Shown: positions 1 through 64,000 of the stretch, piece by piece
Layout: each line of letters opens with the position of its first letter
How positions within the stretch are numbered: the first letter of the stretch is position 1
Origin: Candidatus Bathyarchaeota archaeon
GTDB lineage: Archaea; Thermoproteota; Bathyarchaeia; Bathyarchaeales; SOJC01
Reading direction: 5' to 3'
DNA: 64,000 bases
Assembly (NCBI GenBank): GCA_020354575.1
Contig: CP070649.1
Location: 1,401,098 to 1,465,097, forward strand
The notes under the pieces: generated by a model
Database searches by the model: none
Told to the model about the DNA's origin: nothing
What the model saw: only the letters and a program-made list of their open reading frames with translations
Program-made: the position numbers and the translations under genes

Positions 1-7
1 CCCAATG

Positions 8-790
8 TTAAGTGAGAAGCTTGTCGAGTTTTTCTATGCTTTCTTGTACATCATTGAAAGATTCAATTGAAACAATTCCTCTATAATCTATCTTTTTTAT
101 GTCTTTTGCGAACTGTTGCCAATTCACAGTGCCATGTCCAACGCCAAGATGCAAATCGTTTTTTCCATCGTTGTCATGCACATGAATGTGAGCAATCTTC
201 TTGCCAAACCTTGTGATAAACTTGCGAGTTTGACCATTGATGTTAGAGTGCCCTACATCCAAGGTTAATTTAATCTCTTCTCCTAGCTCATTGAAAAATC
301 GAGAAAACTGCTCAACGTTCTTTACTAAGAATCCGTATGGTTCAGGGCAATTTTCTAGCAATAAATTAACCTCGTATTTTTTAGAAAGCTTGAGTAATTG
401 TTGCACCGATTCAATATTAGTTTTCCAATCTAATCCTGGATAGAAACTGCTTATTCCAGTTCGCCAACCAGGGTGAAATACCATTAGACGACAATTGAGA
501 AGATGTGCAAAGGACATTGACTTTTCAAGTCTTCGTAAAAAGAAATCACGCGTTTCTTGAGATTGCGCTGCTATGTTTATGCTTGCGAATGGAGCGTGCA
601 AAGTAAAGGTCAAATCTTGTGTTTCACTAATTTCCTTAAGCGTTCTAACGCGTTCTGGTCCCAATGTATGCAAACCATCATCAACCAATTCAATATGGCT
701 CACTGACGCATGTTGAAGCCTTTTGCATAGGCTAGAAAATGGCTCACCTAAACAGTGTAGCATTGACAGACCAATGTCTATTTTGACCAT
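8..790 (-). CDS. Sugar phosphate isomerase/epimerase-like TIM barrel protein
   Basis: A 260-residue protein of the xylose-isomerase-like/AP-endonuclease-2 superfamily. Visible marks of this metal-dependent TIM barrel are the FTLHAPFASINIA strand near residue 63, VFHPGW near 104, LLLENCPEP near 145, LTLDVGHSNI near 177 and IAHIHVHDNDG near 200, which supply the usual His, Glu and Asp metal ligands. The ATG has an AGGTG ribosome binding site five bases upstream. It lies 16 bases behind the saccharopine-dehydrogenase-like gene and is probably cotranscribed with it. The substrate cannot be named from sequence; sugar isomerase or epimerase is likelier than a DNA repair endonuclease. Confidence 0.8.
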   Translation of the reverse strand: MVKIDIGLSMLHCLGEPFSSLCKRLQHASVSHIELVDDGLHTLGPERVRTLKEISETQDLTFTLHAPFASINIAAQSQETRDFFLRRLEKSMSFAHLLNCRLMVFHPGWRTGISSFYPGLDWKTNIESVQQLLKLSKKYEVNLLLENCPEPYGFLVKNVEQFSRFFNELGEEIKLTLDVGHSNINGQTRKFITRFGKKIAHIHVHDNDGKNDLHLGVGHGTVNWQQFAKDIKKIDYRGIVSIESFNDVQESIEKLDKLLT

Positions 791-806
791 TATGACACCT
801 TTCAGC

Positions 807-1955
807 TCATAGTAGATGAGAAGTTTGACATGTTTCTAAGATCTCCACTCCTCTTTTTGCCAGTTGCACGAAAAGAGGAGAAGAGTCAATACCTAGTTCC
901 ATAGGGAATATACCACCGGATAATTCTTCATCTTTGGCTAACATCTGCGCTACTACAGACATAGGCATGCCAGTAAGATACGCCAATGCGCTTACGCCAT
1001 ATTCCTTGTGATATTGGCGGATCAAGCTGTAGGTATACTTCGAACTGAAGCCGTTCTTTTTGCCAATAATTTCAACAACGATTCCTGCAGTGTCTTTAAC
1101 ATTAACATCTGGGGGTGGAGCGCATTTAATCAGGAATTCCTGTGGCGAAATTTCTACACCATTTAGTCGAATTGGCTCAGTTCTTGTTAACCCCATCTCA
1201 TTTAAAATATGAATTCTTTGTTCATCCTTGTCAATATAGGACATCGCACAATCGACAAGCCTAACACCTTTGCTAATAGTCCTTGGCAATGTGGCTATAC
1301 CGGAATATAATGCAAAACAGCATGTTCGTTCACCTATAGGCTCTGGAAACTTGAAGGTGTGCTTGCCAGAAAATGGTGGCAGTTTTTCATATTTCCCATC
1401 AACATAAATTACTGGTCCTTGTGTGTATTCTTCCAGCACCGTTCGGAAGGTCCATTTGTATTTGACAGGCTTACGGTTCACTTCACCATAACGAATGTGA
1501 ACCTCATCTATCTGGCTAAGTTTCTCAGCCCCATATCTCGCTAAGACATCTGCAATTCCTGGTGCTAAACCACATCCGATTACTCCTGTAACTCCCGCTT
1601 TACGGGCTTTTTTGTGGAGTTTCAGTTGTTTAATGGTCATATAATAGACTCCACCAAGGTCGGTAAAGGGCTTTTTAGCCCTAATCGCTGCATTGGCCAC
1701 TTGTAAATTCAAGTGATAAGGAGCTGCGTTAGCAACAACATCCACCTGGCTAATAGAATTAGTTAAGCTCTCTTGGTTTGTGATGTTGATTATGTGCACT
1801 GAAACTTTTTCACTATTAGCCCATTTTTTTACTTTCTCAGCTTGCTTAAGATTAGAATCACCAATTATTACTTCGGAGACCTCTGAGCATTCAGCTAGGT
1901 CACGAACAGTAACCATGCCCATAGCTCCTGCACCACCTAGTACAAGAACCTTCAT
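807..1955 (-). CDS. Saccharopine dehydrogenase-like NAD(P)-binding oxidoreductase
   Basis: A 382-residue protein opening with a Rossmann dinucleotide fold (VLVLGGAGAMGMVTVRDL, residues 3-20) and continuing into a saccharopine-dehydrogenase-type catalytic half, including FTDLGGVYY near residue 97 and GVIGCGLAPGIADVLA near 124. This family includes saccharopine and carboxynorspermidine dehydrogenases and many uncharacterised archaeal members, so amino-acid or polyamine metabolism is plausible but the substrate is not determined. It is the first gene of a leftward pair with the TIM-barrel isomerase. Length is normal and no frameshift is seen. Confidence 0.85.
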   Translation of the reverse strand: MKVLVLGGAGAMGMVTVRDLAECSEVSEVIIGDSNLKQAEKVKKWANSEKVSVHIINITNQESLTNSISQVDVVANAAPYHLNLQVANAAIRAKKPFTDLGGVYYMTIKQLKLHKKARKAGVTGVIGCGLAPGIADVLARYGAEKLSQIDEVHIRYGEVNRKPVKYKWTFRTVLEEYTQGPVIYVDGKYEKLPPFSGKHTFKFPEPIGERTCCFALYSGIATLPRTISKGVRLVDCAMSYIDKDEQRIHILNEMGLTRTEPIRLNGVEISPQEFLIKCAPPPDVNVKDTAGIVVEIIGKKNGFSSKYTYSLIRQYHKEYGVSALAYLTGMPMSVVAQMLAKDEELSGGIFPMELGIDSSPLFVQLAKRGVEILETCQTSHLL

Positions 1956-2011
1956 AAGGTTTGACTCCTTTTTGATAGAGAAAGCTTCATGGGAGTTTAT
2001 ACTTTTCCATC

Positions 2012-2419
2012 TTACAGAGCTCGAGGTGTAAGCCAGTCGATAAGCTTCTTGGGATTGTCGCTCGTGATTTTTACTTTTATAGGACCTAGTGGGCTTTCAG
2101 CAACAGGCTCACAGAAAGATAAATGACCTACAAAGGCGACTTGTTTGTTTAAATTAAAACTGATTGTATCTTTATCCAAGCTTTTTAATAGGACGGTTCG
2201 TGCAGCATCTCGAATCCGTTCTCTACGCAAGAGCTGCTTAAATTTTACTAGGCTCTCCCTATTTTTTGTAAGAGTGGTTAGTAAGCTACTCCCTCCTTGC
2301 TGAAGCTTCTCTTCGAGATTCAGAGAGCCAAAAATGTTTTCTACAGCTTGTTTGACTTTTGACACGTCTTCTGTAGGGTTGACTTCAACCTCAATTTGCA
2401 GTGTTAGTGTGTATATTTT
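2012..2419 (-). CDS. UPF0201 (RNA-binding domain, DUF54-like) protein with an unusual start
   Basis: The reading frame encodes a short basic protein resembling the archaeal UPF0201/DUF54 family, which is predicted to bind RNA. Family members begin with a strand rich in V and E followed by NPTED. That segment (LQIEVEVNPTEDVSKV) is encoded here between 2357 and 2401. The frame is closed by a TGA at 2420-2422 and contains no ATG, GTG or TTG before the GTG at 2363-2365, which would delete this strand. The real start may be ATA at 2414-2416 or CTG at 2399-2401, or there is an indel. It overlaps the end of the upstream kinase gene, which suggests translational coupling. Function is inferred from the family only. 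Confidence 0.65.
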   Translation of the reverse strand, partial: KIYTLTLQIEVEVNPTEDVSKVKQAVENIFGSLNLEEKLQQGGSSLLTTLTKNRESLVKFKQLLRRERIRDAARTVLLKSLDKDTISFNLNKQVAFVGHLSFCEPVAESPLGPIKVKITSDNPKKLIDWLTPRAL

Positions 2420-2966
2420 TCATCACGCTCTCCAAAAAGTTCTGAATTTCCTTCTTCACGTCTACTTTTTTACCTTCATTCACAATCATCACGTCTGCGG
2501 AAGCAATAACGCTGCCCAGACCGACTCGGAGTTCTCGCCAATCTCTCTCCAAAAATATCTCCCATTTAGCTGGGTCGTCACTGCGTTTTCGTTTGAAGAG
2601 TCTCTTAAACCGAGTTTCAGGTGAGACATGAATTGCTAGCAGCTTGAACTGGGGAAGATGTTTCTGGAATTCATCTACCTCGTAGAGGCTACGAACACCA
2701 TCAACTATCACAACCTTTTTCGTTGTGCTTTTAATTCGGGAGATACAGCGTTTGGCTACTATAGCTGGACCATTTTCTTGGCGAAGTTCAAGCATAACTT
2801 TGCCCATGTTTTCGGGTGTAGGCCCCAAGTTCCGATTTTCTGTCTCTTTTCTTATTTCATCACCCATAACGACTATTCCAAAGCCCATCTTCCGAGCGAC
2901 TTCAACCACTATTGATTTCCCAGCACCAGGCATTCCTGCAACTCCAATGACTATTTTGTTCGACAT
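2391..2966 (-). CDS. UPF0200 P-loop nucleotide kinase (dephospho-CoA kinase-like)
   Basis: A 191-residue P-loop protein. Walker A is GMPGAGKS at residues 11-18, followed by VMGDEIRKE near 33 and the VVIVDGVRSLYEVDEF Walker B-like strand near 90. This matches the archaeal UPF0200 family, related to dephospho-CoA and other small-molecule kinases, though its substrate is unproven. The end of the gene overlaps the beginning of the UPF0201 gene. It is divergent from the RNA phosphodiesterase gene on the right, with about 74 bases between the two starts. Confidence 0.8.
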   Translation of the reverse strand: MSNKIVIGVAGMPGAGKSIVVEVARKMGFGIVVMGDEIRKETENRNLGPTPENMGKVMLELRQENGPAIVAKRCISRIKSTTKKVVIVDGVRSLYEVDEFQKHLPQFKLLAIHVSPETRFKRLFKRKRSDDPAKWEIFLERDWRELRVGLGSVIASADVMIVNEGKKVDVKKEIQNFLESVMKNIHTNTAN

Positions 2967-3040
2967 GCGTCTCGAACTCTCAGCTTTTTCATGCAGCCTT
3001 TAGTTAAAAAGCTCTTATAAATGCTGTATATTGAACTTAG

Positions 3041-3622
3041 ATGGGGCTTGAAATGCCAGAGATTATTCGCAGTTTCGTTGCGATAGATATCGATAATGAA
3101 AAGATCTTGAGCCAGCTAAGGGATGTTCAAGGAAAACTAATAGAAACCAGTGCTCGTATAAAATCAGTTACGCCCGAAAATATTCATATTACAATTCGTT
3201 TTCTAGGAGATATTCATACTGAAATGATCGACAAAATTCACAGCAGTATGGAAAAGGTATCTTTCACCCCATTCGATGTAAGGATACATGGGATAGGAGC
3301 TTTCCCCACTTCTAAATATGTACGTGTAGTCTGGGCAGGTATTCAAGATGGTCGCAAGAAGATAGAAGCTATTTTTAACCAATTGGAACCACAGCTTCGG
3401 GTATTAGGGTTTAAGCCTGATTCGAGAGGGTTCAGCCCTCATATTACAATTTCTAGAGTTAGAGCGGGTCAGAAAAAGGCTGAGTTGATTCGTTGCATTA
3501 AAGATCTGGCAAATCATGAGTTTGGAATTTTGAAGGTTTGTTGTTTGAAGCTCAAGAAGAGCGTCTTAACATCAAGGGGGCCTATTTACTCTAATTTGAA
3601 AGAGGTCTGTCGAAGTAAATAA
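3041..3622 (+). CDS. thpR: RNA 2',3'-cyclic phosphodiesterase
   Basis: A 193-residue 2H-phosphoesterase. The two catalytic HxT motifs are HITIRFLG near residue 50 and HITISRV near 135. The family hydrolyses 2',3'-cyclic phosphates on RNA and was earlier called 2'-5' RNA ligase. A TATA-like CTTATAAATG at 3013-3022 lies about 25 bases before the ATG at 3041, which fits a leaderless message; an in-frame ATG at 3053 is the alternative. The CCA-adding enzyme gene follows 10 bases downstream, so the two tRNA/RNA-end enzymes look like one operon. Confidence 0.92.
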   Translation: MGLEMPEIIRSFVAIDIDNEKILSQLRDVQGKLIETSARIKSVTPENIHITIRFLGDIHTEMIDKIHSSMEKVSFTPFDVRIHGIGAFPTSKYVRVVWAGIQDGRKKIEAIFNQLEPQLRVLGFKPDSRGFSPHITISRVRAGQKKAELIRCIKDLANHEFGILKVCCLKLKKSVLTSRGPIYSNLKEVCRSK

Positions 3623-3632
3623 GGGAGTTCCC

Positions 3633-5060
3633 ATGGGCTCAAAAATTGATGATATTCTATCAGAAGTCTTGAAAAGAACTACCCCAACTAGGGAAGAGAA
3701 GAGAAGCATGCTTGCATTGATAGAAAGGCTCAAAAGAAAAATCGAGAAAGCTGCGAAACAAGCCAAATTAGATATCATAATAAGAGTTGAAGGCTCAGTC
3801 GCGAAAAACACATGGCTTAGAGAAACCCCAGAAGTTGATGTTTTCATGCAGGTTCCCTCCACTGAATCAAGAGAGGCTTTAGGTACAACTTATCTAGGTA
3901 TTGCAAGGAAAGCAACTGAAGACGCTGAGCAAATTGAACGCTTTGCAGAGCATCCCTTTTTGGAGGTTGTTCTAGACAGCGTTCGTGTGAATGTGGTTCC
4001 GTGCTATTGCGTTAAGAAAGGGGAGTGGCAAAGCGCCACTGATCGCACTCCTTTCCATACCGACTATGTGAAACCGTTGTTGAATGAGAGACTTTGCGGT
4101 GAAGTCCGTATATTGAAGAAGTTTATGAAAGGTATCAACTGTTATGGAGCTGAAATAAAAATCGGTGGTTTCAGCGGATATCTTTGCGAGTTACTTGTGC
4201 TTTTCTATGCCTCCTTCATTAATGTGTTGAAAGCTGCAAGCGAATGGAGGCAAGCATTCATTGATTTGGAGGCATTCTATCAAGGACGGGAAGACAAAGC
4301 GAAACTAGTCTTTAAAGATCCACTTATTATAGTTGACCCTGTTGACAGGGGAAGAAATGCTGCTTCTGCTGTAAGACGAGAACGGTTAGGTGAATTTATC
4401 TCAGCTTCAAGAGCGTTTCTGGACGAACCTGACATTAATTTCTTTTACCCCCCAGAAACAAAGCCTTATGGATCAGAAAGATTACTGAAGATGATAAGAA
4501 GGCGTGGATCGAGTCTCATCTTCATAAAATTTGGAAAAAGCAATGCTGTTCCAGACATTTGGTGGGGGCAGCTTTATAAATCTCAGAAATTCTTGAGAAG
4601 AGTTGTCAAGCAGCATGATTTCTCCCTAATCCGTGATGGAGTGTGGAGTAACGAGCATAACTTGAGCCTATTTGTTTTTGAAGTTACACATCGTAGTCTA
4701 CCAAGTTTCAAAACGCATCTTGGACCACCCTTAGATAAACGAGATGAGTGTCGAAGATTCCTCCAGAAACACTTGGATTCCGTACATACAATATCTGGAC
4801 CCAGAATAGAAGGAGGACGGTGGATAGTAGAAACAAAGCGGAAATACGTAGATTTAATTGACTTACTAAGAGACAAGATAAAGAAAAAGGGTAACCAGTC
4901 TGCTTTAGGGAAGCATGTTGCTAAGGCTATTTCAAAAAGCTTAGAGATTCTGGATAACGAAGAGATCCTCCCAATGTATTCATATAACAGAAAATTCGCA
5001 GAATTCCTAACCGATTATCTAAACGGAAAGCCGAAATGGCTAATTAAAAGAAGGCAGTAA
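3633..5060 (+). CDS. cca: CCA-adding enzyme, archaeal class I tRNA nucleotidyltransferase
   Basis: A 475-residue protein with the class I nucleotidyltransferase signature VEGSVAKNTWLRETPEVDVFM (about residues 52-72; first 20 shown as GSVAKNTWL plus EVDVF). The Glu-x-Asp pair matches the catalytic carboxylates known for archaeal CCA enzymes, and a third Asp lies in the VVLDSVRVNVVPCY region. It adds CCA to tRNA 3' ends, although the one tRNA in this window already encodes CCA. The start has a GGGAG ribosome binding site. It is downstream of and probably cotranscribed with the cyclic phosphodiesterase gene. Confidence 0.95.
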   Translation: MGSKIDDILSEVLKRTTPTREEKRSMLALIERLKRKIEKAAKQAKLDIIIRVEGSVAKNTWLRETPEVDVFMQVPSTESREALGTTYLGIARKATEDAEQIERFAEHPFLEVVLDSVRVNVVPCYCVKKGEWQSATDRTPFHTDYVKPLLNERLCGEVRILKKFMKGINCYGAEIKIGGFSGYLCELLVLFYASFINVLKAASEWRQAFIDLEAFYQGREDKAKLVFKDPLIIVDPVDRGRNAASAVRRERLGEFISASRAFLDEPDINFFYPPETKPYGSERLLKMIRRRGSSLIFIKFGKSNAVPDIWWGQLYKSQKFLRRVVKQHDFSLIRDGVWSNEHNLSLFVFEVTHRSLPSFKTHLGPPLDKRDECRRFLQKHLDSVHTISGPRIEGGRWIVETKRKYVDLIDLLRDKIKKKGNQSALGKHVAKAISKSLEILDNEEILPMYSYNRKFAEFLTDYLNGKPKWLIKRRQ

Positions 5061-5118
5061 ATATACTCGTCTCTCCCTCAGAGACAAAGCCAATATTTGC
5101 AATTCTCTAAGTTTCTGG

Positions 5119-5592
5119 TTATCCACCCGGAGCCCCATGGAAAGGAACGTTTTTCCAAAGGATTTCCCACCAGTCCTCCTCCGTAATGGCTTCCTTTTTC
5201 ACGACTAAATCAACAATTTTATTGAGAAGCACGTGGTGTTTCCTTTCATCAGCAAGAATTGATTGTAGCAAAAACTCAATCTTCTTGTTCGCAATTTTAG
5301 GCATGATTTTTTCAACAGAAGAAATAGCGATTTCTTCATCTTCGATATGTTTCTCCGTAATTTTCTTGATTTCTTGATATTCTTTGTCGGTCAATGCTGG
5401 AGTAATTTCAGTAATAGCCATAGCTGCATTATAGATTCCTGCATGTTTCTGAGAGTCAAAAGCTATTGCACGTAAAACTTGCTTAACTACAGGATTTCTA
5501 ACTGTTTTTAAACTACTTGTGATGGACTCAACTATTTGATGCTCCAGTTTTATTTGCTTCTTGTAAAAATCGATCATTTCGTCTTTTCGCAT
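5119..5592 (-). CDS. Ferritin-like/rubrerythrin-type four-helix protein
   Basis: A small helical protein with ferritin-like spacing of Glu and His: KLEHQIVE near residue 15, DSQKHAGIY near 47, EKHIEDEEIA near 85 and ADERKHHVLL near 115. The pattern suggests a di-iron or metal-binding four-helix bundle of the rubrerythrin/ferritin-like superfamily. There is no rubredoxin domain and no Cys pair, so it is not classical rubrerythrin. The ATG at 5592 is preferred over the TTG at 5601 because AAGGGGA lies about 10 bases before it. Role in oxidative or metal stress is inference. Confidence 0.7.
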   Translation of the reverse strand: MRKDEMIDFYKKQIKLEHQIVESITSSLKTVRNPVVKQVLRAIAFDSQKHAGIYNAAMAITEITPALTDKEYQEIKKITEKHIEDEEIAISSVEKIMPKIANKKIEFLLQSILADERKHHVLLNKIVDLVVKKEAITEEDWWEILWKNVPFHGAPGG

Positions 5593-5655
5593 GTAGCACA
5601 ATCCCCTTATCGCTATTTGCTTTCACAGGGAAGCAATTGCTAATAAATATGCTGT

Positions 5656-6435
5656 TTAGAGTATTTGAAAAATAATAACTAAAGAGCCCATTGCCCAGCA
5701 GTAAATCGCAAACCAGTGAAGCTTTTTATTAAGAATAATTTTTCTTAAAATCTGAAGCGACAGATAACCCACAATTATCCCCGATATCATCCCAACAATC
5801 ACTGCAATTGAAGTTTCAAAGTCAGCCAGCAAAGTCAAATCACTAGATTCTGCAATAGCTGCTCCCAGTGTTGCCGGGATTGATAATAAAAATGAGAATC
5901 TAAATGCAGCCCCATGATCCACTTTCCGCAGCAGTCCTGTGGAAATTGTTACTCCGCTCCTCGATATCCCGGGAACTATTGCAATGCCTTGCGCAATGCC
6001 TATCAAAAATGAGTCCATATGATTGAGACTTCTTTTCCCTTCTCTTTGCTTAGAAAAGTAAAGTAAACACCCAGTAGCTAAAAGGGCTACACCCACAACG
6101 AGCAAATTATCAAAGAAAGACTTGAAAACATCTTGAAAAACATAGCCTATAACCGCTGTTGGGAGACTACCTATAATGATAAAAAGGGCAAGTCTTCCTC
6201 CTTCTGAGCGGAAATCTCGTTTAGCCACAGCTTTCGAAATCTGCACAATGTCTTCTCGGAAAAAATATAACACAACAAGAAGAGTGCTAATGTGAAGAAA
6301 AATATGAAAAAGCACAGGCGGCTGCCAATCCAAAAATTCTTTGGCAATAGCTAAATGACCCGAGCTGGATACTGGTAACCATTCAGTTATGCCTTGAATT
6401 ATACCAAGAGCAATGGCATCGATAAGAGACGCCAT
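5656..6435 (-). CDS. uppP: Undecaprenyl/polyprenyl-diphosphate phosphatase
   Basis: A 259-residue polytopic membrane protein of the BacA/UppP family. The two family motifs are present: GIIQGITEWLPVSSSGHL near residues 12-29 and the PGISRSGVTIS segment near 152-162, carrying the catalytic Glu, Ser and Arg. The enzyme dephosphorylates polyprenyl diphosphate carriers; in archaea the carrier is probably dolichol-like and feeds N-glycosylation or lipid-linked glycans. This could support the glycan cluster at 15.7-24 kb, though the two are not adjacent. Length is typical and no defect is seen. Confidence 0.93.
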   Translation of the reverse strand: MASLIDAIALGIIQGITEWLPVSSSGHLAIAKEFLDWQPPVLFHIFLHISTLLVVLYFFREDIVQISKAVAKRDFRSEGGRLALFIIIGSLPTAVIGYVFQDVFKSFFDNLLVVGVALLATGCLLYFSKQREGKRSLNHMDSFLIGIAQGIAIVPGISRSGVTISTGLLRKVDHGAAFRFSFLLSIPATLGAAIAESSDLTLLADFETSIAVIVGMISGIIVGYLSLQILRKIILNKKLHWFAIYCWAMGSLVIIFQIL

Positions 6436-6573
6436 AAAGTTCCCCTACCTTGACTCCTATTAAGTCTCCTAGTACCTATATTTTAGCTGATCTAGCCACA
6501 GAATTCAAATCGCTACCGAAAATCTTTTTCTTATCTGCATGCATTAGTGACACACACAGGAGTTCCTACAACA

Positions 6574-7092
6574 ATGTGTATCTTAGGCAAGGACAAACTT
6601 GTTAACCTTATAGAACAATTCCGCATAGTCTACCCATATGATTACCATCTGCTTGATGGCGATAGCTATGTTCTCACAGTTAAAGAGGAAACAACTCTGA
6701 ATTATTTAGAACATCAAAACCTCATTAGTTATGAAATAGTTTTTACACCACCGGAACTTGTCGCCCATTTGACAGCAAAAAGCAAATTTGGTCGCATGGG
6801 ATTGAGCTTTCTTAATGCAGCCAAAGTCCACAGTGGTTTCGTCGGGCGCCTAGCATTGGAAATCGTAAATCTAAGTAATGACCGCAAGCCAATCACGATA
6901 AAACGCGGTGATCCCTTTATGCACATTGAATTCATAACGCGCGAGGGAGAACCGTCCCCTTACTTAGGACCGTATCAATTTCAATACCTCACAAAAGAAG
7001 AAAGACAAATGTACACACCTATACTGAAGAAAGTTTTCCAAGATTATGATTCCCTGGAAGGAAAGTGGCCTAAAAAGCTACATGCGCAATAA
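6574..7092 (+). CDS. dcd: dCTP deaminase / dUTPase family protein
   Basis: A trimeric dUTPase-fold protein of about 172 residues. The family core is visible: the Ser-rich loop AKSKFGRMGLSF, then the VHSGFVGRLALEIVN strand with the expected Glu, and IKRGDPFMHIEF. It makes dUMP or dUTP from dCTP, or hydrolyses dUTP. The Asp usual in the I-D-x-G-[FWY] motif appears to be His (V-H-S-G-F), which could affect activity. The ATG at 6574 is chosen because AGGAGT lies 10 bases upstream; a GTG at 6547 is the longer alternative. L10e follows on the same strand from its own TATA box. Confidence 0.8.
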   Translation: MCILGKDKLVNLIEQFRIVYPYDYHLLDGDSYVLTVKEETTLNYLEHQNLISYEIVFTPPELVAHLTAKSKFGRMGLSFLNAAKVHSGFVGRLALEIVNLSNDRKPITIKRGDPFMHIEFITREGEPSPYLGPYQFQYLTKEERQMYTPILKKVFQDYDSLEGKWPKKLHAQ

Positions 7093-7151
7093 AAACAAAG
7101 CGTTCCACTTGCAGTCCCAATTTGTAACAATCAAAAAACCATCAACAAACG

Positions 7152-7161
7152 CTTTAAATAT
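7152..7161 (+). promoter_or_regulatory. TATA box of the L10e gene
   Basis: CTTTAAATAT sits 32-41 bases before the ATG at 7193. This spacing puts transcription start close to the start codon, as expected for an archaeal promoter, and argues against the longer in-frame start at 7046, which would lie inside the preceding dcd gene. Confidence 0.6.
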
Positions 7162-7192
7162 CAGCAAACTTGCTATCCTGAAGGGAAATGGC

Positions 7193-7690
7193 ATGAAAGC
7201 AAAGAATTACAGAAAAGTAAAAGGTCAAGCGTATACAAGGAAAGAATATGCAAAAAGCTCCCCACCTTCAAAGATCACAAAATTTACCATGGGTGATTCA
7301 AAAACAGCATTTCCAATGGAAGCAAAATTAATAGCCCTAGAAAACGCTCAAGTTCGTCACAATGCACTTGAGGCAGCCAGGATAGCATCAAATCGTATTT
7401 TATCAAATAAGCTCGGAAACAACTACTTTTTACGAATTATGCCCTACCCACACACAATCCTCAGAGAAAATAAGATGATTTTTGGTGCTCATGCAGATAG
7501 ATTGCAGGACGGCATGCGCCATGCTTTTGGCAAACCCATAGCAACAGCAGCACGAGTAAAGACAAACCAGCCAATAATAATAATCGGAGTAAACGAAGAT
7601 GCCACAGAAATTGCAAAACAAGCCCTAAACAGAAGCAAGGCGAAATTTCCTATGCCTTGCCGAATAGTAATCGAGAAGACAGAAGACTAA
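7193..7690 (+). CDS. rpl10e: 50S ribosomal protein L16/L10e
   Basis: The 165-residue protein beginning MKAKNYRKVKGQAYTRKEY is archaeal L10e (uL16). Typical segments are PSKITKFTMG near the start, ARIASNRILS near residue 65, LRIMPYPHTILRENKM near 80 and GMRHAFGKPIATAARV near 109. It binds 23S rRNA near the peptidyl-transferase and tRNA entry region. The open frame extends upstream to 7046 but that part overlaps dcd and is not L10e-like; the internal ATG, with a TATA box about 35 bases upstream, is taken as the start. Confidence 0.95.
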   Translation: MKAKNYRKVKGQAYTRKEYAKSSPPSKITKFTMGDSKTAFPMEAKLIALENAQVRHNALEAARIASNRILSNKLGNNYFLRIMPYPHTILRENKMIFGAHADRLQDGMRHAFGKPIATAARVKTNQPIIIIGVNEDATEIAKQALNRSKAKFPMPCRIVIEKTED

Positions 7691-7773
7691 GATCAGCTGA
7701 ATTTGAGATGTGTACTCTATTTATTCTGAACAACAGAGAGAAGTACCAACTCAAGAAGTTAAGAGGGCAGCTA

Positions 7774-10380
7774 TCAACGCAGATTATTGGATGCCGTTAA
7801 CATTTTCTTCACCAAGTAATTCGCATTTACTTCAGTAATCCCAAGTTCCTTGGCTATTCCGGCAGCATTTTCACCAAAATTTCCAATAAGATTTCGCAGA
7901 TCATCTTCTAACTCGTCTATAACCAAAATCGTCTCAATGACCTTATCTGGGTTTACCCCAATTGAATCCAGATGTATCACTAGAAATTTTATGAAATCCT
8001 TTCCTAAATCGCTTGGTGCTTGCCCACAAATCCCCACAGACCGTATTGGATCTACAGTATGAGCACCTTCACAAAGCATCTCAATGGCTTTCTTCACAGC
8101 GGGATTTGATTCATCAAATTCCCACGCAAGAATCTCAGAATCTCGATCGATCGCTAATGTTAACTGAGTCAAGTCATTGCTTCCTATGCTGAAGCCATCA
8201 CAATATTCAGCGAATTTTTGGGGCGTAAAACAAATGCTTGGAACTTCTGCCATAAATATGATTCTAGGCACTTGCAACTTATTTTCGATAAAAACCCTTT
8301 TGATTCGATTAACGACCTTCTCAGCTTCATCAGTGGTTCTAACAAAAGGAACCATTGGAATAGCATTGACTAGATTTAGTTTATGAACCATGGCAAAAGC
8401 TTTCAACTCTAAATCAAAAGCTTCAGCAAATAGTTCGCTTACGTATCTTGATGCCCCTCTGAACCCTAGCATCGGGTTATTCTCAATAAACTCCAATTGA
8501 ATTTCGTTAACCTGTATTTTTGTGGAACCACAGATGGGACATTTGTTTTGACTCGATAAAGCCAAGCTCTTGCCACAATCACAAACTATCTCATAGTGCA
8601 ATGCTCCAGATAAGGAAGAATACTCGTTCGTTTTAAAATCACTAAACCTTACGATAATATCCCTCGGATAAAAGGCGGATGCAATTATTGAAATGCCTGT
8701 TTTGAGTCTTTCCACATACTCTTGAGAGAGAGATTGTATGCTCGGATATTTCTGTCTGATGTCATCAGCCCACCTCTCGTAGCCAAGTCTGTCAGCCTTT
8801 AACGCAAAGACTGGATGCATATCTGCACCTGCAACTATGAATTCTATTCTCACTAAGGAGCTACCCTCTGTGGGCAACTGACTTACTTTCAAGGCTTCAT
8901 TCGGAGAACCTATGTTGACCATTACCTTGGTGGCAAGCTTTGGTATCTCTTTTAGTTCTGATTCTTGAACTTCGATTGGTAAGATCGTATCGTAGACCTT
9001 AGCTTCGCCCGATGCGCAATCCAGAGTAATCTTATCACCATCGTTTAGTTTGAGAGCACCGGAGACACTCACTGCACAAGGTATCCCCCTTTCTCTTGAA
9101 ACGATAGCGGCATGGGAAGTTCTATTACCCCTTTCACATATTATCCCTGAGACCTTATCTAAACTCATGATAATTTCCCAATCAGGAGTAGTCATTGATG
9201 TCACAAGGATTGGTTTTTCCCCTTTTTTATTGAAGGCTTCGACCTCAGTCTTTGCTTCAGTATGATCCCTAGCTTTGACCACTAAACCTGATGCGATTTT
9301 TGTGCCAACCGCTATCCCTTTGAGAATTGGCTTTGTCTTTGGTTCTTCTTTGAGTTTAAATAAGGTCAATGTTGTTCTCGTTGCATGAACGGTTTCCGGT
9401 CGGGCTTGGGTAACGAATACTTTGCCTTTTTCTACTGCAAATTCGATGTCCATGGGTTTATCGTATGCTTCTTCAATTTTTGAAGTGTAATCGGCAACTT
9501 GTTTTGCTTCGTCCCTTGTTAGAACTCTTGGGTCATTGGCTTTTACAGGAACTTCCTTGTTCGTCCTTGTCTTTGAGTCGAAGACAAGCATTTCTTTTTG
9601 TGGGTCCAACGGAGGCATTGTGCCAAGTAATTTGACGTCGGGCTTCTTGGCAAATGCTGTCCAAGAAGCATTCTCTTTTCCTTGAACGATCATCTCGCCT
9701 AAACCATAGACCGCTTGAATGACACCAGTATTCCTGTTGCCGGTATCGGGATCAATGGAAAAAGCAACTCCTGCTTTCTCAGAATCCACCATGACTTGAA
9801 TTATAACCGCAATAATTCCTTCTTTGACGAGGGCCGCTTCAGAAATAGGCAGGAGGCCCCTTTTCCTCAGATTGTCTCTGTAGTCAACAACTCGCCAGCC
9901 AAAGGCAGACGCGATACATTTCAACACATACTTGATTATCGATGCATCAAGGGGCACGTTTAGATAGGTCTCGAATTGCCCCGCAAAGGCAGCTGTCGGC
10001 AAATCTTCAGTTACACCTGAACTTCTGACCGCAACTCGAAATCTTTCCGAATGTTCTCTCATTTGACGTATCTGTTCAGTAAGAGTGTCAAGGAGCTCTC
10101 GTGGCACCTCCATGGTCTCAATTTTTCTTCGCAGCTTGGCAGCAATTCCTTCTGCTGTCTCCTCATCTGCAATAGATAGCTTTTCATCCAATTCTTCGGC
10201 TAATTTCATAATCTCTTTGTTGTTAAGCAAGGTTTTGGAGAATTCTGTGGTTGCTATTATTGCATGAGGAACATTTTTCTCGCCAATAATTTTGACTAAT
10301 TTGGCAAGGTTAGCACCCTTTCCGCCAGTCACTTTTCCACTTGAGGCAGTGGGTGCATTAATATCTACAACCAAATCCAT
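7774..10380 (-). CDS. ppsA: Phosphoenolpyruvate synthase (pyruvate, water dikinase) with inserted zinc knuckle
   Basis: An 868-residue three-domain enzyme converting pyruvate and ATP to PEP, AMP and phosphate for gluconeogenesis. The N-terminal ATP-grasp domain starts with VTGGKGANLAKL. The swivelling domain has GNRTSHAAIVSRERG with the phosphorylated His at 423. The TIM-barrel PEP-binding domain has NPMLGFRGASRY, SIGSNDLTQLTLA and VGICGQAPSD with the catalytic Cys at 785. Between SDFKTNEY and NPMLGFRG, where bacterial homologs have only a short linker, there is an insertion with Cys 600, 602, 614 and 617 resembling a zinc knuckle. All catalytic residues looked for are intact. It is a stand-alone gene on the minus strand. 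Confidence 0.96.
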   Translation of the reverse strand: MDLVVDINAPTASSGKVTGGKGANLAKLVKIIGEKNVPHAIIATTEFSKTLLNNKEIMKLAEELDEKLSIADEETAEGIAAKLRRKIETMEVPRELLDTLTEQIRQMREHSERFRVAVRSSGVTEDLPTAAFAGQFETYLNVPLDASIIKYVLKCIASAFGWRVVDYRDNLRKRGLLPISEAALVKEGIIAVIIQVMVDSEKAGVAFSIDPDTGNRNTGVIQAVYGLGEMIVQGKENASWTAFAKKPDVKLLGTMPPLDPQKEMLVFDSKTRTNKEVPVKANDPRVLTRDEAKQVADYTSKIEEAYDKPMDIEFAVEKGKVFVTQARPETVHATRTTLTLFKLKEEPKTKPILKGIAVGTKIASGLVVKARDHTEAKTEVEAFNKKGEKPILVTSMTTPDWEIIMSLDKVSGIICERGNRTSHAAIVSRERGIPCAVSVSGALKLNDGDKITLDCASGEAKVYDTILPIEVQESELKEIPKLATKVMVNIGSPNEALKVSQLPTEGSSLVRIEFIVAGADMHPVFALKADRLGYERWADDIRQKYPSIQSLSQEYVERLKTGISIIASAFYPRDIIVRFSDFKTNEYSSLSGALHYEIVCDCGKSLALSSQNKCPICGSTKIQVNEIQLEFIENNPMLGFRGASRYVSELFAEAFDLELKAFAMVHKLNLVNAIPMVPFVRTTDEAEKVVNRIKRVFIENKLQVPRIIFMAEVPSICFTPQKFAEYCDGFSIGSNDLTQLTLAIDRDSEILAWEFDESNPAVKKAIEMLCEGAHTVDPIRSVGICGQAPSDLGKDFIKFLVIHLDSIGVNPDKVIETILVIDELEDDLRNLIGNFGENAAGIAKELGITEVNANYLVKKMLTASNNLR

Positions 10381-10546
10381 TTTTCATCACGATGAATTCC
10401 AAACAGATTATGCATCTGCCCTTAATTAGTTTGCTTTGGGAAAAAAGAATGGATGTGTGATAGGTTTTGGACCCGTAACATTGGAAGGTCTTAAAGGAGA
10501 CTAGGATAATGAAGGCCCATTAATAATGGATTTATCTTCAGATGCA

Positions 10547-10558
10547 TATAATTATAAA
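10547..10558 (+). promoter_or_regulatory. TATA box upstream of dph2
   Basis: TATAATTATAAA lies about 27-38 bases before the ATG at 10585. This supports 10585 over the ATG at 10564, which is too close to the TATA box to be transcribed with any leader. Confidence 0.55.
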
Positions 10559-10584
10559 CATCAATGTTGCGTGGATTCCTGTTT

Positions 10585-11592
10585 ATGAGGAAAAGTAGTT
10601 ATGATTTTGAAATAAGGAAGGTGAGAGATGAGATAATCAAGAGGGAGGCAAAAATTATTTTGATACAACTTCCCGAGGGATTGAAGTTGTATGGTCCGAA
10701 GTTAGCTGAGGTAGTTGAAAACGCGGGTGGACTCGCAATCATCCATGGAGATCCCTGTTATGGCGCTTGTGATGTAGCAACAGTTGAGGCTGAAAGATTG
10801 GGAGCTGATTTAATTATCCATTATGGCCATAGCGAAATGATGGAAAAGGAAGTAACTCCAACGCTTTTTATTGAGGCTAAGATGAAGGGTAGCATAAAGA
10901 TCGCTGTGAAAAAAGCAATACCATTAATCAAGAATTGGGGAAAAATAGGCCTAGTGACCACTGTTCAACATATCCATAAACTTGACGATGCCAGAAGAGT
11001 GCTTCTGGATGCTGGTAAGGTCATCATAATAGGAGATGCTGGACGATTGAAGTATGCCGGGCAAGTTATAGGATGTGATTATAGCAACGCGAAGATAGTT
11101 TCAGCAGAAGTAGACGTTTTTCTCTTTGTTGGTGGAGGGAGATTCCATGCACTTGGTGTAGCTCTGACTACAGCAAAACCCACCATAGTCGCTGATCCTT
11201 ATGAAAAGAGAGCCTTCAGAATCGAAGATGGCTGCGAAAAAGTCTTGAAAAAACGCTGGGCAACCATCCATGAGGCTGGAAAATCAAAAAACTTCGGAAT
11301 ATTAATAGGGCTTAAAACAAGACAAAAAAGGCTAGACAAAGCCTTAACACTGAAGAGCCTATTGGAAAAAGCAGGGAAAAAAGGCACGCTAATTGCTTTA
11401 AAAGAAATCACTCCAGAAGCATTAATGCAGTTTTCAACTTTGGACGCCTTCATAAACACAGCTTGTCCTAGACTAGCCCTAGATAATTCGAGGAACTTTC
11501 ACAAACCTTTACTTAATTCCAATGAAGCGCTTGTAATTTTAGGTAAGGTAACCTGGGAAGAATTATGCGAAAAAGGTTGGTTCGAAAATTAG
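10585..11592 (+). CDS. dph2: Diphthamide biosynthesis enzyme Dph2 (archaeal Dph1/Dph2)
   Basis: A 335-residue archaeal Dph2, the noncanonical radical-SAM enzyme that transfers 3-amino-3-carboxypropyl from SAM to a histidine of elongation factor 2. One Cys in each of three repeats binds the 4Fe-4S cluster: GDPCYGACDVA near residue 54, VIGCDYSNA near 163 and NTACPRLALDN near 292. The domain sequence and length are typical. The start at 10585 is chosen from the TATA spacing. The end overlaps the next gene by 28 bases, so the two are translationally linked. Confidence 0.93.
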   Translation: MRKSSYDFEIRKVRDEIIKREAKIILIQLPEGLKLYGPKLAEVVENAGGLAIIHGDPCYGACDVATVEAERLGADLIIHYGHSEMMEKEVTPTLFIEAKMKGSIKIAVKKAIPLIKNWGKIGLVTTVQHIHKLDDARRVLLDAGKVIIIGDAGRLKYAGQVIGCDYSNAKIVSAEVDVFLFVGGGRFHALGVALTTAKPTIVADPYEKRAFRIEDGCEKVLKKRWATIHEAGKSKNFGILIGLKTRQKRLDKALTLKSLLEKAGKKGTLIALKEITPEALMQFSTLDAFINTACPRLALDNSRNFHKPLLNSNEALVILGKVTWEELCEKGWFEN

Positions 11593-12248
11593 ATTTGGAA
11601 AGGGCTCTTGCAAAGATTAAACCACACACCACTCCTAGCGCCTATTTGGAGCAGTACACGATAACACCTGAAGTTGCTGCAGAATTATTATTCATAGCTG
11701 CATATGTGAACGACGACATAATAGACAAAACTATAGTAGATCTAGGCTGTGGAACAGGGAGACTGGCAATTGGAAGCGCCCTTCTGGGAGCAAAAGGAGT
11801 TGTAGGTGTGGATATCGATAAAGACGCATTAGATATTGCATCTAAGAATGCAAAAATATTAGGAGTAAAGAAAAAGACCCAATGGATAACCGCTGATATA
11901 AATGCCATTCGAGGAACGTTCGATACAGTTGTGCAAAACCCTCCATTTGGAGTGCAAAAAAGAAAAGCTGACAGAAAGTTTCTAGTCAAAGCTCTAAAAA
12001 TTAGCCGCCGCATTTATTCATTGCATAAAAGTAGCGAGGAATACTATGGAAGCAAAGGACCAAGACCCCGATCACGATCCTCATTTACGTCTCCTTCTCC
12101 CTTTTTAAAGCGATTTATCGAGAAATGTGGTGGGCGCGTTATAGGCGTGTACAACATGTTTATGATCATTCCCCGCATGTTTACTTTTCATAAGAAGCGG
12201 AAGCATAAATTTCCAATTGACTTGTATGTAATCGAAAAGGTATCGTAG
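11565..12248 (+). CDS. METTL5-like rRNA adenine-N6 methyltransferase
   Basis: A 227-residue class I SAM methyltransferase. The SAM-binding loop is VDLGCGTGRLAIGSALLGA near residue 57 and the catalytic NPPF motif is VVQNPPFGVQKRKADRKFL near 125, which together with the C-terminal FIEKCGGRV segment matches archaeal and eukaryotic METTL5. METTL5 methylates one adenine of small-subunit rRNA. It overlaps dph2 by 28 bases and precedes csl4, giving an RNA/translation operon. The NPPF site supports N6-adenine rather than cytosine-C5 chemistry; the target position in this organism is inferred. Confidence 0.85.
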   Translation: MRKRLVRKLDLERALAKIKPHTTPSAYLEQYTITPEVAAELLFIAAYVNDDIIDKTIVDLGCGTGRLAIGSALLGAKGVVGVDIDKDALDIASKNAKILGVKKKTQWITADINAIRGTFDTVVQNPPFGVQKRKADRKFLVKALKISRRIYSLHKSSEEYYGSKGPRPRSRSSFTSPSPFLKRFIEKCGGRVIGVYNMFMIIPRMFTFHKKRKHKFPIDLYVIEKVS

Positions 12249-12282
12249 CTATCCTCAATCAAAAAGTTTATTGAGGAGTAAG

Positions 12283-12945
12283 ATGGAAGAGTACCAAGCA
12301 CTTTGGCTCAGTGCAGCGATTCGATCTCCGATCGCAAGCAGAGACATGGGAAGTAAACAATCATTGGTTAAATTGCTTACGAAAAGACAAAGTGGCCAAT
12401 TCGTTACCCCTGGCAATCTTTTAGGAGTAATTGAGGAATTCACGCCCGGTCAAGGCACCTATATAGAAAATGGAAGAATCTATGCGAAAGTCAGCGGTCG
12501 CACACTTCTAGATATGCAGAATAAAACAGTCTCGGTTTATCCACTTGCTCGTTTAGTAAGAATTCCCAAAATAGGCAGCATTATAACTGGCCAAGTTTCC
12601 AGCATCCAGAATAAAACGGCACACGTTCGAATATTTAAAATCGGCAAAGACTTGATATCAGGCGTGTTTTCAGGTCTACTGTACATTTCCGATGTAAGCA
12701 GATCTTATGTTGACTCTTTACACGACACCTTCAAGCCAGGAGATATCATCCGTGCGAAGGTAATTAGTGAGAAGAATCGAACTTTCCACCTCTCCACAGT
12801 TGATAAAAATCTTGGAGTTCTTTATGCTTATTGTTCTCAGTGCGGGGAGTTCTTGCAACAAAAGCGTTACAAACTGCATTGCTCTGCGTGTGGAAGGATC
12901 GAGAAAAGACGGTTTGCTGGAGATTATGGCGAAGCTGCCTTTTGA
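12283..12945 (+). CDS. csl4: Exosome subunit Csl4
   Basis: About 220 residues with the Csl4 layout: an N-terminal strand region with VTPGNLLGVIEEFTPGQGTYIENG, a central S1 domain (IGSIITGQVSSIQNKTAHVRI to the GDIIRAKVISE strand), and a C-terminal zinc ribbon with CSQCGEF and CSACGR. Csl4 caps the archaeal RNA exosome and recruits substrates and DnaG. ATG 12283 follows GAGGAG closely; a TTG at 12271 is in frame and an internal ATG also exists, so the N-terminus is uncertain by a few dozen residues. It is 14 bases before rpoL. Confidence 0.9.
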   Translation: MEEYQALWLSAAIRSPIASRDMGSKQSLVKLLTKRQSGQFVTPGNLLGVIEEFTPGQGTYIENGRIYAKVSGRTLLDMQNKTVSVYPLARLVRIPKIGSIITGQVSSIQNKTAHVRIFKIGKDLISGVFSGLLYISDVSRSYVDSLHDTFKPGDIIRAKVISEKNRTFHLSTVDKNLGVLYAYCSQCGEFLQQKRYKLHCSACGRIEKRRFAGDYGEAAF

Positions 12946-12959
12946 AAGGGAGGATAAAG

Positions 12960-13262
12960 ATGAAGGTCAGAGTTTTGAATATGACAAAAAATGAATTAAA
13001 AATAGAAATTGAGGGAGAAGGACATACCTTCTGCAATGTTATTCAAAAGGCACTTATCAAGGATAAGAGAGTTGAAATAGCAGGTTATGATATTCCTCAT
13101 CCTTTAACTTCAAGTCCTTTGATATATATTCGCACAAAAGGACAAAGCAAACCGACAAAAGTACTTGACGATGCTACAAAAGCGGTACACAAGGATAGCA
13201 AAACGTTTAGAGCAGCATTTAGTAAGGCTTTGAAAGAATGGAACAAGAAGCGGCAGTCATAA
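12960..13262 (+). CDS. rpoL: DNA-directed RNA polymerase subunit L
   Basis: The 100-residue protein starting MKVRVLNMTKNELKIEIEGE is archaeal RpoL/Rpb11. The assembly motif is GEGHTFCNVIQKAL, followed by VEIAGYDIPHPLTSSPLIYIRT. It dimerises with subunit D in the RNA polymerase assembly platform. The open frame extends upstream into csl4, but GGGAGG seven bases before the ATG at 12960 fixes the start. The last six bases overlap, tail to tail, the RNase III-like gene on the other strand. Confidence 0.95.
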   Translation: MKVRVLNMTKNELKIEIEGEGHTFCNVIQKALIKDKRVEIAGYDIPHPLTSSPLIYIRTKGQSKPTKVLDDATKAVHKDSKTFRAAFSKALKEWNKKRQS

Positions 13263-13664
13263 TCTGAGTTTTTTCTCTGCCTTTGAAAGAAGAGCGCAAA
13301 AGGCTTTTGTTGCGTCTTTGTATCCTACCAATATAGACATACTTTCTGTTATTGTAGTCAGACCCTGCAACCAAACGTAAACCAATAGCGCTTCAGCAGA
13401 ATCTGCCTGTTTGTGCCGATCTATTCTTGAAGGCAGGAATTCCCTTAATCCTGCTTGTTTTAATGCTTCTGAAAGCAGATGACTATTAGCCTTCACTCCT
13501 ATTGGCTTCCTTTTCGCTATTGAAAGGTAAAGGGAGTATAGTAGATTAGTGTAAGCGTCACCAAGAGCTGCAAGATTATGATCTGTCAAAACCTCTTTGA
13601 TTGTTTCATGGGTTGGTGCAAAAGAAAATCTGATGTTTTGCCTTGGATTTGGCATATTGCTCAT
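13257..13664 (-). CDS. Small RNase III-like domain protein
   Basis: A 135-residue protein resembling a single RNase III domain without the double-stranded RNA-binding domain. The segment LAALGDAYTNLLYSLYLS corresponds to the signature helix (usually ERLEFLGDA), SHLLSEALKQAGL to the middle helix, and DSAEALLVYVWLQG to the second catalytic helix (usually D-x-x-E-A). The signature Glu-Phe-Leu is degenerate, so nuclease activity is uncertain. A TATA-like ATTATTATAGG lies about 22-30 bases upstream, which suggests a leaderless message. It is convergent with rpoL. Archaea often have such mini-III-like proteins; the assignment is by pattern only. Confidence 0.65.
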   Translation of the reverse strand: MSNMPNPRQNIRFSFAPTHETIKEVLTDHNLAALGDAYTNLLYSLYLSIAKRKPIGVKANSHLLSEALKQAGLREFLPSRIDRHKQADSAEALLVYVWLQGLTTITESMSILVGYKDATKAFCALLSKAEKKLRL

Positions 13665-13732
13665 CGATGCTGATATCCTCTTCGCCTATAATAATCCTTA
13701 TTTGACTTTACATTCAATGGTAAAAGGGCGTT

Positions 13733-14329
13733 ATGGTGAAAGGTAAGAAATTCCGTACTGTGAAACCTGAAATTAGAGTAATCGGCATCGATGATGGTTT
13801 CTTTGAACCCCATACAAGAGGGAAATGTGATGTTGTAGGAGTTGTTTTCAGAGGGGGATGCTGGCTTGATGGAGTTATGCGGACAAGCATTGAGATCGAT
13901 GGAATGGATGCCACAGAAAGAATTGCAGACATGATCATGCATTCACCTCATTTCGGACAGCTAAGGATCATTATGTTGGATGGCGTCACTTTTGCAGGGT
14001 TTAATATCGTCGATACTTCAGCGCTATTTGAAACGACAAAACTTCCTGTGATCGCAATTACACGAGAAAAACCGAATTTGGGAAATATTCGACATGCATT
14101 GGAGAATTTGACTTTTGCAGCAGAGAGATGGAAGATGATCAATAGTGAGAAGAAGATTGTCGAGGTTCCTGTTTCTGAAAAGAAAGCAATTTTCATGCAA
14201 GTGACAGGACTCGAGGAGGAGGATGCTAAAAGAATTGTCTCGCTTACTTCTACGCGCAGCAACATTCCGGAGGCACTGCGAGTAGCACATCTAATTGCCA
14301 CAGGACTGACTGTGCCTAATAGGAATTAG
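13733..14329 (+). CDS. DUF99 (UPF0215) endonuclease V-like protein
   Basis: A 198-residue member of the archaeal DUF99 family, which shares the RNase H-like fold of endonuclease V. Visible are VIGIDDGFFEP near residue 16 (an acidic active-site strand), CDVVGVVFRGG near 32, IIMLDGVTFAGFNIVD near 80 and LPVIAITREKPN near 105. A nuclease role on deaminated nucleic acid is suggested by fold; I know of no firm biological role. It is divergent from the RNase III-like gene and lies 70 bases before transcription factor S. Confidence 0.85.
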   Translation: MVKGKKFRTVKPEIRVIGIDDGFFEPHTRGKCDVVGVVFRGGCWLDGVMRTSIEIDGMDATERIADMIMHSPHFGQLRIIMLDGVTFAGFNIVDTSALFETTKLPVIAITREKPNLGNIRHALENLTFAAERWKMINSEKKIVEVPVSEKKAIFMQVTGLEEEDAKRIVSLTSTRSNIPEALRVAHLIATGLTVPNRN

Positions 14330-14347
14330 GAATCCCAAATAAGAAAA

Positions 14348-14357
14348 ACTTTTTAAG
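14348..14357 (+). promoter_or_regulatory. TATA box upstream of tfs
   Basis: ACTTTTTAAG occurs about 43-52 bases before the ATG of transcription factor S and just after the DUF99 stop codon, so it probably drives tfs separately. A purine-rich stretch between it and the gene could contain the ribosome binding site. Confidence 0.45.
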
Positions 14358-14399
14358 CGTCGGTTGGGAGGGGGAAGAGACAGATATGGTGGAAGACCC

Positions 14400-14747
14400 A
14401 TGGAATTTTGTCCAAAGTGTGGTAAGAGGCTAGTACCTAAGAAGCAGAAAGGAAAGAACGTCGTTTGGGTTTGTTCAAAGTGTGGTTTTAGGAGAAAAGT
14501 GGAGGGAGAAGATAAGGCCGTCGTTCCTCTCGTTGTCAAGAACTCCGAACCATTTGAAGAACCTATTGCCGTGATTGGCAAGAAAGAGCAAAAGTTGCGA
14601 ACTTTGCCCACCGTGAGAATAGAATGCCCGAAGTGTGGGAATAATTTGGCTTTTGCTTGGCAAGTGCAGACACGAGGAAGCGACGAATCCTCAACTCAAT
14701 TTTTCAGATGCACCAAATGTAATTTCACGTTTAGAGAATATACTTAG
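14400..14747 (+). CDS. tfs: Transcription elongation factor S (TFS)
   Basis: A 115-residue protein with two zinc ribbons, starting MEFCPKCGKRLVPKK. The N-terminal ribbon has CPKC and CSKC. The C-terminal ribbon has CPKCGNN and CTKCNFTFREYT and contains the Asp-Glu tip (GSDESSTQFF) that enters the RNA polymerase secondary channel to stimulate transcript cleavage. This is the archaeal TFIIS-C/RpoM-like factor and its catalytic pair is present. The frame is open to 14364, but the family begins at this Met. PCNA follows 73 bases downstream. Confidence 0.94.
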   Translation: MEFCPKCGKRLVPKKQKGKNVVWVCSKCGFRRKVEGEDKAVVPLVVKNSEPFEEPIAVIGKKEQKLRTLPTVRIECPKCGNNLAFAWQVQTRGSDESSTQFFRCTKCNFTFREYT

Positions 14748-14820
14748 TTCAGTCATTGTATACGCACGAAATCTATGAGCGCTACACTTTTATTTTCGGA
14801 GATTACACATAGCTGCATGC

Positions 14821-15603
14821 ATGCTTGTGCAAAGCAGGATAAATGCGTTGTTTAAAGTTAAAATAACTGATGCCAAGCTCCTTCGAGATATGTTTCAAGC
14901 AATAGCCATCCTTGTAGATGAAGCCACATTCAACCTTACGCCAGAATTAATTCAACTCCGTGCGATGGATCCTTCTCGCGTTGCTATGGTGGACTTCCAA
15001 TGGCCAAAGACAATTTTTGACGAATACCAATGTGACCAACCCCAAAAAATGTGCATAAATATTTCCGAGCTCCTCAAACTCCTGCGACGAACTGCTAAAG
15101 AAGAAACCATCGAATTATCTCTCAATCCAGAGAATCCCCGCCTTCAAATAGGCATCACAGGCAAATACACCCGCACTTTTCATATGCCTACGCTCGAACC
15201 CCAAGAAGAGGAAACTCCAACGCCGAAAATTACTTTTAAAACTACGGCTAAAACTACGACTGATGGTTTCCGTCAAGCCATAGAGGACGCACAACTCGTA
15301 AGCGACCACGTACGGATTGAAGCAGATGCTGAGAAATTAACCCTTCAAGCCACTGGTGATCTCATGGGGGCTACAATTGAGTTAAAGAAGGGAAGCGATG
15401 CTCTTTTAGACCTCCAGACTCAGGAGCCTGCTAAGGCTACCTTCAGTTTAAGCTATCTTGTGGAAATAATCAAAGCAGCTTCGGCTACTAGCGAAATCGC
15501 GACTCTTCAATTTGCCAATGATATGCCTATTCGGATCGACTTTCATCAACCAAAAGAGGGAAAACTCACTTTTTACCTTGCCCCCCGTATAGAAGTGGAA
15601 TAA
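14821..15603 (+). CDS. pcn: Proliferating cell nuclear antigen, DNA sliding clamp
   Basis: A 260-residue PCNA. Recognisable segments are the DAKLLRDMFQAIAIL helix near residue 18, LIQLRAMDPSRVAMVDFQW near 43 and the C-terminal PIRIDFHQPKEGKLTFYLAPRIE. It is a homotrimeric ring that tethers polymerase, ligase and nucleases to DNA. Only one copy is in this window. It lies just after tfs. The large polymerase subunit in this window ends in a PIP-box-like sequence that would dock here. Confidence 0.95.
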   Translation: MLVQSRINALFKVKITDAKLLRDMFQAIAILVDEATFNLTPELIQLRAMDPSRVAMVDFQWPKTIFDEYQCDQPQKMCINISELLKLLRRTAKEETIELSLNPENPRLQIGITGKYTRTFHMPTLEPQEEETPTPKITFKTTAKTTTDGFRQAIEDAQLVSDHVRIEADAEKLTLQATGDLMGATIELKKGSDALLDLQTQEPAKATFSLSYLVEIIKAASATSEIATLQFANDMPIRIDFHQPKEGKLTFYLAPRIEVE

Positions 15604-15676
15604 GAAACCCCACAACATAATGCTCCAATGCACAATTATTATAAACTCTTCTACATAAAGCCACTAAGCGTTACGA

Positions 15677-16501
15677 ATGTGGTCGAGTCTGTTTGACAAA
15701 GACTCGGTGACAAAAGTGGAGCAAATTACATTACCCCAAAGTGTTGTGGGTCAAGGCCCATGTACAATATCCTTAACGGATAGAATTCCAGTAAAAAGAC
15801 CAACTGCCGCAATTATGTTACCTACCTATTGTGAAGCAGATAATATTGTTAATCTAATAAGAGAGATAAAGCAGCTGAAACCAGATTCTCTAATAATCGT
15901 TATAGACGATTCTAGCCATGACGGCACAGCAGAGAGTGCACACAGACTTCAAGAAGAATATGATAATATAATGGTTTTTACAAGACCAACGAAGCTTGGA
16001 TTGGGAACTGCAATAACAGATGGATTCAAAATACTCCTATCTTTGAAGAACACACCGGATTACATCATTACCATGGATGCTGACTACTCTCATGATCCAC
16101 ATGCAATACCAAGACTCCTTGAAACCGCTGAAAAAGGCTATGATTTAGTCATTGGCAGCCGATATATAAAGGGCAGCAAGATTATTGGATGGCATATTCT
16201 ACGCTGGCTAATTAGTCGGATTGCTAATTTCATCGCATCCGCAATGGTTGGGCTAAAGATACGTGATTGCACCAGTGGTTTTAGATGTTACTCTAAGAGC
16301 TATGTAAAAAGTGTAATTGGCACGCTACATAGTCAAACCTATGAAATTCAGATAGAGACAGTCAAGCAAGCATGGACAGGCGGCTTCAAAGTTAAAGAAA
16401 TACCAATAAAATTTGAGAATAGGAAAAAAGGCAAATCAAAACTAACAAAAGCCGAGTTCAAGGGGTTTCTCTCATACGTAATCAAGACTAAGATGGAATA
16501 G
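15677..16501 (+). CDS. Polyprenol-phosphate mannosyltransferase-like GT2 enzyme
   Basis: A 274-residue family 2 glycosyltransferase resembling dolichol-phosphate mannose synthase. It has ILPTYxE-like AAIMLPTYCEADNIVNLI near residue 44, VIDDSSHDGTAESA near 74, the metal-binding MDADYSHDPHAIP near 133, GSRYIKGSKI near 158 and CTSGFRCYS near 199. It lacks the C-terminal membrane domain of longer homologs. It would transfer a sugar, probably mannose, from a GDP sugar to a polyprenyl phosphate on the inner membrane face. A TATA-like ATTATTATAAACTC lies about 35 bases upstream. It opens the glycan block that follows. Confidence 0.88.
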   Translation: MWSSLFDKDSVTKVEQITLPQSVVGQGPCTISLTDRIPVKRPTAAIMLPTYCEADNIVNLIREIKQLKPDSLIIVIDDSSHDGTAESAHRLQEEYDNIMVFTRPTKLGLGTAITDGFKILLSLKNTPDYIITMDADYSHDPHAIPRLLETAEKGYDLVIGSRYIKGSKIIGWHILRWLISRIANFIASAMVGLKIRDCTSGFRCYSKSYVKSVIGTLHSQTYEIQIETVKQAWTGGFKVKEIPIKFENRKKGKSKLTKAEFKGFLSYVIKTKME

Positions 16502-16605
16502 ATAAACAATCCCAATAAAAAGTCAGAATTATGCGTTATTTTCCCAAAATTCTTTAGTAACAGTTCACCAAAGCTATTCATCAATGTCAAACATGAGGGA
16601 TCAAC

Positions 16606-17727
16606 GTGACTCGTGAAGGACATAGTTCATCTCAAATATTGCAAAGGTTGAACCATCAAAAGGCATTATCCCAGAAAGCTCAAACCTCCCAACTAACCAG
16701 TGAAGTGTTTGCTTTTCATGTCAGAAACAAATCGGGAGGCGTTCAAGAGGCCGTAAAAAAAGCGATGGCGCCTATTTGGGAAAATAATCTGCTTGTGGGT
16801 AGAAACATATTCGTAAAGGTAAATTTAATCTCATCCGAATTTGTACCAGGTCAATGTACATCCCCATTAATCCTAGATGAAGTCTTGAAAGAGTTGACTG
16901 AAAATGGTTACAAAGTAACTTTGGGGGATGCCGACCTCGCAGCAGCTCGGCAATGTGACAAAGCGGGTTATGTCTGGGGACACAGAAGACTTGCATCAAT
17001 GTATGGCGCACGATTCCAAAATCTATCTAAGGACAAACTGATAAAAGTCGAGGTTAACGGACAGATTTTCAAGACACTAGAAATCCCAAGAGTTGTATAT
17101 CAAGCAGATCATATAATAAGCTTACCAGTAATGAAAACTCACTGTCTAACCGGAATGACCTGTGCTCTAAAGCATTTCTGGGGCATTGTGCCTCGAGTAC
17201 GCCATCAATATCATCTAGTTGTTAATGAAGCGATAGCGGATATCGCACAACTTATTCAACCAAAACTTGCTTTTTCAATCGTTGATGGCACAATAGCTAT
17301 GGAGGGAGATGGCCCACGAACTGGCAAACCAAAAATATGCAATGTATTAATGTCTTCTAACGATCCTGTAGCGCTAGATGCAGCAGTCGCACAATATATG
17401 GGCATGGACATACCTATTCATGTGAAAGCAGCAGCCGATCGTGGAGTGGGAAATCTCGATTACAGAATTTCAGGTGATAAACTCAAATCCAATCCCTTTA
17501 TATCACCTGCCCCTAAAAGCCAGCCTATTTTCAGGTGGGAAATGGCACTTCGTAAAACCAAGTTAAAACCGTTATTTTTTGATACACCGCTATTTGGGCT
17601 CTTCGCGTTTATAGCCACGAAGTACAATACTTTTTGGTATTATCAACTGCAAGGAAAGAAATTTACAAGAGAAATTGCAGAAACATTCCATGGAAAAGAA
17701 CTTTCAAGATTCGTGCAATTCCAGTAA
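16606..17727 (+). CDS. DUF362 domain protein
   Basis: A 373-residue protein with the DUF362 core: VFVKVNLIS near residue 67, then LGDADLAAARQC near 107, the HIISLPVMKTHCLTGMTCALKHFWGIVPR segment (key portion MKTHCLTGMTCALKH) near 170 and ALDAAVAQYMGM near 258. DUF362 proteins often neighbour 4Fe-4S domains, but no ferredoxin motif is present here. Function is unknown. GTG is chosen because GAGGGA lies five bases before it. Its place among glycosyltransferases suggests a link to cell-surface chemistry, but that is only context. Confidence 0.8.
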   Translation: MTREGHSSSQILQRLNHQKALSQKAQTSQLTSEVFAFHVRNKSGGVQEAVKKAMAPIWENNLLVGRNIFVKVNLISSEFVPGQCTSPLILDEVLKELTENGYKVTLGDADLAAARQCDKAGYVWGHRRLASMYGARFQNLSKDKLIKVEVNGQIFKTLEIPRVVYQADHIISLPVMKTHCLTGMTCALKHFWGIVPRVRHQYHLVVNEAIADIAQLIQPKLAFSIVDGTIAMEGDGPRTGKPKICNVLMSSNDPVALDAAVAQYMGMDIPIHVKAAADRGVGNLDYRISGDKLKSNPFISPAPKSQPIFRWEMALRKTKLKPLFFDTPLFGLFAFIATKYNTFWYYQLQGKKFTREIAETFHGKELSRFVQFQ

Positions 17728-17781
17728 ACACGACTGCTACTTTTCAGAATCGTATCGAACGATGCGTTTTTTATTAATAGT

Positions 17782-19440
17782 TTAGGATGTGCGCCTTCTA
17801 TAAAGGTAGATCCCATCCTCATATTTTATAAGGGCAAAATCCTTGTAATATTCACCCATTTTTTCTAGTAGTAAAAAACCAGTATATTGATCATACAGCA
17901 TATCCATTAACACATAATCTGATTCAATTATAAGCTGATTCATGTATTCGTCAGCTTCTAGGGGCGAATATTCAAACACTTGCGGAAGTGGCACTACGTA
18001 AGCATTTATTCGACCTGAAAAATGAGGAAATATATTATTTTGGGTTAGAACCGAGGCATTTTGAGGAACAAGCGCTATAGTTTCTTGTAGAGTAATTTCA
18101 TGGTTACCTATATTTGGTATGGAATATTCGGAAAAATGTGGGATTGACGTAGTTGATGTAAGTAATAGAGGACTTAGAGGACTTGCAAAAAGGGAGAATA
18201 TACTCATAATAACGAGCATGTTCTTGATTTTCCCAATGATTTTGGAATATGTTAGGTTATGAATCTGATGCATTCCTGCGATCGCAGCCAAGAAAAGAAA
18301 AGGGATATAATATAGAGGGTAATGTATGCCTACCACGTAAAACTTATCATTGTTTGAAAGAAGGGCGGGTCCCAAAAATGGTAGTGTAATGAGTAACATA
18401 GAACTTGTGATTGGTAGGAAAAGCAAAGAGCCAAAGGTCAAGATAAGGAATAAAAACTTGAGATATGCATCGTATACCAACGCTTGAAGCATTCTGAGAG
18501 GGTTAAGAATTATGTAGAGAGGCATTGATATCGGATCCCCTTTTATCCCAAGGACAGACCAATAATCTGTTGCTCTGTAATAAGAAGAGAATGCGGGATT
18601 TATGGGGAAAAACGTGTTTTGTATCCATCTGGCAATAAGAAGCCATATTATAGCTAGACTCATGGTTGTCAACATCACTAAGATCTTTTTATCTGGGAAT
18701 TTCCTTTGTTTCAACATTCCGAAGAGATTGCTTCTATACTTCAGGATTCCATATAATCCGATAAAAAACACGATAAGAGACACGTTCTCTGCAACCATTA
18801 GAGCAAGGATTATAAAAGCGAAATATTTGATCCACTTTTCAGTTTCTAAACAGTACATCGCGGAAAAGAAGAACAAAGGCAAGAAAGACTGCACATGAAA
18901 ATCAAACCAGTTTGCACCTTGAAGCGGAGGGTACAACAAGTATAGTAGTGAAAAACTTACCGCCACCAGCTTGCTGTTAAAGCGGTTCTTAGCATACAAG
19001 TAGAGTGGGAGAGCCCCCAAGGCAATTATGAAAGATTGAAAAACAAAAAGAGTCTCGGGCATTTGATAAAGTGCATATACAGGCAATAGTAGAAATAAGA
19101 TTGGGCTGAAATGGAGACCAAAATAACAACCACTGGGGTTGAAGAACTGCTCAGGCGTGTAATAGAAGAGCCTTCCATTGTTTAATGTGGTGGAAAGAGC
19201 TTGGTGGCTAATTCCAAAATCCCATGCAAACGAGCTAAATGCCTGATGTTTAAGGATCGTAAAATATGAGAAAAGAATTGTGTACACCAATATCATCAGA
19301 TAAATAACAAATTCACTCGTATTCTGACCATGCTTTCTCGAACTTAAGAAGGTTTCAATTTTTTCTGCATTAATTTTCTCAATTGATTTTATTTTCTTTT
19401 TCACCCAAATAACAAATGCAGGTAAATCAGATTTCGTCAC
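17782..19440 (-). CDS. DUF2079 polytopic membrane protein
   Basis: About 552 residues with many hydrophobic segments, matching DUF2079. The family feature FAWDFGISHQAL near residue 73 is followed by HFSPILFLLLPVYAL and by the YLLYPPLQGANWFDFHVQSF region, reminiscent of GT-C glycosyltransferases that use polyprenyl-linked sugars. It may be a membrane glycosyltransferase but no activity is established. The start is put at GTG 19440, five bases after GAGGT, rather than TTG 19446. It is the only leftward gene inside the glycan block apart from the epimerase at its far end. Confidence 0.8.
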   Translation of the reverse strand: MTKSDLPAFVIWVKKKIKSIEKINAEKIETFLSSRKHGQNTSEFVIYLMILVYTILFSYFTILKHQAFSSFAWDFGISHQALSTTLNNGRLFYYTPEQFFNPSGCYFGLHFSPILFLLLPVYALYQMPETLFVFQSFIIALGALPLYLYAKNRFNSKLVAVSFSLLYLLYPPLQGANWFDFHVQSFLPLFFFSAMYCLETEKWIKYFAFIILALMVAENVSLIVFFIGLYGILKYRSNLFGMLKQRKFPDKKILVMLTTMSLAIIWLLIARWIQNTFFPINPAFSSYYRATDYWSVLGIKGDPISMPLYIILNPLRMLQALVYDAYLKFLFLILTFGSLLFLPITSSMLLITLPFLGPALLSNNDKFYVVGIHYPLYYIPFLFLAAIAGMHQIHNLTYSKIIGKIKNMLVIMSIFSLFASPLSPLLLTSTTSIPHFSEYSIPNIGNHEITLQETIALVPQNASVLTQNNIFPHFSGRINAYVVPLPQVFEYSPLEADEYMNQLIIESDYVLMDMLYDQYTGFLLLEKMGEYYKDFALIKYEDGIYLYRRRTS

Positions 19441-19610
19441 ACCCAACCTCTAAGGCACTCCAGTCAAATAATTTTCACTATGCCGCAATAACAGATGCGT
19501 GCATCACGACTCTTAGAAGTAACCAGTTTATCAAAAGGCTTTATAACGATTGCTAAATCCACACACGCCAAAAGCACACGGTTGAATCATGCATGTCACA
19601 TCAATGCAAT

Positions 19611-19618
19611 TTTTAAAG
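19611..19618 (+). promoter_or_regulatory. TATA box of the FAD oxidoreductase/glycosyltransferase unit
   Basis: The TTTTTAAAG element before 19620 lies about 32 bases before the TTG start at 19650. It is the likely promoter for the rightward oxidoreductase, GT4 and GT2 genes. Confidence 0.5.
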
Positions 19619-19649
19619 CATCGCCTTCCTAACTACAGTTAAAAGTTGA

Positions 19650-20939
19650 TTGGCCTTGAAAGTCTTAATCGTTGGTGGTGGTCTTTCAGGTTTGGGGGCA
19701 GGCTACAGACTTTCCAAGCAAGGTTTCGAGGTTACTATTTTAGAAAAAGAAGAATATATTGGGGGAATGGCATCTAGCTATCTGATTGACGGAATTTATG
19801 TTCCAAAAACTTATCATCATATAATGTCTGGAGATAAGGTGACGCTTAGTCTAATACGCGAGCTTGGTTTGCAGCCATACCTCTATTGGAAGAGGCTAAA
19901 AACAGGTTTTCTATATGGTAACAATCAATACGATTTTTCTTCGCCAGTCAGCATATTAAGATTTAAGCCCTTATCCATTATAGATCGAATAAAATTTGCA
20001 CTTTTGGTTTTAAAGGCGCGAACAGCAAAGGATTGGGCATTTCTTGATGGAGTCAATATCAAAGATTGGGTTTCCGAGAACTATGGCGAAGGTCTCTATC
20101 AGAATCTGATTAAACACATAGTGATTGACAAATTCGATGAACCTCCTGAGAATATTTCCGCTGCGTGGTTGCTAAGCAGATTTGGACATGAATCAAAGTC
20201 GATTTCTGGAAAATTTGGCTACCTTCGAGATAAAGGCATTCAAGAATTAATTGATAGATTATCAGAGAATATAAAAAGGAATGGAGGGACTGTCAAAAAA
20301 CAAGCCAGAGTAAAAAGAGTCAGCATAGAAGATGAGCAAGTAACGGGCGTCGTGTATGGAGAAGACAAGCGATTCGAAGAAGGTGACGCTGTCATAAGCA
20401 CGGTTCCCACACCGATTGTCATCGAAATTGTACCAGAGCTTCCAGAAAGCTACAAGCAGCAGTTAAGGCACATAACATACAAAGCCTGTATATGCATGAC
20501 GATCGGTCTTGAAGAGAAGATCAGCGAATACTATTGGCTTAATTGCATTGGTTCATATCCTTTTGTTGGTTTATTTGAACATCGTTATCTGAATATTGAT
20601 GCAACTCCAGAAGGGATAATGTACCTAGTGAAATATTTGGACACTACCCATACTGACTGGCTTCGATCAAACGAAGAAATAATGGAACGATATATTTTCA
20701 GTTTAGAGGAGTCGTTTCCAGGTGTTAAATCCAAAATTCTCTGGTACAAAGTGTATAGGGAACCGTTTTCAACTCCTGTGTACTCAGTCAACTTCGGGAA
20801 GTTTATGCCAGATTTGCTTTCACCTATTAAGAATCTCTATATAACTGGGATATCCAGAATATACCCGAAAGATAGATACATGGGAACAGCACTCGCTTCA
20901 GGTTTTGAAGCAGCGGAAGCAATGATAAAAACCTGTTAA
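19650..20939 (+). CDS. FAD-dependent amine-oxidase-family oxidoreductase in a glycan cluster
   Basis: A 429-residue flavoprotein with an N-terminal FAD-binding fold, VLIVGGGLSGLGAGYRL at residues 5-21 and ILEKEEYIGGMASS near 31, and a C-terminal FAD loop MGTALASGFEAAEAM. It belongs to the protoporphyrinogen-oxidase/phytoene-desaturase-like superfamily, members of which occur in surface-polysaccharide clusters. The substrate is not evident; UDP-sugar mutase-like or lipid redox roles are possible. TTG 19650 is the start, supported by the TATA box about 32 bases upstream. The GT4 gene follows within 30 bases. Confidence 0.8.
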   Translation: MALKVLIVGGGLSGLGAGYRLSKQGFEVTILEKEEYIGGMASSYLIDGIYVPKTYHHIMSGDKVTLSLIRELGLQPYLYWKRLKTGFLYGNNQYDFSSPVSILRFKPLSIIDRIKFALLVLKARTAKDWAFLDGVNIKDWVSENYGEGLYQNLIKHIVIDKFDEPPENISAAWLLSRFGHESKSISGKFGYLRDKGIQELIDRLSENIKRNGGTVKKQARVKRVSIEDEQVTGVVYGEDKRFEEGDAVISTVPTPIVIEIVPELPESYKQQLRHITYKACICMTIGLEEKISEYYWLNCIGSYPFVGLFEHRYLNIDATPEGIMYLVKYLDTTHTDWLRSNEEIMERYIFSLEESFPGVKSKILWYKVYREPFSTPVYSVNFGKFMPDLLSPIKNLYITGISRIYPKDRYMGTALASGFEAAEAMIKTC

Positions 20940-20965
20940 GCTTCATAATCGGTTTGGCTGCTAAA

Positions 20966-22099
20966 ATGGATGTTAATTCATTCATGAGACGAAGTTTGAA
21001 TAACAGAATCTTGCTTATTAGTAACCGGACCCCATTCACTGGGATTGGCAATTACAGTTATCAATTAATCAAAAATTTTCAACAATATCGCTTAATAGAC
21101 TTCAACTTCCTAAACTTGGCAACGATTGCTGAGGATAGCTATGGCGGTTCAATAGGACTTTTTTCTCAGAAAATCAAACGACTCGTAGATCACTTACTCT
21201 TTCTTCATAAAATCCCGAAACACTACAGAGTATATCATCTTCTCAATCCTAACTTAGGAATTCTAATAGCAAAATACCGCCCAATCGTTGTGACAGTACA
21301 CGATATCTTCCCTTTTACTTCAATCGCAAAAAAGATTGCGATAACTGAATCCCATGGTTTAGATATCCCAATTCTGTTGGCCATGAAAGTCAACATGAAA
21401 TCCGTAAGAAATGCCGATAGAATCATAACCGTTTCAGAACATACTAAAAAGGATCTTACGACCTTATTTCGAATAAATCCTTCAAGAATCACAGTGATTC
21501 ACCTAGGAGTGGATAGAAATCTATATCGTCTTAGAAGCAAAAAAAGAGCACGATCACATCTGAATCTTCCTCTTGATAAGAAGATTATTCTTCATGTAGG
21601 TGTTGATGAGCCAAGAAAAAACATTAGAACCTTGATAGAAGCTTTCTCGATAATTAAGAAGAAAATGCCTAAAACTATTTTGATAAGAGTGGGGGGGATG
21701 CGCAATATCACAAGGAGATTAATCACTTCTTTTCGCTTGGAGGGGTCGGTCATGCACCATAGCAAAGTGTCTAATCTAGCTCTGTTTTACAATGCTGCTG
21801 ATGTACTTGCCTTCCCTTCTTACTATGAAGGATTTGGAAAACCAGTTTTGGAGGCTATGGCTTCTGGTACGCCAGTAATTGCTGGACGAGGTTCCTCTAT
21901 CCCAGAGGTCTTAGGCGATTCTGGAATTATGATACCTCCCAGCGATGCTAAGATGCTGAGAGATGCTATTTGCCAAGTATTGACTGAGAACCAAACACGA
22001 GCCGAAATGATAGAAAAGGGATTGAAGAGAAGCCTGAAATTCAATTGGCGGACTTGCGCGGACAAAACAATCAAGATTTATGAGGTTCTCCAAGATTAA
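20966..22099 (+). CDS. Glycosyltransferase family 4 protein
   Basis: About 377 residues with the two-Rossmann GT-B fold. Evidence: FTGIGNYSYQLIK near the N-terminus, VVTVHDIFPFTS near residue 106, the conserved KIILHVGVDEPRKNIRTLIEAF segment near 210, and the donor-binding FPSYYEGFGKPVLEAMASGTPVI region near 284 with the E-x7-E pattern. It transfers a nucleotide-activated sugar in glycan assembly. ATG 20966 is used; TTG 20954 is also in frame and no clear ribosome binding site decides between them. It is part of the rightward glycan operon. Confidence 0.88.
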   Translation: MDVNSFMRRSLNNRILLISNRTPFTGIGNYSYQLIKNFQQYRLIDFNFLNLATIAEDSYGGSIGLFSQKIKRLVDHLLFLHKIPKHYRVYHLLNPNLGILIAKYRPIVVTVHDIFPFTSIAKKIAITESHGLDIPILLAMKVNMKSVRNADRIITVSEHTKKDLTTLFRINPSRITVIHLGVDRNLYRLRSKKRARSHLNLPLDKKIILHVGVDEPRKNIRTLIEAFSIIKKKMPKTILIRVGGMRNITRRLITSFRLEGSVMHHSKVSNLALFYNAADVLAFPSYYEGFGKPVLEAMASGTPVIAGRGSSIPEVLGDSGIMIPPSDAKMLRDAICQVLTENQTRAEMIEKGLKRSLKFNWRTCADKTIKIYEVLQD

Positions 22100-22191
22100 G
22101 CTTTGAGTTTAAGATGACGCAGGATGGATTCCCCTTCCAATCACCAAGCTCTTATTAGGAACTTCGAATCTTGAGGACAGTATACGAGGAG

Positions 22192-22941
22192 ATGAACAAA
22201 ATGACTAATCCTGCTTTCTCGGTAATCATTCCAACGCTGAATGAGGAAGCCAGAATAGGAAGATTACTTGAATCACTTCATGAACAATCTTTTAAAAACT
22301 TCGAAGTTGTAATCGTTGATGGAGGGAGTTCTGACAACACTGTTGTTCTTTCCAAGAAGTTTGCAGCAAGAGTGTTTATTAAGGAAGGATGCAAAGAGTT
22401 CCCTTCTCGCAATTTCGCTGCTCGATGTTCCAAGGGAGACCACTTTTTATTTCTGAGTGCAGATGTTATTCTAGCTAAAGAAATTCTTGAATATGTAGCG
22501 CAGTATTTGGAAGAGAAGACTCACATTTCAGGGATTTGTGCAATGGGAATGCCTTTTAATGCCCCTTTGTGGATGAAAATCGAGTACTTAGCCTTTTGGC
22601 GATTACTTCGCATATGGACTTTCCTTACAAATGATTATCATGGAAGTACGAATTTTATGGTCGTGCGAAAAGATGCATTTAAGAGAGTTGGCGGCTTCAC
22701 AGATGAATTCTGTGCAGATACAATATTCTTTAACAACTTAGGACGAATTGAGCAAGTGGAAATGCTTCCAAGAGTCTCAGTTTACGTCTCGGGAAGAAGA
22801 GCAAGAAAAATGGGATTTCTGAGATTTACCGCCCATTTTCTATGGGTAGTTCTCTTTGACTATATTCCGTTTCTAAGAAACAATGCAATTACAAAATTCT
22901 TGCAGAGACATTCCGCGGATTATAGAGCGAAAAAACATTAG
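22192..22941 (+). CDS. Glycosyltransferase family 2 protein
   Basis: A 249-residue GT-A transferase with SVIIPTLNEEARIGRLLESL at the N-terminus, VVIVDGGSSDNT near residue 45, FLFLSADVIL (metal-binding Asp region) near 86 and YHGSTNFMVVRKDAFKRVGGF near 152. A hydrophobic C-terminal stretch (LWVVLFDYIPFL) may attach it to the membrane. GAGGAG precedes both ATG 22192 (two bases after) and ATG 22201 (eleven bases after), so the start may be 22201. Acceptor and sugar are unknown. It is the last rightward gene of the glycan block. Confidence 0.85.
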   Translation: MNKMTNPAFSVIIPTLNEEARIGRLLESLHEQSFKNFEVVIVDGGSSDNTVVLSKKFAARVFIKEGCKEFPSRNFAARCSKGDHFLFLSADVILAKEILEYVAQYLEEKTHISGICAMGMPFNAPLWMKIEYLAFWRLLRIWTFLTNDYHGSTNFMVVRKDAFKRVGGFTDEFCADTIFFNNLGRIEQVEMLPRVSVYVSGRRARKMGFLRFTAHFLWVVLFDYIPFLRNNAITKFLQRHSADYRAKKH

Positions 22942-22972
22942 GTTTAATGCAATCCCTTGGACTCAAAATATA

Positions 22973-23968
22973 TTAAATAAATTGAGTTGATGTTTCAATT
23001 TGAGAGTCGGTCTTCTTTTCCAAACGCGATTTAATCCATTCATAAGTTATGGCCAATCCTGTTTCAAGAGTAATTTCTGGCTGCCAATTCAGAGCTCTTC
23101 TTGCAAGAGTAATGTCAGCATTCCGACCTCTTACTCCTTGGGGAGCTGAAAGATCGTATGTTTTTCGTATCTTCTTCCCTGAAATTCTAATTATCATATC
23201 AGCAAGCTCATCAATGCTTACTAGTTGTTCTGAGCCAATATTGATAGGCTTTTCATAATTTGATTCCATGAGCGCAATTGTACCTTTCACAGCGTCATCA
23301 ATATAGCAATAACTTCGAGTTTGTTTACCATCTCCCCAAATGACAATCGAGCCGGGATCTGTGGCTTCAGCCACCTTCCGGCAGAGAGCAGCAGGAGATT
23401 TCTCTCTTCCTCCCATGTAGGTTCCTTCCGGACCATAAATATTGTGATAACGGAGAATACGTATATCCATTTTGCAATCTCTCTGATAGGCTTCGCACAT
23501 CTTTTCAGTATACAGCTTTTCCCATCCATAGAAATTGTCTGGATCTGCAGGATAAGCATCTTCCTCTCTCAAACCTTTTACTTCAGATATCATTTGTTTG
23601 TAGGTTGGGTAAATGCAGGCCGAACTACTGAATAGATAGCGCTTAACTTTGTTTTGTTTTGCAGCCTCAATCATGTGGGTGTTGATCAGAGTGTTGTCAT
23701 GCATTACCTCGGCTCCAATGGCAGTGATGAAACCTATGCCGCCCATATTGGCAGCTAAATTGTAAATTCGATCAATATCTTTTGTGAGAGCTAGGCAATT
23801 CTTAAAGATCCGCAGATCAAGCTCCATCTTTTCGGAATAATATCGGTTTGATATATAATCATCAAATTTTATGTCTGCAATTCTAACAAAATTCCCTTGA
23901 CTATACAATTCCCTTGCCAAATGACTGCCTATAAAGCCCCCGCCACCAGTAACTAAAATCCGGACCAT
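22973..23968 (-). CDS. NAD-dependent epimerase, GDP-mannose 3,5-epimerase-like
   Basis: A 331-residue extended short-chain dehydrogenase. The NAD loop is TGGGGFIGSHLARELY at residues 7-22. NLAANMGGIGFI near 71 and FSSSACIYPTYKQ near 113 closely recall GDP-mannose 3,5-epimerase, and the catalytic YGWEKLYTEK is near 147. Such an enzyme would make GDP-L-galactose or GDP-gulose for the glycan block; other NDP-sugar epimerases are possible. A TATA-like ATTATATAAG at about 24001-24011 lies 33 bases before the ATG. It runs against the neighbouring GT2 gene. Confidence 0.82.
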   Translation of the reverse strand: MVRILVTGGGGFIGSHLARELYSQGNFVRIADIKFDDYISNRYYSEKMELDLRIFKNCLALTKDIDRIYNLAANMGGIGFITAIGAEVMHDNTLINTHMIEAAKQNKVKRYLFSSSACIYPTYKQMISEVKGLREEDAYPADPDNFYGWEKLYTEKMCEAYQRDCKMDIRILRYHNIYGPEGTYMGGREKSPAALCRKVAEATDPGSIVIWGDGKQTRSYCYIDDAVKGTIALMESNYEKPINIGSEQLVSIDELADMIIRISGKKIRKTYDLSAPQGVRGRNADITLARRALNWQPEITLETGLAITYEWIKSRLEKKTDSQIETSTQFI

Positions 23969-24026
23969 TTATTCATCACCATGGAGAATTCAGTAGCCAT
24001 TCTTATATAATTTCGTTATCCCTTGC

Positions 24027-24070
24027 TTCTGTAAAAGCAGTCTATTTTATTAACCTCTTCTTTTACAGAA
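24027..24070. repeat. 11-bp perfect inverted repeat before priS
   Basis: TTCTGTAAAAG at 24027-24037 is matched by CTTTTACAGAA at 24060-24070, a perfect 11-base inverted repeat with a 22-base spacer ending 10 bases before the priS start. It could be a regulator site or form a hairpin in the leader. Confidence 0.55.
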
Positions 24071-24079
24071 AAGGAATAA

Positions 24080-25063
24080 ATGCCGCTAAATTCCTTCCAA
24101 TTAATCAAGGAAAATTTCTCCAAGTATTATCACACGCTAGGAGAGGATGCATTCCTACTTTCTTTGATTAGACAACGCGAGTTTGGATTTATCCTATTTG
24201 ATAAAAAAATTATGCTTCGGCACAAGAGTTTTAAGAGTAGCGAAGCATTAAAAGGTTTTTTGATTTCTCTAGCTCCATCAGATGCCTACTTTTCAGCAGC
24301 TTTTTACGAGAGACCTACAGCCTCCATGACTAAAAAAGGTTGGCAAGGAGCAGATTTGGTGTTTGATATAGATGCAGACCACATCCCCACACCCTGTAAT
24401 AAAAGGCATGATAAATGGATATGCAGCAAATGTGGCTCAACTGATAACGGTCCATCCCCTAAAAAATGCCCAAATTGTAGAGAGGAAAAATTCGAAACAC
24501 AAACTTGGATTTGTGATGACTGTTTAGAATCAGCAAAGACAGAAACCATTAAGCTCATAGAGATTCTAGAGGATGATTTTGGAGTCATGAAAAGTGAGAT
24601 TAGCGCATTCTTTAGTGGACATCGCGGCTATCATATTCATATCGAGAACGAAAGAGTTGGATCTCTCAATTCCATGGCACGCAAAGAAATAGTTGATTAC
24701 GTTATGGGAGTAGGTTTTAAGAAGCAATTTCACAAATTGGCAAGAAATAGGAGAAAAGAAGCAAAAATTGACACAGTAGTTACAATGGATATTCATAGAC
24801 TAATTCGATTGGTTGGAAGCCTACATGGAAAGACGGGATTTATAAAAACCAAAGCATCTCTCGTCAATCTCGATAAATTTGATCCTTTAAAGGAAGCCAT
24901 AGCATTTAAAAAGGGAGAGATCGTTGTAAACGTCACTGAAGCTCCGGAGTTCCGAATAGGAGATGTGACTTTTGGTCCTTTCAAGAATGTCTATCATGAA
25001 GAGCTTCCAACGGCGGCGGCTTTATTTCTGCTTTGTAAAGGCGTTGCGCAGGTGGTTGAGTAG
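24080..25063 (+). CDS. priS: DNA primase small (catalytic) subunit PriS
   Basis: A 327-residue archaeal-eukaryotic primase subunit. The catalytic metal site is LVFDIDADH near residue 96, with SGHRGYHIHIEN near 178 and RLIRLVGSLHGKTGF near 240. The zinc region after DADH holds CNKRHDKWICSKC, CPNC and TWICDDC, two more Cys pairs than the usual knuckle and apparently a duplicated ribbon. It makes RNA/DNA primers with PriL, which is not in this window. AAAGGA supports the start. The GINS gene begins three bases after its stop. Confidence 0.93.
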   Translation: MPLNSFQLIKENFSKYYHTLGEDAFLLSLIRQREFGFILFDKKIMLRHKSFKSSEALKGFLISLAPSDAYFSAAFYERPTASMTKKGWQGADLVFDIDADHIPTPCNKRHDKWICSKCGSTDNGPSPKKCPNCREEKFETQTWICDDCLESAKTETIKLIEILEDDFGVMKSEISAFFSGHRGYHIHIENERVGSLNSMARKEIVDYVMGVGFKKQFHKLARNRRKEAKIDTVVTMDIHRLIRLVGSLHGKTGFIKTKASLVNLDKFDPLKEAIAFKKGEIVVNVTEAPEFRIGDVTFGPFKNVYHEELPTAAALFLLCKGVAQVVE

Positions 25064-25065
25064 CA

Positions 25066-25617
25066 ATGTATGACCTGCTTTATGATGCTTGGCTGATAGA
25101 GAAAAGGAATATTGAACTGCAAAAGCTTCCCAAAGGTTTCTTTGCCAAAATGGCGGAATATATAAGAAAGATTCGCCAAGAAGGACGAATGTTGGATCGG
25201 AAGTCTCCAAAGGCAAACCTAATTTCAAAGGAGCTTACAAACGTTCGTAAACTAATGGATGAACTTGTTAAGCTTCGTTTCGAGAAGATAATTAGTTATG
25301 CAACCTCTGCAAATGTGGCTGAACATGAAACTCTGACTTTAGAAGAAGAAAGGTTGTTCGTTGGCGTGAGACCTTCATTCGAAAATTTCCAAACCTCAAT
25401 TAAAGATTCCATGCGAGGAAAAATTCCGAAGGTTGATGAAGTAATTATCCCTACTAAACGGATTCTCTTGCGGTTCTTAAAAGAAATTCCAGCTATTGCA
25501 GGAGCGGACATGCAGACCTATGGACCTTTTTCAGTTGAAGATGTGGCAATTGTGCCAATTGAAAACGCTAAAGTCCTCTTAAAGCGCGGAGTTGCCATGA
25601 AGGTAGAAATAGAGTAA
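25066..25617 (+). CDS. GINS complex subunit (Gins15/Gins51-type)
   Basis: A 183-residue protein with a helical N-terminal half (MYDLLYDAWLIEKRN to RKLMDELVKLRFEKII) and a small C-terminal strand domain (QTYGPFSVEDVAIVP...ENAKVLLKRGVAMKVE), the domain order of the archaeal Gins15/51 family. GINS joins Cdc45/GAN and MCM in the replicative helicase and contacts primase. It sits directly after priS, an arrangement known from many archaea. No second GINS subunit is in the window, so the complex may be a homotetramer or its partner lies elsewhere. Confidence 0.88.
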   Translation: MYDLLYDAWLIEKRNIELQKLPKGFFAKMAEYIRKIRQEGRMLDRKSPKANLISKELTNVRKLMDELVKLRFEKIISYATSANVAEHETLTLEEERLFVGVRPSFENFQTSIKDSMRGKIPKVDEVIIPTKRILLRFLKEIPAIAGADMQTYGPFSVEDVAIVPIENAKVLLKRGVAMKVEIE

Positions 25618-25659
25618 ACTTTTTCTTATTTATTGGCAAAAGAAGCATGGAGAGCCACA

Positions 25660-25920
25660 TTGACAAAAAATGCAAAAGCCGACAGAACGCTAGATTGCTT
25701 GGGCCTCTTCTGTCCAGAGCCTGTTTTCAGAACGCGCTTGGAGTTGGACAAGATGAAACCTGGAGAAACTCTGGAGATCTTTGCAGATGATCCAGCAGCA
25801 GAAAAGGACATAGAAAGCTTATCCAAACGTCTAGGTCACGATATTCTAGAAATGAGAAAAAAAGGAAATACAATATATTTTTTGATAAAAAAAAAAGAAA
25901 ATAAGAGGTTTCTACGATGA
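25660..25920 (+). CDS. TusA-like sulfur carrier protein
   Basis: A protein of about 86 residues of the TusA/SirA/YedF family. The fingerprint is TLDCLGLFCPEPVFRTRLEL, in which the Cys of CPEP carries the persulfide; EIFADDPAAEKDIESLSKRLGH completes the fold. It likely relays sulfur to or from the adjacent Fe-S assembly proteins. TTG 25660 is chosen because GGAGAG lies five bases upstream; TTG 25633 is in frame further out. Its stop overlaps the IscS start (ATGA), indicating one operon. Confidence 0.85.
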   Translation: MTKNAKADRTLDCLGLFCPEPVFRTRLELDKMKPGETLEIFADDPAAEKDIESLSKRLGHDILEMRKKGNTIYFLIKKKENKRFLR

Positions 25921-27098
25921 AAATGATTTTCATGGATCACACATCAGGAATGCCTGTGGATTCTAATGTTGTAGAAGCCATGATTCCATATTTTAACACT
26001 CTTTATGGAAATCCCTCTTCATTGCATTCTTTCGCATTAGAAGCGAAAAAAGGATTAAAGAAAGCGAGGGAAAACGTCGCTAATCTCGTAAATGCAGATA
26101 AAAACGGGAAGATTATTTTTACTTCTGGTGCAACGGAGAGTAATAACTGGGCAATTAGAGGAATCGCAGTAAGAAATAAAGAGCGGGGAAAACACATCAT
26201 TACAACTAGTATAGAACACATGTCCGTGATAAATGTCTGCAAATATCTGATGCAACAAGGTTTCAAAGTAACATTCTTGCCAGTGGATAAATATGGCATT
26301 GTCGATCTTGGAGCACTTGAACGCAAATTGACCGAAGAAACGATTCTTGTGTCAGTCATGTATGCAAACGGAGAGATTGGCACGATCGAGCCAATACATG
26401 AAATTAGCAAGATAGTGCACGCTCGAAACTCCTATTTACATGTAGACGCTACAGCAGCCATCGGACAAATTTCTATAGATGTCCAAAAAGAAGGAATCGA
26501 CTTGTTAACAATTTCATCTAATGACATATATGGACCAAAGGGTGTAGGAGCACTTTACATAAGAAAAGGAACACGGTTGGCGCCCTTTGTTCTTGGTGGA
26601 GGACAGGAACAGGGCTTGAGATCTGGGACAGAGAACCTACCTGGCATTGTTGGCATGGGAAAAGCAGCGGAACTAGCAAAAACTGAAATGAAAACTGAGA
26701 GCAAAAGACTGAGCAAACTTCGTGACCAATTTATAAATAAGCTATTACAGAGCATCCGATATTCTTTTCTCAATGGCCATCCTAAAAAACGATTGCCAAA
26801 CAACGTTGCCATTCGATTCAACTTTATCGAAGGTGAGTCAATGCTCCTAAATCTAAACATAGCTGGGGTAGCAGCTTCATCAGGATCCGCGTGCACAGCA
26901 AAAACCTTGGAACCATCTCATGTACTACGAGCTATAGGATTAAAACATGAAGAGGCACATGGTTCATTACTATTCACCTTAGGCAAGCAAAACACTGAAG
27001 AGGATGTAAATTATGTTGTGAAGTTACTTCCCGATATAGTTAAAAGGTTGCGTGCCATGTCTCCATTAACCCCAAGAGAGTTGAGAGAAAGTGTATAG
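25917..27098 (+). CDS. iscS: IscS-type protein lacking the PLP lysine
   Basis: A 393-residue NifS/IscS homolog. Kept features are IIFTSGATESNNWAIRG near residue 62, LHVDATAAIGQ near 178, the GGGQEQGLRSGTENLP segment near 225 and the persulfide-loop Cys 326 in SSGSACTAK. The lysine that binds PLP, normally in S-x-H-K-I-Y-G-P-K-G, is absent: the sequence is SSNDIYGPKG with Asn 202 and Asp 203. The N-terminal D-x-x-A-T-T motif is also changed (MDHTSGMPVD). From memory, Archaeoglobus fulgidus IscS has the same replacement and was reported to lack desulfurase activity while supplying a Cys ligand to IscU. A scaffold-partner role is therefore likelier than cysteine desulfuration. Confidence 0.9.
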   Translation: MKMIFMDHTSGMPVDSNVVEAMIPYFNTLYGNPSSLHSFALEAKKGLKKARENVANLVNADKNGKIIFTSGATESNNWAIRGIAVRNKERGKHIITTSIEHMSVINVCKYLMQQGFKVTFLPVDKYGIVDLGALERKLTEETILVSVMYANGEIGTIEPIHEISKIVHARNSYLHVDATAAIGQISIDVQKEGIDLLTISSNDIYGPKGVGALYIRKGTRLAPFVLGGGQEQGLRSGTENLPGIVGMGKAAELAKTEMKTESKRLSKLRDQFINKLLQSIRYSFLNGHPKKRLPNNVAIRFNFIEGESMLLNLNIAGVAASSGSACTAKTLEPSHVLRAIGLKHEEAHGSLLFTLGKQNTEEDVNYVVKLLPDIVKRLRAMSPLTPRELRESV

Positions 27099-27474
27099 CG
27101 AAAAAGTCATGGAGCATTTCAGAAACCCTCGAAATGTAGGGGAAATTCCAGATGCAGACGGGGTAGGCACTGTTGGTAACCCTGTTTGCGGAGACATGAT
27201 GGCTATATATATCAAAGTAACGGAGAACCGAATTAGCGATATTAAATTCAAGACTTTTGGATGCGGCGCGGCAGTTGCCACAAGTAGCATGATAACTGAA
27301 CTGGCGAAAAATAAAACGTTAGAAGAAGCAATGAAAATCACTAGAAAGGATGTTGCAGACAGCTTGGGAGGCCTCCCGCCCGTAAAGATGCATTGCTCAA
27401 ATCTAGCAGCGGACGCGCTTCACGAAGCTATAAAAAACTATCGAAAAAAATTGGAGGCAGACAAGAGTGAATAA
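27091..27474 (+). CDS. iscU: Fe-S cluster assembly scaffold IscU
   Basis: A 127-residue IscU. The three cluster Cys are in GNPVCGDMM near residue 29, TFGCGAAVATSSM near 54 and PVKMHCSNLAADAL near 97, with the usual Asp two residues after the first Cys. It begins with GTG inside the end of iscS (eight-base overlap) and its own end overlaps the next small gene by eight bases, so TusA-like, IscS, IscU and the Cys-rich protein form a tightly coupled unit for Fe-S cluster assembly. Confidence 0.94.
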   Translation: MYSEKVMEHFRNPRNVGEIPDADGVGTVGNPVCGDMMAIYIKVTENRISDIKFKTFGCGAAVATSSMITELAKNKTLEEAMKITRKDVADSLGGLPPVKMHCSNLAADALHEAIKNYRKKLEADKSE

Positions 27475-27619
27475 ATTCATCCAATGCGAACAGTGTAAAG
27501 CCGAGTTAGAGGACCATAAATGCAAATTCGCAGTTTATTCACATGTCATTAATGGCGAAGAACACGTATTTTGTTGCAAGAAATGTGCAGACCGATACAA
27601 GGAGAAGAAAAGTGGCTAG
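27467..27619 (+). CDS. 50-residue Cys-rich putative metal-binding protein
   Basis: A short GTG-initiated gene that overlaps the iscU stop by eight bases. The 50-residue product contains QCEQCKAELEDHKCKF and EEHVFCCKKCADRY, i.e. CxxC, a single Cys, two His and CCxxC, ending in a basic tail. The arrangement resembles TRASH/YHS-type treble-clef metal-binding domains. Overlap with iscU suggests that it is translated from the same message and works in cluster or metal delivery. The function is inferred from context and Cys spacing only. Confidence 0.75.
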   Translation: MNKFIQCEQCKAELEDHKCKFAVYSHVINGEEHVFCCKKCADRYKEKKSG

Positions 27620-27679
27620 CAAAGTTCATCCTACAATAACCCACTACAAAACATAGTCGAAGTATGCTACCAGCAGTTG

Positions 27680-28306
27680 TTAATTTCCACCTTTTCGTAT
27701 ACGGGCCTCGATCAACACGATCTTTTCAAAGGGCAATTTCTTCTCGGCAACTTCCTTAGCAAACATGTTGTGCTGCAAAAATTCTGTCAAGGTCTTTCTC
27801 ACGTTTGAAAAACTTGATTGAACTAATAGTATCCGTCCATTTTCCGTAAGGAAGTTTGCCACTTTGCCTATAAATCGGTCAATAATTATCCGTCCAGTTT
27901 TTCCCCCAGTCCAAGCCTTCTCAATCCAGCCATTTTCTTTAATGGGCTCAACTGGTAGATAGGGAGCATTGAAAAGTATTAAGTCAAATTTCTCAGGTTC
28001 TTTTATGGCATCAAAAAGGTCTCCAAGACAAACAACAACTTTTGTGGAAACACCGTTAAGCTCAGCATTTCTTTTAGCGCAAGCAACTGCGAATGGATTG
28101 ATATCCACTGCGATTACTTCTCGAGCTTTTTCAGCAGCCAATATAGCCAGAATGCCACAACCGGTGCCCATATCTAGAACCTTTTTTTCCTCGTTCACAA
28201 ACATATGGCAAGCCAAGAGAAATGTATCTTCTGCGGGTTCGTATACGTTCTTAGAAACTATGAAAGTGTGCTTCCCATAGAAAATCTTCTTAAACTGAGA
28301 GTTCAT
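27680..28306 (-). CDS. HemK2/Mtq2-like protein methyltransferase
   Basis: A 208-residue class I SAM methyltransferase with the SAM loop VLDMGTGCGILAILAAEKA near residue 41, VIAVDINPFAVACAKRNAEL near 62 and the catalytic motif FNAPYLPV near 115. N-x-P-Y with this short length is typical of archaeal HemK2/Mtq2, which methylates the Gln of the GGQ motif of release factor 1; related N6-adenine or lysine substrates cannot be ruled out. It overlaps the end of ksgA by 17 bases and closes the leftward information operon. Confidence 0.85.
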   Translation of the reverse strand: MNSQFKKIFYGKHTFIVSKNVYEPAEDTFLLACHMFVNEEKKVLDMGTGCGILAILAAEKAREVIAVDINPFAVACAKRNAELNGVSTKVVVCLGDLFDAIKEPEKFDLILFNAPYLPVEPIKENGWIEKAWTGGKTGRIIIDRFIGKVANFLTENGRILLVQSSFSNVRKTLTEFLQHNMFAKEVAEKKLPFEKIVLIEARIRKGGN

Positions 28307-29108
28307 TTGCTAACATCCCAAAGTCTTCAGGTGCTAACTCACGGACACGTTTGTTCAAAAATGGTAGACGAAAAGCTTTCTTTTTAGCAGCCACATCAAT
28401 TGGTCCATGTTCCCTGAATAAGGGTAAAATAGCGTTTCGAACCTTTCTATTACGTTGCGTAAATAGCGTCCGTACAACATCATTAAAGATTCCCTTATCT
28501 TTTACCAGGAAGGGGGATGGAGTCTTATGTTTCAATTGTACGATGACAGCATCTACTTTAGGGAGAGGAAAAAATGCTTTCCGAGGAACGTTATCAAGGA
28601 GTTCTACTTCAAAATGAAAATACGTAGATACGGTTAGGCGACTGTAGTCTTTGCTACCTAGAGGGGCGTTGAGACGACGGGCAAAGTCTTCTTGAAGAGT
28701 CAAAGTCGCGTGGCTAAAGGTTCTGCCAAGAAGCCAGAATAACAACGGTGAAGAGATTGAGAAGGGCGGATTGGAAACTAGCTTCTGAAATGGAGGTATT
28801 GGATCTTTGAGGATGTCACCTTCTATTAGCTTTATGTTTTCGAACGCGATAAGTTCATTCTGTAAAACCTTCACCAGACGCGTATCAATCTCAACAGCAA
28901 GAACAGTCTTTGATTTCTGAGCAAGAATTCTTGTAAGAAAGCCTAGGCCCGCACCAACCTCCAAGACGGTGTCTGATCGCTTTATTTTTGCGTAAGAAGC
29001 TAAAAGCTGCAAATAATGGCTATCAATCATGAAATTCTGTCCCAAATGCTTCTTGGGAAGAATCCTGTAATTTTGAATAAGATCCATGGTTTTTTTGCAG
29101 AGATCCAT
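28290..29108 (-). CDS. ksgA: 16S rRNA dimethyladenosine transferase KsgA/Dim1
   Basis: A protein of about 272 residues with KKHLGQNFMIDSHYL near the start, VLEVGAGLGFLTRILAQ (SAM loop), VEIDTRLVKVLQNEL, and the C-terminal region LFTQRNRKVRNAI. It dimethylates two adenines of the 3' end of 16S rRNA during small-subunit maturation. Motif IV reads VSNPPFSIS instead of the N-[LI]-P-Y usual in KsgA/Dim1. ATG 29108 is chosen because it lies 11 bases after the DUF655 stop; the frame is open to 29171. Confidence 0.92.
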   Translation of the reverse strand: MDLCKKTMDLIQNYRILPKKHLGQNFMIDSHYLQLLASYAKIKRSDTVLEVGAGLGFLTRILAQKSKTVLAVEIDTRLVKVLQNELIAFENIKLIEGDILKDPIPPFQKLVSNPPFSISSPLLFWLLGRTFSHATLTLQEDFARRLNAPLGSKDYSRLTVSTYFHFEVELLDNVPRKAFFPLPKVDAVIVQLKHKTPSPFLVKDKGIFNDVVRTLFTQRNRKVRNAILPLFREHGPIDVAAKKKAFRLPFLNKRVRELAPEDFGMLANELSV

Positions 29109-29118
29109 GTATTTTCCA

Positions 29119-29673
29119 CTAGGGCGATCTGGTGAATAGTCGATACTTGCTTTCTCCTGATAATTCTTCAATAACGCGTTTGCTTAGCAATTTACTTGGG
29201 TCTGGAATGTTGGCGCGCTTTTGTAGATCATCAAAGTTCTGAAAGGGCCTTCGCTCGCGTTCATTGATAATTTGCCACATATACTTCTTACCAATACCAG
29301 GAATAAGCTCCATAGCATGCATACGGGGAGTAACAGCTTGTACTGTATTGAAAAAATTAATGAACCAACGCTCACGAGCTAAAATAATCTTTTCAATCAC
29401 GTTGGGAAGTTCCATCTTTGCATTTGCGGTTAATTCATCAAAGCTGACACGCCCAATAATATATGTAATTTCCTCTCTCTTGTCCTTCCCAACATAAACC
29501 CGATCATGAGGTTTAAGAGTCAAATCTTCCTTCACTATAGCTTCTAAAAGCGTAAAGAATCCCTCACCTATCACTTGCACTACAGCCCCTGCTCGGTAGC
29601 CTGGTCTTGTTCCAGCACGGCCATGTGGAAGGAAGTCTAATACATACGCGTTTTCTTCGTATCTCTTCTCCAT
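29119..29673 (-). CDS. DUF655 protein
   Basis: A 184-residue archaeal DUF655 protein. It starts EENAYVLDFLPHGRAG, has an OB-like strand region (AVVQVIGEGFFTLLEAIVKE, DRVYVGKDKREEITY) and a helix-hairpin-helix near ELIPGIGKKYMWQIINER, which implies nucleic-acid binding. The family is conserved between RpoF and KsgA in archaeal genomes, exactly as here. A role in rRNA or ribosome biogenesis is inferred from this conserved neighbourhood. Confidence 0.9.
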   Translation of the reverse strand: MEKRYEENAYVLDFLPHGRAGTRPGYRAGAVVQVIGEGFFTLLEAIVKEDLTLKPHDRVYVGKDKREEITYIIGRVSFDELTANAKMELPNVIEKIILARERWFINFFNTVQAVTPRMHAMELIPGIGKKYMWQIINERERRPFQNFDDLQKRANIPDPSKLLSKRVIEELSGESKYRLFTRSP

Positions 29674-29727
29674 TTTCTTTTCTCTCGCCCTCTAAATCGA
29701 AATTATAATTATTATATACGAAACCTA

Positions 29728-30102
29728 TTATTCCTTTTTCCGATACTGATTCAAAAAGTTTAATATGTCTTCTAGTTTTCGTGTTTCTACTATTTTTCGA
29801 CCGCCTGCCAAGAAAACCCGAATTTCTCCAATACTTTCGGGCATGCAATTGATTAGCTGCACAGCTTCTTCTTCCTCGAGTTCTAATTCCTTGATAAGAC
29901 CCTTAAGAAGGGCTTTATTTGATTTCGGATCAACTTTGGCAAATTTAGCAGAATAATCAAAGGCACGTCTCTGAAATTGATCTAGATTCTCTTCCCCAAT
30001 AGCTTCCAAAAGTCGTTTGACTTCTGGTACGGTCAAAGTTTTTTCTTTCAAAGCTTTTCTGGGCAAATCATAACTTCCTTTACTATGTTGTGAAGGATTC
30101 AA
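29728..30102 (-). CDS. rpoF: DNA-directed RNA polymerase subunit F (Rpb4)
   Basis: A 124-residue helical protein matching RpoF/Rpb4: LTVPEVKRLLEAIGEENLDQFQRRAFDYSAKFAKVDP (core EVKRLLEAI and RAFDYSAKFAKVD) followed by LEEEEAVQLINCMPESIGEIRVFLAGG. RpoF pairs with RpoE as the polymerase stalk. The start is TTG at 30102, overlapping the L21e end by 20 bases; no ATG occurs in a suitable place. Gene order L21e-RpoF-DUF655-KsgA is the common archaeal arrangement. Confidence 0.93.
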   Translation of the reverse strand: MNPSQHSKGSYDLPRKALKEKTLTVPEVKRLLEAIGEENLDQFQRRAFDYSAKFAKVDPKSNKALLKGLIKELELEEEEAVQLINCMPESIGEIRVFLAGGRKIVETRKLEDILNFLNQYRKKE

Positions 30103-30373
30103 GATGTTCTGATCGAATTATTATTTCCTTTACACGCTTACCTTGGGTAACATCAACCACATATGCCTGTCCTCTTTTGCCTTTAATGATTCCGATCTTT
30201 CCATGGAAGCGACGGTGTGGCATACCTCTATGTACGCTTGATTCTATTTTCACGACTACACGATCACCGGGATTATATTCTCTAAGTATTTTGCTTAAAC
30301 CTAGTTTACCTCTTTCTCTTGGTTTTTTCCTAAGCAGGGAACGTGTTCGGCGACGGTAGCCTTTTGATTTCAA
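30083..30373 (-). CDS. rpl21e: 50S ribosomal protein L21e
   Basis: A 96-residue basic protein with the L21e pattern: GYRRRTRSLLRKKPRERG at the N-terminus, LREYNPGDRVVVKIESSVHRGMPHRRFHGKIG, and GQAYVVDV. It belongs to the large ribosomal subunit. Its end overlaps rpoF by 20 bases and its start is two bases after the pus10 stop, so translation is probably coupled along the operon. Confidence 0.96.
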   Translation of the reverse strand: MKSKGYRRRTRSLLRKKPRERGKLGLSKILREYNPGDRVVVKIESSVHRGMPHRRFHGKIGIIKGKRGQAYVVDVTQGKRVKEIIIRSEHLESFTT

Positions 30374-30375
30374 TT

Positions 30376-31698
30376 CTATTCACCTGAAATTATTTCCAAC
30401 ACATCCAATTGAAGTGGCGTGGCTTTAATTCTAAGGATACTAGCAACGCTAGGGTTAGTTCGCCCCTTATCCCCGGTGATTAGTTCTTTGATATAGAGTC
30501 CTCCTTGACAGTGAATCTGCAATTCCGCTTGATTGTATGACAACCTCTTAACCTTTGTCTTATAAATGTACTTATCCCGTCTTAGATCGGCACGACGATG
30601 TAAAACACGTTGAGGTGTTTGCTGACGGATAGTAACATCAGAAAGTACTCGCTCTATTTTCTGCAATTCTTCGTCAGAAATACTTTGATCAAACATGACA
30701 ATCATACGATAGATTTTTGAGTTGGCCTCAGCCTTCTTAAGTCGCCTGATGATATTTTTATTAGCAAAATAAAGATCATGGACCTCAATTTTACCCTTAG
30801 CGTTATCATTAATTGTCAGCTCAAGTTTTTTCAAATCAAAGAAGCGAGTTTTAGGTTTTTTAACTTCTAAGACAAAAGGTCGCCCAAAACCAAGCATACG
30901 AGCATCGACATCTTCTCTCCCAGACCCATGAAAGGCCATTTCTTCCCCTTTTGTTATTTTTAATATTGGGATACCAATAAGCTCTTCAATAGAATCAGAA
31001 TATCTTTTTCCAGTCCAACTGCAAATTTCACAGCCTTTTCCATTACACTCTCCACATACCCATCGTGATTGCGGAATACCACGTACAAGTTTCCTGTACT
31101 TTCCTCCTACATAAACAGGATTTGTTTGTAATTGAACAAAGTTAGTGAAGGGGTTTGCAAGCACAACTAAATCAGGCTTTCTATAGTCAACCTCTTTCCC
31201 TGTGATTTCATAGATTTGCTTTCCGATATTCCGGCTGAATTGGCTCTTCATACTTTCCCCATGAGTGACGTTAAATCGGGCTTTAAATTCGTCTTCCCGT
31301 TCCGCAATTCTGTGTGGTAATTCCACACCGACTAGAAAAGTCGAAAATTCTAAGCCTTTTAATTCCTCAATAGCCTTATACGCAATAACGGCGCTATTTT
31401 CAACCTGTCCTTCACAAAGAAAGCACGCTGGTTTTTCTTGCGGAAATTTACTGAAATGCATTAAGATGTCTCGAGCCATATCAAAAGATCCATTTATTGC
31501 GACTACTCTTAAAAGAGAAGAAGCAAGTTCTTCATTGTGCAGGAGTCGATGTCCTTCCATAGTAAGCAAAGATTTTATTGCCTTTCCACGACTCTTATTT
31601 TCTAAGCCAAACCCTAGAAGGGCAAATTGTCTCCCAAGACAATAGTCACACAAAGGATGGGCTCTTAGCATTTGTTCTGCTTTTTCGAGAATATTCAT
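30376..31698 (-). CDS. pus10: tRNA pseudouridine(54/55) synthase Pus10
   Basis: A 440-residue Pus10. The N-terminal half contains the Cys pairs CDYCLGRQFALLG near residue 18, CFLCEGQ near 85 and CGECNGKGCEICSW near 220, with a THUMP-like region. The catalytic domain has GREDVDARMLGFGRPFV near 260, whose Asp is the pseudouridine synthase nucleophile. The enzyme modifies U54 and U55 of tRNA in archaea. It lies 12 bases after srp54 and directly before L21e. Confidence 0.95.
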   Translation of the reverse strand: MNILEKAEQMLRAHPLCDYCLGRQFALLGFGLENKSRGKAIKSLLTMEGHRLLHNEELASSLLRVVAINGSFDMARDILMHFSKFPQEKPACFLCEGQVENSAVIAYKAIEELKGLEFSTFLVGVELPHRIAEREDEFKARFNVTHGESMKSQFSRNIGKQIYEITGKEVDYRKPDLVVLANPFTNFVQLQTNPVYVGGKYRKLVRGIPQSRWVCGECNGKGCEICSWTGKRYSDSIEELIGIPILKITKGEEMAFHGSGREDVDARMLGFGRPFVLEVKKPKTRFFDLKKLELTINDNAKGKIEVHDLYFANKNIIRRLKKAEANSKIYRMIVMFDQSISDEELQKIERVLSDVTIRQQTPQRVLHRRADLRRDKYIYKTKVKRLSYNQAELQIHCQGGLYIKELITGDKGRTNPSVASILRIKATPLQLDVLEIISGE

Positions 31699-31710
31699 TT
31701 CTCTTTCTGC

Positions 31711-33045
31711 CTATTTGAAACCTTTAGGAAGGCCCTTTCCAGTTAGAAAGGGCATTTTCTTACGTCGCAGTTGCTTCATCATTCGCCGCATCACATTATA
31801 TTGCTTGAGAAGTTCCTTAACTTCTTTTTCCGAAGCACCTGAGCCTCGAGCAACACGGCGTATGCGGGAGGAGGAGAAAATCTTCGGATTTTCCCGTTCT
31901 TTGGGGGTCATTGATTGTATGATTACGTGCCACTTTTCCAAGCGGTCCTGAGCCATATCAATCATCTCATCCGGAAGGTTATAGGACATCCCTGGTAGCA
32001 TCTTTAAAAGACGGCGGAATGTGCCCATGCCTTTCATGGCTTCAAATTGATCATACATATCAGTTAGAGTAAACTTGCCACTAAGTATCTGTTTAGCCTT
32101 TTTCTCTGGAACCTTAATTTCAGCTTCTCGAACTTTTTCAATAAGACTTTCTAAATCACCCATTCCTAAAAGGCGACCAACAAATCGGGATGGTATAAAG
32201 GCTTCGATATCTCCTGTTTTCTCTCCTGTGCTAATGAATTTGATGGGGGAGCCTATAGCTGCAACCGCGGATAAAGCGCCTCCTCCGCGAGCAGAACCAT
32301 CTAATTTTGCTACTAAAATAGAACCTATAGGGGTTGCTTCATGGAAGGCTTTGGCCTGCGCAGCAGCTTGTTGTCCAATGGTGCCATCTATGACTAGCAT
32401 GACCTCGTCTGGTTTAATAGCCTTCTCAAGCTTCTTCATCTCTTCAATTAAACTCTTTTCCTCTTTATGGCGTCCTGACGTATCAATTATTACAAAGTCA
32501 CGATTCTTAAATTCCTTCAACCCCTTCCGAGCAACATCAATTGCATTTTTCGCTTGGGAGTCTCCGTATACAGGGATGTTGATTCGCTTAGCAAGTTGTT
32601 TGAGTTGGTCAAGAGCTCCGGGTCTAAAAGTGTCGACACATATTAATGCAGGATTTAATCCTCTCTTTTGTAAGTATCGAGCAAGTTTGGCAGAGGCGGT
32701 CGTTTTCCCCGATCCTTGAATTCCAACAAGCATGAGAACACGACGTTTGCCTTGTTCCATCTTCAACGGAACAGGCTTCTCTCCAAGAAAATAAGTTATT
32801 TCTTCATAGACTACTTTTACCACATGCTCTTTTCTAGAAATTCCCGGGGGAAGTTCCTCTTTCAAAGCTCTGTCTTCAATCCGCTTTGATATATTCAGAA
32901 CTAATTGAACATTTACGTCAGCTTGCAAGAGGGCTCTTTGAATATCGTGAACAAGTTCTTTCACTATTGCTTCGTCTACGACCGCAGCTTTGAAAACCTT
33001 TCTCAAGGCCCCGTATATTGACGAGCCCAAGCGTTCCAAGACCAT
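31711..33045 (-). CDS. srp54: Signal recognition particle GTPase SRP54
   Basis: The 444-residue protein begins MVLERLGSSIYGALRKVF. The N domain is followed by the G domain with GIQGSGKTTASAKLA, DTFRPGALDQLKQLA, DTSGRHKEEKSL, the TKLD equivalent AKLDGSARGGGALS, and the Met-rich M domain (FEAMKGMGTFRRLLKMLPGM, QYNVMRRMMKQLRRKKMP). It binds SRP RNA and signal peptides and docks with FtsY. The frame is open 20 residues further upstream, but the family starts at this Met. A TATA-like AATTTAAGAT at about 33118-33128 probably starts the leftward operon. Confidence 0.96.
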   Translation of the reverse strand: MVLERLGSSIYGALRKVFKAAVVDEAIVKELVHDIQRALLQADVNVQLVLNISKRIEDRALKEELPPGISRKEHVVKVVYEEITYFLGEKPVPLKMEQGKRRVLMLVGIQGSGKTTASAKLARYLQKRGLNPALICVDTFRPGALDQLKQLAKRINIPVYGDSQAKNAIDVARKGLKEFKNRDFVIIDTSGRHKEEKSLIEEMKKLEKAIKPDEVMLVIDGTIGQQAAAQAKAFHEATPIGSILVAKLDGSARGGGALSAVAAIGSPIKFISTGEKTGDIEAFIPSRFVGRLLGMGDLESLIEKVREAEIKVPEKKAKQILSGKFTLTDMYDQFEAMKGMGTFRRLLKMLPGMSYNLPDEMIDMAQDRLEKWHVIIQSMTPKERENPKIFSSSRIRRVARGSGASEKEVKELLKQYNVMRRMMKQLRRKKMPFLTGKGLPKGFK

Positions 33046-33222
33046 GAATTTCACGCTATCCTTTAAAATTCGTTGTCTACTTAAATAGGATTGTGGCCTT
33101 GCCATTTCTACGTGTATATCTTAAATTTTGGAATCCTATAAGCCGTGAGATGATAATGTGCATCATATTTCTTGAATCCCCCCACCCCGGAACTGTGTCA
33201 CGTGTTTCTTTCGTAAATTAAA

Positions 33223-34176
33223 TTAGAATTCTCGGAGTGCTTGAGCCTCTTCCAAGACAGCAGCGACAATCAGAGGAAACGCAATTGTAGCGTCACATAT
33301 TACCGTCGCAGTATTCTCATTTGATTTCACTTTGCGCCAACTGATAGCCTCTTTCAAAGTAGCTCCGCTTAAGCCCCCGGGTTCAGGGCGATCCATGGTA
33401 ATTTGGACAGCCGTGTCAACCCCTTCGCGGAAGGTGTTGGCAAATAACGTAAAATGTTTCGGCCACCCACCGCCTAAAATTATGATTCCCGATTTTCTCG
33501 CTTGGTAAACTTCATCCACAAGTTTTGATATATCTCCTAGGGAGTCGAGAACTAGTTTCTTATCAGAAGAAGACCAAGTCCAAAGCTGAAAGCCTATTAT
33601 GGAATCAGGCAAGCCTGGGCAAATAACTGGGACTTCTTTTCGAGCAGCTGCTGCCAAAATTGAATCTTTCTGACTGATTTGTGTTCCTATCTTTTGAAGA
33701 AGAGAAGAGGGCGAAATTCTTTGGCATTCCTGTTCTGTCAATTCTTTAAGAAGATGATGGAGCCATTTTTCTAGTTCTTGAAAAGCCTTGTGTTGAATGT
33801 AAATATCACCTATTCTACCGATTTCTTTATTCTTTAACTGCTCATCTTGAACTTCAAAAACTCCAATCTCATGACTGAAGCCCAGAGCTTCGACTAGATC
33901 ATGAACCATGTTAGCACCAGTAGTAATTAGAACGTTTACATATCCGTGTTCGATGAGTTCAGCGATGATGCCTCGCAAACCACCGGGAACAAGAGCCCCA
34001 GCTAAAGTCAAAAAAACAGTATAATCTGGATCAGCAAACATCTTTGCTATCAGCTTAGCCGCTTTTCCCATTTTTCCTGCGCCTAAGACCCCGCAAGCAT
34101 CCATTTCTTTAATCAATTGTGATGCGGTCATTCCACGTCGAAGCTTTATTTGTTTTACCTTCTTCAAGAAATTCAA
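33223..34176 (-). CDS. dys: Deoxyhypusine synthase
   Basis: A 317-residue NAD-dependent deoxyhypusine synthase. Segments seen are VFLTLAGALVPGGLRGIIAELI near residue 55, VLITTGANMVHDLVEALG near 81, VPVICPGLPDSIIGFQLW near 197, IILGGGWPKHF near 240 and DRPEPGGLSGATLKEAISW near 271, which includes the NAD and spermidine pocket. The Lys usually in the GS/AVSWGK motif corresponds to AISWRKVKS here. It modifies a lysine of aIF5A, encoded 28 bases upstream, so enzyme and substrate are an operon pair. TTG 34176 is the apparent start, with some doubt. Confidence 0.93.
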   Translation of the reverse strand: MNFLKKVKQIKLRRGMTASQLIKEMDACGVLGAGKMGKAAKLIAKMFADPDYTVFLTLAGALVPGGLRGIIAELIEHGYVNVLITTGANMVHDLVEALGFSHEIGVFEVQDEQLKNKEIGRIGDIYIQHKAFQELEKWLHHLLKELTEQECQRISPSSLLQKIGTQISQKDSILAAAARKEVPVICPGLPDSIIGFQLWTWSSSDKKLVLDSLGDISKLVDEVYQARKSGIIILGGGWPKHFTLFANTFREGVDTAVQITMDRPEPGGLSGATLKEAISWRKVKSNENTATVICDATIAFPLIVAAVLEEAQALREF

Positions 34177-34204
34177 CTTCAGAGACTAATGTAAGAGACT
34201 AAAA

Positions 34205-34600
34205 CTACCCTTTTGTTCTCATTATTTTGGTTTTTCCCAATATCTGCCAATACTCAACCTCAATGCCGGCCTTTAGTTTTCGTTTTAATCCTTCATCATC
34301 AGGATATGAAGCCTCAAAAACTTCATAATTTCCTAGATCCATTATTTGAACAGTACTCGGTAGTAAAGCCAAAACCTGACCACTCTTCTTATCGATAAGA
34401 GGCACTTCTATCTGAGCATTCACAGGCTTAACAAATGTCCTTTTGGTATCATCAAAGATCCCAAGAGCTACAACTCTTGCTTTAGCTGACCCGTGCTTTC
34501 CAGGTTTGGATTTTGTAAGGCTTGTGATGCGGCATGGTTCATTTTCAACAATCACGTATCCCCCAACACGTAAAGTTCCAACATCAACTGGTTTGCTCAT
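34205..34600 (-). CDS. eif5a: Translation initiation factor 5A (aIF5A)
   Basis: The 131-residue protein starts MSKPVDVGTLRVGGYVI. The hypusination loop is TKSKPGKHGSAKARV, with the modified Lys in PGKHG, followed by the OB-like C-terminal domain. It relieves ribosome stalling and is the substrate of the neighbouring deoxyhypusine synthase. The ATG at 34600 is the family start; the frame is open six codons beyond. Confidence 0.96.
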   Translation of the reverse strand: MSKPVDVGTLRVGGYVIVENEPCRITSLTKSKPGKHGSAKARVVALGIFDDTKRTFVKPVNAQIEVPLIDKKSGQVLALLPSTVQIMDLGNYEVFEASYPDDEGLKRKLKAGIEVEYWQILGKTKIMRTKG

Positions 34601-34903
34601 GTATTCCAGCATCCACATTCTACAGCAATGTTTGCCAACTGAAATAAATAGATTATCTCAACCAAACGTCCGAGCAAGCATTTTGTTCGTGTGTTCTATA
34701 CCCAAGAACAGAAGTTAAGGCTAGGGCATACATAATATCCTGATTATTTTAAGAACTAATGGCTCTGCATATGTTGTTTGAAAGCGTTGGTGTGACAGGG
34801 CGAAATGAAAAATCATATGCCAAATAATGCAACATCTTCAACCGTTTTCAAAAGGCATTTTACGAACGACCGAAGAATTGTTTATTATGCGGAGGGAAAA
34901 GTA
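34601..34903. other. Intergenic region between divergent aIF5A and Nob1 genes
   Basis: About 300 bases with no supportable gene. It must contain both promoters; a TATA-like TTATTTTAAG near 34744-34753 faces rightward and GGAGGG at 34891-34896 is the Nob1 ribosome binding site. The Nob1 frame is open through half of this stretch but that part has no family similarity. Confidence 0.5.
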
Positions 34904-35446
34904 ATGGAAAAGGAACCGGCAAAGCAGAAAATAATTGTTTTAGATACATCGGCTTTCATCGCAGGATTCGAGCCTCTATCAATCCAAATACCACAGTTTT
35001 CTGTTCCAGAAGTTAAGGAGGAGCTTGCAGTTGATTCATTGCCGAGAACACGCTTTGACGCTGCTGTTGAAAATGGTAAACTTAAAATAAAAACACCGCA
35101 ATCAGAATTCGTAGAAAAAGCGAGAAGATCCGCCAAAATTGTTGGAGATTTGTCATTTCTCTCAGATGCTGATATGCAAGTATTAGCGTTAGCTCTTGAG
35201 ATAAAAGATTCAGGTTATAGATCTCAAATCGTCACGGATGACTATTCAATACAAAACGTAGCGAACCAGTTGGGCATCGAATTTACACCTTTAATTACTT
35301 TTGGGATAAAGTATCGCTTTCGCTGGATTCTTTACTGTCCTGCGTGCCATAACAAATATTCCGCGGATTATCAGTCAAAATATTGCAGAATTTGTGGGGA
35401 AGTGTTGAAAAGGAAACCACGCAGAAAAACGCAGCTTCAAAACTAG
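34904..35446 (+). CDS. nob1: rRNA maturation endonuclease Nob1 (PIN domain plus zinc ribbon)
   Basis: A 180-residue protein with a PIN nuclease domain (IIVLDTSAFIAGFEP with the first Asp, FSVPEVKEEL, LSDADMQVLALALE, IVTDDYSIQNVAN) and a C-terminal zinc ribbon (CPACHNKYSADYQ, YCRICGEVL). Nob1 cuts the 3' end of 16S rRNA precursors. The four acidic PIN residues appear present. GGAGGG seven bases before ATG 34904 fixes the start, although the frame opens at 34805. It is convergent with the HtrA-like gene, 12 bases apart. Confidence 0.92.
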   Translation: MEKEPAKQKIIVLDTSAFIAGFEPLSIQIPQFSVPEVKEELAVDSLPRTRFDAAVENGKLKIKTPQSEFVEKARRSAKIVGDLSFLSDADMQVLALALEIKDSGYRSQIVTDDYSIQNVANQLGIEFTPLITFGIKYRFRWILYCPACHNKYSADYQSKYCRICGEVLKRKPRRKTQLQN

Positions 35447-35458
35447 TGCATTCAGTAA

Positions 35459-36610
35459 TCAATCCGGTAGTGGTCGAGTTCCAAGTGTCAGTAAAATTAT
35501 CAGTTCATTGTTGTTTCTTTCTACTGTTATATGAATCGTTTGGCCTGGTATTGTGAATCCTTCAAGGAAGCTGGATATGTCATCACCACCCCTCATTTGC
35601 GAGAAATTTATTGCAGTAATAATATCATCAGGTTGCAGACCAGCGTCTGCAGCTGGGCTGTTAGGAAGTACATCTACAATAAGCCATCCATAAGTCGTGG
35701 TAGTTCCCATTTCTTGCGCTATTTCATAAGTCATATCAGTCCCTGCTACCCCCATCCAAGAGTGAGGGTAATTGTCTCCTCTTACAAGCCAAGCAATCTC
35801 ACGAAGAATTGTGTCTGAAGGAATAGCAAAGCCTACTCCTGTTGAGTTTTCAATGATTGCGAAGGTGACTCCTATCACTTGGCCTTTTGAGTTTAGCAAG
35901 GGACCCCCTGAGTTGCCAGGGTTGATGGGCGCACTAATTTGTATTACATTAGCGATTAAATAACCCCCAGCTAATTCTTCTGGGACAGCTCTGCCAATTT
36001 GGCTGACTATTCCTGTTGTCATGGAGCCGACAAGCTCATACGGATTGCCCAAGGCTACCACAAAATCACCAACTTTGAGCAAGGAGGAGCTTACTATAGG
36101 GAGAGGGCTAAATTCCTCTGGTGGAGCACCTTCCATCGAGAGAACTGCAAGGTCTGCATAAACATCCGAGCCAAGAACGTTAGCGGAGTAAGCATGACCA
36201 TTTGTAAATGTAACAGAGCGACTTGTAGTTCCTTGAATAACATGGTAGTTAGTAATTATTAGTTGCTCAGAAAAAGTCTCAGTAGAATAATTATAAATAA
36301 ACCCGGAGCCAGACACAATTCCTTCAGTCCTTTGTCCACGAATCAGGACCACAGAGTGTTTGATGTTATCATAAAGTTCGGATAGTGAAATATTTCCTAT
36401 TGTAATTTGACTATAATTTTTGAGAGCCTCCGTCAGGGCTGAGATTTGGGTTTGTAATGTTGCCACTCGGTTCTCTAGGTTTTGGGTATTTCTCGATAAT
36501 AACTGATAAGTGTAAATATTCCCAACGATACTAGAAATCGCCAAGATTGCTATTACTACAATCGTGGTTACTGAGAAACCATTAGCACCACGCTCATGCT
36601 CATTGTACAC
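35459..36610 (-). CDS. HtrA/DegP-like membrane-anchored serine protease with PDZ domain
   Basis: A 383-residue protein with an N-terminal membrane helix (residues 13-36, FSVTTIVVIAILAISSIV onward), a short coiled segment, and a trypsin-like domain. The catalytic triad is His in LIITNYHVIQ near 124, Asp in YADLAVLSM near 160 and Ser in NPGNSGGPLLNSKG near 237. A PDZ domain follows (GWLIVDVLPNSPAADAGLQPDDIITAIN). It probably degrades misfolded proteins outside the membrane. The start is GTG at 36610. It lies between Nob1 and the tRNA gene. Confidence 0.93.
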   Translation of the reverse strand: MYNEHERGANGFSVTTIVVIAILAISSIVGNIYTYQLLSRNTQNLENRVATLQTQISALTEALKNYSQITIGNISLSELYDNIKHSVVLIRGQRTEGIVSGSGFIYNYSTETFSEQLIITNYHVIQGTTSRSVTFTNGHAYSANVLGSDVYADLAVLSMEGAPPEEFSPLPIVSSSLLKVGDFVVALGNPYELVGSMTTGIVSQIGRAVPEELAGGYLIANVIQISAPINPGNSGGPLLNSKGQVIGVTFAIIENSTGVGFAIPSDTILREIAWLVRGDNYPHSWMGVAGTDMTYEIAQEMGTTTTYGWLIVDVLPNSPAADAGLQPDDIITAINFSQMRGGDDISSFLEGFTIPGQTIHITVERNNNELIILLTLGTRPLPD

Positions 36611-36737
36611 TTGAAGCTCTCCAGAATTCGCCTGATCCCACTTGTGATGCTAACTCTTTTTCGGGATTCTTATAAGCATTCCTCAGATTCAGGATGATAA
36701 AGAAACAGAAGCTCAGCCTCATTTCTTGCGACTCAAA

Positions 36738-36848
36738 TGGCGCCGGGAAGAGGATTTGAACCCCTGAGGGTCGAAGACCCACCGGCTAACTGGCCCACTC
36801 ATATTGTTGATCTCGAGGCCGGCGCATTAACCGCTCTGCCATCCCGGC
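36738..36848 (-). tRNA. tRNA-Ser(CGA) with an intron in the anticodon loop, CCA encoded
   Basis: Reading leftward from 36848: acceptor GCCGGGA pairs with TCCCGGC at the 3' end, discriminator G, then encoded CCA at 36740-36738. The D arm is GCA...TGC and the anticodon stem is CCGGC/GCCGG. The variable arm is long with stem GGGTC/GACCC, and the T arm is AGGGG TTCAAAT CCTCT. The 31-base anticodon loop implies a 24-base intron at about 36788-36811, after position 37; removing it gives loop CTCGAGA and anticodon CGA. The class II variable arm and G73 fit serine rather than leucine. A weak TATA (CTTTTAGAC) lies about 30 bases upstream. Confidence 0.88.
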
Positions 36849-36971
36849 ACAAAAAATCAAATCTAACAACATGTCTAAAAGCATTTGCCTTTCTTTTGCC
36901 CCAAATCAAGATGAATCACATATCACGAACCACTTAAGAGAAAGTAAATCGAATAAATCTAAGGAACGATC

Positions 36972-37781
36972 ATGCAGTTGGAAGACAAATTACTTCAAAT
37001 CGATACAGAATCAATACGACAAAAGATAATGCGTTTTATCAAAGATTGCATCAACAAAACGAAAGCTGAAGGGGTTGTTTTGGGCATTTCGGGGGGAGTA
37101 GATAGCGCTACAACTGCTGCTTTATCAGCAATATCAATAGGAGGACACAAAGTCTTAGGGTTATACATGCCTGAAAACGAAACTTATAATAAAGAAGATC
37201 ACGAGCACATAGAGACTCTTGTAAGAAGCTTCCAATTCGAACTGAAAACCATCAATATCACCAACATCCTAGATGCATTAAGGAAAACCATTCCGGACTA
37301 TTGGAGAAGAGATAAAACCAGCCAAGGGAACCTAAAAGCTCGGACGCGCATGCTTATCTGGTATTATTATGCCAACCTTGAAAACCGCATAGTAGTAGGT
37401 AGTAGCGACAAAAGCGAAACAATGATAGGCTACTTCACTAAATGGGGAGATGCAGCTGCAGACATCGCGCCTATAATGGATCTTTATAAAACTCAAGTTC
37501 GTCAACTCGCCCTTTCTTTAGGAATACCAAAAGAAATTGTTCATAAACCTTCATCTCCGGCCCTTTGGCCCAATCAAACAGCAGAGAAAGAAATAGGGCT
37601 CAAATACAAAACTCTTGATTTAATCCTCTATGGTTTGGAGCATTTCATGCCTATCACGACAATAGCGAGCCAACTTAACCTAACTATAAAAACTGTCAAA
37701 ACTATCAAAAAAAGATGGCTGGAAGCTGAGCATAAAAGGCAAATGCCTTTAGCAGCCAAACTCTTCGCGACCTCAGACTAG
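36972..37781 (+). CDS. nadE: NH3-dependent NAD+ synthetase
   Basis: A 269-residue NAD synthetase. The P-loop of the ATP pyrophosphatase family is GISGGVDSATTAAL near residue 40, with NRIVVGSSDKSETMIGYFTKWGD near 136 and PSSPALWPNQTAEKEIG near 193 for the NaAD site. No glutaminase domain is fused, so free ammonia is used. The C-terminal part resembles a helix-turn-helix (IASQLNLTIKTVKTIKKRW), as often seen in this family. ATG follows AAGGAAC. It ends just before the repeat-rich region. Confidence 0.94.
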   Translation: MQLEDKLLQIDTESIRQKIMRFIKDCINKTKAEGVVLGISGGVDSATTAALSAISIGGHKVLGLYMPENETYNKEDHEHIETLVRSFQFELKTINITNILDALRKTIPDYWRRDKTSQGNLKARTRMLIWYYYANLENRIVVGSSDKSETMIGYFTKWGDAAADIAPIMDLYKTQVRQLALSLGIPKEIVHKPSSPALWPNQTAEKEIGLKYKTLDLILYGLEHFMPITTIASQLNLTIKTVKTIKKRWLEAEHKRQMPLAAKLFATSD

Positions 37782-37817
37782 AGTTTTATATTTTGCTGAA
37801 AGAACTGTCAGAAGCCT

Positions 37818-37834
37818 GTGATATCATATATCAC
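37818..37834. promoter_or_regulatory. GTGAT-type palindromic operator, site 1
   Basis: GTGATATCATATATCAC: seven-base perfect arms around a three-base centre, flanked by T and A to give eight-base arms. It lies 36 bases after the nadE stop. Confidence 0.6.
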
Positions 37835-37867
37835 AAATCTTACATTCGTTCTTTGTTAGCATGCCTT

Positions 37868-37902
37868 ATCACACGTGATTTCTTTGTGACAAGTGATGTC
37901 AC
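37868..37902. promoter_or_regulatory. GTGAT-type operators, site 2 with an adjacent short palindrome
   Basis: ATCACACGTGAT at 37868-37879 is followed by GTGACAAGTGATGTCAC at 37886-37902. The second has GTGAC/GTCAC arms and the same 17-base length as site 1. A TATA-like ATATTAATATTAAA begins two to four bases after it, so bound protein could cover a promoter. Confidence 0.55.
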
Positions 37903-38006
37903 AATATTAATATTAAATCAAAAGCGCTATCCCTGTCCACGCTTTTCTAAGAGGAACCAATCAAATCTGAAGGTCTAGTAGTAAGATCACGACTCTAGTT
38001 TGCCAC

Positions 38007-38150
38007 ATGGCTTTCAAGAGTGTTAGCAGAAACCAAAGTGCATACACCTTATCTATAGATAAGGTCAATTCGAAATTAGAGGATTATAATGCAAATCGAT
38101 ACCGCATAGATTTGGTCTATTATATGCAAATATCTACTATTTATGAATAA
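38007..38150 (+). CDS. Possible 47-residue small protein
   Basis: An ATG-initiated frame of 47 codons lies in the repeat-rich gap. The product begins MAFKSVSRNQSAYTLSIDKV and continues NSKLEDYNANRYRIDLVYYM. A strand followed by two possible helices is loosely reminiscent of ribbon-helix-helix regulators, but the match is weak and no ribosome binding site is clear. The 20-base palindrome lies inside the frame, which could equally mean that the region is purely regulatory. Confidence 0.28.
   Translation: MAFKSVSRNQSAYTLSIDKVNSKLEDYNANRYRIDLVYYMQISTIYE
38046..38065. repeat. Perfect 20-base palindrome
   Basis: ACCTTATCTATAGATAAGGT is its own reverse complement over all 20 bases, with no spacer. 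Such symmetry suggests a dimeric DNA-binding protein site or a cruciform. Confidence 0.8.
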
Positions 38151-38154
38151 ATAG
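38137..38154. repeat. Inverted repeat with 8-base arms
   Basis: CTATTTAT and ATAAATAG surround GA. Further outward ATCT (38132-38135) pairs with AGAT (38155-38158) if one base is bulged. Confidence 0.6.
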
Positions 38155-38325
38155 AGATGTTTGATGTGAATATGAGTATCATAAGAAAAATAAATTTATC
38201 ATAGAAACGCATAGTTTCTGTCGATCAGAAATCGCCATCATTAGATCGTTTTGAGAAGCAACAAAATCTAAATGTGTCAGTATACAAAAATGTATCCAGA
38301 TATATTGAAAGTCGAGGTAAGAGTC

Positions 38326-38805
38326 GTGTCATTGAAGAAGAACGTTCAAAATTGGATAAAACGCTCTCTAGAAGATCCTATGGCCAAAATATTATCGAAG
38401 AACAGCAATTTAACTTCAATACAACTGGAAACGCTTTTAATTGATGTTTTAGCAGAAAATTTAGCTTCAAAACAGCTGAAATACCAAGAAAAAGCCATTT
38501 TAAGGCAAACAAAGGGCAGAATAAGTCGAGGATCTTTTAACAGAACCCTAAGGCAAGCTAAAAGAAATGTAATTCAGTCAATTTACACACTCCTTCTTTT
38601 GGGTTATTTTGGAATACTTGAAGACGTGAGCTTAATGCCTTATTTAGAACTCGCAAACAAACTGAAGACGTATACACAAGCGTATCGGGATCTTTTAGGG
38701 AATCAGGAAGGTGCAAAGGAGCAAATGCAAGTAATAAAAATGCTACGATCGGAGTTGGAAATGATGCTAAATCAACGAGCAAAACCATGGGTTTCTAATC
38801 CGTGA
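38326..38805 (+). CDS. Unknown helical protein between operator clusters
   Basis: I do not recognise this gene. The product is about 159 residues from GTG 38326, which follows GAGGT by seven bases; the frame is open to ATG 38272 (177 residues). It is basic and predicted helical, with LTSIQLETLLIDVLAENLASK, then KGRISRGSFNRTLRQAKRNVIQSIYTLLLLGYFGILED (core ISRGSFNRTLRQAKRN), then a C-terminal helix to the end. The ISRGSFNRTL segment could be a recognition helix of a helix-turn-helix, which would fit the surrounding palindromes. No membrane segment or Cys is seen. Its stop codon lies inside a GTGAT-type operator. Confidence 0.7.
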   Translation: MSLKKNVQNWIKRSLEDPMAKILSKNSNLTSIQLETLLIDVLAENLASKQLKYQEKAILRQTKGRISRGSFNRTLRQAKRNVIQSIYTLLLLGYFGILEDVSLMPYLELANKLKTYTQAYRDLLGNQEGAKEQMQVIKMLRSELEMMLNQRAKPWVSNP

Positions 38806-38818
38806 TGTCACACATCAC
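38802..38818. promoter_or_regulatory. GTGAT-type palindromic operator overlapping a stop codon, site 3
   Basis: GTGATGTCACACATCAC has perfect seven-base arms (GTGATGT/ACATCAC) around CAC. It includes the TGA stop of the preceding gene. Confidence 0.65.
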
Positions 38819-38970
38819 AGGAATGCGAACAAAAGTCTCGGTTTTCCGCTGGCCTTTGCCTAATTTTGCAATATCCAAAAAACAGCTAAAAACCAGTTTA
38901 AAGGCTAAAAATCGGATCTTTTTTTAACTATTTAAGGTAATGGACAGGAGCTTTCAGGGCGTTATTGTAT

Positions 38971-38987
38971 GTGATTTGTGATGTCAC
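38971..38987. promoter_or_regulatory. GTGAT-type operator, site 4
   Basis: GTGATTTGTGATGTCAC, same length as the other sites, with GTGAT/GTCAC arms and an extra internal GTGAT seven bases after the first. It lies 112 bases before the next gene. Confidence 0.55.
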
Positions 38988-39035
38988 AAAAACATAAGTT
39001 TTACCACAAGCTTTAAGTTGATTTTCTCCAATATC

Positions 39036-39085
39036 GTGATGTCAAGTGTGATTTAATATAGTCACAGCTGATCACATGTGCGTCA
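39036..39085. promoter_or_regulatory. Operators flanking the TATA box of the tethered winged-helix gene, sites 5 and 6
   Basis: GTGATGTCAAGTGTGAT at 39036-39052 and GTCACAGCTGATCAC at 39061-39075, then GTCAC at 39081-39085, surround the TATA-like TTTAATATA at about 39052-39060. The TATA box is about 40 bases before the ATG at 39100. A protein bound to both sides would block transcription, suggesting repression, possibly self-repression. Confidence 0.55.
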
Positions 39086-39099
39086 CAGGTTGAAGAGTA

Positions 39100-39801
39100 A
39101 TGATTGAAATAATTATTTTGCTGGGTGTTCTATCAGTTTTGACGGTGGTGGTAGCTGTTTTTTATACCAAGCGAATTCGTGAGGCTTACGAAATGTACTC
39201 GAAAGCGAAAAATGCGATAGATGATATCATTATTAGTTTTAACAGACAACTACAGAGTCAAGAGAAACGAATGGAAGTCTCAAATCAAAAGATAGGGGTA
39301 TTATTTAACAACAATGAATCTTTTGCAGAGCAATTGAATACTCAGAAAGAGCGGATTACCACTCTTACGGAAAATGTTGAATCAATTAGCACAGTGGAAA
39401 AGAGCGTACCCCCAATCCAGGTTTTAGAGAAGAAGATCGCAGAAATCGAACTTGCGAAAGATGATTTGAATAAAAAAGTCCTGGAAATTCAAAGGCAAAA
39501 GCTTCAACAAAAAGAGACTGAAACTAAGATTGAATCAGCCATTCCTATAAAGCGGGAGAAGGCCTTAGCACCCTTAACTGAAACTGAGCTTGGAGTGCTT
39601 GAATTTCTTGCTGTTGAAGGCGAAAAAACAGCACCAGAAATTAAAAATAAAATTATGTTAAGTAGAGAACATACAGCACGGCTGATGAAAAAGCTCTATG
39701 AAAAAGGCTATTTGGAACGTAGTGCGAATAGAATTCCCTTCAAGTACAGTTTGAAAGAGGAAATGCAACGAATATTGAGAAAACCGACTCAGAAGAGCTA
39801 A
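39100..39801 (+). CDS. Membrane-tethered winged-helix regulator
   Basis: A 233-residue protein with one N-terminal membrane helix (residues 3-22, IEIIILLGVLSVLTVVVAVF), a long charged coiled-coil region (about 25-145) and a C-terminal winged helix (about 155-222) containing LTETELGVLEFLAVEGEKTAPEIKNKI and LSREHTARLMKKLYEKGYLERS. The winged helix resembles MarR/ArsR-type DNA readers and would face the cytoplasm. It is preceded by several GTGAT-type operators and is convergent with herA (four-base overlap). The signal it senses is unknown. Confidence 0.8.
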   Translation: MIEIIILLGVLSVLTVVVAVFYTKRIREAYEMYSKAKNAIDDIIISFNRQLQSQEKRMEVSNQKIGVLFNNNESFAEQLNTQKERITTLTENVESISTVEKSVPPIQVLEKKIAEIELAKDDLNKKVLEIQRQKLQQKETETKIESAIPIKREKALAPLTETELGVLEFLAVEGEKTAPEIKNKIMLSREHTARLMKKLYEKGYLERSANRIPFKYSLKEEMQRILRKPTQKS

Positions 39802-41360
39802 CTAGGTTCGAGTTTTTTGCCAGCTTCTTGAAGTCGCTTCAAACTTGTATCTAGAGTATCAAGAACTTTTGATTGTGGTAGATCATAGTCCATTTTCCCG
39901 CTTGCTTTCAAGTATTCCGGGTAGTGGAGTACTTTCACTGGAACAGCAAATCGGATTTTCGGCTCAGATATAATTAATGCCTCACCTATGTCAAGCATTT
40001 TTACCTCAGTATCACTATATTCAAGATACGGCGTATTTCTCGTCAAGTAGTCTCTATCAGTTTTCAATTCCGTTTTCATAATGACCTTGGTCCACAGTTC
40101 TGCAAAGACGTCTGGATTAATGCGAGACGGTCGAGGAGTTACTGCATTTAGCCCTACACGGTACTTTCGATAGGTCAAAGCAATAGCAGAGAAAATCGTC
40201 CTTTCCTTGGCTGGATCGAGAAACTCGTGAGCTTCCTCTAATGTTATTAATAATGTAGGTAGTCTTTGCCATTCTTCATAATTCTTCTCCCAAGTGCGCT
40301 TATAGTAATTTGCAGCTCCTGCTGCTGTTAGACAGACAATGTGATATTGCTGTTCGGAGGTGATCCCAGAGATGTCAATCAGGCAGGTGATTCCCTGTCT
40401 GATATTTTCAATAACATCATCAATAAAACTGTATCCAGAAATAGGAAATAATGTCCGGTCTAAATGGGTAAGCTTTTGCAGCAAAGCATTAATGGTTCCT
40501 TTATGTGCGCGCACTATCTTGGCTATACCATTGGGTCCATTGGACTCATACTCTTCGCACGCTTTTTCAATCCATGCTTTTCCTAGCTGTCCATATAACT
40601 TCTCAGCAAGGCGGTATTGTGGATTAGTAATATCAGTAAATAGATTACGAAGTTTGCTTGGGAGAAGCGTTCGAAGTCCAACACGCAACTTCCCCTCTTT
40701 TGTATTGAAAAAACGGACTCTATTGTGAAAAAACGGATGATTGCAGAGTCCTCTATTGCCTAATTCTTTTCCTTCCAGTAGTTGTCCAGCAAAATCAAAA
40801 ATTAGACCTACAGTTCTCGGACTGTTATCAATTAATTGAGCATTGATTATCAGTTCTGTATTGGTTTTTCCAGAACCTGTCATACCAAATATGCCCATCA
40901 TTCTTGGAATAGAGTCTGCATTTATACCAACTTGACCAAGGATTTGTTCTCCTGAACGCAGATGTCCGATTGTTAATTCTCCATCAAGTTTCAATATTTC
41001 AAGGTCTTCTTCGTTTGTAGGGTAAACTTTGTCCATATAATGAGGCGTGAAGGTTGGAGATCGAACCTTACCGGATTTTTTTTCCAAGAAAAGAATAGCT
41101 TCAATGCATTTAAAACACGAATAGGGTCCAAAGGCTTCTTTGCCTTCTGCTTCACGAAGTTGCTCACCTGTTGCTAAAGTTGATTTGCTCTGAGCATTGA
41201 CAACTCTAGCATAGAAATCGATATTTGCGGAGTTGATACGAACCATTTGTCCAAAGGATAGAGTTGCGTCCTTCTTGAGAAAGAATGATATTTTGTCTCC
41301 ATTCACTTCGCAAATCGATCCTAAATGGTTAGATATTTCAAACCCGCTCCTTATTGAAAG
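39798..41360 (-). CDS. herA: HerA DNA translocase
   Basis: About 520 residues. An N-terminal HAS-barrel region (LSIRSGFEISNHLGSICEVNGDK) is followed by the HerA/FtsK-like ATPase: Walker A GMTGSGKTN, VGLIFDFAGQLL, Walker B-like LLITLEEAHEF, and the arginine-rich TYRKYRVGLNAVTPRPSRI. HerA forms a hexameric ring that works with NurA in DNA end resection. ATG 41360 follows GGAG by six bases and overlaps the nurA end by 23 bases; the frame is open to 41507. Mre11 and Rad50, frequent partners, are not in this window. Confidence 0.9.
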   Translation of the reverse strand, partial: LSIRSGFEISNHLGSICEVNGDKISFFLKKDATLSFGQMVRINSANIDFYARVVNAQSKSTLATGEQLREAEGKEAFGPYSCFKCIEAILFLEKKSGKVRSPTFTPHYMDKVYPTNEEDLEILKLDGELTIGHLRSGEQILGQVGINADSIPRMMGIFGMTGSGKTNTELIINAQLIDNSPRTVGLIFDFAGQLLEGKELGNRGLCNHPFFHNRVRFFNTKEGKLRVGLRTLLPSKLRNLFTDITNPQYRLAEKLYGQLGKAWIEKACEEYESNGPNGIAKIVRAHKGTINALLQKLTHLDRTLFPISGYSFIDDVIENIRQGITCLIDISGITSEQQYHIVCLTAAGAANYYKRTWEKNYEEWQRLPTLLITLEEAHEFLDPAKERTIFSAIALTYRKYRVGLNAVTPRPSRINPDVFAELWTKVIMKTELKTDRDYLTRNTPYLEYSDTEVKMLDIGEALIISEPKIRFAVPVKVLHYPEYLKASGKMDYDLPQSKVLDTLDTSLKRLQEAGKKLEPS

Positions 41361-42327
41361 CATATTTTGCTCCATGAAGCTCGTCCGCAAAATTACATGC
41401 ATTTTCCTCTTGTTGAAGTACTTCGCGGAGTCCAGCTTTTGATAGCTCCTCTTCAACACAGGCATGATACAACAGAAGCTTAGTCTCGGAAACTCCTGAG
41501 AAGTCATGCGCTAACCATAAGACTACTGGGTAGCCAAGACTACGAGGGTCTTCCGAGATTGTTAATAAAGGTGAGAGCAGTCTGGTTATATCACTATCAG
41601 CCAAATAACTCATTATATCACATCGAAAAGCTCGTGGACTATCTCCGCTTAGCCTCATAATAGATATGTGACCATAAAGGTGTTCATGAATGTTAGCTTT
41701 CTTAACCGGATAATACACCCAGCATCCAATAGGGGCAAGCCGGTAGATCATTGCAATTAGATCACGTCCCTTTTCATCATGAAGAATGGGAGATTGCTTG
41801 CTAATATTCAACAGATTTATCCCTTTTTTCTTACACTTTTCAAAAAGTAAAACATCGAACTTTCTCTCACCTCCAAAGTAACTCGCCCCATCAAGAAGCA
41901 CATAGTCGCTTTCTTCTACATTATGAAGTAAGCCTAAAGCAGTTTCACTCTCTAATTGAAGGCGAATTTCTTGCTGAAGCTTGCGACGTACATAAGAATC
42001 CCCTCGAATAGTTCTGATCCTTTCTTTAAAATCCCAATCGATTCTTCGATTTCTAACAGTAGCATAGGCAACACGAAATAAGTATATTCCCCAATTATTT
42101 GCCCTTTTCAGAGTTCTAGTCGAGCAGTCCACTGCGTAGAATTGCATATCGCAAGTTTGCATTTTCTTTAGCGGATAGAATTTTATCGGGTCAATTTTTA
42201 TAGCTACTGATGGTTCATTTTGTATTTTCTCAGGTAGAACTGAATGCCCATTGTCGATATAATTCTTTAATACCTTTTTCATCTCATCAAAATCGTCTTG
42301 GAATCCTTCGATATCCAATCGAACCAT
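41338..42327 (-). CDS. nurA: NurA-like 5'-3' nuclease
   Basis: About 330 residues. The NurA domain is indicated by MQFYAVDCSTRTLKRANNWGIYLFRVAYA (first acidic strand, Asp in AVDCS), SDYVLLDGASYFGG near residue 157, INLLNISKQSPIL near 184 and the C-terminal PVVLWLAHDFSGVS region. NurA is the Mn-dependent nuclease partner of HerA, encoded downstream with an overlap. A TATA-like TATTTATTA lies about 30 bases before ATG 42327, suggesting a leaderless start; GTG 42348 is the longer alternative. Assignment to NurA rests on pattern plus the herA neighbour. Confidence 0.78.
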   Translation of the reverse strand: MVRLDIEGFQDDFDEMKKVLKNYIDNGHSVLPEKIQNEPSVAIKIDPIKFYPLKKMQTCDMQFYAVDCSTRTLKRANNWGIYLFRVAYATVRNRRIDWDFKERIRTIRGDSYVRRKLQQEIRLQLESETALGLLHNVEESDYVLLDGASYFGGERKFDVLLFEKCKKKGINLLNISKQSPILHDEKGRDLIAMIYRLAPIGCWVYYPVKKANIHEHLYGHISIMRLSGDSPRAFRCDIMSYLADSDITRLLSPLLTISEDPRSLGYPVVLWLAHDFSGVSETKLLLYHACVEEELSKAGLREVLQQEENACNFADELHGAKYAFNKERV

Positions 42328-42384
42328 AATGCCATTTCCCAGATTCACAATGTAATAAATAGGTGTAAAATCTTTCGCATCAAT

Positions 42385-42801
42385 TTATTTATCATTAATG
42401 ATGCCTAAAGCTTGAGAAGTTAGCCTTGCGTTTTTTCGGTAATTTCTATTATTAGCCAAGCCTTTTCTAATGAGGATCCCACGATCAGTTAATCTTGCTA
42501 AGTATGTAGAAATTGTGCTTAAAGATATAGGTTCATTATATTTTCTTTCGTAGATTGCAAGTAATTCTTTTGAAGAGAACCATCCAAAGGGAAGCTCTTC
42601 TTCTATTGCAAGTTTGGTTTTATCAATTTTTGAAAAACTTGCTGTTTCATATTTAAAATCATTCTTGTGATGGACGCCGCCTAATAATTCAACAATTTCA
42701 AACAAACGCAGAGCTTTTTCTCTAGTCACTTTTCCCTCGAAAGTGATGGTGTATCGATTACCACTCTCATCGAAGACATCTACTCGCATCTTTCTTGCAG
42801 G
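42385..42801 (-). CDS. Winged-helix protein upstream of nurA-herA
   Basis: About 138 residues starting MPARKMRVDVFDESGNRYTI. An N-terminal strand/helix region is followed by a winged helix: WFSSKELLAIYERKYNEPISLSTISTYLARLTDRGILIRKG (core LSTISTYLARLTDRGIL). It is likely a DNA-binding regulator, possibly of nurA-herA, from which it is separated by about 57 bases. TATA-like CTTAAATTC about 30 bases before ATG 42801 supports that start over ATG 42840. No exact family is recognised. Confidence 0.7.
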   Translation of the reverse strand, partial: PARKMRVDVFDESGNRYTITFEGKVTREKALRLFEIVELLGGVHHKNDFKYETASFSKIDKTKLAIEEELPFGWFSSKELLAIYERKYNEPISLSTISTYLARLTDRGILIRKGLANNRNYRKNARLTSQALGIINDK

Positions 42802-43000
42802 CATTGCATACCCCATAAATATGAATTTAAGCATTTGCACTTCACAAGTTATAGCTGTTATGAAAAAATGTTATTGTAAAAACAGTAAAAAATCAGGGTT
42901 AAATAGGCTAAAGGGCATTTTTTGCGGTTTGTTTGATTTCACAAGCTTCACAGTGACATTATACAAGCAAAGAACAGAGAACTCGTAATTATCCTCAATT

Positions 43001-43021
43001 TTCCAGAGGAAATCCAGGGGT
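43001..43021 (+). repeat. Origin recognition box 1
   Basis: TTCCAGAGGAAATCCAGGGG followed by T. The layout matches archaeal ORB elements (TCCA, GGAAA, then a GGGG block). Confidence 0.72.
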
Positions 43022-43145
43022 CTTTTCTTCACAAAAAATAGACAAGAATAACCTAAAAAAGGAAAATATAATTTTCAAAAAGAACAGAAGCAATTAAAAT
43101 TTCACATTTCCTTCACACAAGTTAAAAGAAACTCAAAGTACACCA

Positions 43146-43166
43146 ACCCCTTTGTTTCTTTTGGAA
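43146..43166 (-). repeat. Origin recognition box 2, inverted
   Basis: On the minus strand TTCCAAAAGAAACAAAGGGG followed by T, with the same 21-base spacing as box 1 but opposite orientation, so the two boxes point away from or toward the same AT-rich core. Confidence 0.72.
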
Positions 43167-43341
43167 CTATATTTAAGATCACGATTGACATTATGGATTT
43201 AAAATAATTATTTTGAAGAAAAAGAATATCTTACTCTAAAAAATTTTAGCAACTTTTTTAAAAGAGAATTTATTGAGTACCTTTTGGAGTATATTTCTAT
43301 AAATAGAAATCACTTCGACGTTTTTTCCTATTCTGTTATTT

Positions 43342-43362
43342 CTCAACTGGAAATTAAGGGGT
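43342..43362 (+). repeat. Origin recognition box 3
   Basis: CTCAACTGGAAATTAAGGGG followed by T. Same GGAAA-4-GGGGT register as box 1. Confidence 0.7.
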
Positions 43363-43479
43363 GTGGGAATAGTAATACAAAGTATTTCTCCATATTGCTC
43401 CAAAATGAGTTCTTTTTTATTTCCCAATTTTTGAGTTCTATAGTGAACTTCTACTTTTTTGTAGGAAAGAGTTTATTTT

Positions 43480-43500
43480 TTCCAATAGAAATGGTGGTTT
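43480..43500 (+). repeat. Weak origin recognition box 4
   Basis: TTCCAATAGAAATGGTGGTT followed by T keeps TTCCA and GAAA but has GG-T-GG instead of the GGGG block. It lies about 35 bases before the orc1/cdc6 start and might serve in autoregulation. Confidence 0.4.
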
Positions 43501-43534
43501 TGCAATTGCATTTGCTGAAGGGAGAAAATTCTTC

Positions 43535-44791
43535 ATGAGAAATAAGGAAGATATACTTGATGTTATATTTGAGAGATTTCTAAACAACGCTCTCATTTTT
43601 AAAGATAGAAATGTACTTCGCCATGATTATATCCCAGAGAAATTGCCTCATCGCGAAGATCAAATACAATATCTAGGTATGGTTGTTGCCCCACTTCTGA
43701 AAACAGAGCGATGTTCAAACATTTTCATTTATGGAAAAACTGGAACTGGAAAAACTGCTGTTATGAAATATGTCTTGAGTCGTCTCGTACAAAAGGCAAC
43801 AGAATTTGGTTCTCCAATAAAAGTTGCCTTCGTGAATTGTCGATTGGCTGGTACTGAATATAGAGTTTTTACGAATTTGTGCGATGCTTTAGATATTTGT
43901 GTACCTTTTACTGGTTTAGCTGTTGGTGAAGTATATGATCGTTTTAAAAAAGGATTGGAAGCAAGGAAAGCATCACTTATTATTGTGTTGGATGAACTTG
44001 ATGAACTAATTAAAGCCAAGGGTGATGTGCTTTTATACGAACTTACAAGAGTAAATGAATCTTTGAGTGATAGTAAGGTTTCTATTATTGGAATTTCAAA
44101 TGATTTGCGCTTCAAGGAATTATTAGAGCCAAGAGTGATAAGCTCTCTGAGCGAAGAGGAAATTGTCTTTAGACCTTATGATGCTTCTGAGATTCAAGAC
44201 ATTTTGTGGGAAAGGGCAGAATTGGGTTTCTGTGATAACGTCTTACCAGATGGAACTGTAGGCTTGTGTGCTGCTCTAGCAGCTGCAGAGCATGGAGATG
44301 CAAGAAGAGCGCTAGATCTGTTGCGCGTGGCGGGCGAGGTTGCTGAAAGGAAAAATGCAAATATGATTACCGAAGACCACGTCAAAGAAGCTGAGAAGAG
44401 AATTGAACATGATCGGATTCTTTATGCCCTAACAAATTTAACAACACACTCCAAACTTGTTCTCTACAGTGTGTACCTTCTTCTAAAGGCGAACATCCAT
44501 TCTGCCATTACAGGAGATATCTATGAGGTTTATTACGAATTATGCGAGAAATTAAGACTTTCAGCATTGACCCAAAGGCGAGTCAGTGGACTTGTAAACG
44601 AGCTCGATTCTGCTGGATTACTCAATGCAAGAGTTATAAGCAGAGGGCGTTACGGCCGCACAAGGAAAATTAGCCTTGCAATCCCGCGAAGTCCATTTAG
44701 AGAGGCTTATGCAGATGATAATCATTTAGGGCATTTAACTAATTTCACACCTAACTGCTTGAAACTCAAGAAAGCTAGGCGAAGTCCATAG
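43535..44791 (+). CDS. orc1/cdc6: Orc1/Cdc6 replication initiator
   Basis: A 418-residue AAA+ protein with a C-terminal winged helix. Walker A is IYGKTGTGKTAVMKYVL near residue 65, Walker B is LIIVLDELDELI near 148, sensor 1 VSIIGISNDLRFKELL near 187, and sensor 2 GDARRALDLLRVAGEVAE near 250. The C-terminal region LRLSALTQRRVSGLVNELDSAGLLNARV is the winged helix that reads ORB DNA. It would bind the boxes just upstream and load MCM. Its last 17 bases overlap the end of the polymerase D small-subunit gene on the other strand. Confidence 0.96.
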   Translation: MRNKEDILDVIFERFLNNALIFKDRNVLRHDYIPEKLPHREDQIQYLGMVVAPLLKTERCSNIFIYGKTGTGKTAVMKYVLSRLVQKATEFGSPIKVAFVNCRLAGTEYRVFTNLCDALDICVPFTGLAVGEVYDRFKKGLEARKASLIIVLDELDELIKAKGDVLLYELTRVNESLSDSKVSIIGISNDLRFKELLEPRVISSLSEEEIVFRPYDASEIQDILWERAELGFCDNVLPDGTVGLCAALAAAEHGDARRALDLLRVAGEVAERKNANMITEDHVKEAEKRIEHDRILYALTNLTTHSKLVLYSVYLLLKANIHSAITGDIYEVYYELCEKLRLSALTQRRVSGLVNELDSAGLLNARVISRGRYGRTRKISLAIPRSPFREAYADDNHLGHLTNFTPNCLKLKKARRSP

Positions 44792-46328
44792 GCAGAACTT
44801 TGAGAGTCTTAAGATTCACAACCGGAATTATTCCTGGAGTAGGATCCAAACCTAATTCTCGTTGATATTTAGTCTGCCTTTGCCATGCGCCTGAATTTAT
44901 TATAAGGGTTCCTCGATAAGATTCATATTTCATTACATGAACATGTCCTGCGTGAAAAATATCCGGAACTTGTTCAATGACAAGAAAATCCCGCTTCTCT
45001 GGTGCGATTGAGGTACGCTGACCATATACTGGGGCTAAATGTCGACCTTGTAATAATAATTTCATAGCTCTTTCCGGAGAGTGAAAATTCATGTTCGCTG
45101 CTGTGGCAAGAACATCGTCTAAGCTTCTGCCATGATAAATGAGAAAGTCTAAATTATGGATGCTAACTGTTGCAGGATTGCCAAGCGATAGAACATCCCT
45201 GGTTTCTAATATTGGTTCAATATACTCTCGTGTAAGAGCAGGTTGTGGTAGTGATCTTCTTGATGCGTCGTGATTTCCAGGAATTATTATTATTTCTATA
45301 TAATTGGGAATTTGCTCTAGAAATTTCGCTGCTAGCTTATATTGCTCAAACACATCTTTTTCTGTTAGTTCTTCTATTTGGTTTGGATAAATGCCAATCC
45401 CATCTACAATGTCACCCGCTATGATGATATATTTAACAAGACTAGCGACTTCTCTAGAATTTTCATTCCCGAATTTTCCATTGAGCCAGAGCACAAAACG
45501 GTTAAATTCTTTCCTCATAAACTCCTTACTTCCTACATGAAGATCGGATATGAGTGCTGCACATACGTTTTCTTTAGCTCTGCGTTGTTTCTTCAAAGGA
45601 ATGTCTGGAAAGAATAATTCTTTGACTATCAATAATTTCCTTTTACTTTTCACTATGTTCATACCTACAATTTGGTCAGGTAATAGAACTTTCACTCTCT
45701 CTACAAGTCCTTGGTGAGCATTTGAAGGAACTAGCACGGTAGTGCTGCATTCCAAGTCTTCGATTCCTAAGAAAATTCCATTCTTTGATTCACGTTTCTC
45801 TGTTATCATGCAAATTATTTTTATTTTTGAATTGGAAGCTGCTCGGAACACTTCCCTTAATGATGTGGCATCTTTTGCATCCATCCGTTGCTGTATTAGT
45901 TTCTTGATTCGATTAAAACGATCTTGAAAATATTCTAGATATTCACCAATTGAACCTGTTGAGCAGATGTGGTCTGTTGGATCTTTCAGAACTTTTATAT
46001 CTTTTTTTATGTCAGGTGCACGTGGAAAGAAATCATCTTTTGCCTTTCCTGTTTTAACAGATGTGGCCTCTAAGATAGGAGCAACAGAAATCCTTTTTTC
46101 TTTATTCTCTGGAAAAATTTCTTTAGCCATTTCCTCGAGGAGATCCTTACTTATGAACATAAGCTTTTCTGATTGGGCTTTAATTTTCTTCAAGGTTGTT
46201 TCGATAAGCTTTACAGGGTCTTCAGTTTTTGATATTGTATGCAGAAGGTTAAATGCTTCCTTTTCGAGATGATAGCCTGCTTTGAGTGAGAGAGAAATTG
46301 CCTGTTTCACCTTTTCTTGTTTGTTCAT
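44775..46328 (-). CDS. polB: DNA polymerase D small subunit DP1 (proofreading exonuclease)
   Basis: A 517-residue DP1. The N-terminal helical domain is followed by a linker, an OB fold, and a calcineurin-like phosphoesterase: LISDLHVGSKEF near residue 270, IIAGDIVDGIGIYPNQ near 300, IIPGNHDASRRSLPQP near 352, NFHSPERAM near 410 and DIFHAGHVHVMKYES near 458, with all metal ligands present. It proofreads for DP2. It is convergent with orc1/cdc6. DP2 lies about 2.5 kb further right on the opposite strand, so the two subunits are not co-transcribed. Confidence 0.95.
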   Translation of the reverse strand: MNKQEKVKQAISLSLKAGYHLEKEAFNLLHTISKTEDPVKLIETTLKKIKAQSEKLMFISKDLLEEMAKEIFPENKEKRISVAPILEATSVKTGKAKDDFFPRAPDIKKDIKVLKDPTDHICSTGSIGEYLEYFQDRFNRIKKLIQQRMDAKDATSLREVFRAASNSKIKIICMITEKRESKNGIFLGIEDLECSTTVLVPSNAHQGLVERVKVLLPDQIVGMNIVKSKRKLLIVKELFFPDIPLKKQRRAKENVCAALISDLHVGSKEFMRKEFNRFVLWLNGKFGNENSREVASLVKYIIIAGDIVDGIGIYPNQIEELTEKDVFEQYKLAAKFLEQIPNYIEIIIIPGNHDASRRSLPQPALTREYIEPILETRDVLSLGNPATVSIHNLDFLIYHGRSLDDVLATAANMNFHSPERAMKLLLQGRHLAPVYGQRTSIAPEKRDFLVIEQVPDIFHAGHVHVMKYESYRGTLIINSGAWQRQTKYQRELGLDPTPGIIPVVNLKTLKVLPMDFA

Positions 46329-46508
46329 TTTCCCCTGCGCTTCCTTCTCTACTTCGAAGTCATACTGCAGTCTTGTTTTGTTTTTCTTAGGAAAGATAAA
46401 TCTACGACTACATCAGATTGAAGTACCCATTTGGAAGATAACAAAATAAGATGTCTCTTCTTCCTTTAAATTCTATGTAAAATGTTCATCCTTCATTCTG
46501 TTACTCAT

Positions 46509-46517
46509 ATTTATATA
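46509..46517 (+). promoter_or_regulatory. TATA box of the PhoU-like gene
   Basis: ATTTATATA lies about 44-52 bases before the ATG at 46561, in the gap divergent to DP1. A strong archaeal TATA match. Confidence 0.55.
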
Positions 46518-46560
46518 TCGCTGTTTTATTTGGACTCTCTCAACGATTAGAGGCGACTTT

Positions 46561-47541
46561 ATGGAACTTCGTAAAGTACAGCGAACAAATAGTGGTACTT
46601 TTTTCATTTCTCTGCCCAAGAAGTGGGCCGAACGCTTTAAACTTGATAAGGGAGAGACTCTAGCAGTTTCGGAGTCTATAGATGGATGCTTACATCTTGA
46701 TCCCAAATATGAAACCGAATATGAACCTTTAGCCGCAGAGCTAAAGCCGACACCTTATTTGAGTAGAGAAATTATGGGCAGATACCTACTAGGTTACGAC
46801 ATAATTCGTGTCGAAGCGGGAAACCGTATTACGCCAGAAGAAAGAAGGCTAATCAAGCAAACTTCTAGTCGTCTTATTGGATTGGAGATTGTTGAAGAGG
46901 ATTATGCTCGTATTGTTTTACAATGCTTGTTGGGTCCTGTTGCCTCTTCGCCTGAGAAGATTCTAAGAAGAGAATACAATATAGCTGCGGGTATGCACCG
47001 CGATGCTATCCGCGCTTTCCTAGAGAGTGATACTCACTTGGCAAAGAACGTGGTTGATCGTGACATAGAGGTTAATCGGTTCTATTTTCTATTAGTGCGA
47101 ACGTTACGAACTGCTATACAAAATCCAAACCTGGGCGAAAAACTAGGAATCCGCTCAATTGATTGTCTCGACTACAGGCTGTGTGCCAGTTTTGTTGAAG
47201 CAATTGGAGATGGAGCTGTTGAGATCGCTCACAAAGCCCTATCATTAAAAAATATAAAAACGTCAGTGGAGGTTTCAAGATTAACAAACGAATTTCACTC
47301 TCTTGTTCTGGAAGCACAAGAGAAAGCGCTGCGAGCGTTTTTTGAACACGACATTGAATTGGCAGAAGAAGTTCGTAACAGCCGTGCAGATATGGGAAAA
47401 AGGCTCCTCAGCATGGAAACAATAGCTAAGAAACAACCCTCTGAAATTGTACCTCTAATCTTAGTAGTCGCCTCTTCCTTGTACCGGATTTTTGGATACA
47501 GCGTGGATATTGCTGATCTGGTGATGCCTCGAAAATTGTGA
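46561..47541 (+). CDS. AbrB-PhoU phosphate-uptake-regulator-like protein
   Basis: A 326-residue archaeal PhoU-like protein. The N-terminal 45 residues form an AbrB-type swapped-hairpin DNA-binding domain (RKVQRTNSGTFFISLPKKWAERFKLDKGETL). Two PhoU-type helical bundles follow, with GMHRDAIRAFLESDTHLAKNVVDRDIEVNRFYFLLVR (core RDAIRAF and DREIEVNRFYF-like) and a second copy near 260. Related proteins regulate phosphate uptake, but no phosphate transporter gene is adjacent, so the regulated process is uncertain. It stands alone behind its own promoter. Confidence 0.85.
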   Translation: MELRKVQRTNSGTFFISLPKKWAERFKLDKGETLAVSESIDGCLHLDPKYETEYEPLAAELKPTPYLSREIMGRYLLGYDIIRVEAGNRITPEERRLIKQTSSRLIGLEIVEEDYARIVLQCLLGPVASSPEKILRREYNIAAGMHRDAIRAFLESDTHLAKNVVDRDIEVNRFYFLLVRTLRTAIQNPNLGEKLGIRSIDCLDYRLCASFVEAIGDGAVEIAHKALSLKNIKTSVEVSRLTNEFHSLVLEAQEKALRAFFEHDIELAEEVRNSRADMGKRLLSMETIAKKQPSEIVPLILVVASSLYRIFGYSVDIADLVMPRKL

Positions 47542-47576
47542 ACATGGGCTGTAATGATTTCAGGATGGTTTGGGTA

Positions 47577-47586
47577 AATATTTAAG
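47577..47586 (+). promoter_or_regulatory. TATA box upstream of the Elf1 homolog
   Basis: AATATTTAAG is located about 40-49 bases before the ATG at 47626 and just after the PhoU-like gene. Confidence 0.5.
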
Positions 47587-47625
47587 GAATAACGGAATAG
47601 GAGTTAGGGAAAGGGGTTTCAGAGC

Positions 47626-47889
47626 ATGGGAAGGAGGCGGAGAAAAGTTGTCCGTATTCCCAAGAAACGTTTGCCACAGGTTTTTCTCTGCCCTCGTTGT
47701 GGTAAAGAAACAATTCGAGTCGAATTCGTAAAAGATGAGGACAAGGCGTTGGTTCGCTGTGGAAGCTGCAATTTAGCTGATGGGTTCTCTATCAAACAGG
47801 CCTACAAAGACATTGACGTCTATTGCAAGTTCACAGACAAATACTACAACGAAAGGAAATTTTCAAAATCAGCGTCAACTAACCAATAA
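47626..47889 (+). CDS. Elf1-like transcription elongation factor (zinc ribbon)
   Basis: An 87-residue protein with a basic N-terminus (MGRRRRKVVRIPKKRLPQVF) and a four-Cys zinc ribbon (CPRCGKE, CGSCNLADGF), then a helix with YKDIDVYCKFTDKYY. This is the archaeal homolog of eukaryotic Elf1, known mainly from TACK and Asgard archaea, and it supports the lineage inferred here. It probably binds RNA polymerase during elongation. GGGP synthase follows nine bases after its stop. Confidence 0.88.
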   Translation: MGRRRRKVVRIPKKRLPQVFLCPRCGKETIRVEFVKDEDKALVRCGSCNLADGFSIKQAYKDIDVYCKFTDKYYNERKFSKSASTNQ

Positions 47890-47898
47890 GGGCTCCTT

Positions 47899-48648
47899 AT
47901 GATAAGGACTATTGAGAAATACCTTCTTGAATGTATTCAAAAGAATGGGGCTATACACCTTACGCTTATTGACCCCGAGAAAGTTACTTCTTCTTCTGCT
48001 TCTCGTATTGCCAAAAAGGTGGAAGAATTCAATACAACTGCAATTATGGTGGGTGGTTCTACTCTCACGTCCCTTTCTCATCTGGACAATATTGTCAAAG
48101 CGATAAAACACACAGTAAAAGTTCCCGTAATTCTCTTTCCAAATAACATCACTGGAATCAGTAAATATGCTGATGCGATTTGGTTTATGTCGCTTCTCAA
48201 TTCAGTTGATCCATATTTTCTTATTGGGGCTCAGGTTTTGGGTGCTCCAATGATCAAAAAATATGGGCTAGAAGCCTTACCGTTGGGCTACATCATTGTA
48301 GGTGAAGGTGGAACAGTGGGAATTGTAGGTAAGGCCATACCAATTTCCTATGGCAAACCAGAACTTGCAGCTGTTCATGCATTAGCTGCGCAATATTTTG
48401 GTATGCGTTTTGTTTATCTGGAAGCAGGTTCCGGAGCAAGTGAACCCGTTCCTCCCACCATGATAAAGATTGTCAAACGTTCTATAAATATTCCACTAAT
48501 CGTTGGAGGTGGGATACGTAACGAGGAACAAGCTAGAACTGCTGTAGCAGCAGGTGCCGATTTAATAGTGACAGGGAATATAATTGAAGAAAAAGGCACG
48601 AAAGATAACTTTAAAAAACTTGTTATGGGTGTTGGAAAAAGGGAATAG
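47899..48648 (+). CDS. Geranylgeranylglyceryl phosphate synthase
   Basis: A 249-residue TIM-barrel enzyme. The family motifs are HLTLIDPEKVT near residue 20, IMVGGSTLTS near 50, YIIVGEGGTVGIVGKA near 132, FVYLEAGSGASEPVPP near 171 and LIVGGGIRNEEQA, LIVTGNIIEE near 200 and 225. It joins geranylgeranyl diphosphate to glycerol-1-phosphate, the first committed step of archaeal membrane lipids. It is in the same transcription direction as Elf1 and probably cotranscribed. Confidence 0.95.
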   Translation: MIRTIEKYLLECIQKNGAIHLTLIDPEKVTSSSASRIAKKVEEFNTTAIMVGGSTLTSLSHLDNIVKAIKHTVKVPVILFPNNITGISKYADAIWFMSLLNSVDPYFLIGAQVLGAPMIKKYGLEALPLGYIIVGEGGTVGIVGKAIPISYGKPELAAVHALAAQYFGMRFVYLEAGSGASEPVPPTMIKIVKRSINIPLIVGGGIRNEEQARTAVAAGADLIVTGNIIEEKGTKDNFKKLVMGVGKRE

Positions 48649-48668
48649 TTGCGCTATATAATTAACTG

Positions 48669-48750
48669 TGTAAGAAAAAAATAAGGATGACAAATAGTAA
48701 CAATCATATCTAAAACGATAGATAATCGACCTCTTTTTGTTTTTCTTACA
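48669..48750. repeat. 11-bp inverted repeat between GGGP synthase and DP2
   Basis: TGTAAGAAAAA at 48669-48679 is matched by TTTTTCTTACA at 48740-48750 with 60 bases between. The outer TGTAA resembles the TGTAA in the inverted repeat before priS, but the arms otherwise differ. It ends 32 bases before the DP2 start. Confidence 0.45.
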
Positions 48751-48782
48751 TAGACAATGCTAAAAACCCAAAATATCCATTT

Positions 48783-51700
48783 ATGTCTGCAATTATAGGC
48801 GAGAACGGTTTGACGACGCTAAAAATGAACCATACACAAAAACAATACCTTCGTTCTCTTGAGATGGAACTAGAGAAACTCTATGGACTTGCCAAAGATG
48901 CGCGTGAAAAGGGCTTAGATCCTAAGGTAAACCCGGAATCAGAGATTGCCAGCGATCTTGCGGAATTAGTAGAAGGTTTAGTAGGACCAGTTGGAGTTGC
49001 AGGAGGTATAAGAGAAATTACCGAGAAACTTCCGCGAGAAGAGATCGCGTTTAAAATTGCTGAGGAAATTGTTTATGGAAAATTTAGCCATATGGAAACC
49101 CAAATTGCTGCAGAACAAGCTATTCGTACATCACTTGCAATATTAACCGAAGGAATTACAGCTGCGCCACTTCAAGGAGTAGCAAGAGTATCGATAAAAA
49201 CGAATTTTGACCGCACAAAATACCTCGCTGTCTATTTTGCTGGACCCATCCGCTCTGCGGGGGGCACCGACCAAGCACTAACACTTGTAATTGGTGACTT
49301 CGTACGGCGTATTCTTGGCTTGGACCGATACAAACCTACAGAGGAAGAAATCAATCGATTTATTGAAGAAATGCGGCTTTATGAACGCAATGTCGGTCGG
49401 TTTCAATACCATGTTACTGACGAACAACTTCGTATGGCCATTATCTCAATTCCCGTTGAGGTGACGGGTTCCGAGACTGACCCAATAGAAGTGCAAACTT
49501 ATCGTAATTTACCGCGAATAGAAACGAATAGTGTTCGTGGAGGAGCTCTTCGTGTGGTTAATGATGGTGTGATAGGTAGAGCAGCGAAAGTTACTACAAT
49601 TATCGAAAAGTTAGGAATTGAGGGATGGACATGGTTGAAAAATATGGGTGAAGTAAGAGGCTCCAAAGAAGAAAGAAAGAATGCTGATTTCATGGAAGAA
49701 ATCATTGCAGGACGACCAGTTTTCTCATTTCCTTCGGAATTAGGAGGATTTCGCCTTCGCTATGGACGAGCAAGAAATACAGGTTTGGCAGCTATTGGAA
49801 TTCATCCTTTAAGTATGACTATTCTAAATCAGTTTCTCGCTGGTGGAACCCAAGTTCGGTTAGAATTACCTGGTAAGGGTGGCATTGTCATGCCCGTGGA
49901 CTCTATTGAACCGCCAACAGTCTTGTTGCAAGATGGTTCCATAGTACGTGTCTCAGAACAAAACTTATCCGAGATACAGAGCAAAATTGATCAAATTCTT
50001 TTCTTAGGTGACATTCTAATCAGTTTTGGCGATTTCTTATACAATAACAGAAAGCTTTGCCCCTCAGCGTATACTGAAGAGTGGTGGACTGAGGAACTGA
50101 AATCAGCGATAAACCAAAGATTTAATGACAATTTTGAGCAGGTGGAAGCAGCTGTTGAAATTTCTCCTTCCCGTCTTAAGCTGCTTCTTTTGCACCCATT
50201 TATTCATTATCCCAACTTCAAGGAAGCCATTTCAATAGCTAAGAATCTTGCTGTTCCCCTGCACCCTCGTTATACTTTCTTTTGGTCAAACATCACTACA
50301 GATGAAATACAGAAACTTCGCTCATGGCTGCTCAAATCGAAATACGAGAAAAAGCAAGAGAGAATAAAAGCGCAATTAAACAGTGCAGTGATGGAAATAC
50401 TGAAAACCCTATGCGTTCCGTGCACGATCTCTAATGGTGACGTCCTTATTGAAGGATATGAGGCCTTTGCATTGGCGACCAGCCTTGGGTTATATTCTGA
50501 TATTGCCAAAGTTGATAGTACGCTTTCTCCCCTAGAAGCCTTGAAACATCTTTCAGGAATCACAATTCGAGCAAAATCTCCCACATTTGTAGGAGCTCGC
50601 ATGGGTAGACCTGAAAAAGCCAAAAGACGAGAGATGAAACCCTTAGTTCACATACTTTTTCCGATCGGAATGGCTGGTGGAGCAAAAAGAGACCTGATTA
50701 AAGCAGCACAGAAGGGGCCACTCCATGTAGATCTTGTTAGCCTTCGATGTTCAACCTGCAAAAAACTTACTACCAAAGCAAAATGTCCTTCATGCAACAC
50801 TACAACAACCCTTGAGCGATTCTGTCCTCGATGTGGAAAGAAAATCAAGGAAAGCATCTGCCCTATTTGCAAGATTTCCGTTAGTGGATTCAAACGACAG
50901 GAACTTGATTTGAATACCATGTATGTTGATGCATGCCATCGATTGAAAACAACTAAACCCAAGATTATAAAAGGCGTGAAGGGTTTGTCGAGTGAACATA
51001 AATACCCTGAGCTTCTGGAAAAAGGAATTCTTCGTTCGAAAGAAAATCTGTCTGTCTATAAAGATGGAACAATAAGATTCGATGCTACGAATGCTCCCTT
51101 AACTCATTTTAAACCCATGGAGATAAAAGTGCCTTTTGAGAAGCTTAAACAGTTAGGATACAATTTTGATTTCCGAAAAGACCCCCTAACGGGTAACGAA
51201 CAAATTTGTGAGCTAAAAACACAAGATGTAGTTATTCCCAAGGAAAGTGCAGCATATTTTATCCGCATTGCGAATTTTGTTGATCAACTTCTTGAGAAAG
51301 CTTACGGTCTCCCAAGATATTATGATCTCAAGCGTGCTGAGGACTTGGTTGGGCATCTTATAGTTGGCTTGGCGCCTCATACCTCTGTTGGTATTTTAGG
51401 TCGCATTATAGGGTTTACAGATCTTAGTGTGTGTTTTGCTCACCCTCTTTGGCATTCTGCAAAGCGTCGGGATTGTGATGGTGATGAAGATGCCTTAATG
51501 CTTGTACTCGACACCTTTTTGAACTTTTCAAGATGCTATTTGCCCTCTCGAATCGGTGGGATAATGGATGCACCACTTTTTATCATTCCAACTATTAATC
51601 CAATGGAAGTGCAAAGGCAGGCACACGAGTTTGATATTACGGATCGGTATCCTTTAGAGTTTTATAATGAGACGTTGAAGCAAACCGAGCCTTGGAAAAC

Positions 51701-52226
51701 AACTGAACATATTGATTTGATCGCACAAAGGTTGGGGACTGAAATGCAGTTTGAAGGATTTAACTACACAACTCCCGTTACCGATATTAATATGGGAAAC
51801 AGAAAGAGCATTTACAAGAAACTCCCCAAAATGACTAGCAAACTGAATTGCCAGATGGAGCTTTCAGAAAAAATTAAGGCGGTTGACGCTAAACAGGTAG
51901 CATTGAAAGTTTTGACCACTCATTTTCTTAGAGACATATCTGGTAACCTTCGAGCTTTTTCTACTCAGAATTTTCGCTGCAAATCCTGTAATACACGGTT
52001 CCGTCGTATACCTCTTAAAGGAAAATGTCCGGAGTGTGAAGGAATTTTGTCATTAACAGTATATCGTGGTGGAATTGAGAAATATCTTCATCCTGCACGA
52101 TATCTTATTGAAAGATATAATTTGCCTCGTTATTATCTTCATCGTCTTGCATTGGCAAAAGAAGAGATAGCAACACTATTCGAAGGTAAGAAACCTAGAC
52201 AGATAAGTCTTATGGACTTTGCCTAA
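48783..52226 (+). CDS. polC: DNA polymerase D large subunit DP2
   Basis: An 1147-residue catalytic subunit of the archaeal D-family replicative polymerase. It shows the N-terminal LVEGLVGPVGVAGGIRE, the double-psi barrel region, the zinc clusters CSTC/CPSC/CPRCGKKIKESICPIC near residues 650-700 and CKSC/CPEC near 1070-1100, and the catalytic RRDCDGDEDALMLV near 900 whose Asp residues hold the metals. No intein interrupts the usual insertion sites. The last residues, QISLMDFA, form a PIP-box-like clamp-binding tail for PCNA. Confidence 0.96.
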   Translation: MSAIIGENGLTTLKMNHTQKQYLRSLEMELEKLYGLAKDAREKGLDPKVNPESEIASDLAELVEGLVGPVGVAGGIREITEKLPREEIAFKIAEEIVYGKFSHMETQIAAEQAIRTSLAILTEGITAAPLQGVARVSIKTNFDRTKYLAVYFAGPIRSAGGTDQALTLVIGDFVRRILGLDRYKPTEEEINRFIEEMRLYERNVGRFQYHVTDEQLRMAIISIPVEVTGSETDPIEVQTYRNLPRIETNSVRGGALRVVNDGVIGRAAKVTTIIEKLGIEGWTWLKNMGEVRGSKEERKNADFMEEIIAGRPVFSFPSELGGFRLRYGRARNTGLAAIGIHPLSMTILNQFLAGGTQVRLELPGKGGIVMPVDSIEPPTVLLQDGSIVRVSEQNLSEIQSKIDQILFLGDILISFGDFLYNNRKLCPSAYTEEWWTEELKSAINQRFNDNFEQVEAAVEISPSRLKLLLLHPFIHYPNFKEAISIAKNLAVPLHPRYTFFWSNITTDEIQKLRSWLLKSKYEKKQERIKAQLNSAVMEILKTLCVPCTISNGDVLIEGYEAFALATSLGLYSDIAKVDSTLSPLEALKHLSGITIRAKSPTFVGARMGRPEKAKRREMKPLVHILFPIGMAGGAKRDLIKAAQKGPLHVDLVSLRCSTCKKLTTKAKCPSCNTTTTLERFCPRCGKKIKESICPICKISVSGFKRQELDLNTMYVDACHRLKTTKPKIIKGVKGLSSEHKYPELLEKGILRSKENLSVYKDGTIRFDATNAPLTHFKPMEIKVPFEKLKQLGYNFDFRKDPLTGNEQICELKTQDVVIPKESAAYFIRIANFVDQLLEKAYGLPRYYDLKRAEDLVGHLIVGLAPHTSVGILGRIIGFTDLSVCFAHPLWHSAKRRDCDGDEDALMLVLDTFLNFSRCYLPSRIGGIMDAPLFIIPTINPMEVQRQAHEFDITDRYPLEFYNETLKQTEPWKTTEHIDLIAQRLGTEMQFEGFNYTTPVTDINMGNRKSIYKKLPKMTSKLNCQMELSEKIKAVDAKQVALKVLTTHFLRDISGNLRAFSTQNFRCKSCNTRFRRIPLKGKCPECEGILSLTVYRGGIEKYLHPARYLIERYNLPRYYLHRLALAKEEIATLFEGKKPRQISLMDFA

Positions 52227-52250
52227 ACCTTTTCTATTTGATACGCAAAA

Positions 52251-52538
52251 ATGTTCCAAATAGCAATGACAAAACAAACTTTTCACCCTAATGCCTACCT
52301 CAGTGAAATACGAAACGTTCAACAAGGTTTAGGTTCTCGAACAACAATCCTCGGAATTCTGGAGAAAAACGGCGGTACTGCAAATGACTTGGTAAACAAA
52401 TCTAAATTGAGCTACAGAGTGGTTCTTCACCACTTGTGGCTCTTAGAGAGCGAAAAGATTGTTCGACGAAAAACCAATAAGAGGCCCTACTTCTGGACAT
52501 TGACAGGTATGGGTCAACAACGTTTGAAATCAAATTAG
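52251..52538 (+). CDS. ArsR-type winged-helix DNA-binding protein
   Basis: A 95-residue protein that is almost entirely a winged helix: SRTTILGILEKNGGTANDLVNKSKLSYRVVLHHLWLLESEKIVRRK (core NDLVNKSKLSYRVVLHHLWLL) then a wing with RPYFWTLTGMGQQRL. It is a likely transcription regulator of unknown target. ATG 52266 is a slightly shorter alternative. It follows DP2 by 24 bases and is convergent with MazG (four-base overlap). Confidence 0.78.
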   Translation: MFQIAMTKQTFHPNAYLSEIRNVQQGLGSRTTILGILEKNGGTANDLVNKSKLSYRVVLHHLWLLESEKIVRRKTNKRPYFWTLTGMGQQRLKSN

Positions 52539-52840
52539 CATCTTTTCATATGAAAGATACATTCACAAGGAGATGAACCGCATTTTGGACAGCGGTTGTC
52601 ATATTTATTTAATGTAGCCTTTTCGAGATCTATGTCTAGAACATTTGCCAATGATGCGAGCCAGGCAATGACATCGGAAAACTCTTCTTCCAAAGCCCTT
52701 CTCTCGCCCTTTTGCGCAGCCTCCCAAAGTTCATCAACCTCCTCCTTAAGCCACATATAAGTTTCCAGAGCGCCTCTCTTGAAATCTCTTGAGAAATAAA
52801 TGCGTTTCATCATTTTTTGGAACTCTTCTATTGAGACCAT
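52535..52840 (-). CDS. MazG-type nucleotide pyrophosphohydrolase
   Basis: A 101-residue MazG-like protein. The acidic helices LKEEVDELWEAAQKGERRALEEEFSDVIAWLASLAN (core EEVDELWEA and EEEFSDVIAWL) supply the E-x-x-E and E-x-x-D metal sites. A C-terminal CPKCGSSPCEC cluster could hold a metal. It hydrolyses noncanonical or surplus nucleoside triphosphates. It is located just downstream of glyA on the same strand. Confidence 0.88.
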   Translation of the reverse strand: MVSIEEFQKMMKRIYFSRDFKRGALETYMWLKEEVDELWEAAQKGERRALEEEFSDVIAWLASLANVLDIDLEKATLNKYDNRCPKCGSSPCECIFHMKRC

Positions 52841-52919
52841 CGCTCAACCTTCACCATCATCGTAAACAATTTCATAAGAAATCTTGCGAAAGACCAGTTT
52901 AATGATTTTTGCAGCTCTC

Positions 52920-54233
52920 TTAGTGAAATCCCATATATTTATACGCGTTTGCAACTTCCTCAAAGCAGTAATGTAACCGTTGATAATCTCTTCTGAAATC
53001 CACGATATCGTCTTTAACCTTTGTAACATCTTCTCTTTCAATTATTACTCGCTTTAAAAACTCCGCTATTTCGACCATTTCGGACTCTTTCATTCCAAGC
53101 CTAGTCACTTCAGAAGTACCTAATCTAATTCCGCCTGGATGCATAAAGTGCCTGCCTTCTTTGATATCCCAGGGTAGCAAATTGCGATTTATAATGATAT
53201 TCGCCCTTTCCACGGTTTCTTCTATCGTGCCTCCATCGCCGTGCTCTGTTATATCAACAAGGAATACATGTGATTCGGTGAACCCTTTATGTTCTGCCAG
53301 TACTTTTAACCCTCGCTCATGCAAAGCTTGTGCCAAAGCCTTCGCGTTCTTAATCACTTGTCGAGTGTATTTTCTACCAAATTCCACCATCTCAGCACAT
53401 GCGATAGCAACACCAGCCAAAGCATGTAAATGATGATTACTCACCATTCCTGGGAAGGTTGCTTTCTTTATAGCGTCAGCATGTTTGTTCCATGAAAGTA
53501 AGCCACCATGTTGGGGACCAAATAGAGTTTTATGAGTGCTTAAACTAACGACATCTGCACCTTCGCGCAGTGGATCCTGAAACATGCCCCCAGCGATTAA
53601 TCCAGCTACGTGGGCCGCGTCATAGCCAATAGTGGCACCTATATCATGAAAAGTCTCAGCTAACTCCTTAACGGGATGTGGAAATGGAAATACACTAGCT
53701 CCAAACATTACAAGTTTAGGTGATTTTCCTTCACTTATCAGTCTCTGTACTCTTTTTCTTGTTTTATCAACATCAATATTCATTTCTTCATAATCCAATG
53801 CCAAATACTGTACATCTAGACCACTAACAGCACCAGCAGTGCCTCCTAGGCGTTTTTTGCCAGTTGTGATATGTCCTCCGCATGGGATGGATAATGCCAT
53901 CATTACATCGTTGGGGTTTGTGAAGGCTGTATAAACCACAAGATTTGATACTACTCCTGAGATTGGACGCACATCGACAAATTCAGCCTTAAATAGCTTC
54001 TTCATTAGATCGATGCATAAGAGCTCAACCTGATCTATATACCTGCATCCTGCATAAACACGTTCACCTGGCCAACCTTCAGCGTAGCGATGCCCAAAAT
54101 CACTTGCCAACGCTTTACGCACTGCTGGACTCGAAACATTTTCACTTGCTATTAGAGGGATGCATTCTTGAAACAGTTTGTGATGTTTCTGAAGTAGTTG
54201 GAACGTTTTATTATATGCTTCGCGTGCTGACAT
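52920..54233 (-). CDS. glyA: Serine hydroxymethyltransferase
   Basis: A 437-residue SHMT starting MSAREAYNKTFQLLQKHHK. Seen are IPLIASENVSSPAVRKAL near residue 30, FGHRYAEGWPGERVYAG near 51, IGYDAAHVAGLIAGGMF near 195, the PLP lysine in VVSLSTHKTLFGPQHGG near 226 and GGIRLGTSEVTRLGM near 370. It interconverts serine and glycine with a C1 carrier (tetrahydrofolate or a tetrahydropterin). The frame is open to 54485, but those 84 residues overlap the secG gene and are not SHMT-like, so ATG 54233 is used. Confidence 0.95.
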   Translation of the reverse strand: MSAREAYNKTFQLLQKHHKLFQECIPLIASENVSSPAVRKALASDFGHRYAEGWPGERVYAGCRYIDQVELLCIDLMKKLFKAEFVDVRPISGVVSNLVVYTAFTNPNDVMMALSIPCGGHITTGKKRLGGTAGAVSGLDVQYLALDYEEMNIDVDKTRKRVQRLISEGKSPKLVMFGASVFPFPHPVKELAETFHDIGATIGYDAAHVAGLIAGGMFQDPLREGADVVSLSTHKTLFGPQHGGLLSWNKHADAIKKATFPGMVSNHHLHALAGVAIACAEMVEFGRKYTRQVIKNAKALAQALHERGLKVLAEHKGFTESHVFLVDITEHGDGGTIEETVERANIIINRNLLPWDIKEGRHFMHPGGIRLGTSEVTRLGMKESEMVEIAEFLKRVIIEREDVTKVKDDIVDFRRDYQRLHYCFEEVANAYKYMGFH

Positions 54234-54336
54234 GGTATCGACCGTTGTCTTATGAGTTCCTCGTGAAATAAAAGCTTTGAACGATACTATTATTAACCAA
54301 AGTTTTGTGAATATACCTGCTTCAGGAGTCTTTGAT

Positions 54337-54513
54337 TTGAGTAGGAAGAAAAAGCGAGAAAGTGGTGCACCGATGCCGGCTGCAAGTGCTGGTTTGCTGA
54401 GATTTTTTGAAGAAGAAACTAAAGGAATACAGATTCGGCCTGAGCTAATTGTCATTTTATCAATTAGTTTAATAATTATCTGCATATTAGCACAGATCTA
54501 CTATTTTGGATAA
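54337..54513 (+). CDS. secG: Preprotein translocase Sec61-beta (SecG) subunit
   Basis: A 58-residue protein starting with TTG 54337, nine bases after GGAG. A basic N-terminus (SRKKKRESGAP) and the conserved MPAASAGLLRFFEEETKG segment precede one membrane helix, PELIVILSISLIIICILAQIYY. This matches archaeal Sec61-beta, the small tail-anchored subunit of the SecYE channel. The open frame begins at 54277, but the ribosome binding site and family length favour 54337. It is divergent from glyA. Confidence 0.88.
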   Translation: MSRKKKRESGAPMPAASAGLLRFFEEETKGIQIRPELIVILSISLIIICILAQIYYFG

Positions 54514-54531
54514 CTCAAAAGGAATCCATCG

Positions 54532-54813
54532 TCAATGTTCGTGTAGAACCTCTATTCTTTGAACCGAGTTCAGGTTGACAAATATTTCGCTTCTTTCCTC
54601 TCTACCCGCAATCTGTGGAATCGGATTTGCAATAGTTGCACGGAAGATCACGGCCTCAGCATTTGAAAGCCAAATTCCGGGGGGATCATGAGTAATCGCT
54701 GCTAATGCCCCTTCAAACCCATAGGCCTGATCCAAAATTACCAGTATTTTTTTCCCAATACTTTTCTCTAACATGTGAAAGATTGAGGGAGGTGGGATGT
54801 TGTTAGCTGCCAT
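54532..54813 (-). CDS. Sm-like fold small protein (tentative)
   Basis: About 93 residues. The segment KSIGKKILVILDQAYGFEGALAAITHDPPGIWLSNAEAVIFRA (core GKKILVILDQAYGFEGAL) recalls the Sm1 motif, and IFVNLNSVQRIEVL the short Sm2 strand pair. If so, it binds RNA as a ring. The classical D-x-x-M-N and R-G residues are missing, so the assignment is weak and a distinct small beta-barrel protein is possible. TATA-like CATATAAG lies about 20 bases before ATG 54813; ATG 54825 is also in frame. Confidence 0.5.
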   Translation of the reverse strand: MAANNIPPPSIFHMLEKSIGKKILVILDQAYGFEGALAAITHDPPGIWLSNAEAVIFRATIANPIPQIAGREERSEIFVNLNSVQRIEVLHEH

Positions 54814-54962
54814 AAACAATCTCATTTTTTCTTATATGAAAATCAAAGATAAAACTTTATCTACTGCATGTAGCCAACCCTGTAAGTTATCTTTCTAAAG
54901 ATTTGCTAACTTTAATATGGAGAAGAACATATTCTTGGAATTCTATGGGAGTAACGATCTGA

Positions 54963-56786
54963 TTGGCTTCTCTGAAAAGTTTGGAATATTCAATTGAGAG
55001 GGCGATTAAGTACTATTCCTCTCTATTTGTTCTACCATCCTATCGGAGGATTGCACTTTTCACCTTTTTGTTGTGCTTAGGAGGTGGCATCTTTGCAGTG
55101 TTTTTACTTTTGCGGGCGTCCATAATTCTGGCTATACAATTCGGTTTGCTACTCTTTTCGTTATCGACGATTTCTGATTTGCTTATAAGACAAGTTCTCA
55201 TGCGATCTGATCCGGTCTATAATTCAAGACGTTGTGCTGCTCTTTCAATGTTCTCAATTCTTTTGTGGTTCGGCTTCTTAATTATTGGATCTTTACTTAC
55301 TCGAATTTCTAATTTTTCATGGATTTTTTGGATAGATCTCTTTCTAATCGGATTTGGAGCTATTTGCATTCTGCGTATGATTGTGCTTTTTTCAACTTCC
55401 TTTCCTTCTTTTTGGAGGATGGTTACCTCATCTCTTGTGCAGCCTATCGCCTGCCTTTTACCCATGTACTATGTTCCCCTCTATCTAACTTACTCCCTTG
55501 ATCTGATTTCCTTAGTCTATTTTGTCTTTGCCATTCCCATAACAATTTTCATCGCTTCTTTATTCGTTAATCAAGTGAACAACGTTGGTATGAAAGCTCT
55601 TCATACACCAACGACCAGAATCCTACGAGCTTTTCTAGCTAATTGGATGGAGAACTTGAACATCCCGATTGAGACTCTTTTTGAGCGCTTTGGACTAGAG
55701 AAAACTATTAACTTCTCTCTTCTCGCCTTCAAAGCTAAAAACCGTATCAAATCAGTGATTGTAATACCCGCATTTCATCCAGGTCCCTTCAAAAATGTTG
55801 GAAGTAGTCTTCTTCCTTTCATAATCCAAGAGGCACTGGAAAAAAAGTTTAATTGTGTTGCAGCAGTTCCACATGGCTTATTTGGGCATGAATTTGATCT
55901 TTCATCTCAGAAACAAAACCAGAAAGTATTAAGAAAGATCTTATCCTCCACGGACTTTTCCCAAACCAGTTCTAAAGCAACATGCTTCATACGAACACAG
56001 ATCGGTGTCGCCAGCGCAAGCTGTCAGAAACTAGGAGATTGTGCGGTTCTCATTTTAACCTTGGCGCCTGAAACAACCGAAGATTTTCCCCAAGAAGTGG
56101 GTGATTTCATTCTTGAGAAGGCGTCTCAACTCGGATTCAAGCATGCTATAATAATCAACGCACACAACAGTATTGATAGCCCCTTTAATATGAACGACGC
56201 TGTGGAGCCCTTGAAGGTCGCTGCCTTCGACGTCTTAGAAAAGTCATCCAAGTTGAAGCCCCATCCTTTTCATGTCGGAGTGGCAAAGGTTTCACCGAAG
56301 GAATTTAGCTTAGAAGATGGAATGGGACTCGGTGGTATCCACGTCCTAGTAGTGAAAGTTAGTGAACAGACTAGTGCATATGTAACTATCGATGGCAACA
56401 ACATGATTTCCGGATTGAGGGAGAAGATTCTAGATAGCATAAAGGAATTGGGAATTGAAATTGGTGAGGTGCTTACCACAGACACGCACGCTGTCAACGC
56501 TATAACTACAACGACGCGAGGGTACCACCCTTTGGGAGAAACAATTCCTCATGAAACACTGAATAACCATATCCTTTCCGGGATCAAAGATGCATTAAAC
56601 AATATGGAACCAGCATCAACTGCTTGGCAGACGGGAGAAGCTGCCAACGTGAAGGTAATCGGAGAAGGACAAATTAAAGAGCTATCATGGTTAGCAGATA
56701 AAGCCCTACGAAAAGCTAAGAATATTGCTGCTCCTCTCTTCACAGTTGCTGGTTTGCTTCTAATAACGTTGCTAATTATTTTTTAA
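54963..56786 (+). CDS. DUF2070 membrane protein
   Basis: A 607-residue archaeal DUF2070 protein. The N-terminal 200 residues hold about seven membrane helices (e.g. FTFLLCLGGGIFAVFLLL, FGLLLFSLSTISDLL), the following ~380 residues are soluble (VIVIPAFHPGPFKNVGSSLLPF, AAVPHGLFGHEFDLS, IIINAHNSID, VLTTDTHAVNAITTTTRGYHP) and a final helix closes the chain. Several His and Asp residues in the soluble part resemble a metal hydrolase site, but function is not known to me. The start is TTG with GGGAG thirteen bases upstream. Confidence 0.88.
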   Translation: MASLKSLEYSIERAIKYYSSLFVLPSYRRIALFTFLLCLGGGIFAVFLLLRASIILAIQFGLLLFSLSTISDLLIRQVLMRSDPVYNSRRCAALSMFSILLWFGFLIIGSLLTRISNFSWIFWIDLFLIGFGAICILRMIVLFSTSFPSFWRMVTSSLVQPIACLLPMYYVPLYLTYSLDLISLVYFVFAIPITIFIASLFVNQVNNVGMKALHTPTTRILRAFLANWMENLNIPIETLFERFGLEKTINFSLLAFKAKNRIKSVIVIPAFHPGPFKNVGSSLLPFIIQEALEKKFNCVAAVPHGLFGHEFDLSSQKQNQKVLRKILSSTDFSQTSSKATCFIRTQIGVASASCQKLGDCAVLILTLAPETTEDFPQEVGDFILEKASQLGFKHAIIINAHNSIDSPFNMNDAVEPLKVAAFDVLEKSSKLKPHPFHVGVAKVSPKEFSLEDGMGLGGIHVLVVKVSEQTSAYVTIDGNNMISGLREKILDSIKELGIEIGEVLTTDTHAVNAITTTTRGYHPLGETIPHETLNNHILSGIKDALNNMEPASTAWQTGEAANVKVIGEGQIKELSWLADKALRKAKNIAAPLFTVAGLLLITLLIIF

Positions 56787-57749
56787 TCAGGTTATATTGC
56801 ACTTCTTGAGTAGCTGATTCCAGCGTTTGTCAGTTATATTCTGAATTTCATCTATCACATTGCGAAATCCTGGTTTAAACAAATGTCCAAAGCGGCGTTG
56901 AACCTCTAAATACTCCTTCACAGGTTTTTTGCGCTCTGGTTTTAATGCCACAACTTTGCTTTGAGGAGATAAACTATACTCACCATACTTCGCCTCCCAT
57001 AGCGGGAATACGCAAGTTTCCACAGCTAACCGTGAAATTTCTATAGTTTTACTGGTATGATAGCGCCAGCCTCGAGGGCATGGTGCAAAAACATGCAAAA
57101 AGGCAGGGCCCTTTACCTCTAAGCCTCTACGCGTTTTTATAATCAGGTCTTGCCAAAAAGAAATTGAAGCTGTTGCAACGTAGGGGATTTCATGAGCTAC
57201 CATAATGTTCGCTATTGGCTTCTTGAATTGCGGTTTGCCGGGAATTACTTTGCCCCCCGGTGATGTGGTTGTTGAAGCACCATGAGGAGTACCGCCGCTT
57301 CTTTGTATGCCAGTGTTCATATAGGCTTCATTATCATAAAGAACATATAAGAAGTCATGGCCACGCTCTGCTGCACCAGATAATGCTTGTAAGCCAATGT
57401 CAAAAGTACCTCCATCACCAGCGAAGGCTATAACATCAACATTTTTATGTTCAAGCTTTCCTTTCCTTTTCAACACTTTTAAAGCTGCTTCGATGCCAGA
57501 AGCATTGGCTGCAACATTTTCAAAAGCGGTGTGAATCCATGGAACTTTCCACGCCGTATATGGATATATCGTGGAAACAACCTCCATACATCCAGTTGCA
57601 TTCGTTACAATTGTGGGTCCCCGCGTGGCCTTCATGATCTGACGCAAAGCGATAGCTGGGCCACATCCTGCACATGCTCGATGCCCAGACGTAAAGAGAT
57701 CCGGTTTCTCAACAATCTCTCTTGCTGTAAATTTCCAAGGTGCTGTCAA
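56787..57749 (-). CDS. porB: Pyruvate:ferredoxin oxidoreductase beta subunit
   Basis: A 320-residue TPP-binding subunit. Features are FTSGHRACAGCGPAIALRQ near residue 20 (4Fe-4S Cys), VTNATGCMEVVSTIYPYTAW near 49, the TPP motif AFAGDGGTFDIGLQALSGA near 108 and YDNEAYMNTGIQRSG near 138. It decarboxylates pyruvate with CoA and passes electrons to ferredoxin. The TTG start has GGAGG eight bases upstream. It is last in the porC-porD-porA-porB order. Confidence 0.94.
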   Translation of the reverse strand: MTAPWKFTAREIVEKPDLFTSGHRACAGCGPAIALRQIMKATRGPTIVTNATGCMEVVSTIYPYTAWKVPWIHTAFENVAANASGIEAALKVLKRKGKLEHKNVDVIAFAGDGGTFDIGLQALSGAAERGHDFLYVLYDNEAYMNTGIQRSGGTPHGASTTTSPGGKVIPGKPQFKKPIANIMVAHEIPYVATASISFWQDLIIKTRRGLEVKGPAFLHVFAPCPRGWRYHTSKTIEISRLAVETCVFPLWEAKYGEYSLSPQSKVVALKPERKKPVKEYLEVQRRFGHLFKPGFRNVIDEIQNITDKRWNQLLKKCNIT

Positions 57750-57761
57750 ATCTCTTTCCTC

Positions 57762-58991
57762 CTATTCTCGAACTCCCGCGAAACGCACATCCTCAACAAC
57801 TCGCTCAGTTTTAAGGATTGCCTGCAAATCTCTATATATGCCCAATATGGCATTTTGGGGCATGTCCCTTCCTCCTAAGCCAAATATGTAATTGACAACA
57901 AATGGTGTTGAATGAGTACCATAGAGCACATGACGAATCTCATGAAAAACTGGTCCTCCATGACCACCAAAGCTATTACTTCGATCCATCACGGCTAGCG
58001 CTTTCACTCCCTCTAGCGCCTTTTTAATATCTGAAAAGGGAAGAGGCCTAAGAGTTCGAAGCCGTAGTATTCCGGCTTTTACCCCTTGTTCACGAAGTTG
58101 GTCTACAACAGTTTTAATCGTTCCTGCAGTAGAGCCAACACACACCGTCGCAATTTCTGCATCTTCAAGATGATAGGTTTCGATGAGACCATTTCCATAT
58201 TTGCGCCCGCTTGTTTCCGCGAATTCATTGTGAACTTGGCGGATTATTCGAAGAGCCTCTCGCATTGCTTCTTCTTGTTGTCTTTTATGCTCAAAATAAT
58301 AATCATAAAGAGCTAAAGGACCGATAGTAATTGGATTCTTCGGATCGAGCTTGAAGGGCACCTTTTCACCTTCATGCCCCAAAACCAATGGAATCTGTCT
58401 ATCACCTATAAATTCCTGCACGGCTTCATTTGGCAAGGTCTTTACATTTTCTAGGGTATGGCTAAGGAAGAAGGCATCGAGACAAACCATTACTGGGAGG
58501 AGCACATCTGGATGTTCAGCTATTCGAAAGGCTTGAATAATGGAATCGTAAGCTTCTTGCGAGTTTTCTACGTAAATCTGTATCCATCCACTGTCTCGCT
58601 CTGCCATGCTGTCAGAGTGGTCGCAGTGTATATTGATGGGTGCAGATAATGCTCTATTAGCAATCGCCATTACTATAGGTGCCCTACATCCCGATGTAAC
58701 ATATAGTATTTCATGCATTAAGGCAAGACCTGCTGATGCTGACGCTGTAAAAGTTCTTGCTCCAGTGGCAGAAGCTGTCAAGCATGCGCTGAGAGCGCTG
58801 TGTTCTGATTCTGTGCACACAAATTCAGTTTCTACCTCTCCGTCTGCTATATATTCGCTGAATTTTTCCACGATTATGGTTTGCGGGGTTATAGGGTACG
58901 CTGCTACTACATCAACATCCGATTGTTTAACTGCGAGAGCTACTGCTTCATCGCCATTTAATGCCAAAGTATTCTGCTTAATAGTCGTCAT
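57762..58991 (-). CDS. porA: Pyruvate:ferredoxin oxidoreductase alpha subunit
   Basis: A 409-residue subunit beginning with the pyrimidine-binding domain: LNGDEAVALAVKQSDVDVVAAYPITPQTIIVEKFSEY, ESEHSALSACLTASATGARTFTASASAGLALMHE (core SEHSALSACLTASATGA). It continues with MVCLDAFFLSHT and ends with the transketolase C-terminal-like region TYHLEDAEIATVCVGSTAGT. It binds pyruvate and TPP with porB. GGAGG five bases before the ATG. Adjacent to porD. Confidence 0.94.
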   Translation of the reverse strand: MTTIKQNTLALNGDEAVALAVKQSDVDVVAAYPITPQTIIVEKFSEYIADGEVETEFVCTESEHSALSACLTASATGARTFTASASAGLALMHEILYVTSGCRAPIVMAIANRALSAPINIHCDHSDSMAERDSGWIQIYVENSQEAYDSIIQAFRIAEHPDVLLPVMVCLDAFFLSHTLENVKTLPNEAVQEFIGDRQIPLVLGHEGEKVPFKLDPKNPITIGPLALYDYYFEHKRQQEEAMREALRIIRQVHNEFAETSGRKYGNGLIETYHLEDAEIATVCVGSTAGTIKTVVDQLREQGVKAGILRLRTLRPLPFSDIKKALEGVKALAVMDRSNSFGGHGGPVFHEIRHVLYGTHSTPFVVNYIFGLGGRDMPQNAILGIYRDLQAILKTERVVEDVRFAGVRE

Positions 58992-59282
58992 TTATACCTC
59001 CTCCCCTTCTCTTACCATCTGTATTGCATCCACAGGGCATTCATTAGCGCATATGCCACAACCTTTGCAAAAGGCATAAGCAAACTCGATGTTTTCGGTT
59101 TCTGCATTCCATTTAATAGCCCCATCAGGACAGACCATTGGGCAAAGTAAACATTTAGTGCACTTGTTCGAATCATGAATCGGTCTGAAGGTTCTCCAGT
59201 CTCCTGTTTGGTATTCTGTGGATGGTCTCCAGCAAACTCCAGCTATCGGGATTTCTTTCCATCCACTAGCCTTCTGCCCCAC
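58992..59282 (-). CDS. porD: Pyruvate:ferredoxin oxidoreductase delta subunit (ferredoxin)
   Basis: A 96-residue ferredoxin-like subunit with two 4Fe-4S clusters: CTKCLLCPMVCP and FCKGCGICANECP. It relays electrons from the TPP site to external ferredoxin. Its GTG start overlaps the porC stop by 17 bases, and porA begins at once after its stop. Confidence 0.94.
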   Translation of the reverse strand: MGQKASGWKEIPIAGVCWRPSTEYQTGDWRTFRPIHDSNKCTKCLLCPMVCPDGAIKWNAETENIEFAYAFCKGCGICANECPVDAIQMVREGEEV

Positions 59283-59838
59283 TCTCTCTTGCCTCCTTGT
59301 AGGCTTTTTCTATCACAGCAATATTTCTTTCCGCCAATTCGGATCGAAAACGTTCTCTAACAACCCTTTCAATACTTTCTAATCTTACCAAAGAAGCTGC
59401 ACGAGTTGCAGCGCCAAGCATGGCAGTATTAGTTATTGGAACATTTAATATCTGGATGGCGATGTCAGTTGCTGGAACTGTCCAAACTTTTTGAGATTTA
59501 ACACATAATTTTCTCTTAAGCTTCATAGGGCTTTCTTCACTGTTAATGACTAATATCCCATCTTCAGTTAACCCAGTGGCGACACTGACCGTTTTTAAGA
59601 GCGTAGGGTCGAGTACGACCGCCAAATTGGGATGGTAGATAGAACAATGTAGATTAATGGGCTTATTGCTGATTCGCGTGTAAGCGGCTAGAGGAGCACC
59701 CATACGTTCAGGACCAAATTCAGGGAAAGACTGGACATGTTTTCCTTCGAGAATCGCAGCTTTTGCTAGGAGTTCGCTGGCGGTCCATGCACCTTGACCG
59801 CCTCTGCCATGCCATCGAATTTCTTGAAACAATGACAC
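59266..59838 (-). CDS. porC: Pyruvate:ferredoxin oxidoreductase gamma subunit
   Basis: A 190-residue subunit with EIRWHGRGGQGAWTASELLAKAAILEGKHVQSFPEFGPERMGAPLAAYTRIS (core RWHGRGGQGAWTAS and FPEFGPERMGAP), the family fingerprint of the gamma domain. It starts with GTG after GAGG at eight bases. First gene of the leftward por operon, divergent from the kor operon across about 220 bases. Confidence 0.94.
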   Translation of the reverse strand: MSLFQEIRWHGRGGQGAWTASELLAKAAILEGKHVQSFPEFGPERMGAPLAAYTRISNKPINLHCSIYHPNLAVVLDPTLLKTVSVATGLTEDGILVINSEESPMKLKRKLCVKSQKVWTVPATDIAIQILNVPITNTAMLGAATRAASLVRLESIERVVRERFRSELAERNIAVIEKAYKEARESGAEG

Positions 59839-60061
59839 TGTATGTTCCTCGAATCTTTCGTTCTACATTTGAATAGTTAAATATACACGTTTCTCTAAAC
59901 TCCCCCGCGTAGATGCAAGGATACACACTGAACTGATCTAAATTCAATCCGCTAGCCCCTCGTTTTGCGAAACCCTTTTCCCTTCCAACAATATTTGTAC
60001 TCCAAGAGCTTGAAATAAGAGCCATACATTAAGGCTAAAACATCAAAGGATGCATTTCAGA

Positions 60062-60295
60062 ATGGGCAAAATAAAGATCGACGAAAAAGCCTGCAAAGGC
60101 TGTAAGCTTTGCGTGGACGCATGTCCGTTCCGCCTAATTTCTACTTCGGAACGAATCAATCCCAAAGGATATTATTCTGCTGAGTTCGTTGATCCAGAAG
60201 AAAAATGCACAGGATGCACTTTGTGTGCTATCATGTGCCCCGATGTTGCCATAGAAGTATATAGAAAAAAACCAAGAATTGGAGAAAGAAAATGA
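60062..60295 (+). CDS. korD: 2-oxoacid:ferredoxin oxidoreductase delta subunit (ferredoxin)
   Basis: A 77-residue protein with two 4Fe-4S motifs, CKGCKLCVDACP and CTGCTLCAIMCP. It transfers electrons in the KorABCD complex. AAAGGA lies 11 bases before ATG 60062, preferred over ATG 60050. Its stop codon overlaps the korA start (ATGA). Confidence 0.9.
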   Translation: MGKIKIDEKACKGCKLCVDACPFRLISTSERINPKGYYSAEFVDPEEKCTGCTLCAIMCPDVAIEVYRKKPRIGERK

Positions 60296-61359
60296 TGAAA
60301 AAGAGCTTTATGACTGGAAATGAAGCGATTGCTGAAGCAGCAGTTCAAGCGGATTGCAGACACTTTTTTGGTTATCCAATAACTCCCCAAAATGAGATCC
60401 CAGAATACATGTCAAGGCGTCTTCCCGAGGTTGGAGGTGTCTATCTTCAAGCAGAAAGTGAAATAGCTGCAATAAACATGCTCTTTGGAGCTGCAGGAGC
60501 GGGCGCAAGAGTTATGACCTCTTCATCAAGCCCTGGAATTAGTCTGATGCAGGAAGGCATCTCTTACATGGTAGGTGCTCAACTTCCATGTGTAATCGTT
60601 AATATTATGCGTGGAGGACCTGGTCTGGGTGGTATACAACCTTCTCAATCAGACTATTTCCAAGCGACTAAAGGTGGTGGTCATGGTGACTATCACTTGT
60701 TGGTATTAGCACCTCATACCGTTCAAGAGGCTGTCACACTTACAATGGAGGCATTCGATCTTGCTGATAAATATCGAAATCCTGTAATGGTTTTGGGCGA
60801 TGGTTATATCGGACAGATGATGGAACCTGTTGAATTTGGAAGGAAAACCCGACAGTCAACACATCCCTTGAAAAGTTGGGCACTTACGGGTGCTAAAGGA
60901 CGGCCTCCGAATTTAGTGAAAAGTCTTTATTTAAATCCTAAAGAATTGGAGGAACACAATCTAGAAATAAACAAAAAAATCCAAGACATGATTAAAAACG
61001 AGGTTCGCGTTGAGACCCTTTTAATAGATGACGCTGAAATAATAATTGCTGCATATGGGACAGTTGCTCGCATTGCAAAAACGGCTATAAAAGTTCTACG
61101 TGAAAGAGGTCTTAAGATTGGAATGGTGCGACCCATTACTCTTTTTCCGTTCCCCTACGAAACTTTTGCGAAAATCTCTAAAAGAGCACAAAAGGTTTTG
61201 GTTGTCGAGATGAGTCTTGGGCAGATGGTAGAGGATGTTATGCTGGGCTTAAGTGGCCAAGGGTGTGTTCGCTTCTATGGACGAACTGGTGGCATGGTGC
61301 CAAGTTATGATGAAATAATTAATGAAACAGAAAAATTCATCACGGAGGGAAAAGCATGA
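60292..61359 (+). CDS. korA: 2-oxoacid:ferredoxin oxidoreductase alpha subunit
   Basis: A 355-residue alpha subunit with FMTGNEAIAEAAVQADCRHFFGYPITPQNEIPEYM (core FGYPITPQNEIPE), AESEIAAINMLFGAAGAGARVMTSSSSPGISLM and NIMRGGPGLGGIQPSQSDYFQATKGGGHGDYH. This is the KorA/VorA type, for 2-oxoglutarate or branched-chain 2-oxoacids rather than pyruvate. Exact substrate is not decided by sequence. Overlaps korD and korB by four bases each. Confidence 0.9.
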   Translation: MMKKSFMTGNEAIAEAAVQADCRHFFGYPITPQNEIPEYMSRRLPEVGGVYLQAESEIAAINMLFGAAGAGARVMTSSSSPGISLMQEGISYMVGAQLPCVIVNIMRGGPGLGGIQPSQSDYFQATKGGGHGDYHLLVLAPHTVQEAVTLTMEAFDLADKYRNPVMVLGDGYIGQMMEPVEFGRKTRQSTHPLKSWALTGAKGRPPNLVKSLYLNPKELEEHNLEINKKIQDMIKNEVRVETLLIDDAEIIIAAYGTVARIAKTAIKVLRERGLKIGMVRPITLFPFPYETFAKISKRAQKVLVVEMSLGQMVEDVMLGLSGQGCVRFYGRTGGMVPSYDEIINETEKFITEGKA

Positions 61360-62120
61360 GAATGCAAGGTAAATTTGAGAAGATTTTTGAAAGACCAAGG
61401 ACACTTCGCTCAACAGCCACACATTATTGTCCTGGCTGTGGTCACGGAATTGTAGCTCGTTTATTAGCAGAAGTAATCGATGAATTTAAAATTAGGGAAA
61501 AAACTGTAGGCGTTGCCCCAGTAGGTTGTTCAGTTCTACTTTATAACTATCTAGATATTGATATGTACGAAGCAGCGCATGGTCGTGCCCCAGCAGTTGC
61601 AACAGGCTGCAAAAGAGTAAATCCTGAATCGATAGTTTTTACTTACCAGGGCGACGGTGACTTCGTCTCTATAGGAATTGCAGAGTCGATCCATGCCGCT
61701 GCTCGTGGGGAGAAAATCACAACAATATTCATCAATAACGCTATTTATGGGATGACCGGAGGACAAATGGCGCCTACCACGCTAATTGGGCAGAAAACGA
61801 CGACCTCTCCTAGAGGGAGAACCTCAGAAGAGGCAGGGTTTCCAATCAGAATGTCCGAGTTACTTGCGACGATTGATGGAGCAGCCTATATTGCACGAGT
61901 TAGCGTGAGTAACCCTAAGAACGTTATACAGGCCAAGAAAGCTATAAAAAAGGCGTTTGAAACGCAAATCAATGGGTTGGGTTACTCGATGGTAGAGGTT
62001 CTTTCGCATTGCCCCACTGATTGGCATATGACTCCATTGGAGTCAACGAAATGGGTTGAAGGGCATATGATGCCTTACTACCCTCTAAATGAATTCAAGG
62101 CTCCAAAGAGGCGTAACTAA
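61356..62120 (+). CDS. korB: 2-oxoacid:ferredoxin oxidoreductase beta subunit
   Basis: A 254-residue TPP-binding subunit with THYCPGCGHGIVARLLAEV near residue 22, GVAPVGCSVLLYNYLDID, the GRAPAVATGCKRVNPESIVFTYQGDGDFVSIGIAE region (TPP motif QGDGDFVSIG) and NNAIYGMTGGQMAPTT. GGAGGG precedes the ATG. It works with korA in oxidative decarboxylation linked to ferredoxin. Confidence 0.92.
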   Translation: MRMQGKFEKIFERPRTLRSTATHYCPGCGHGIVARLLAEVIDEFKIREKTVGVAPVGCSVLLYNYLDIDMYEAAHGRAPAVATGCKRVNPESIVFTYQGDGDFVSIGIAESIHAAARGEKITTIFINNAIYGMTGGQMAPTTLIGQKTTTSPRGRTSEEAGFPIRMSELLATIDGAAYIARVSVSNPKNVIQAKKAIKKAFETQINGLGYSMVEVLSHCPTDWHMTPLESTKWVEGHMMPYYPLNEFKAPKRRN

Positions 62121-62677
62121 TGGAGAAAGAAATCAGCAAACCATTATACACCAATTTAATCCTGGCCGGTTTTGGTGGTCAAGGATTAATGTTTATCGGG
62201 AAGCTCTTGGCGTATAGTGCAATGAAAACTGGGAAATATGTCACTTGGATACCATCTTATGGCCCAGAAATGCGTGGAGGAACCGCCAACTGCACTGTAG
62301 TCATCTCAGATGAGGAAATAGGATCACCAGTGATAACATCGCCACAAGCATTGATCATTATGAATAATCCTTCCTTGAAGATTTTTGAACCACGACTGCA
62401 ACCACATGGAATACTGCTTTTCAATAGTTCTTTAATCACTCACCAAATCTCAAGAAAAGACATTTCCGCCATTTCCATACCTGCAAACGATATAGCAACC
62501 AAAGTTGGAGAGAAAAGAACTGCTAATATGGTGATGCTGGGAGCCTACATAGCCCGTACAATGGTTATCCCCAAAACAGCCATCTTCAGGGGTCTGGAAG
62601 AGTTCTTTGGAAAGAAAAAGCAATTCCTGAAAGCAAATAAACAAGCATTTGAAAGAGGTATGGAATACACCAGTTAG
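62120..62677 (+). CDS. korC: 2-oxoacid:ferredoxin oxidoreductase gamma subunit
   Basis: A 185-residue gamma subunit: LILAGFGGQGLMFIGKLLAYSAMKTGKYVTWIPSYGPEMRGGTANCTVVISD (core AGFGGQGLMFIGK and PSYGPEMRGGTANC). It completes the korDABC set. Its ATG shares one base with the korB stop. Confidence 0.93.
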   Translation: MEKEISKPLYTNLILAGFGGQGLMFIGKLLAYSAMKTGKYVTWIPSYGPEMRGGTANCTVVISDEEIGSPVITSPQALIIMNNPSLKIFEPRLQPHGILLFNSSLITHQISRKDISAISIPANDIATKVGEKRTANMVMLGAYIARTMVIPKTAIFRGLEEFFGKKKQFLKANKQAFERGMEYTS

Positions 62678-62824
62678 CAGGATTTTCGGTCCAGCATCAG
62701 CTATGGAACTTGAGAAAAATATAAGAGACTGTCAGTAAATTTAATTGAACATAACTTACCTTTCGGAGATCAGAGAAATCATCTGCCATCTTGGGTCTCA
62801 AATTACTTGAAGAGGTAGGGAAAA

Positions 62825-63163
62825 ATGACAGAAGAGAAACCTGCAGAACCAGATTCTGAAAAAAAAGAGAAACCTAAAGAGCTTGTAAAGACAAGCGAAA
62901 ACGTTGTCCTCATCGGCCGAAAGCCAGTGATGAATTATGTAGTGGCCTGCCTGACTTTCTTTAATTCAGGTGAGAAAAACATTTGCGTCAAAGCCAGAGG
63001 ACGGGCGATCAGCACGGCAGTCGACACCGTCGAACTTCTGCGTCGCGCTTTCGTGAAAGACTTGAGCCTGAAGAACATCACTATCGGCACAGAAGAGGTA
63101 CAAAGAGAAGAGGGAAGAAAAAGTAACGTATCAACCATTGAAATAACCATGACGCGTCCATAG
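62825..63163 (+). CDS. alba: Chromatin protein Alba
   Basis: A 112-residue protein with a charged, Glu/Lys-rich 25-residue N-terminal tail and a typical Alba domain: NVVLIGRKPVMNYVVACLTFF, ICVKARGRAISTAVDTVELLRRAF, and IGTEEVQREEGRKSNVSTIEITM. The DNA-contacting RKPVMNYV loop is intact. It compacts DNA and binds RNA as a dimer. GAGGT lies before the ATG. The acidic tail is longer than in minimal Alba proteins. Confidence 0.95.
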   Translation: MTEEKPAEPDSEKKEKPKELVKTSENVVLIGRKPVMNYVVACLTFFNSGEKNICVKARGRAISTAVDTVELLRRAFVKDLSLKNITIGTEEVQREEGRKSNVSTIEITMTRP

Positions 63164-63200
63164 AACCTGAAGAGCTTCCCTCGGTTCAACACCTCCAGTG

Positions 63201-63242
63201 TCGGGTATCAGGTCCCCGAACAACAAAAAAATCAGGACCTGA
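63201..63242 (+). other. Two mutually exclusive hairpins before the aminotransferase gene
   Basis: TCGGG (63201-63205) can pair with CCCGA (63215-63219), or TCAGGTCC (63208-63215) can pair with GGACCTGA (63235-63242), with GGG/CCC extending the second stem. The two stems share bases and cannot form together. An attenuator, terminator pair or chance structure are all possible. Confidence 0.35.
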
Positions 63243-63336
63243 CCCACTAATTTTTCTACTTGAAAATAAGAAACAGATAGCTATAAGAATCGGTTTTCTA
63301 CTATTGATTAAATCTTTGCAAAAAAGGCGAGATGGC

Positions 63337-64000
63337 ATGTCGAATTATCCGAAAATAATAGTTACTCCTCCCGGGCCTAAGGCGAGAGAACTTATGAGAC
63401 GCGACGAAAGGGTGATTTCTCAATCATTTGTGAGGTTTTACCCCCTTGCAATCCAAAGTGGCAAAGGTTGCATAATTCGTGATGTAGATGGCAACGAATA
63501 CATCGACTTCAATTCTGGGCTTGTGTGCTTAAATGTGGGGCACAGTCACCCAAAAGTAATAGAGGCCATAAAAAGTCAATTAGATCGGTTCCTGCATTAT
63601 TCCATCACCGATTTCTTATATCATGAAGTCGTTGACGTGGCTGAGAAATTGGTGAAAGTAACCCCTGGAAAATGGGAAAAGAAAATTTTTTTTGGGAATA
63701 GTGGAGCTGAAGCAGTTGAAGCAGGAGCTAAACTAGCAAGATGGCATACACGGAAACAACGATACATAGCTTTTTCCAGCGCCTTCCATGGTAGAACATT
63801 TGGTGGGATGTCTTTTACTGCAAGTAAACCTGTTCAGCGACGATACTTCTTCCCCTTAGTGCCTGGTGTAACCCATGTACCCTATGGTTATTGTTACCGC
63901 TGCCCCTTTAAGTTGACTTATCCGAACTGTCACTACTGGTGTATCGATTTTATTGATGAACAAGTATTGCAGAAGTTCATCCCTCCAGAAGAGGTTGCAG
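63337..64000 (+). CDS. Class III (acetylornithine/4-aminobutyrate-type) aminotransferase, truncated at window end
   Basis: An open frame of 221 codons runs off the window. The N-terminal part of a PLP class III aminotransferase is clear: VDGNEYIDFNSGLVCLNVGHSHPKVIEA (core DGNEYIDFNSG), KIFFGNSGAEAVEAGAKLARWHTRKQ (PLP phosphate loop NSGAEAVE) and AFSSAFHGRTFGGMSFTASKP. A Cys-rich stretch, YCYRCPFKLTYPNCHYWC, resembles the acetylornithine-aminotransferase-family enzymes of Thermococci, some of which are amino acid racemases or omega-aminotransferases. The PLP lysine lies beyond the window. Confidence 0.9.
   Translation, partial: MSNYPKIIVTPPGPKARELMRRDERVISQSFVRFYPLAIQSGKGCIIRDVDGNEYIDFNSGLVCLNVGHSHPKVIEAIKSQLDRFLHYSITDFLYHEVVDVAEKLVKVTPGKWEKKIFFGNSGAEAVEAGAKLARWHTRKQRYIAFSSAFHGRTFGGMSFTASKPVQRRYFFPLVPGVTHVPYGYCYRCPFKLTYPNCHYWCIDFIDEQVLQKFIPPEEVA

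Follow-up and report, generated by a model that had tools for sequence, protein, structure and literature searches.

The closest described counterpart of the locus analysed here is oriC1 of Sulfolobus, which has an ORB3-DUE-ORB2 region of about 130 bp, with origin recognition boxes (ORBs) on either side of a duplex-unwinding element (DUE), and a further box, ORB1 (PMC12141716). The motif common to ORBs has been published as TCCA[CG]T[TG]GAAA[TC][GA]AAGGGGT (PMC4164010). How archaeal origins are controlled by proteins other than the initiator is little understood. One reported case is UBP, a non-initiator origin factor of Sulfolobus reported in 2025, which binds ucm, an 11-bp motif situated midway in the DUE (PMC12141716). 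In Haloarcula hispanica, a G-rich inverted repeat internal to oriC1 acts as a replication enhancer (PMC3936714).

Bathyarchaeota are abundant and largely uncultured, and the literature that we searched holds no study of a replication origin from any of them. Here we analyse a 64,000-base stretch of DNA (the window; bases 1401098-1465097 of a single-contig genome of 1.838 Mb), whose Orc1 has its nearest named relatives among Candidatus Bathyarchaeota, and compare the gap upstream of orc1 with the systems above.

The locus and its initiator gene

The gap is 694 bases long, intergenic, and directly beside the orc1/cdc6 gene, which occupies 43535-44791 on the plus strand. It is bounded on the other side by a divergent winged-helix gene (start 42804, minus strand), which is followed on its strand by NurA-like and HerA-like genes; genes for both DNA polymerase D subunits are found to the right of the gap. 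The encoded Orc1 (418 aa) has the AAA, Cdc6_lid and Cdc6_C domains of an AAA+ ATPase with a C-terminal winged helix, and scores 502.3 bits against the NCBIfam ORC1-type equivalog NF001625, for which the cut-off is 501. Its best PDB match is 2QBY chain A (E = 3.8e-116), with which its TQRRVS and RGRYGRTR segments align, and 2V1U is matched as well. These are the two initiators solved as Orc1/Cdc6-1 and are nearest to the window's protein, an initiator of the ORB-binding Orc1-1 type.

Origin recognition boxes upstream of orc1

An earlier note had placed three 21-base elements in this gap and proposed an ORB-type origin adjoining orc1/cdc6. The elements are real ORBs and lie exactly at the coordinates and on the strands it gave: ORB1 at 43001-43021 (+), ORB2 at 43146-43166 (-) and ORB3 at 43342-43362 (+). 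Specifically, ORB1 and ORB2 are exact matches to the pattern TTCCANNNGAAANNNNGGGGT, and they are the only two in the whole 1,838,011-base genome. If up to two mismatches are allowed, the genome contains 19 matches, four of them inside the gap, compared with 20 for the same pattern written backwards, which means that the other 15 are background. The element is thus not scattered over the genome at random, the distribution that the note had named as speaking against an origin.

Because TTCCANNNGAAANNNNGGGGT was taken from the window's own sequence, the motif was also learned blind, by Gibbs sampling of the orc1 upstream regions of 40 dereplicated relatives with the window's genome excluded. The sampling converged on TTTCCAgTgGAAAC.aAGGGGTg, which is the published common ORB (PMC4164010). 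The matrix obtained from the relatives alone gives its best scores in the window at matrix positions 43000 (+), 43145 (-), 43341 (+) and 43479 (+), with 34.2, 28.1, 20.7 and 10.8 bits respectively, and the next best score is 9.3 bits. In 406 kb sampled elsewhere in the genome nothing scores above 14.6 bits, i.e., the boxes matching the published consensus are concentrated in the gap and none above 15 bits occurs in the remaining sample.

The arrangement recurs across the order. In 150 other genomes, 139 of 145 exact ORB matches are found no more than 1.5 kb upstream of orc1 (the backwards pattern gives 2 matches altogether), and all 29 opposite-strand matches fall between -450 and -325 upstream of orc1. 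The latter represent the middle position of the box order > < >, which recurs in genomes of the order, and positional equivalents of ORB3 are present in nearly all of the relatives scanned.

The boxes are specific genome-wide and conserved in the order, and the solved proteins nearest to Orc1 are Orc1/Cdc6-1 initiators; the gap is therefore very likely an oriC1-type replication origin of this archaeon. The same elements could also be read as a regulatory cluster of Orc1 sites, serving autoregulation or titration, with the chromosome initiating elsewhere or without origins. A noisy GC-skew curve, computed from the window together with 40 sampled stretches (some 25% of the genome), reaches its minimum near 1.70 Mb as against 1.444 Mb for the locus, and gives no support to a single origin at 1.444 Mb. 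The genome also has a second Cdc6 gene, and Thermococcus kodakarensis is reported to have a dispensable ORB origin and to replicate independently of an origin (PMC5663688). However, the architecture is kept across the order upstream of an orthologous initiator gene, an AT-rich core is present, and the locus adjoins the genes for both DNA polymerase D subunits. We consider a purely regulatory cluster very unlikely.

The second Cdc6 paralogue (G000:C1:1595277-1596392, L013) is 28% identical. A second ORB origin at this gene was considered and dropped, since the surrounding 16 kb contain no ORB-like sequence. An origin marked by some other motif is therefore conceivable, and the paralogue may be either a regulator or the initiator of such an origin. 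We also note that metagenome contigs of the relatives frequently stop within the origin region (e.g., G086:C21, G068:C306, G082:C103 and G014:C211), as though assembly were difficult there.

Position of the AT-rich core

The earlier note had described ORB1 and ORB2 as inverted around an AT-rich core. The two boxes are indeed inverted, but the most likely place of the duplex-unwinding element is instead the segment between ORB2 (-) and ORB3 (+), at 43168-43340. This segment is more AT-rich than that between ORB1 and ORB2 (0.78 against 0.746) and contains the least stable 60 bp, centred at 43219. The relatives agree: in 34 of 40 genomes the least stable 60 bp fall between these two boxes, and the higher AT content of the two segments is found there in 36 of 39 relatives. 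Moreover, seven relatives without ORB1 and without the winged-helix gene have kept both ORB2 and ORB3. A corresponding arrangement, < AT-rich gap of 84-116 bp >, is found upstream of orc1 in four comparison genomes, which are called Sulfolobus-type by their Orc1 alone (a best PDB match to 2QBY chain A was tested for two of them). This polarity, together with the ORB3-DUE-ORB2 order in Sulfolobus (PMC12141716), favours a core at 43146-43342.

In support of the pair 43001/43146, no other boxes score as high, the intervening 122 bp are themselves 74.6% AT, and other Thermoproteota have convergent pairs 61-175 bp apart. That pairing nevertheless leaves the least stable and more AT-rich DNA outside the core, relies on a box, ORB1, that can be absent, and gives a polarity opposite to the divergent one about the DUE of Sulfolobus-type origins. 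It is therefore unlikely to be the core-flanking pair, and 43146/43342 fits better. Ahead of ORB3, at 43287-43310, there is also a near-palindrome, ATTTCTATAAATAGAAAT, whose inverted repeat is partly kept in the family alignment.

A degenerate box at the presumed orc1 promoter

A fourth, degenerate box occurs at 43480-43500 (+), again at the coordinate and on the strand noted earlier. Its TTCCA/GAAA half is kept and its G-string is degraded. On score alone it is not significant, since 10.8 bits compares with 9.3 for the next best site in the window and 14.6 in the 406 kb sampled elsewhere. Its position is shared, however: ORB half-sites above 5 bits occur at -62 to -40 before orc1 in 11 of 38 relatives and in none of three control intervals, and the equivalent box in one relative (L067) reaches 24.1 bits. 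The box lies just past a TATA-box-like TTTATTT at 43472-43478 (+), presumably part of the orc1 promoter, and in most relatives TTTAT(C/T)T or CTTATTT immediately precedes it. This placement suggests autoregulation, and the fourth box is possibly a site through which Orc1 controls its own gene.

A rigidly spaced array of TTCACA elements around ORB1

The relatives' upstream regions share a second motif. A k-mer count gives 164 copies of TTCACA, in 39 of 40 sequences, where 12 would be expected, and 31 copies of the reverse complement. Measured from the start of the 23-mer ORB1, the copies take seven offsets, -173, -158, -62, -52, +28, +101 and +112, which are occupied in 12, 27, 19, 23, 17, 27 and 25 of 39 relatives respectively; at other offsets the occupancy averages 0.04 and never exceeds 1. 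In these relatives 150 of the 159 copies in the stretch sit on the seven offsets; when the flanks are rotated as a control, the mean is 10.7 and the highest value 25 of 273. Because the array stretch is otherwise just 43% identical between relatives (ungapped), the fixed positions do not simply reflect general conservation.

The window holds six of the seven elements, every one on the plus strand: 42841-42846 (-159 from ORB1, within 1 bp of the -158 offset), 42938-42943 (-62), 42947-42952 (-53, at the -52 offset), 43028-43033 (+28, an offset with a standard deviation of 0.16 bp over 37 loci), 43101-43106 (+101) and 43112-43117 (+112). The array thus consists of about 290 bp of hexamers, with a spacing fixed to about 1 bp and with ORB1 inside, whereas other 280-bp stretches of the sampled genome have at most two copies. 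On each side of ORB1 the distances are close to whole helical turns: 9.14 and 0.95 for -158/-62/-52, and 6.95 and 1.05 for +28/+101/+112. Just 2 of 166 copies in the relatives lie between ORB2 and ORB3. We found no description of TTCACA at archaeal origins in the literature searched.

Spacing that stays fixed within otherwise diverged sequence might also be the signature of a non-coding RNA or of a short coding sequence instead of DNA bound by protein. The spacings of 15, 96, 10, 80, 73 and 11 bp, however, are mostly not multiples of 3 and shift by 1 bp, there is no Rfam match, and folding is no better than that of shuffled sequences on either strand (z 0.32 and 0.57). We reject the RNA explanation for want of both a match and a folding signal, and either kind of transcript appears extremely unlikely compared with a protein-binding array.

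TTCACA was also considered as the mark of a genome-wide regulon, which we rejected: the 14 other close pairs are scattered and, by a rough estimate, about as frequent as expected. A separate triple with 11- and 13-bp spacing is found in L157 near 1501 (genome position 800684), downstream of an RNA polymerase B subunit gene, where long open reading frames are absent.

The divergent winged-helix gene

The winged-helix gene (42385-42804, minus strand) encodes 139 aa from a conserved ATG at 42804, although its open reading frame reaches further upstream, as far as a GTG at 42840. Orthologues are found in 123 of the 151 genomes of the order. An AlphaFold2 model (pLDDT 77) places a winged helix-turn-helix (wHTH) in the C-terminal half of the protein, and its recognition-helix segment S-T-x-x-T-Y-L is invariant. 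At E<=0.1, 22 of 29 orthologues give weak Penicillinase_R/BlaI-like matches, the best of them at 2.7e-5; for the window's own protein there is no Penicillinase_R match at that threshold and none to a curated family. Searches against solved structures and folds return generic wHTH repressors alone, with no fold match at E<=0.001.

The gene, ORB1 and the array tend to occur together. Among 73 loci from two orders with enough flanking sequence, 48 combine the gene with ORB1 and two or more TTCACA, 20 lack all three, 3 have TTCACA alone and 2 are mixed; these are raw counts that ignore phylogeny, and the relatives are akin to one another. Since many genomes without the gene also have no recognisable ORB2/ORB3, just seven losses are cleanly informative, some of them in closely related genomes. 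In the second order, families with the gene mostly carry ORB1 and TTCACA and families without it do not, and four loci there have TTCACA near -48 and +32. G434, a genome outside the class that carries the gene, shows the hexamer at offsets -158 and -52 relative to its first ORB, and in three other Thermoproteota genomes (L255, L258 and L263) orthologues of the gene are likewise situated at loci with ORBs. The order of G253 has almost no close Orc1 match. One genus of the window's order (L224/G087 and L225/G091) has lost the gene, ORB1 and the array together; G087 retains ORB2/ORB3, and G091 has no recognisable ORB.

This co-occurrence would also fit an array that is the operator of the divergent winged-helix/nurA/herA cluster, with ORB1 coupling the cluster to Orc1 and no role in replication. 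The -158 element adjoins the winged-helix promoter, and the NurA-like and HerA-like genes come next on the same strand. However, over 62 loci, in which the winged-helix start lies 188-223 bp from ORB1, the TTCACA positions have standard deviations of 0.2-0.8 bp when measured from ORB1 but 3-7 bp when measured from the gene start. The array furthermore reaches about 310 bp from that start, past ORB1 and into the ORB1-ORB2 spacer. An operator without any part in replication is thus possible, though somewhat unlikely. We favour the reading in which the array and ORB1 constitute an accessory origin-control module, probably bound by the winged-helix protein; the narrower proposal that this protein recognizes TTCACA itself we regard as evenly balanced.

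Discussion

The sequences, their specificity and geometry, and their patterns of conservation and co-occurrence point to an origin in two parts, for which binding and function are proposed on these grounds. In the core module, the Orc1 encoded next door would bind ORB2 (43146, -) and ORB3 (43342, +) around the AT-rich element at about 43168-43340 and would recruit MCM as in Sulfolobus oriC1; judging from homology, Orc1 binding, MCM recruitment and melting at the core are most likely. In the accessory module, ORB1 (43001, +) lies inside an array that would most likely hold a separate protein, for which the divergent winged-helix product is the leading candidate. This protein and Orc1 at ORB1 could form a nucleoprotein complex that governs initiation and/or winged-helix gene expression, by timing initiation at the core or by coupling it to the winged-helix/nurA/herA genes. 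At the degraded fourth box, over its promoter, Orc1 would probably in addition regulate its own gene.

The locus resembles Sulfolobus oriC1 in the ORB sequence with its G-string, the site upstream of orc1, the Orc1-1-type initiator and the divergent ORB pair around an AT-rich element. It differs from the four Sulfolobus-type genomes in that the core spacer is 173 bp here and 84-116 bp there, and in that the additional ORB is separated from orc1 by the core and embedded in the TTCACA array, rather than adjoining one of the core ORBs. No TTCACA is found near the ORBs of those four genomes. Like ucm with UBP, TTCACA is conserved at an archaeal origin, is distinct from the ORBs and has a separate binding protein, here a candidate, but it is present in multiple, co-oriented and rigidly spaced copies outside the predicted DUE. 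With so few copies between the core ORBs, it does not share the placement that characterizes ucm. The G-rich repeat of Haloarcula hispanica is likewise an accessory cis element tied to ORBs and modulating an oriC1 (a modulation that would apply here by analogy), although that element has another sequence and is an inverted rather than a direct repeat, with just two copies.

In bacterial oriC, the sites for DnaA, IHF and Fis make up a nucleoprotein array of fixed spacing around the initiator's sites. The likeness of the TTCACA array to it would be one of function alone, as the proteins and the motifs are unrelated.

The locus offers exact coordinates both for a core and for another, rigidly conserved, element, together with a named candidate protein, and these bring a second UBP-like case within reach of experiments on short DNA and two small proteins. 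Whether Bathyarchaeia and some other Thermoproteota have an origin in two parts, an ORB2-DUE-ORB3 core and a dedicated control module of ORB1, a helically spaced TTCACA array and a winged-helix protein, encoded at the origin, that binds the array, is in our judgement about an even call. If they do, this would be a previously undescribed system of sequence-specific origin binding by a protein other than Orc1.
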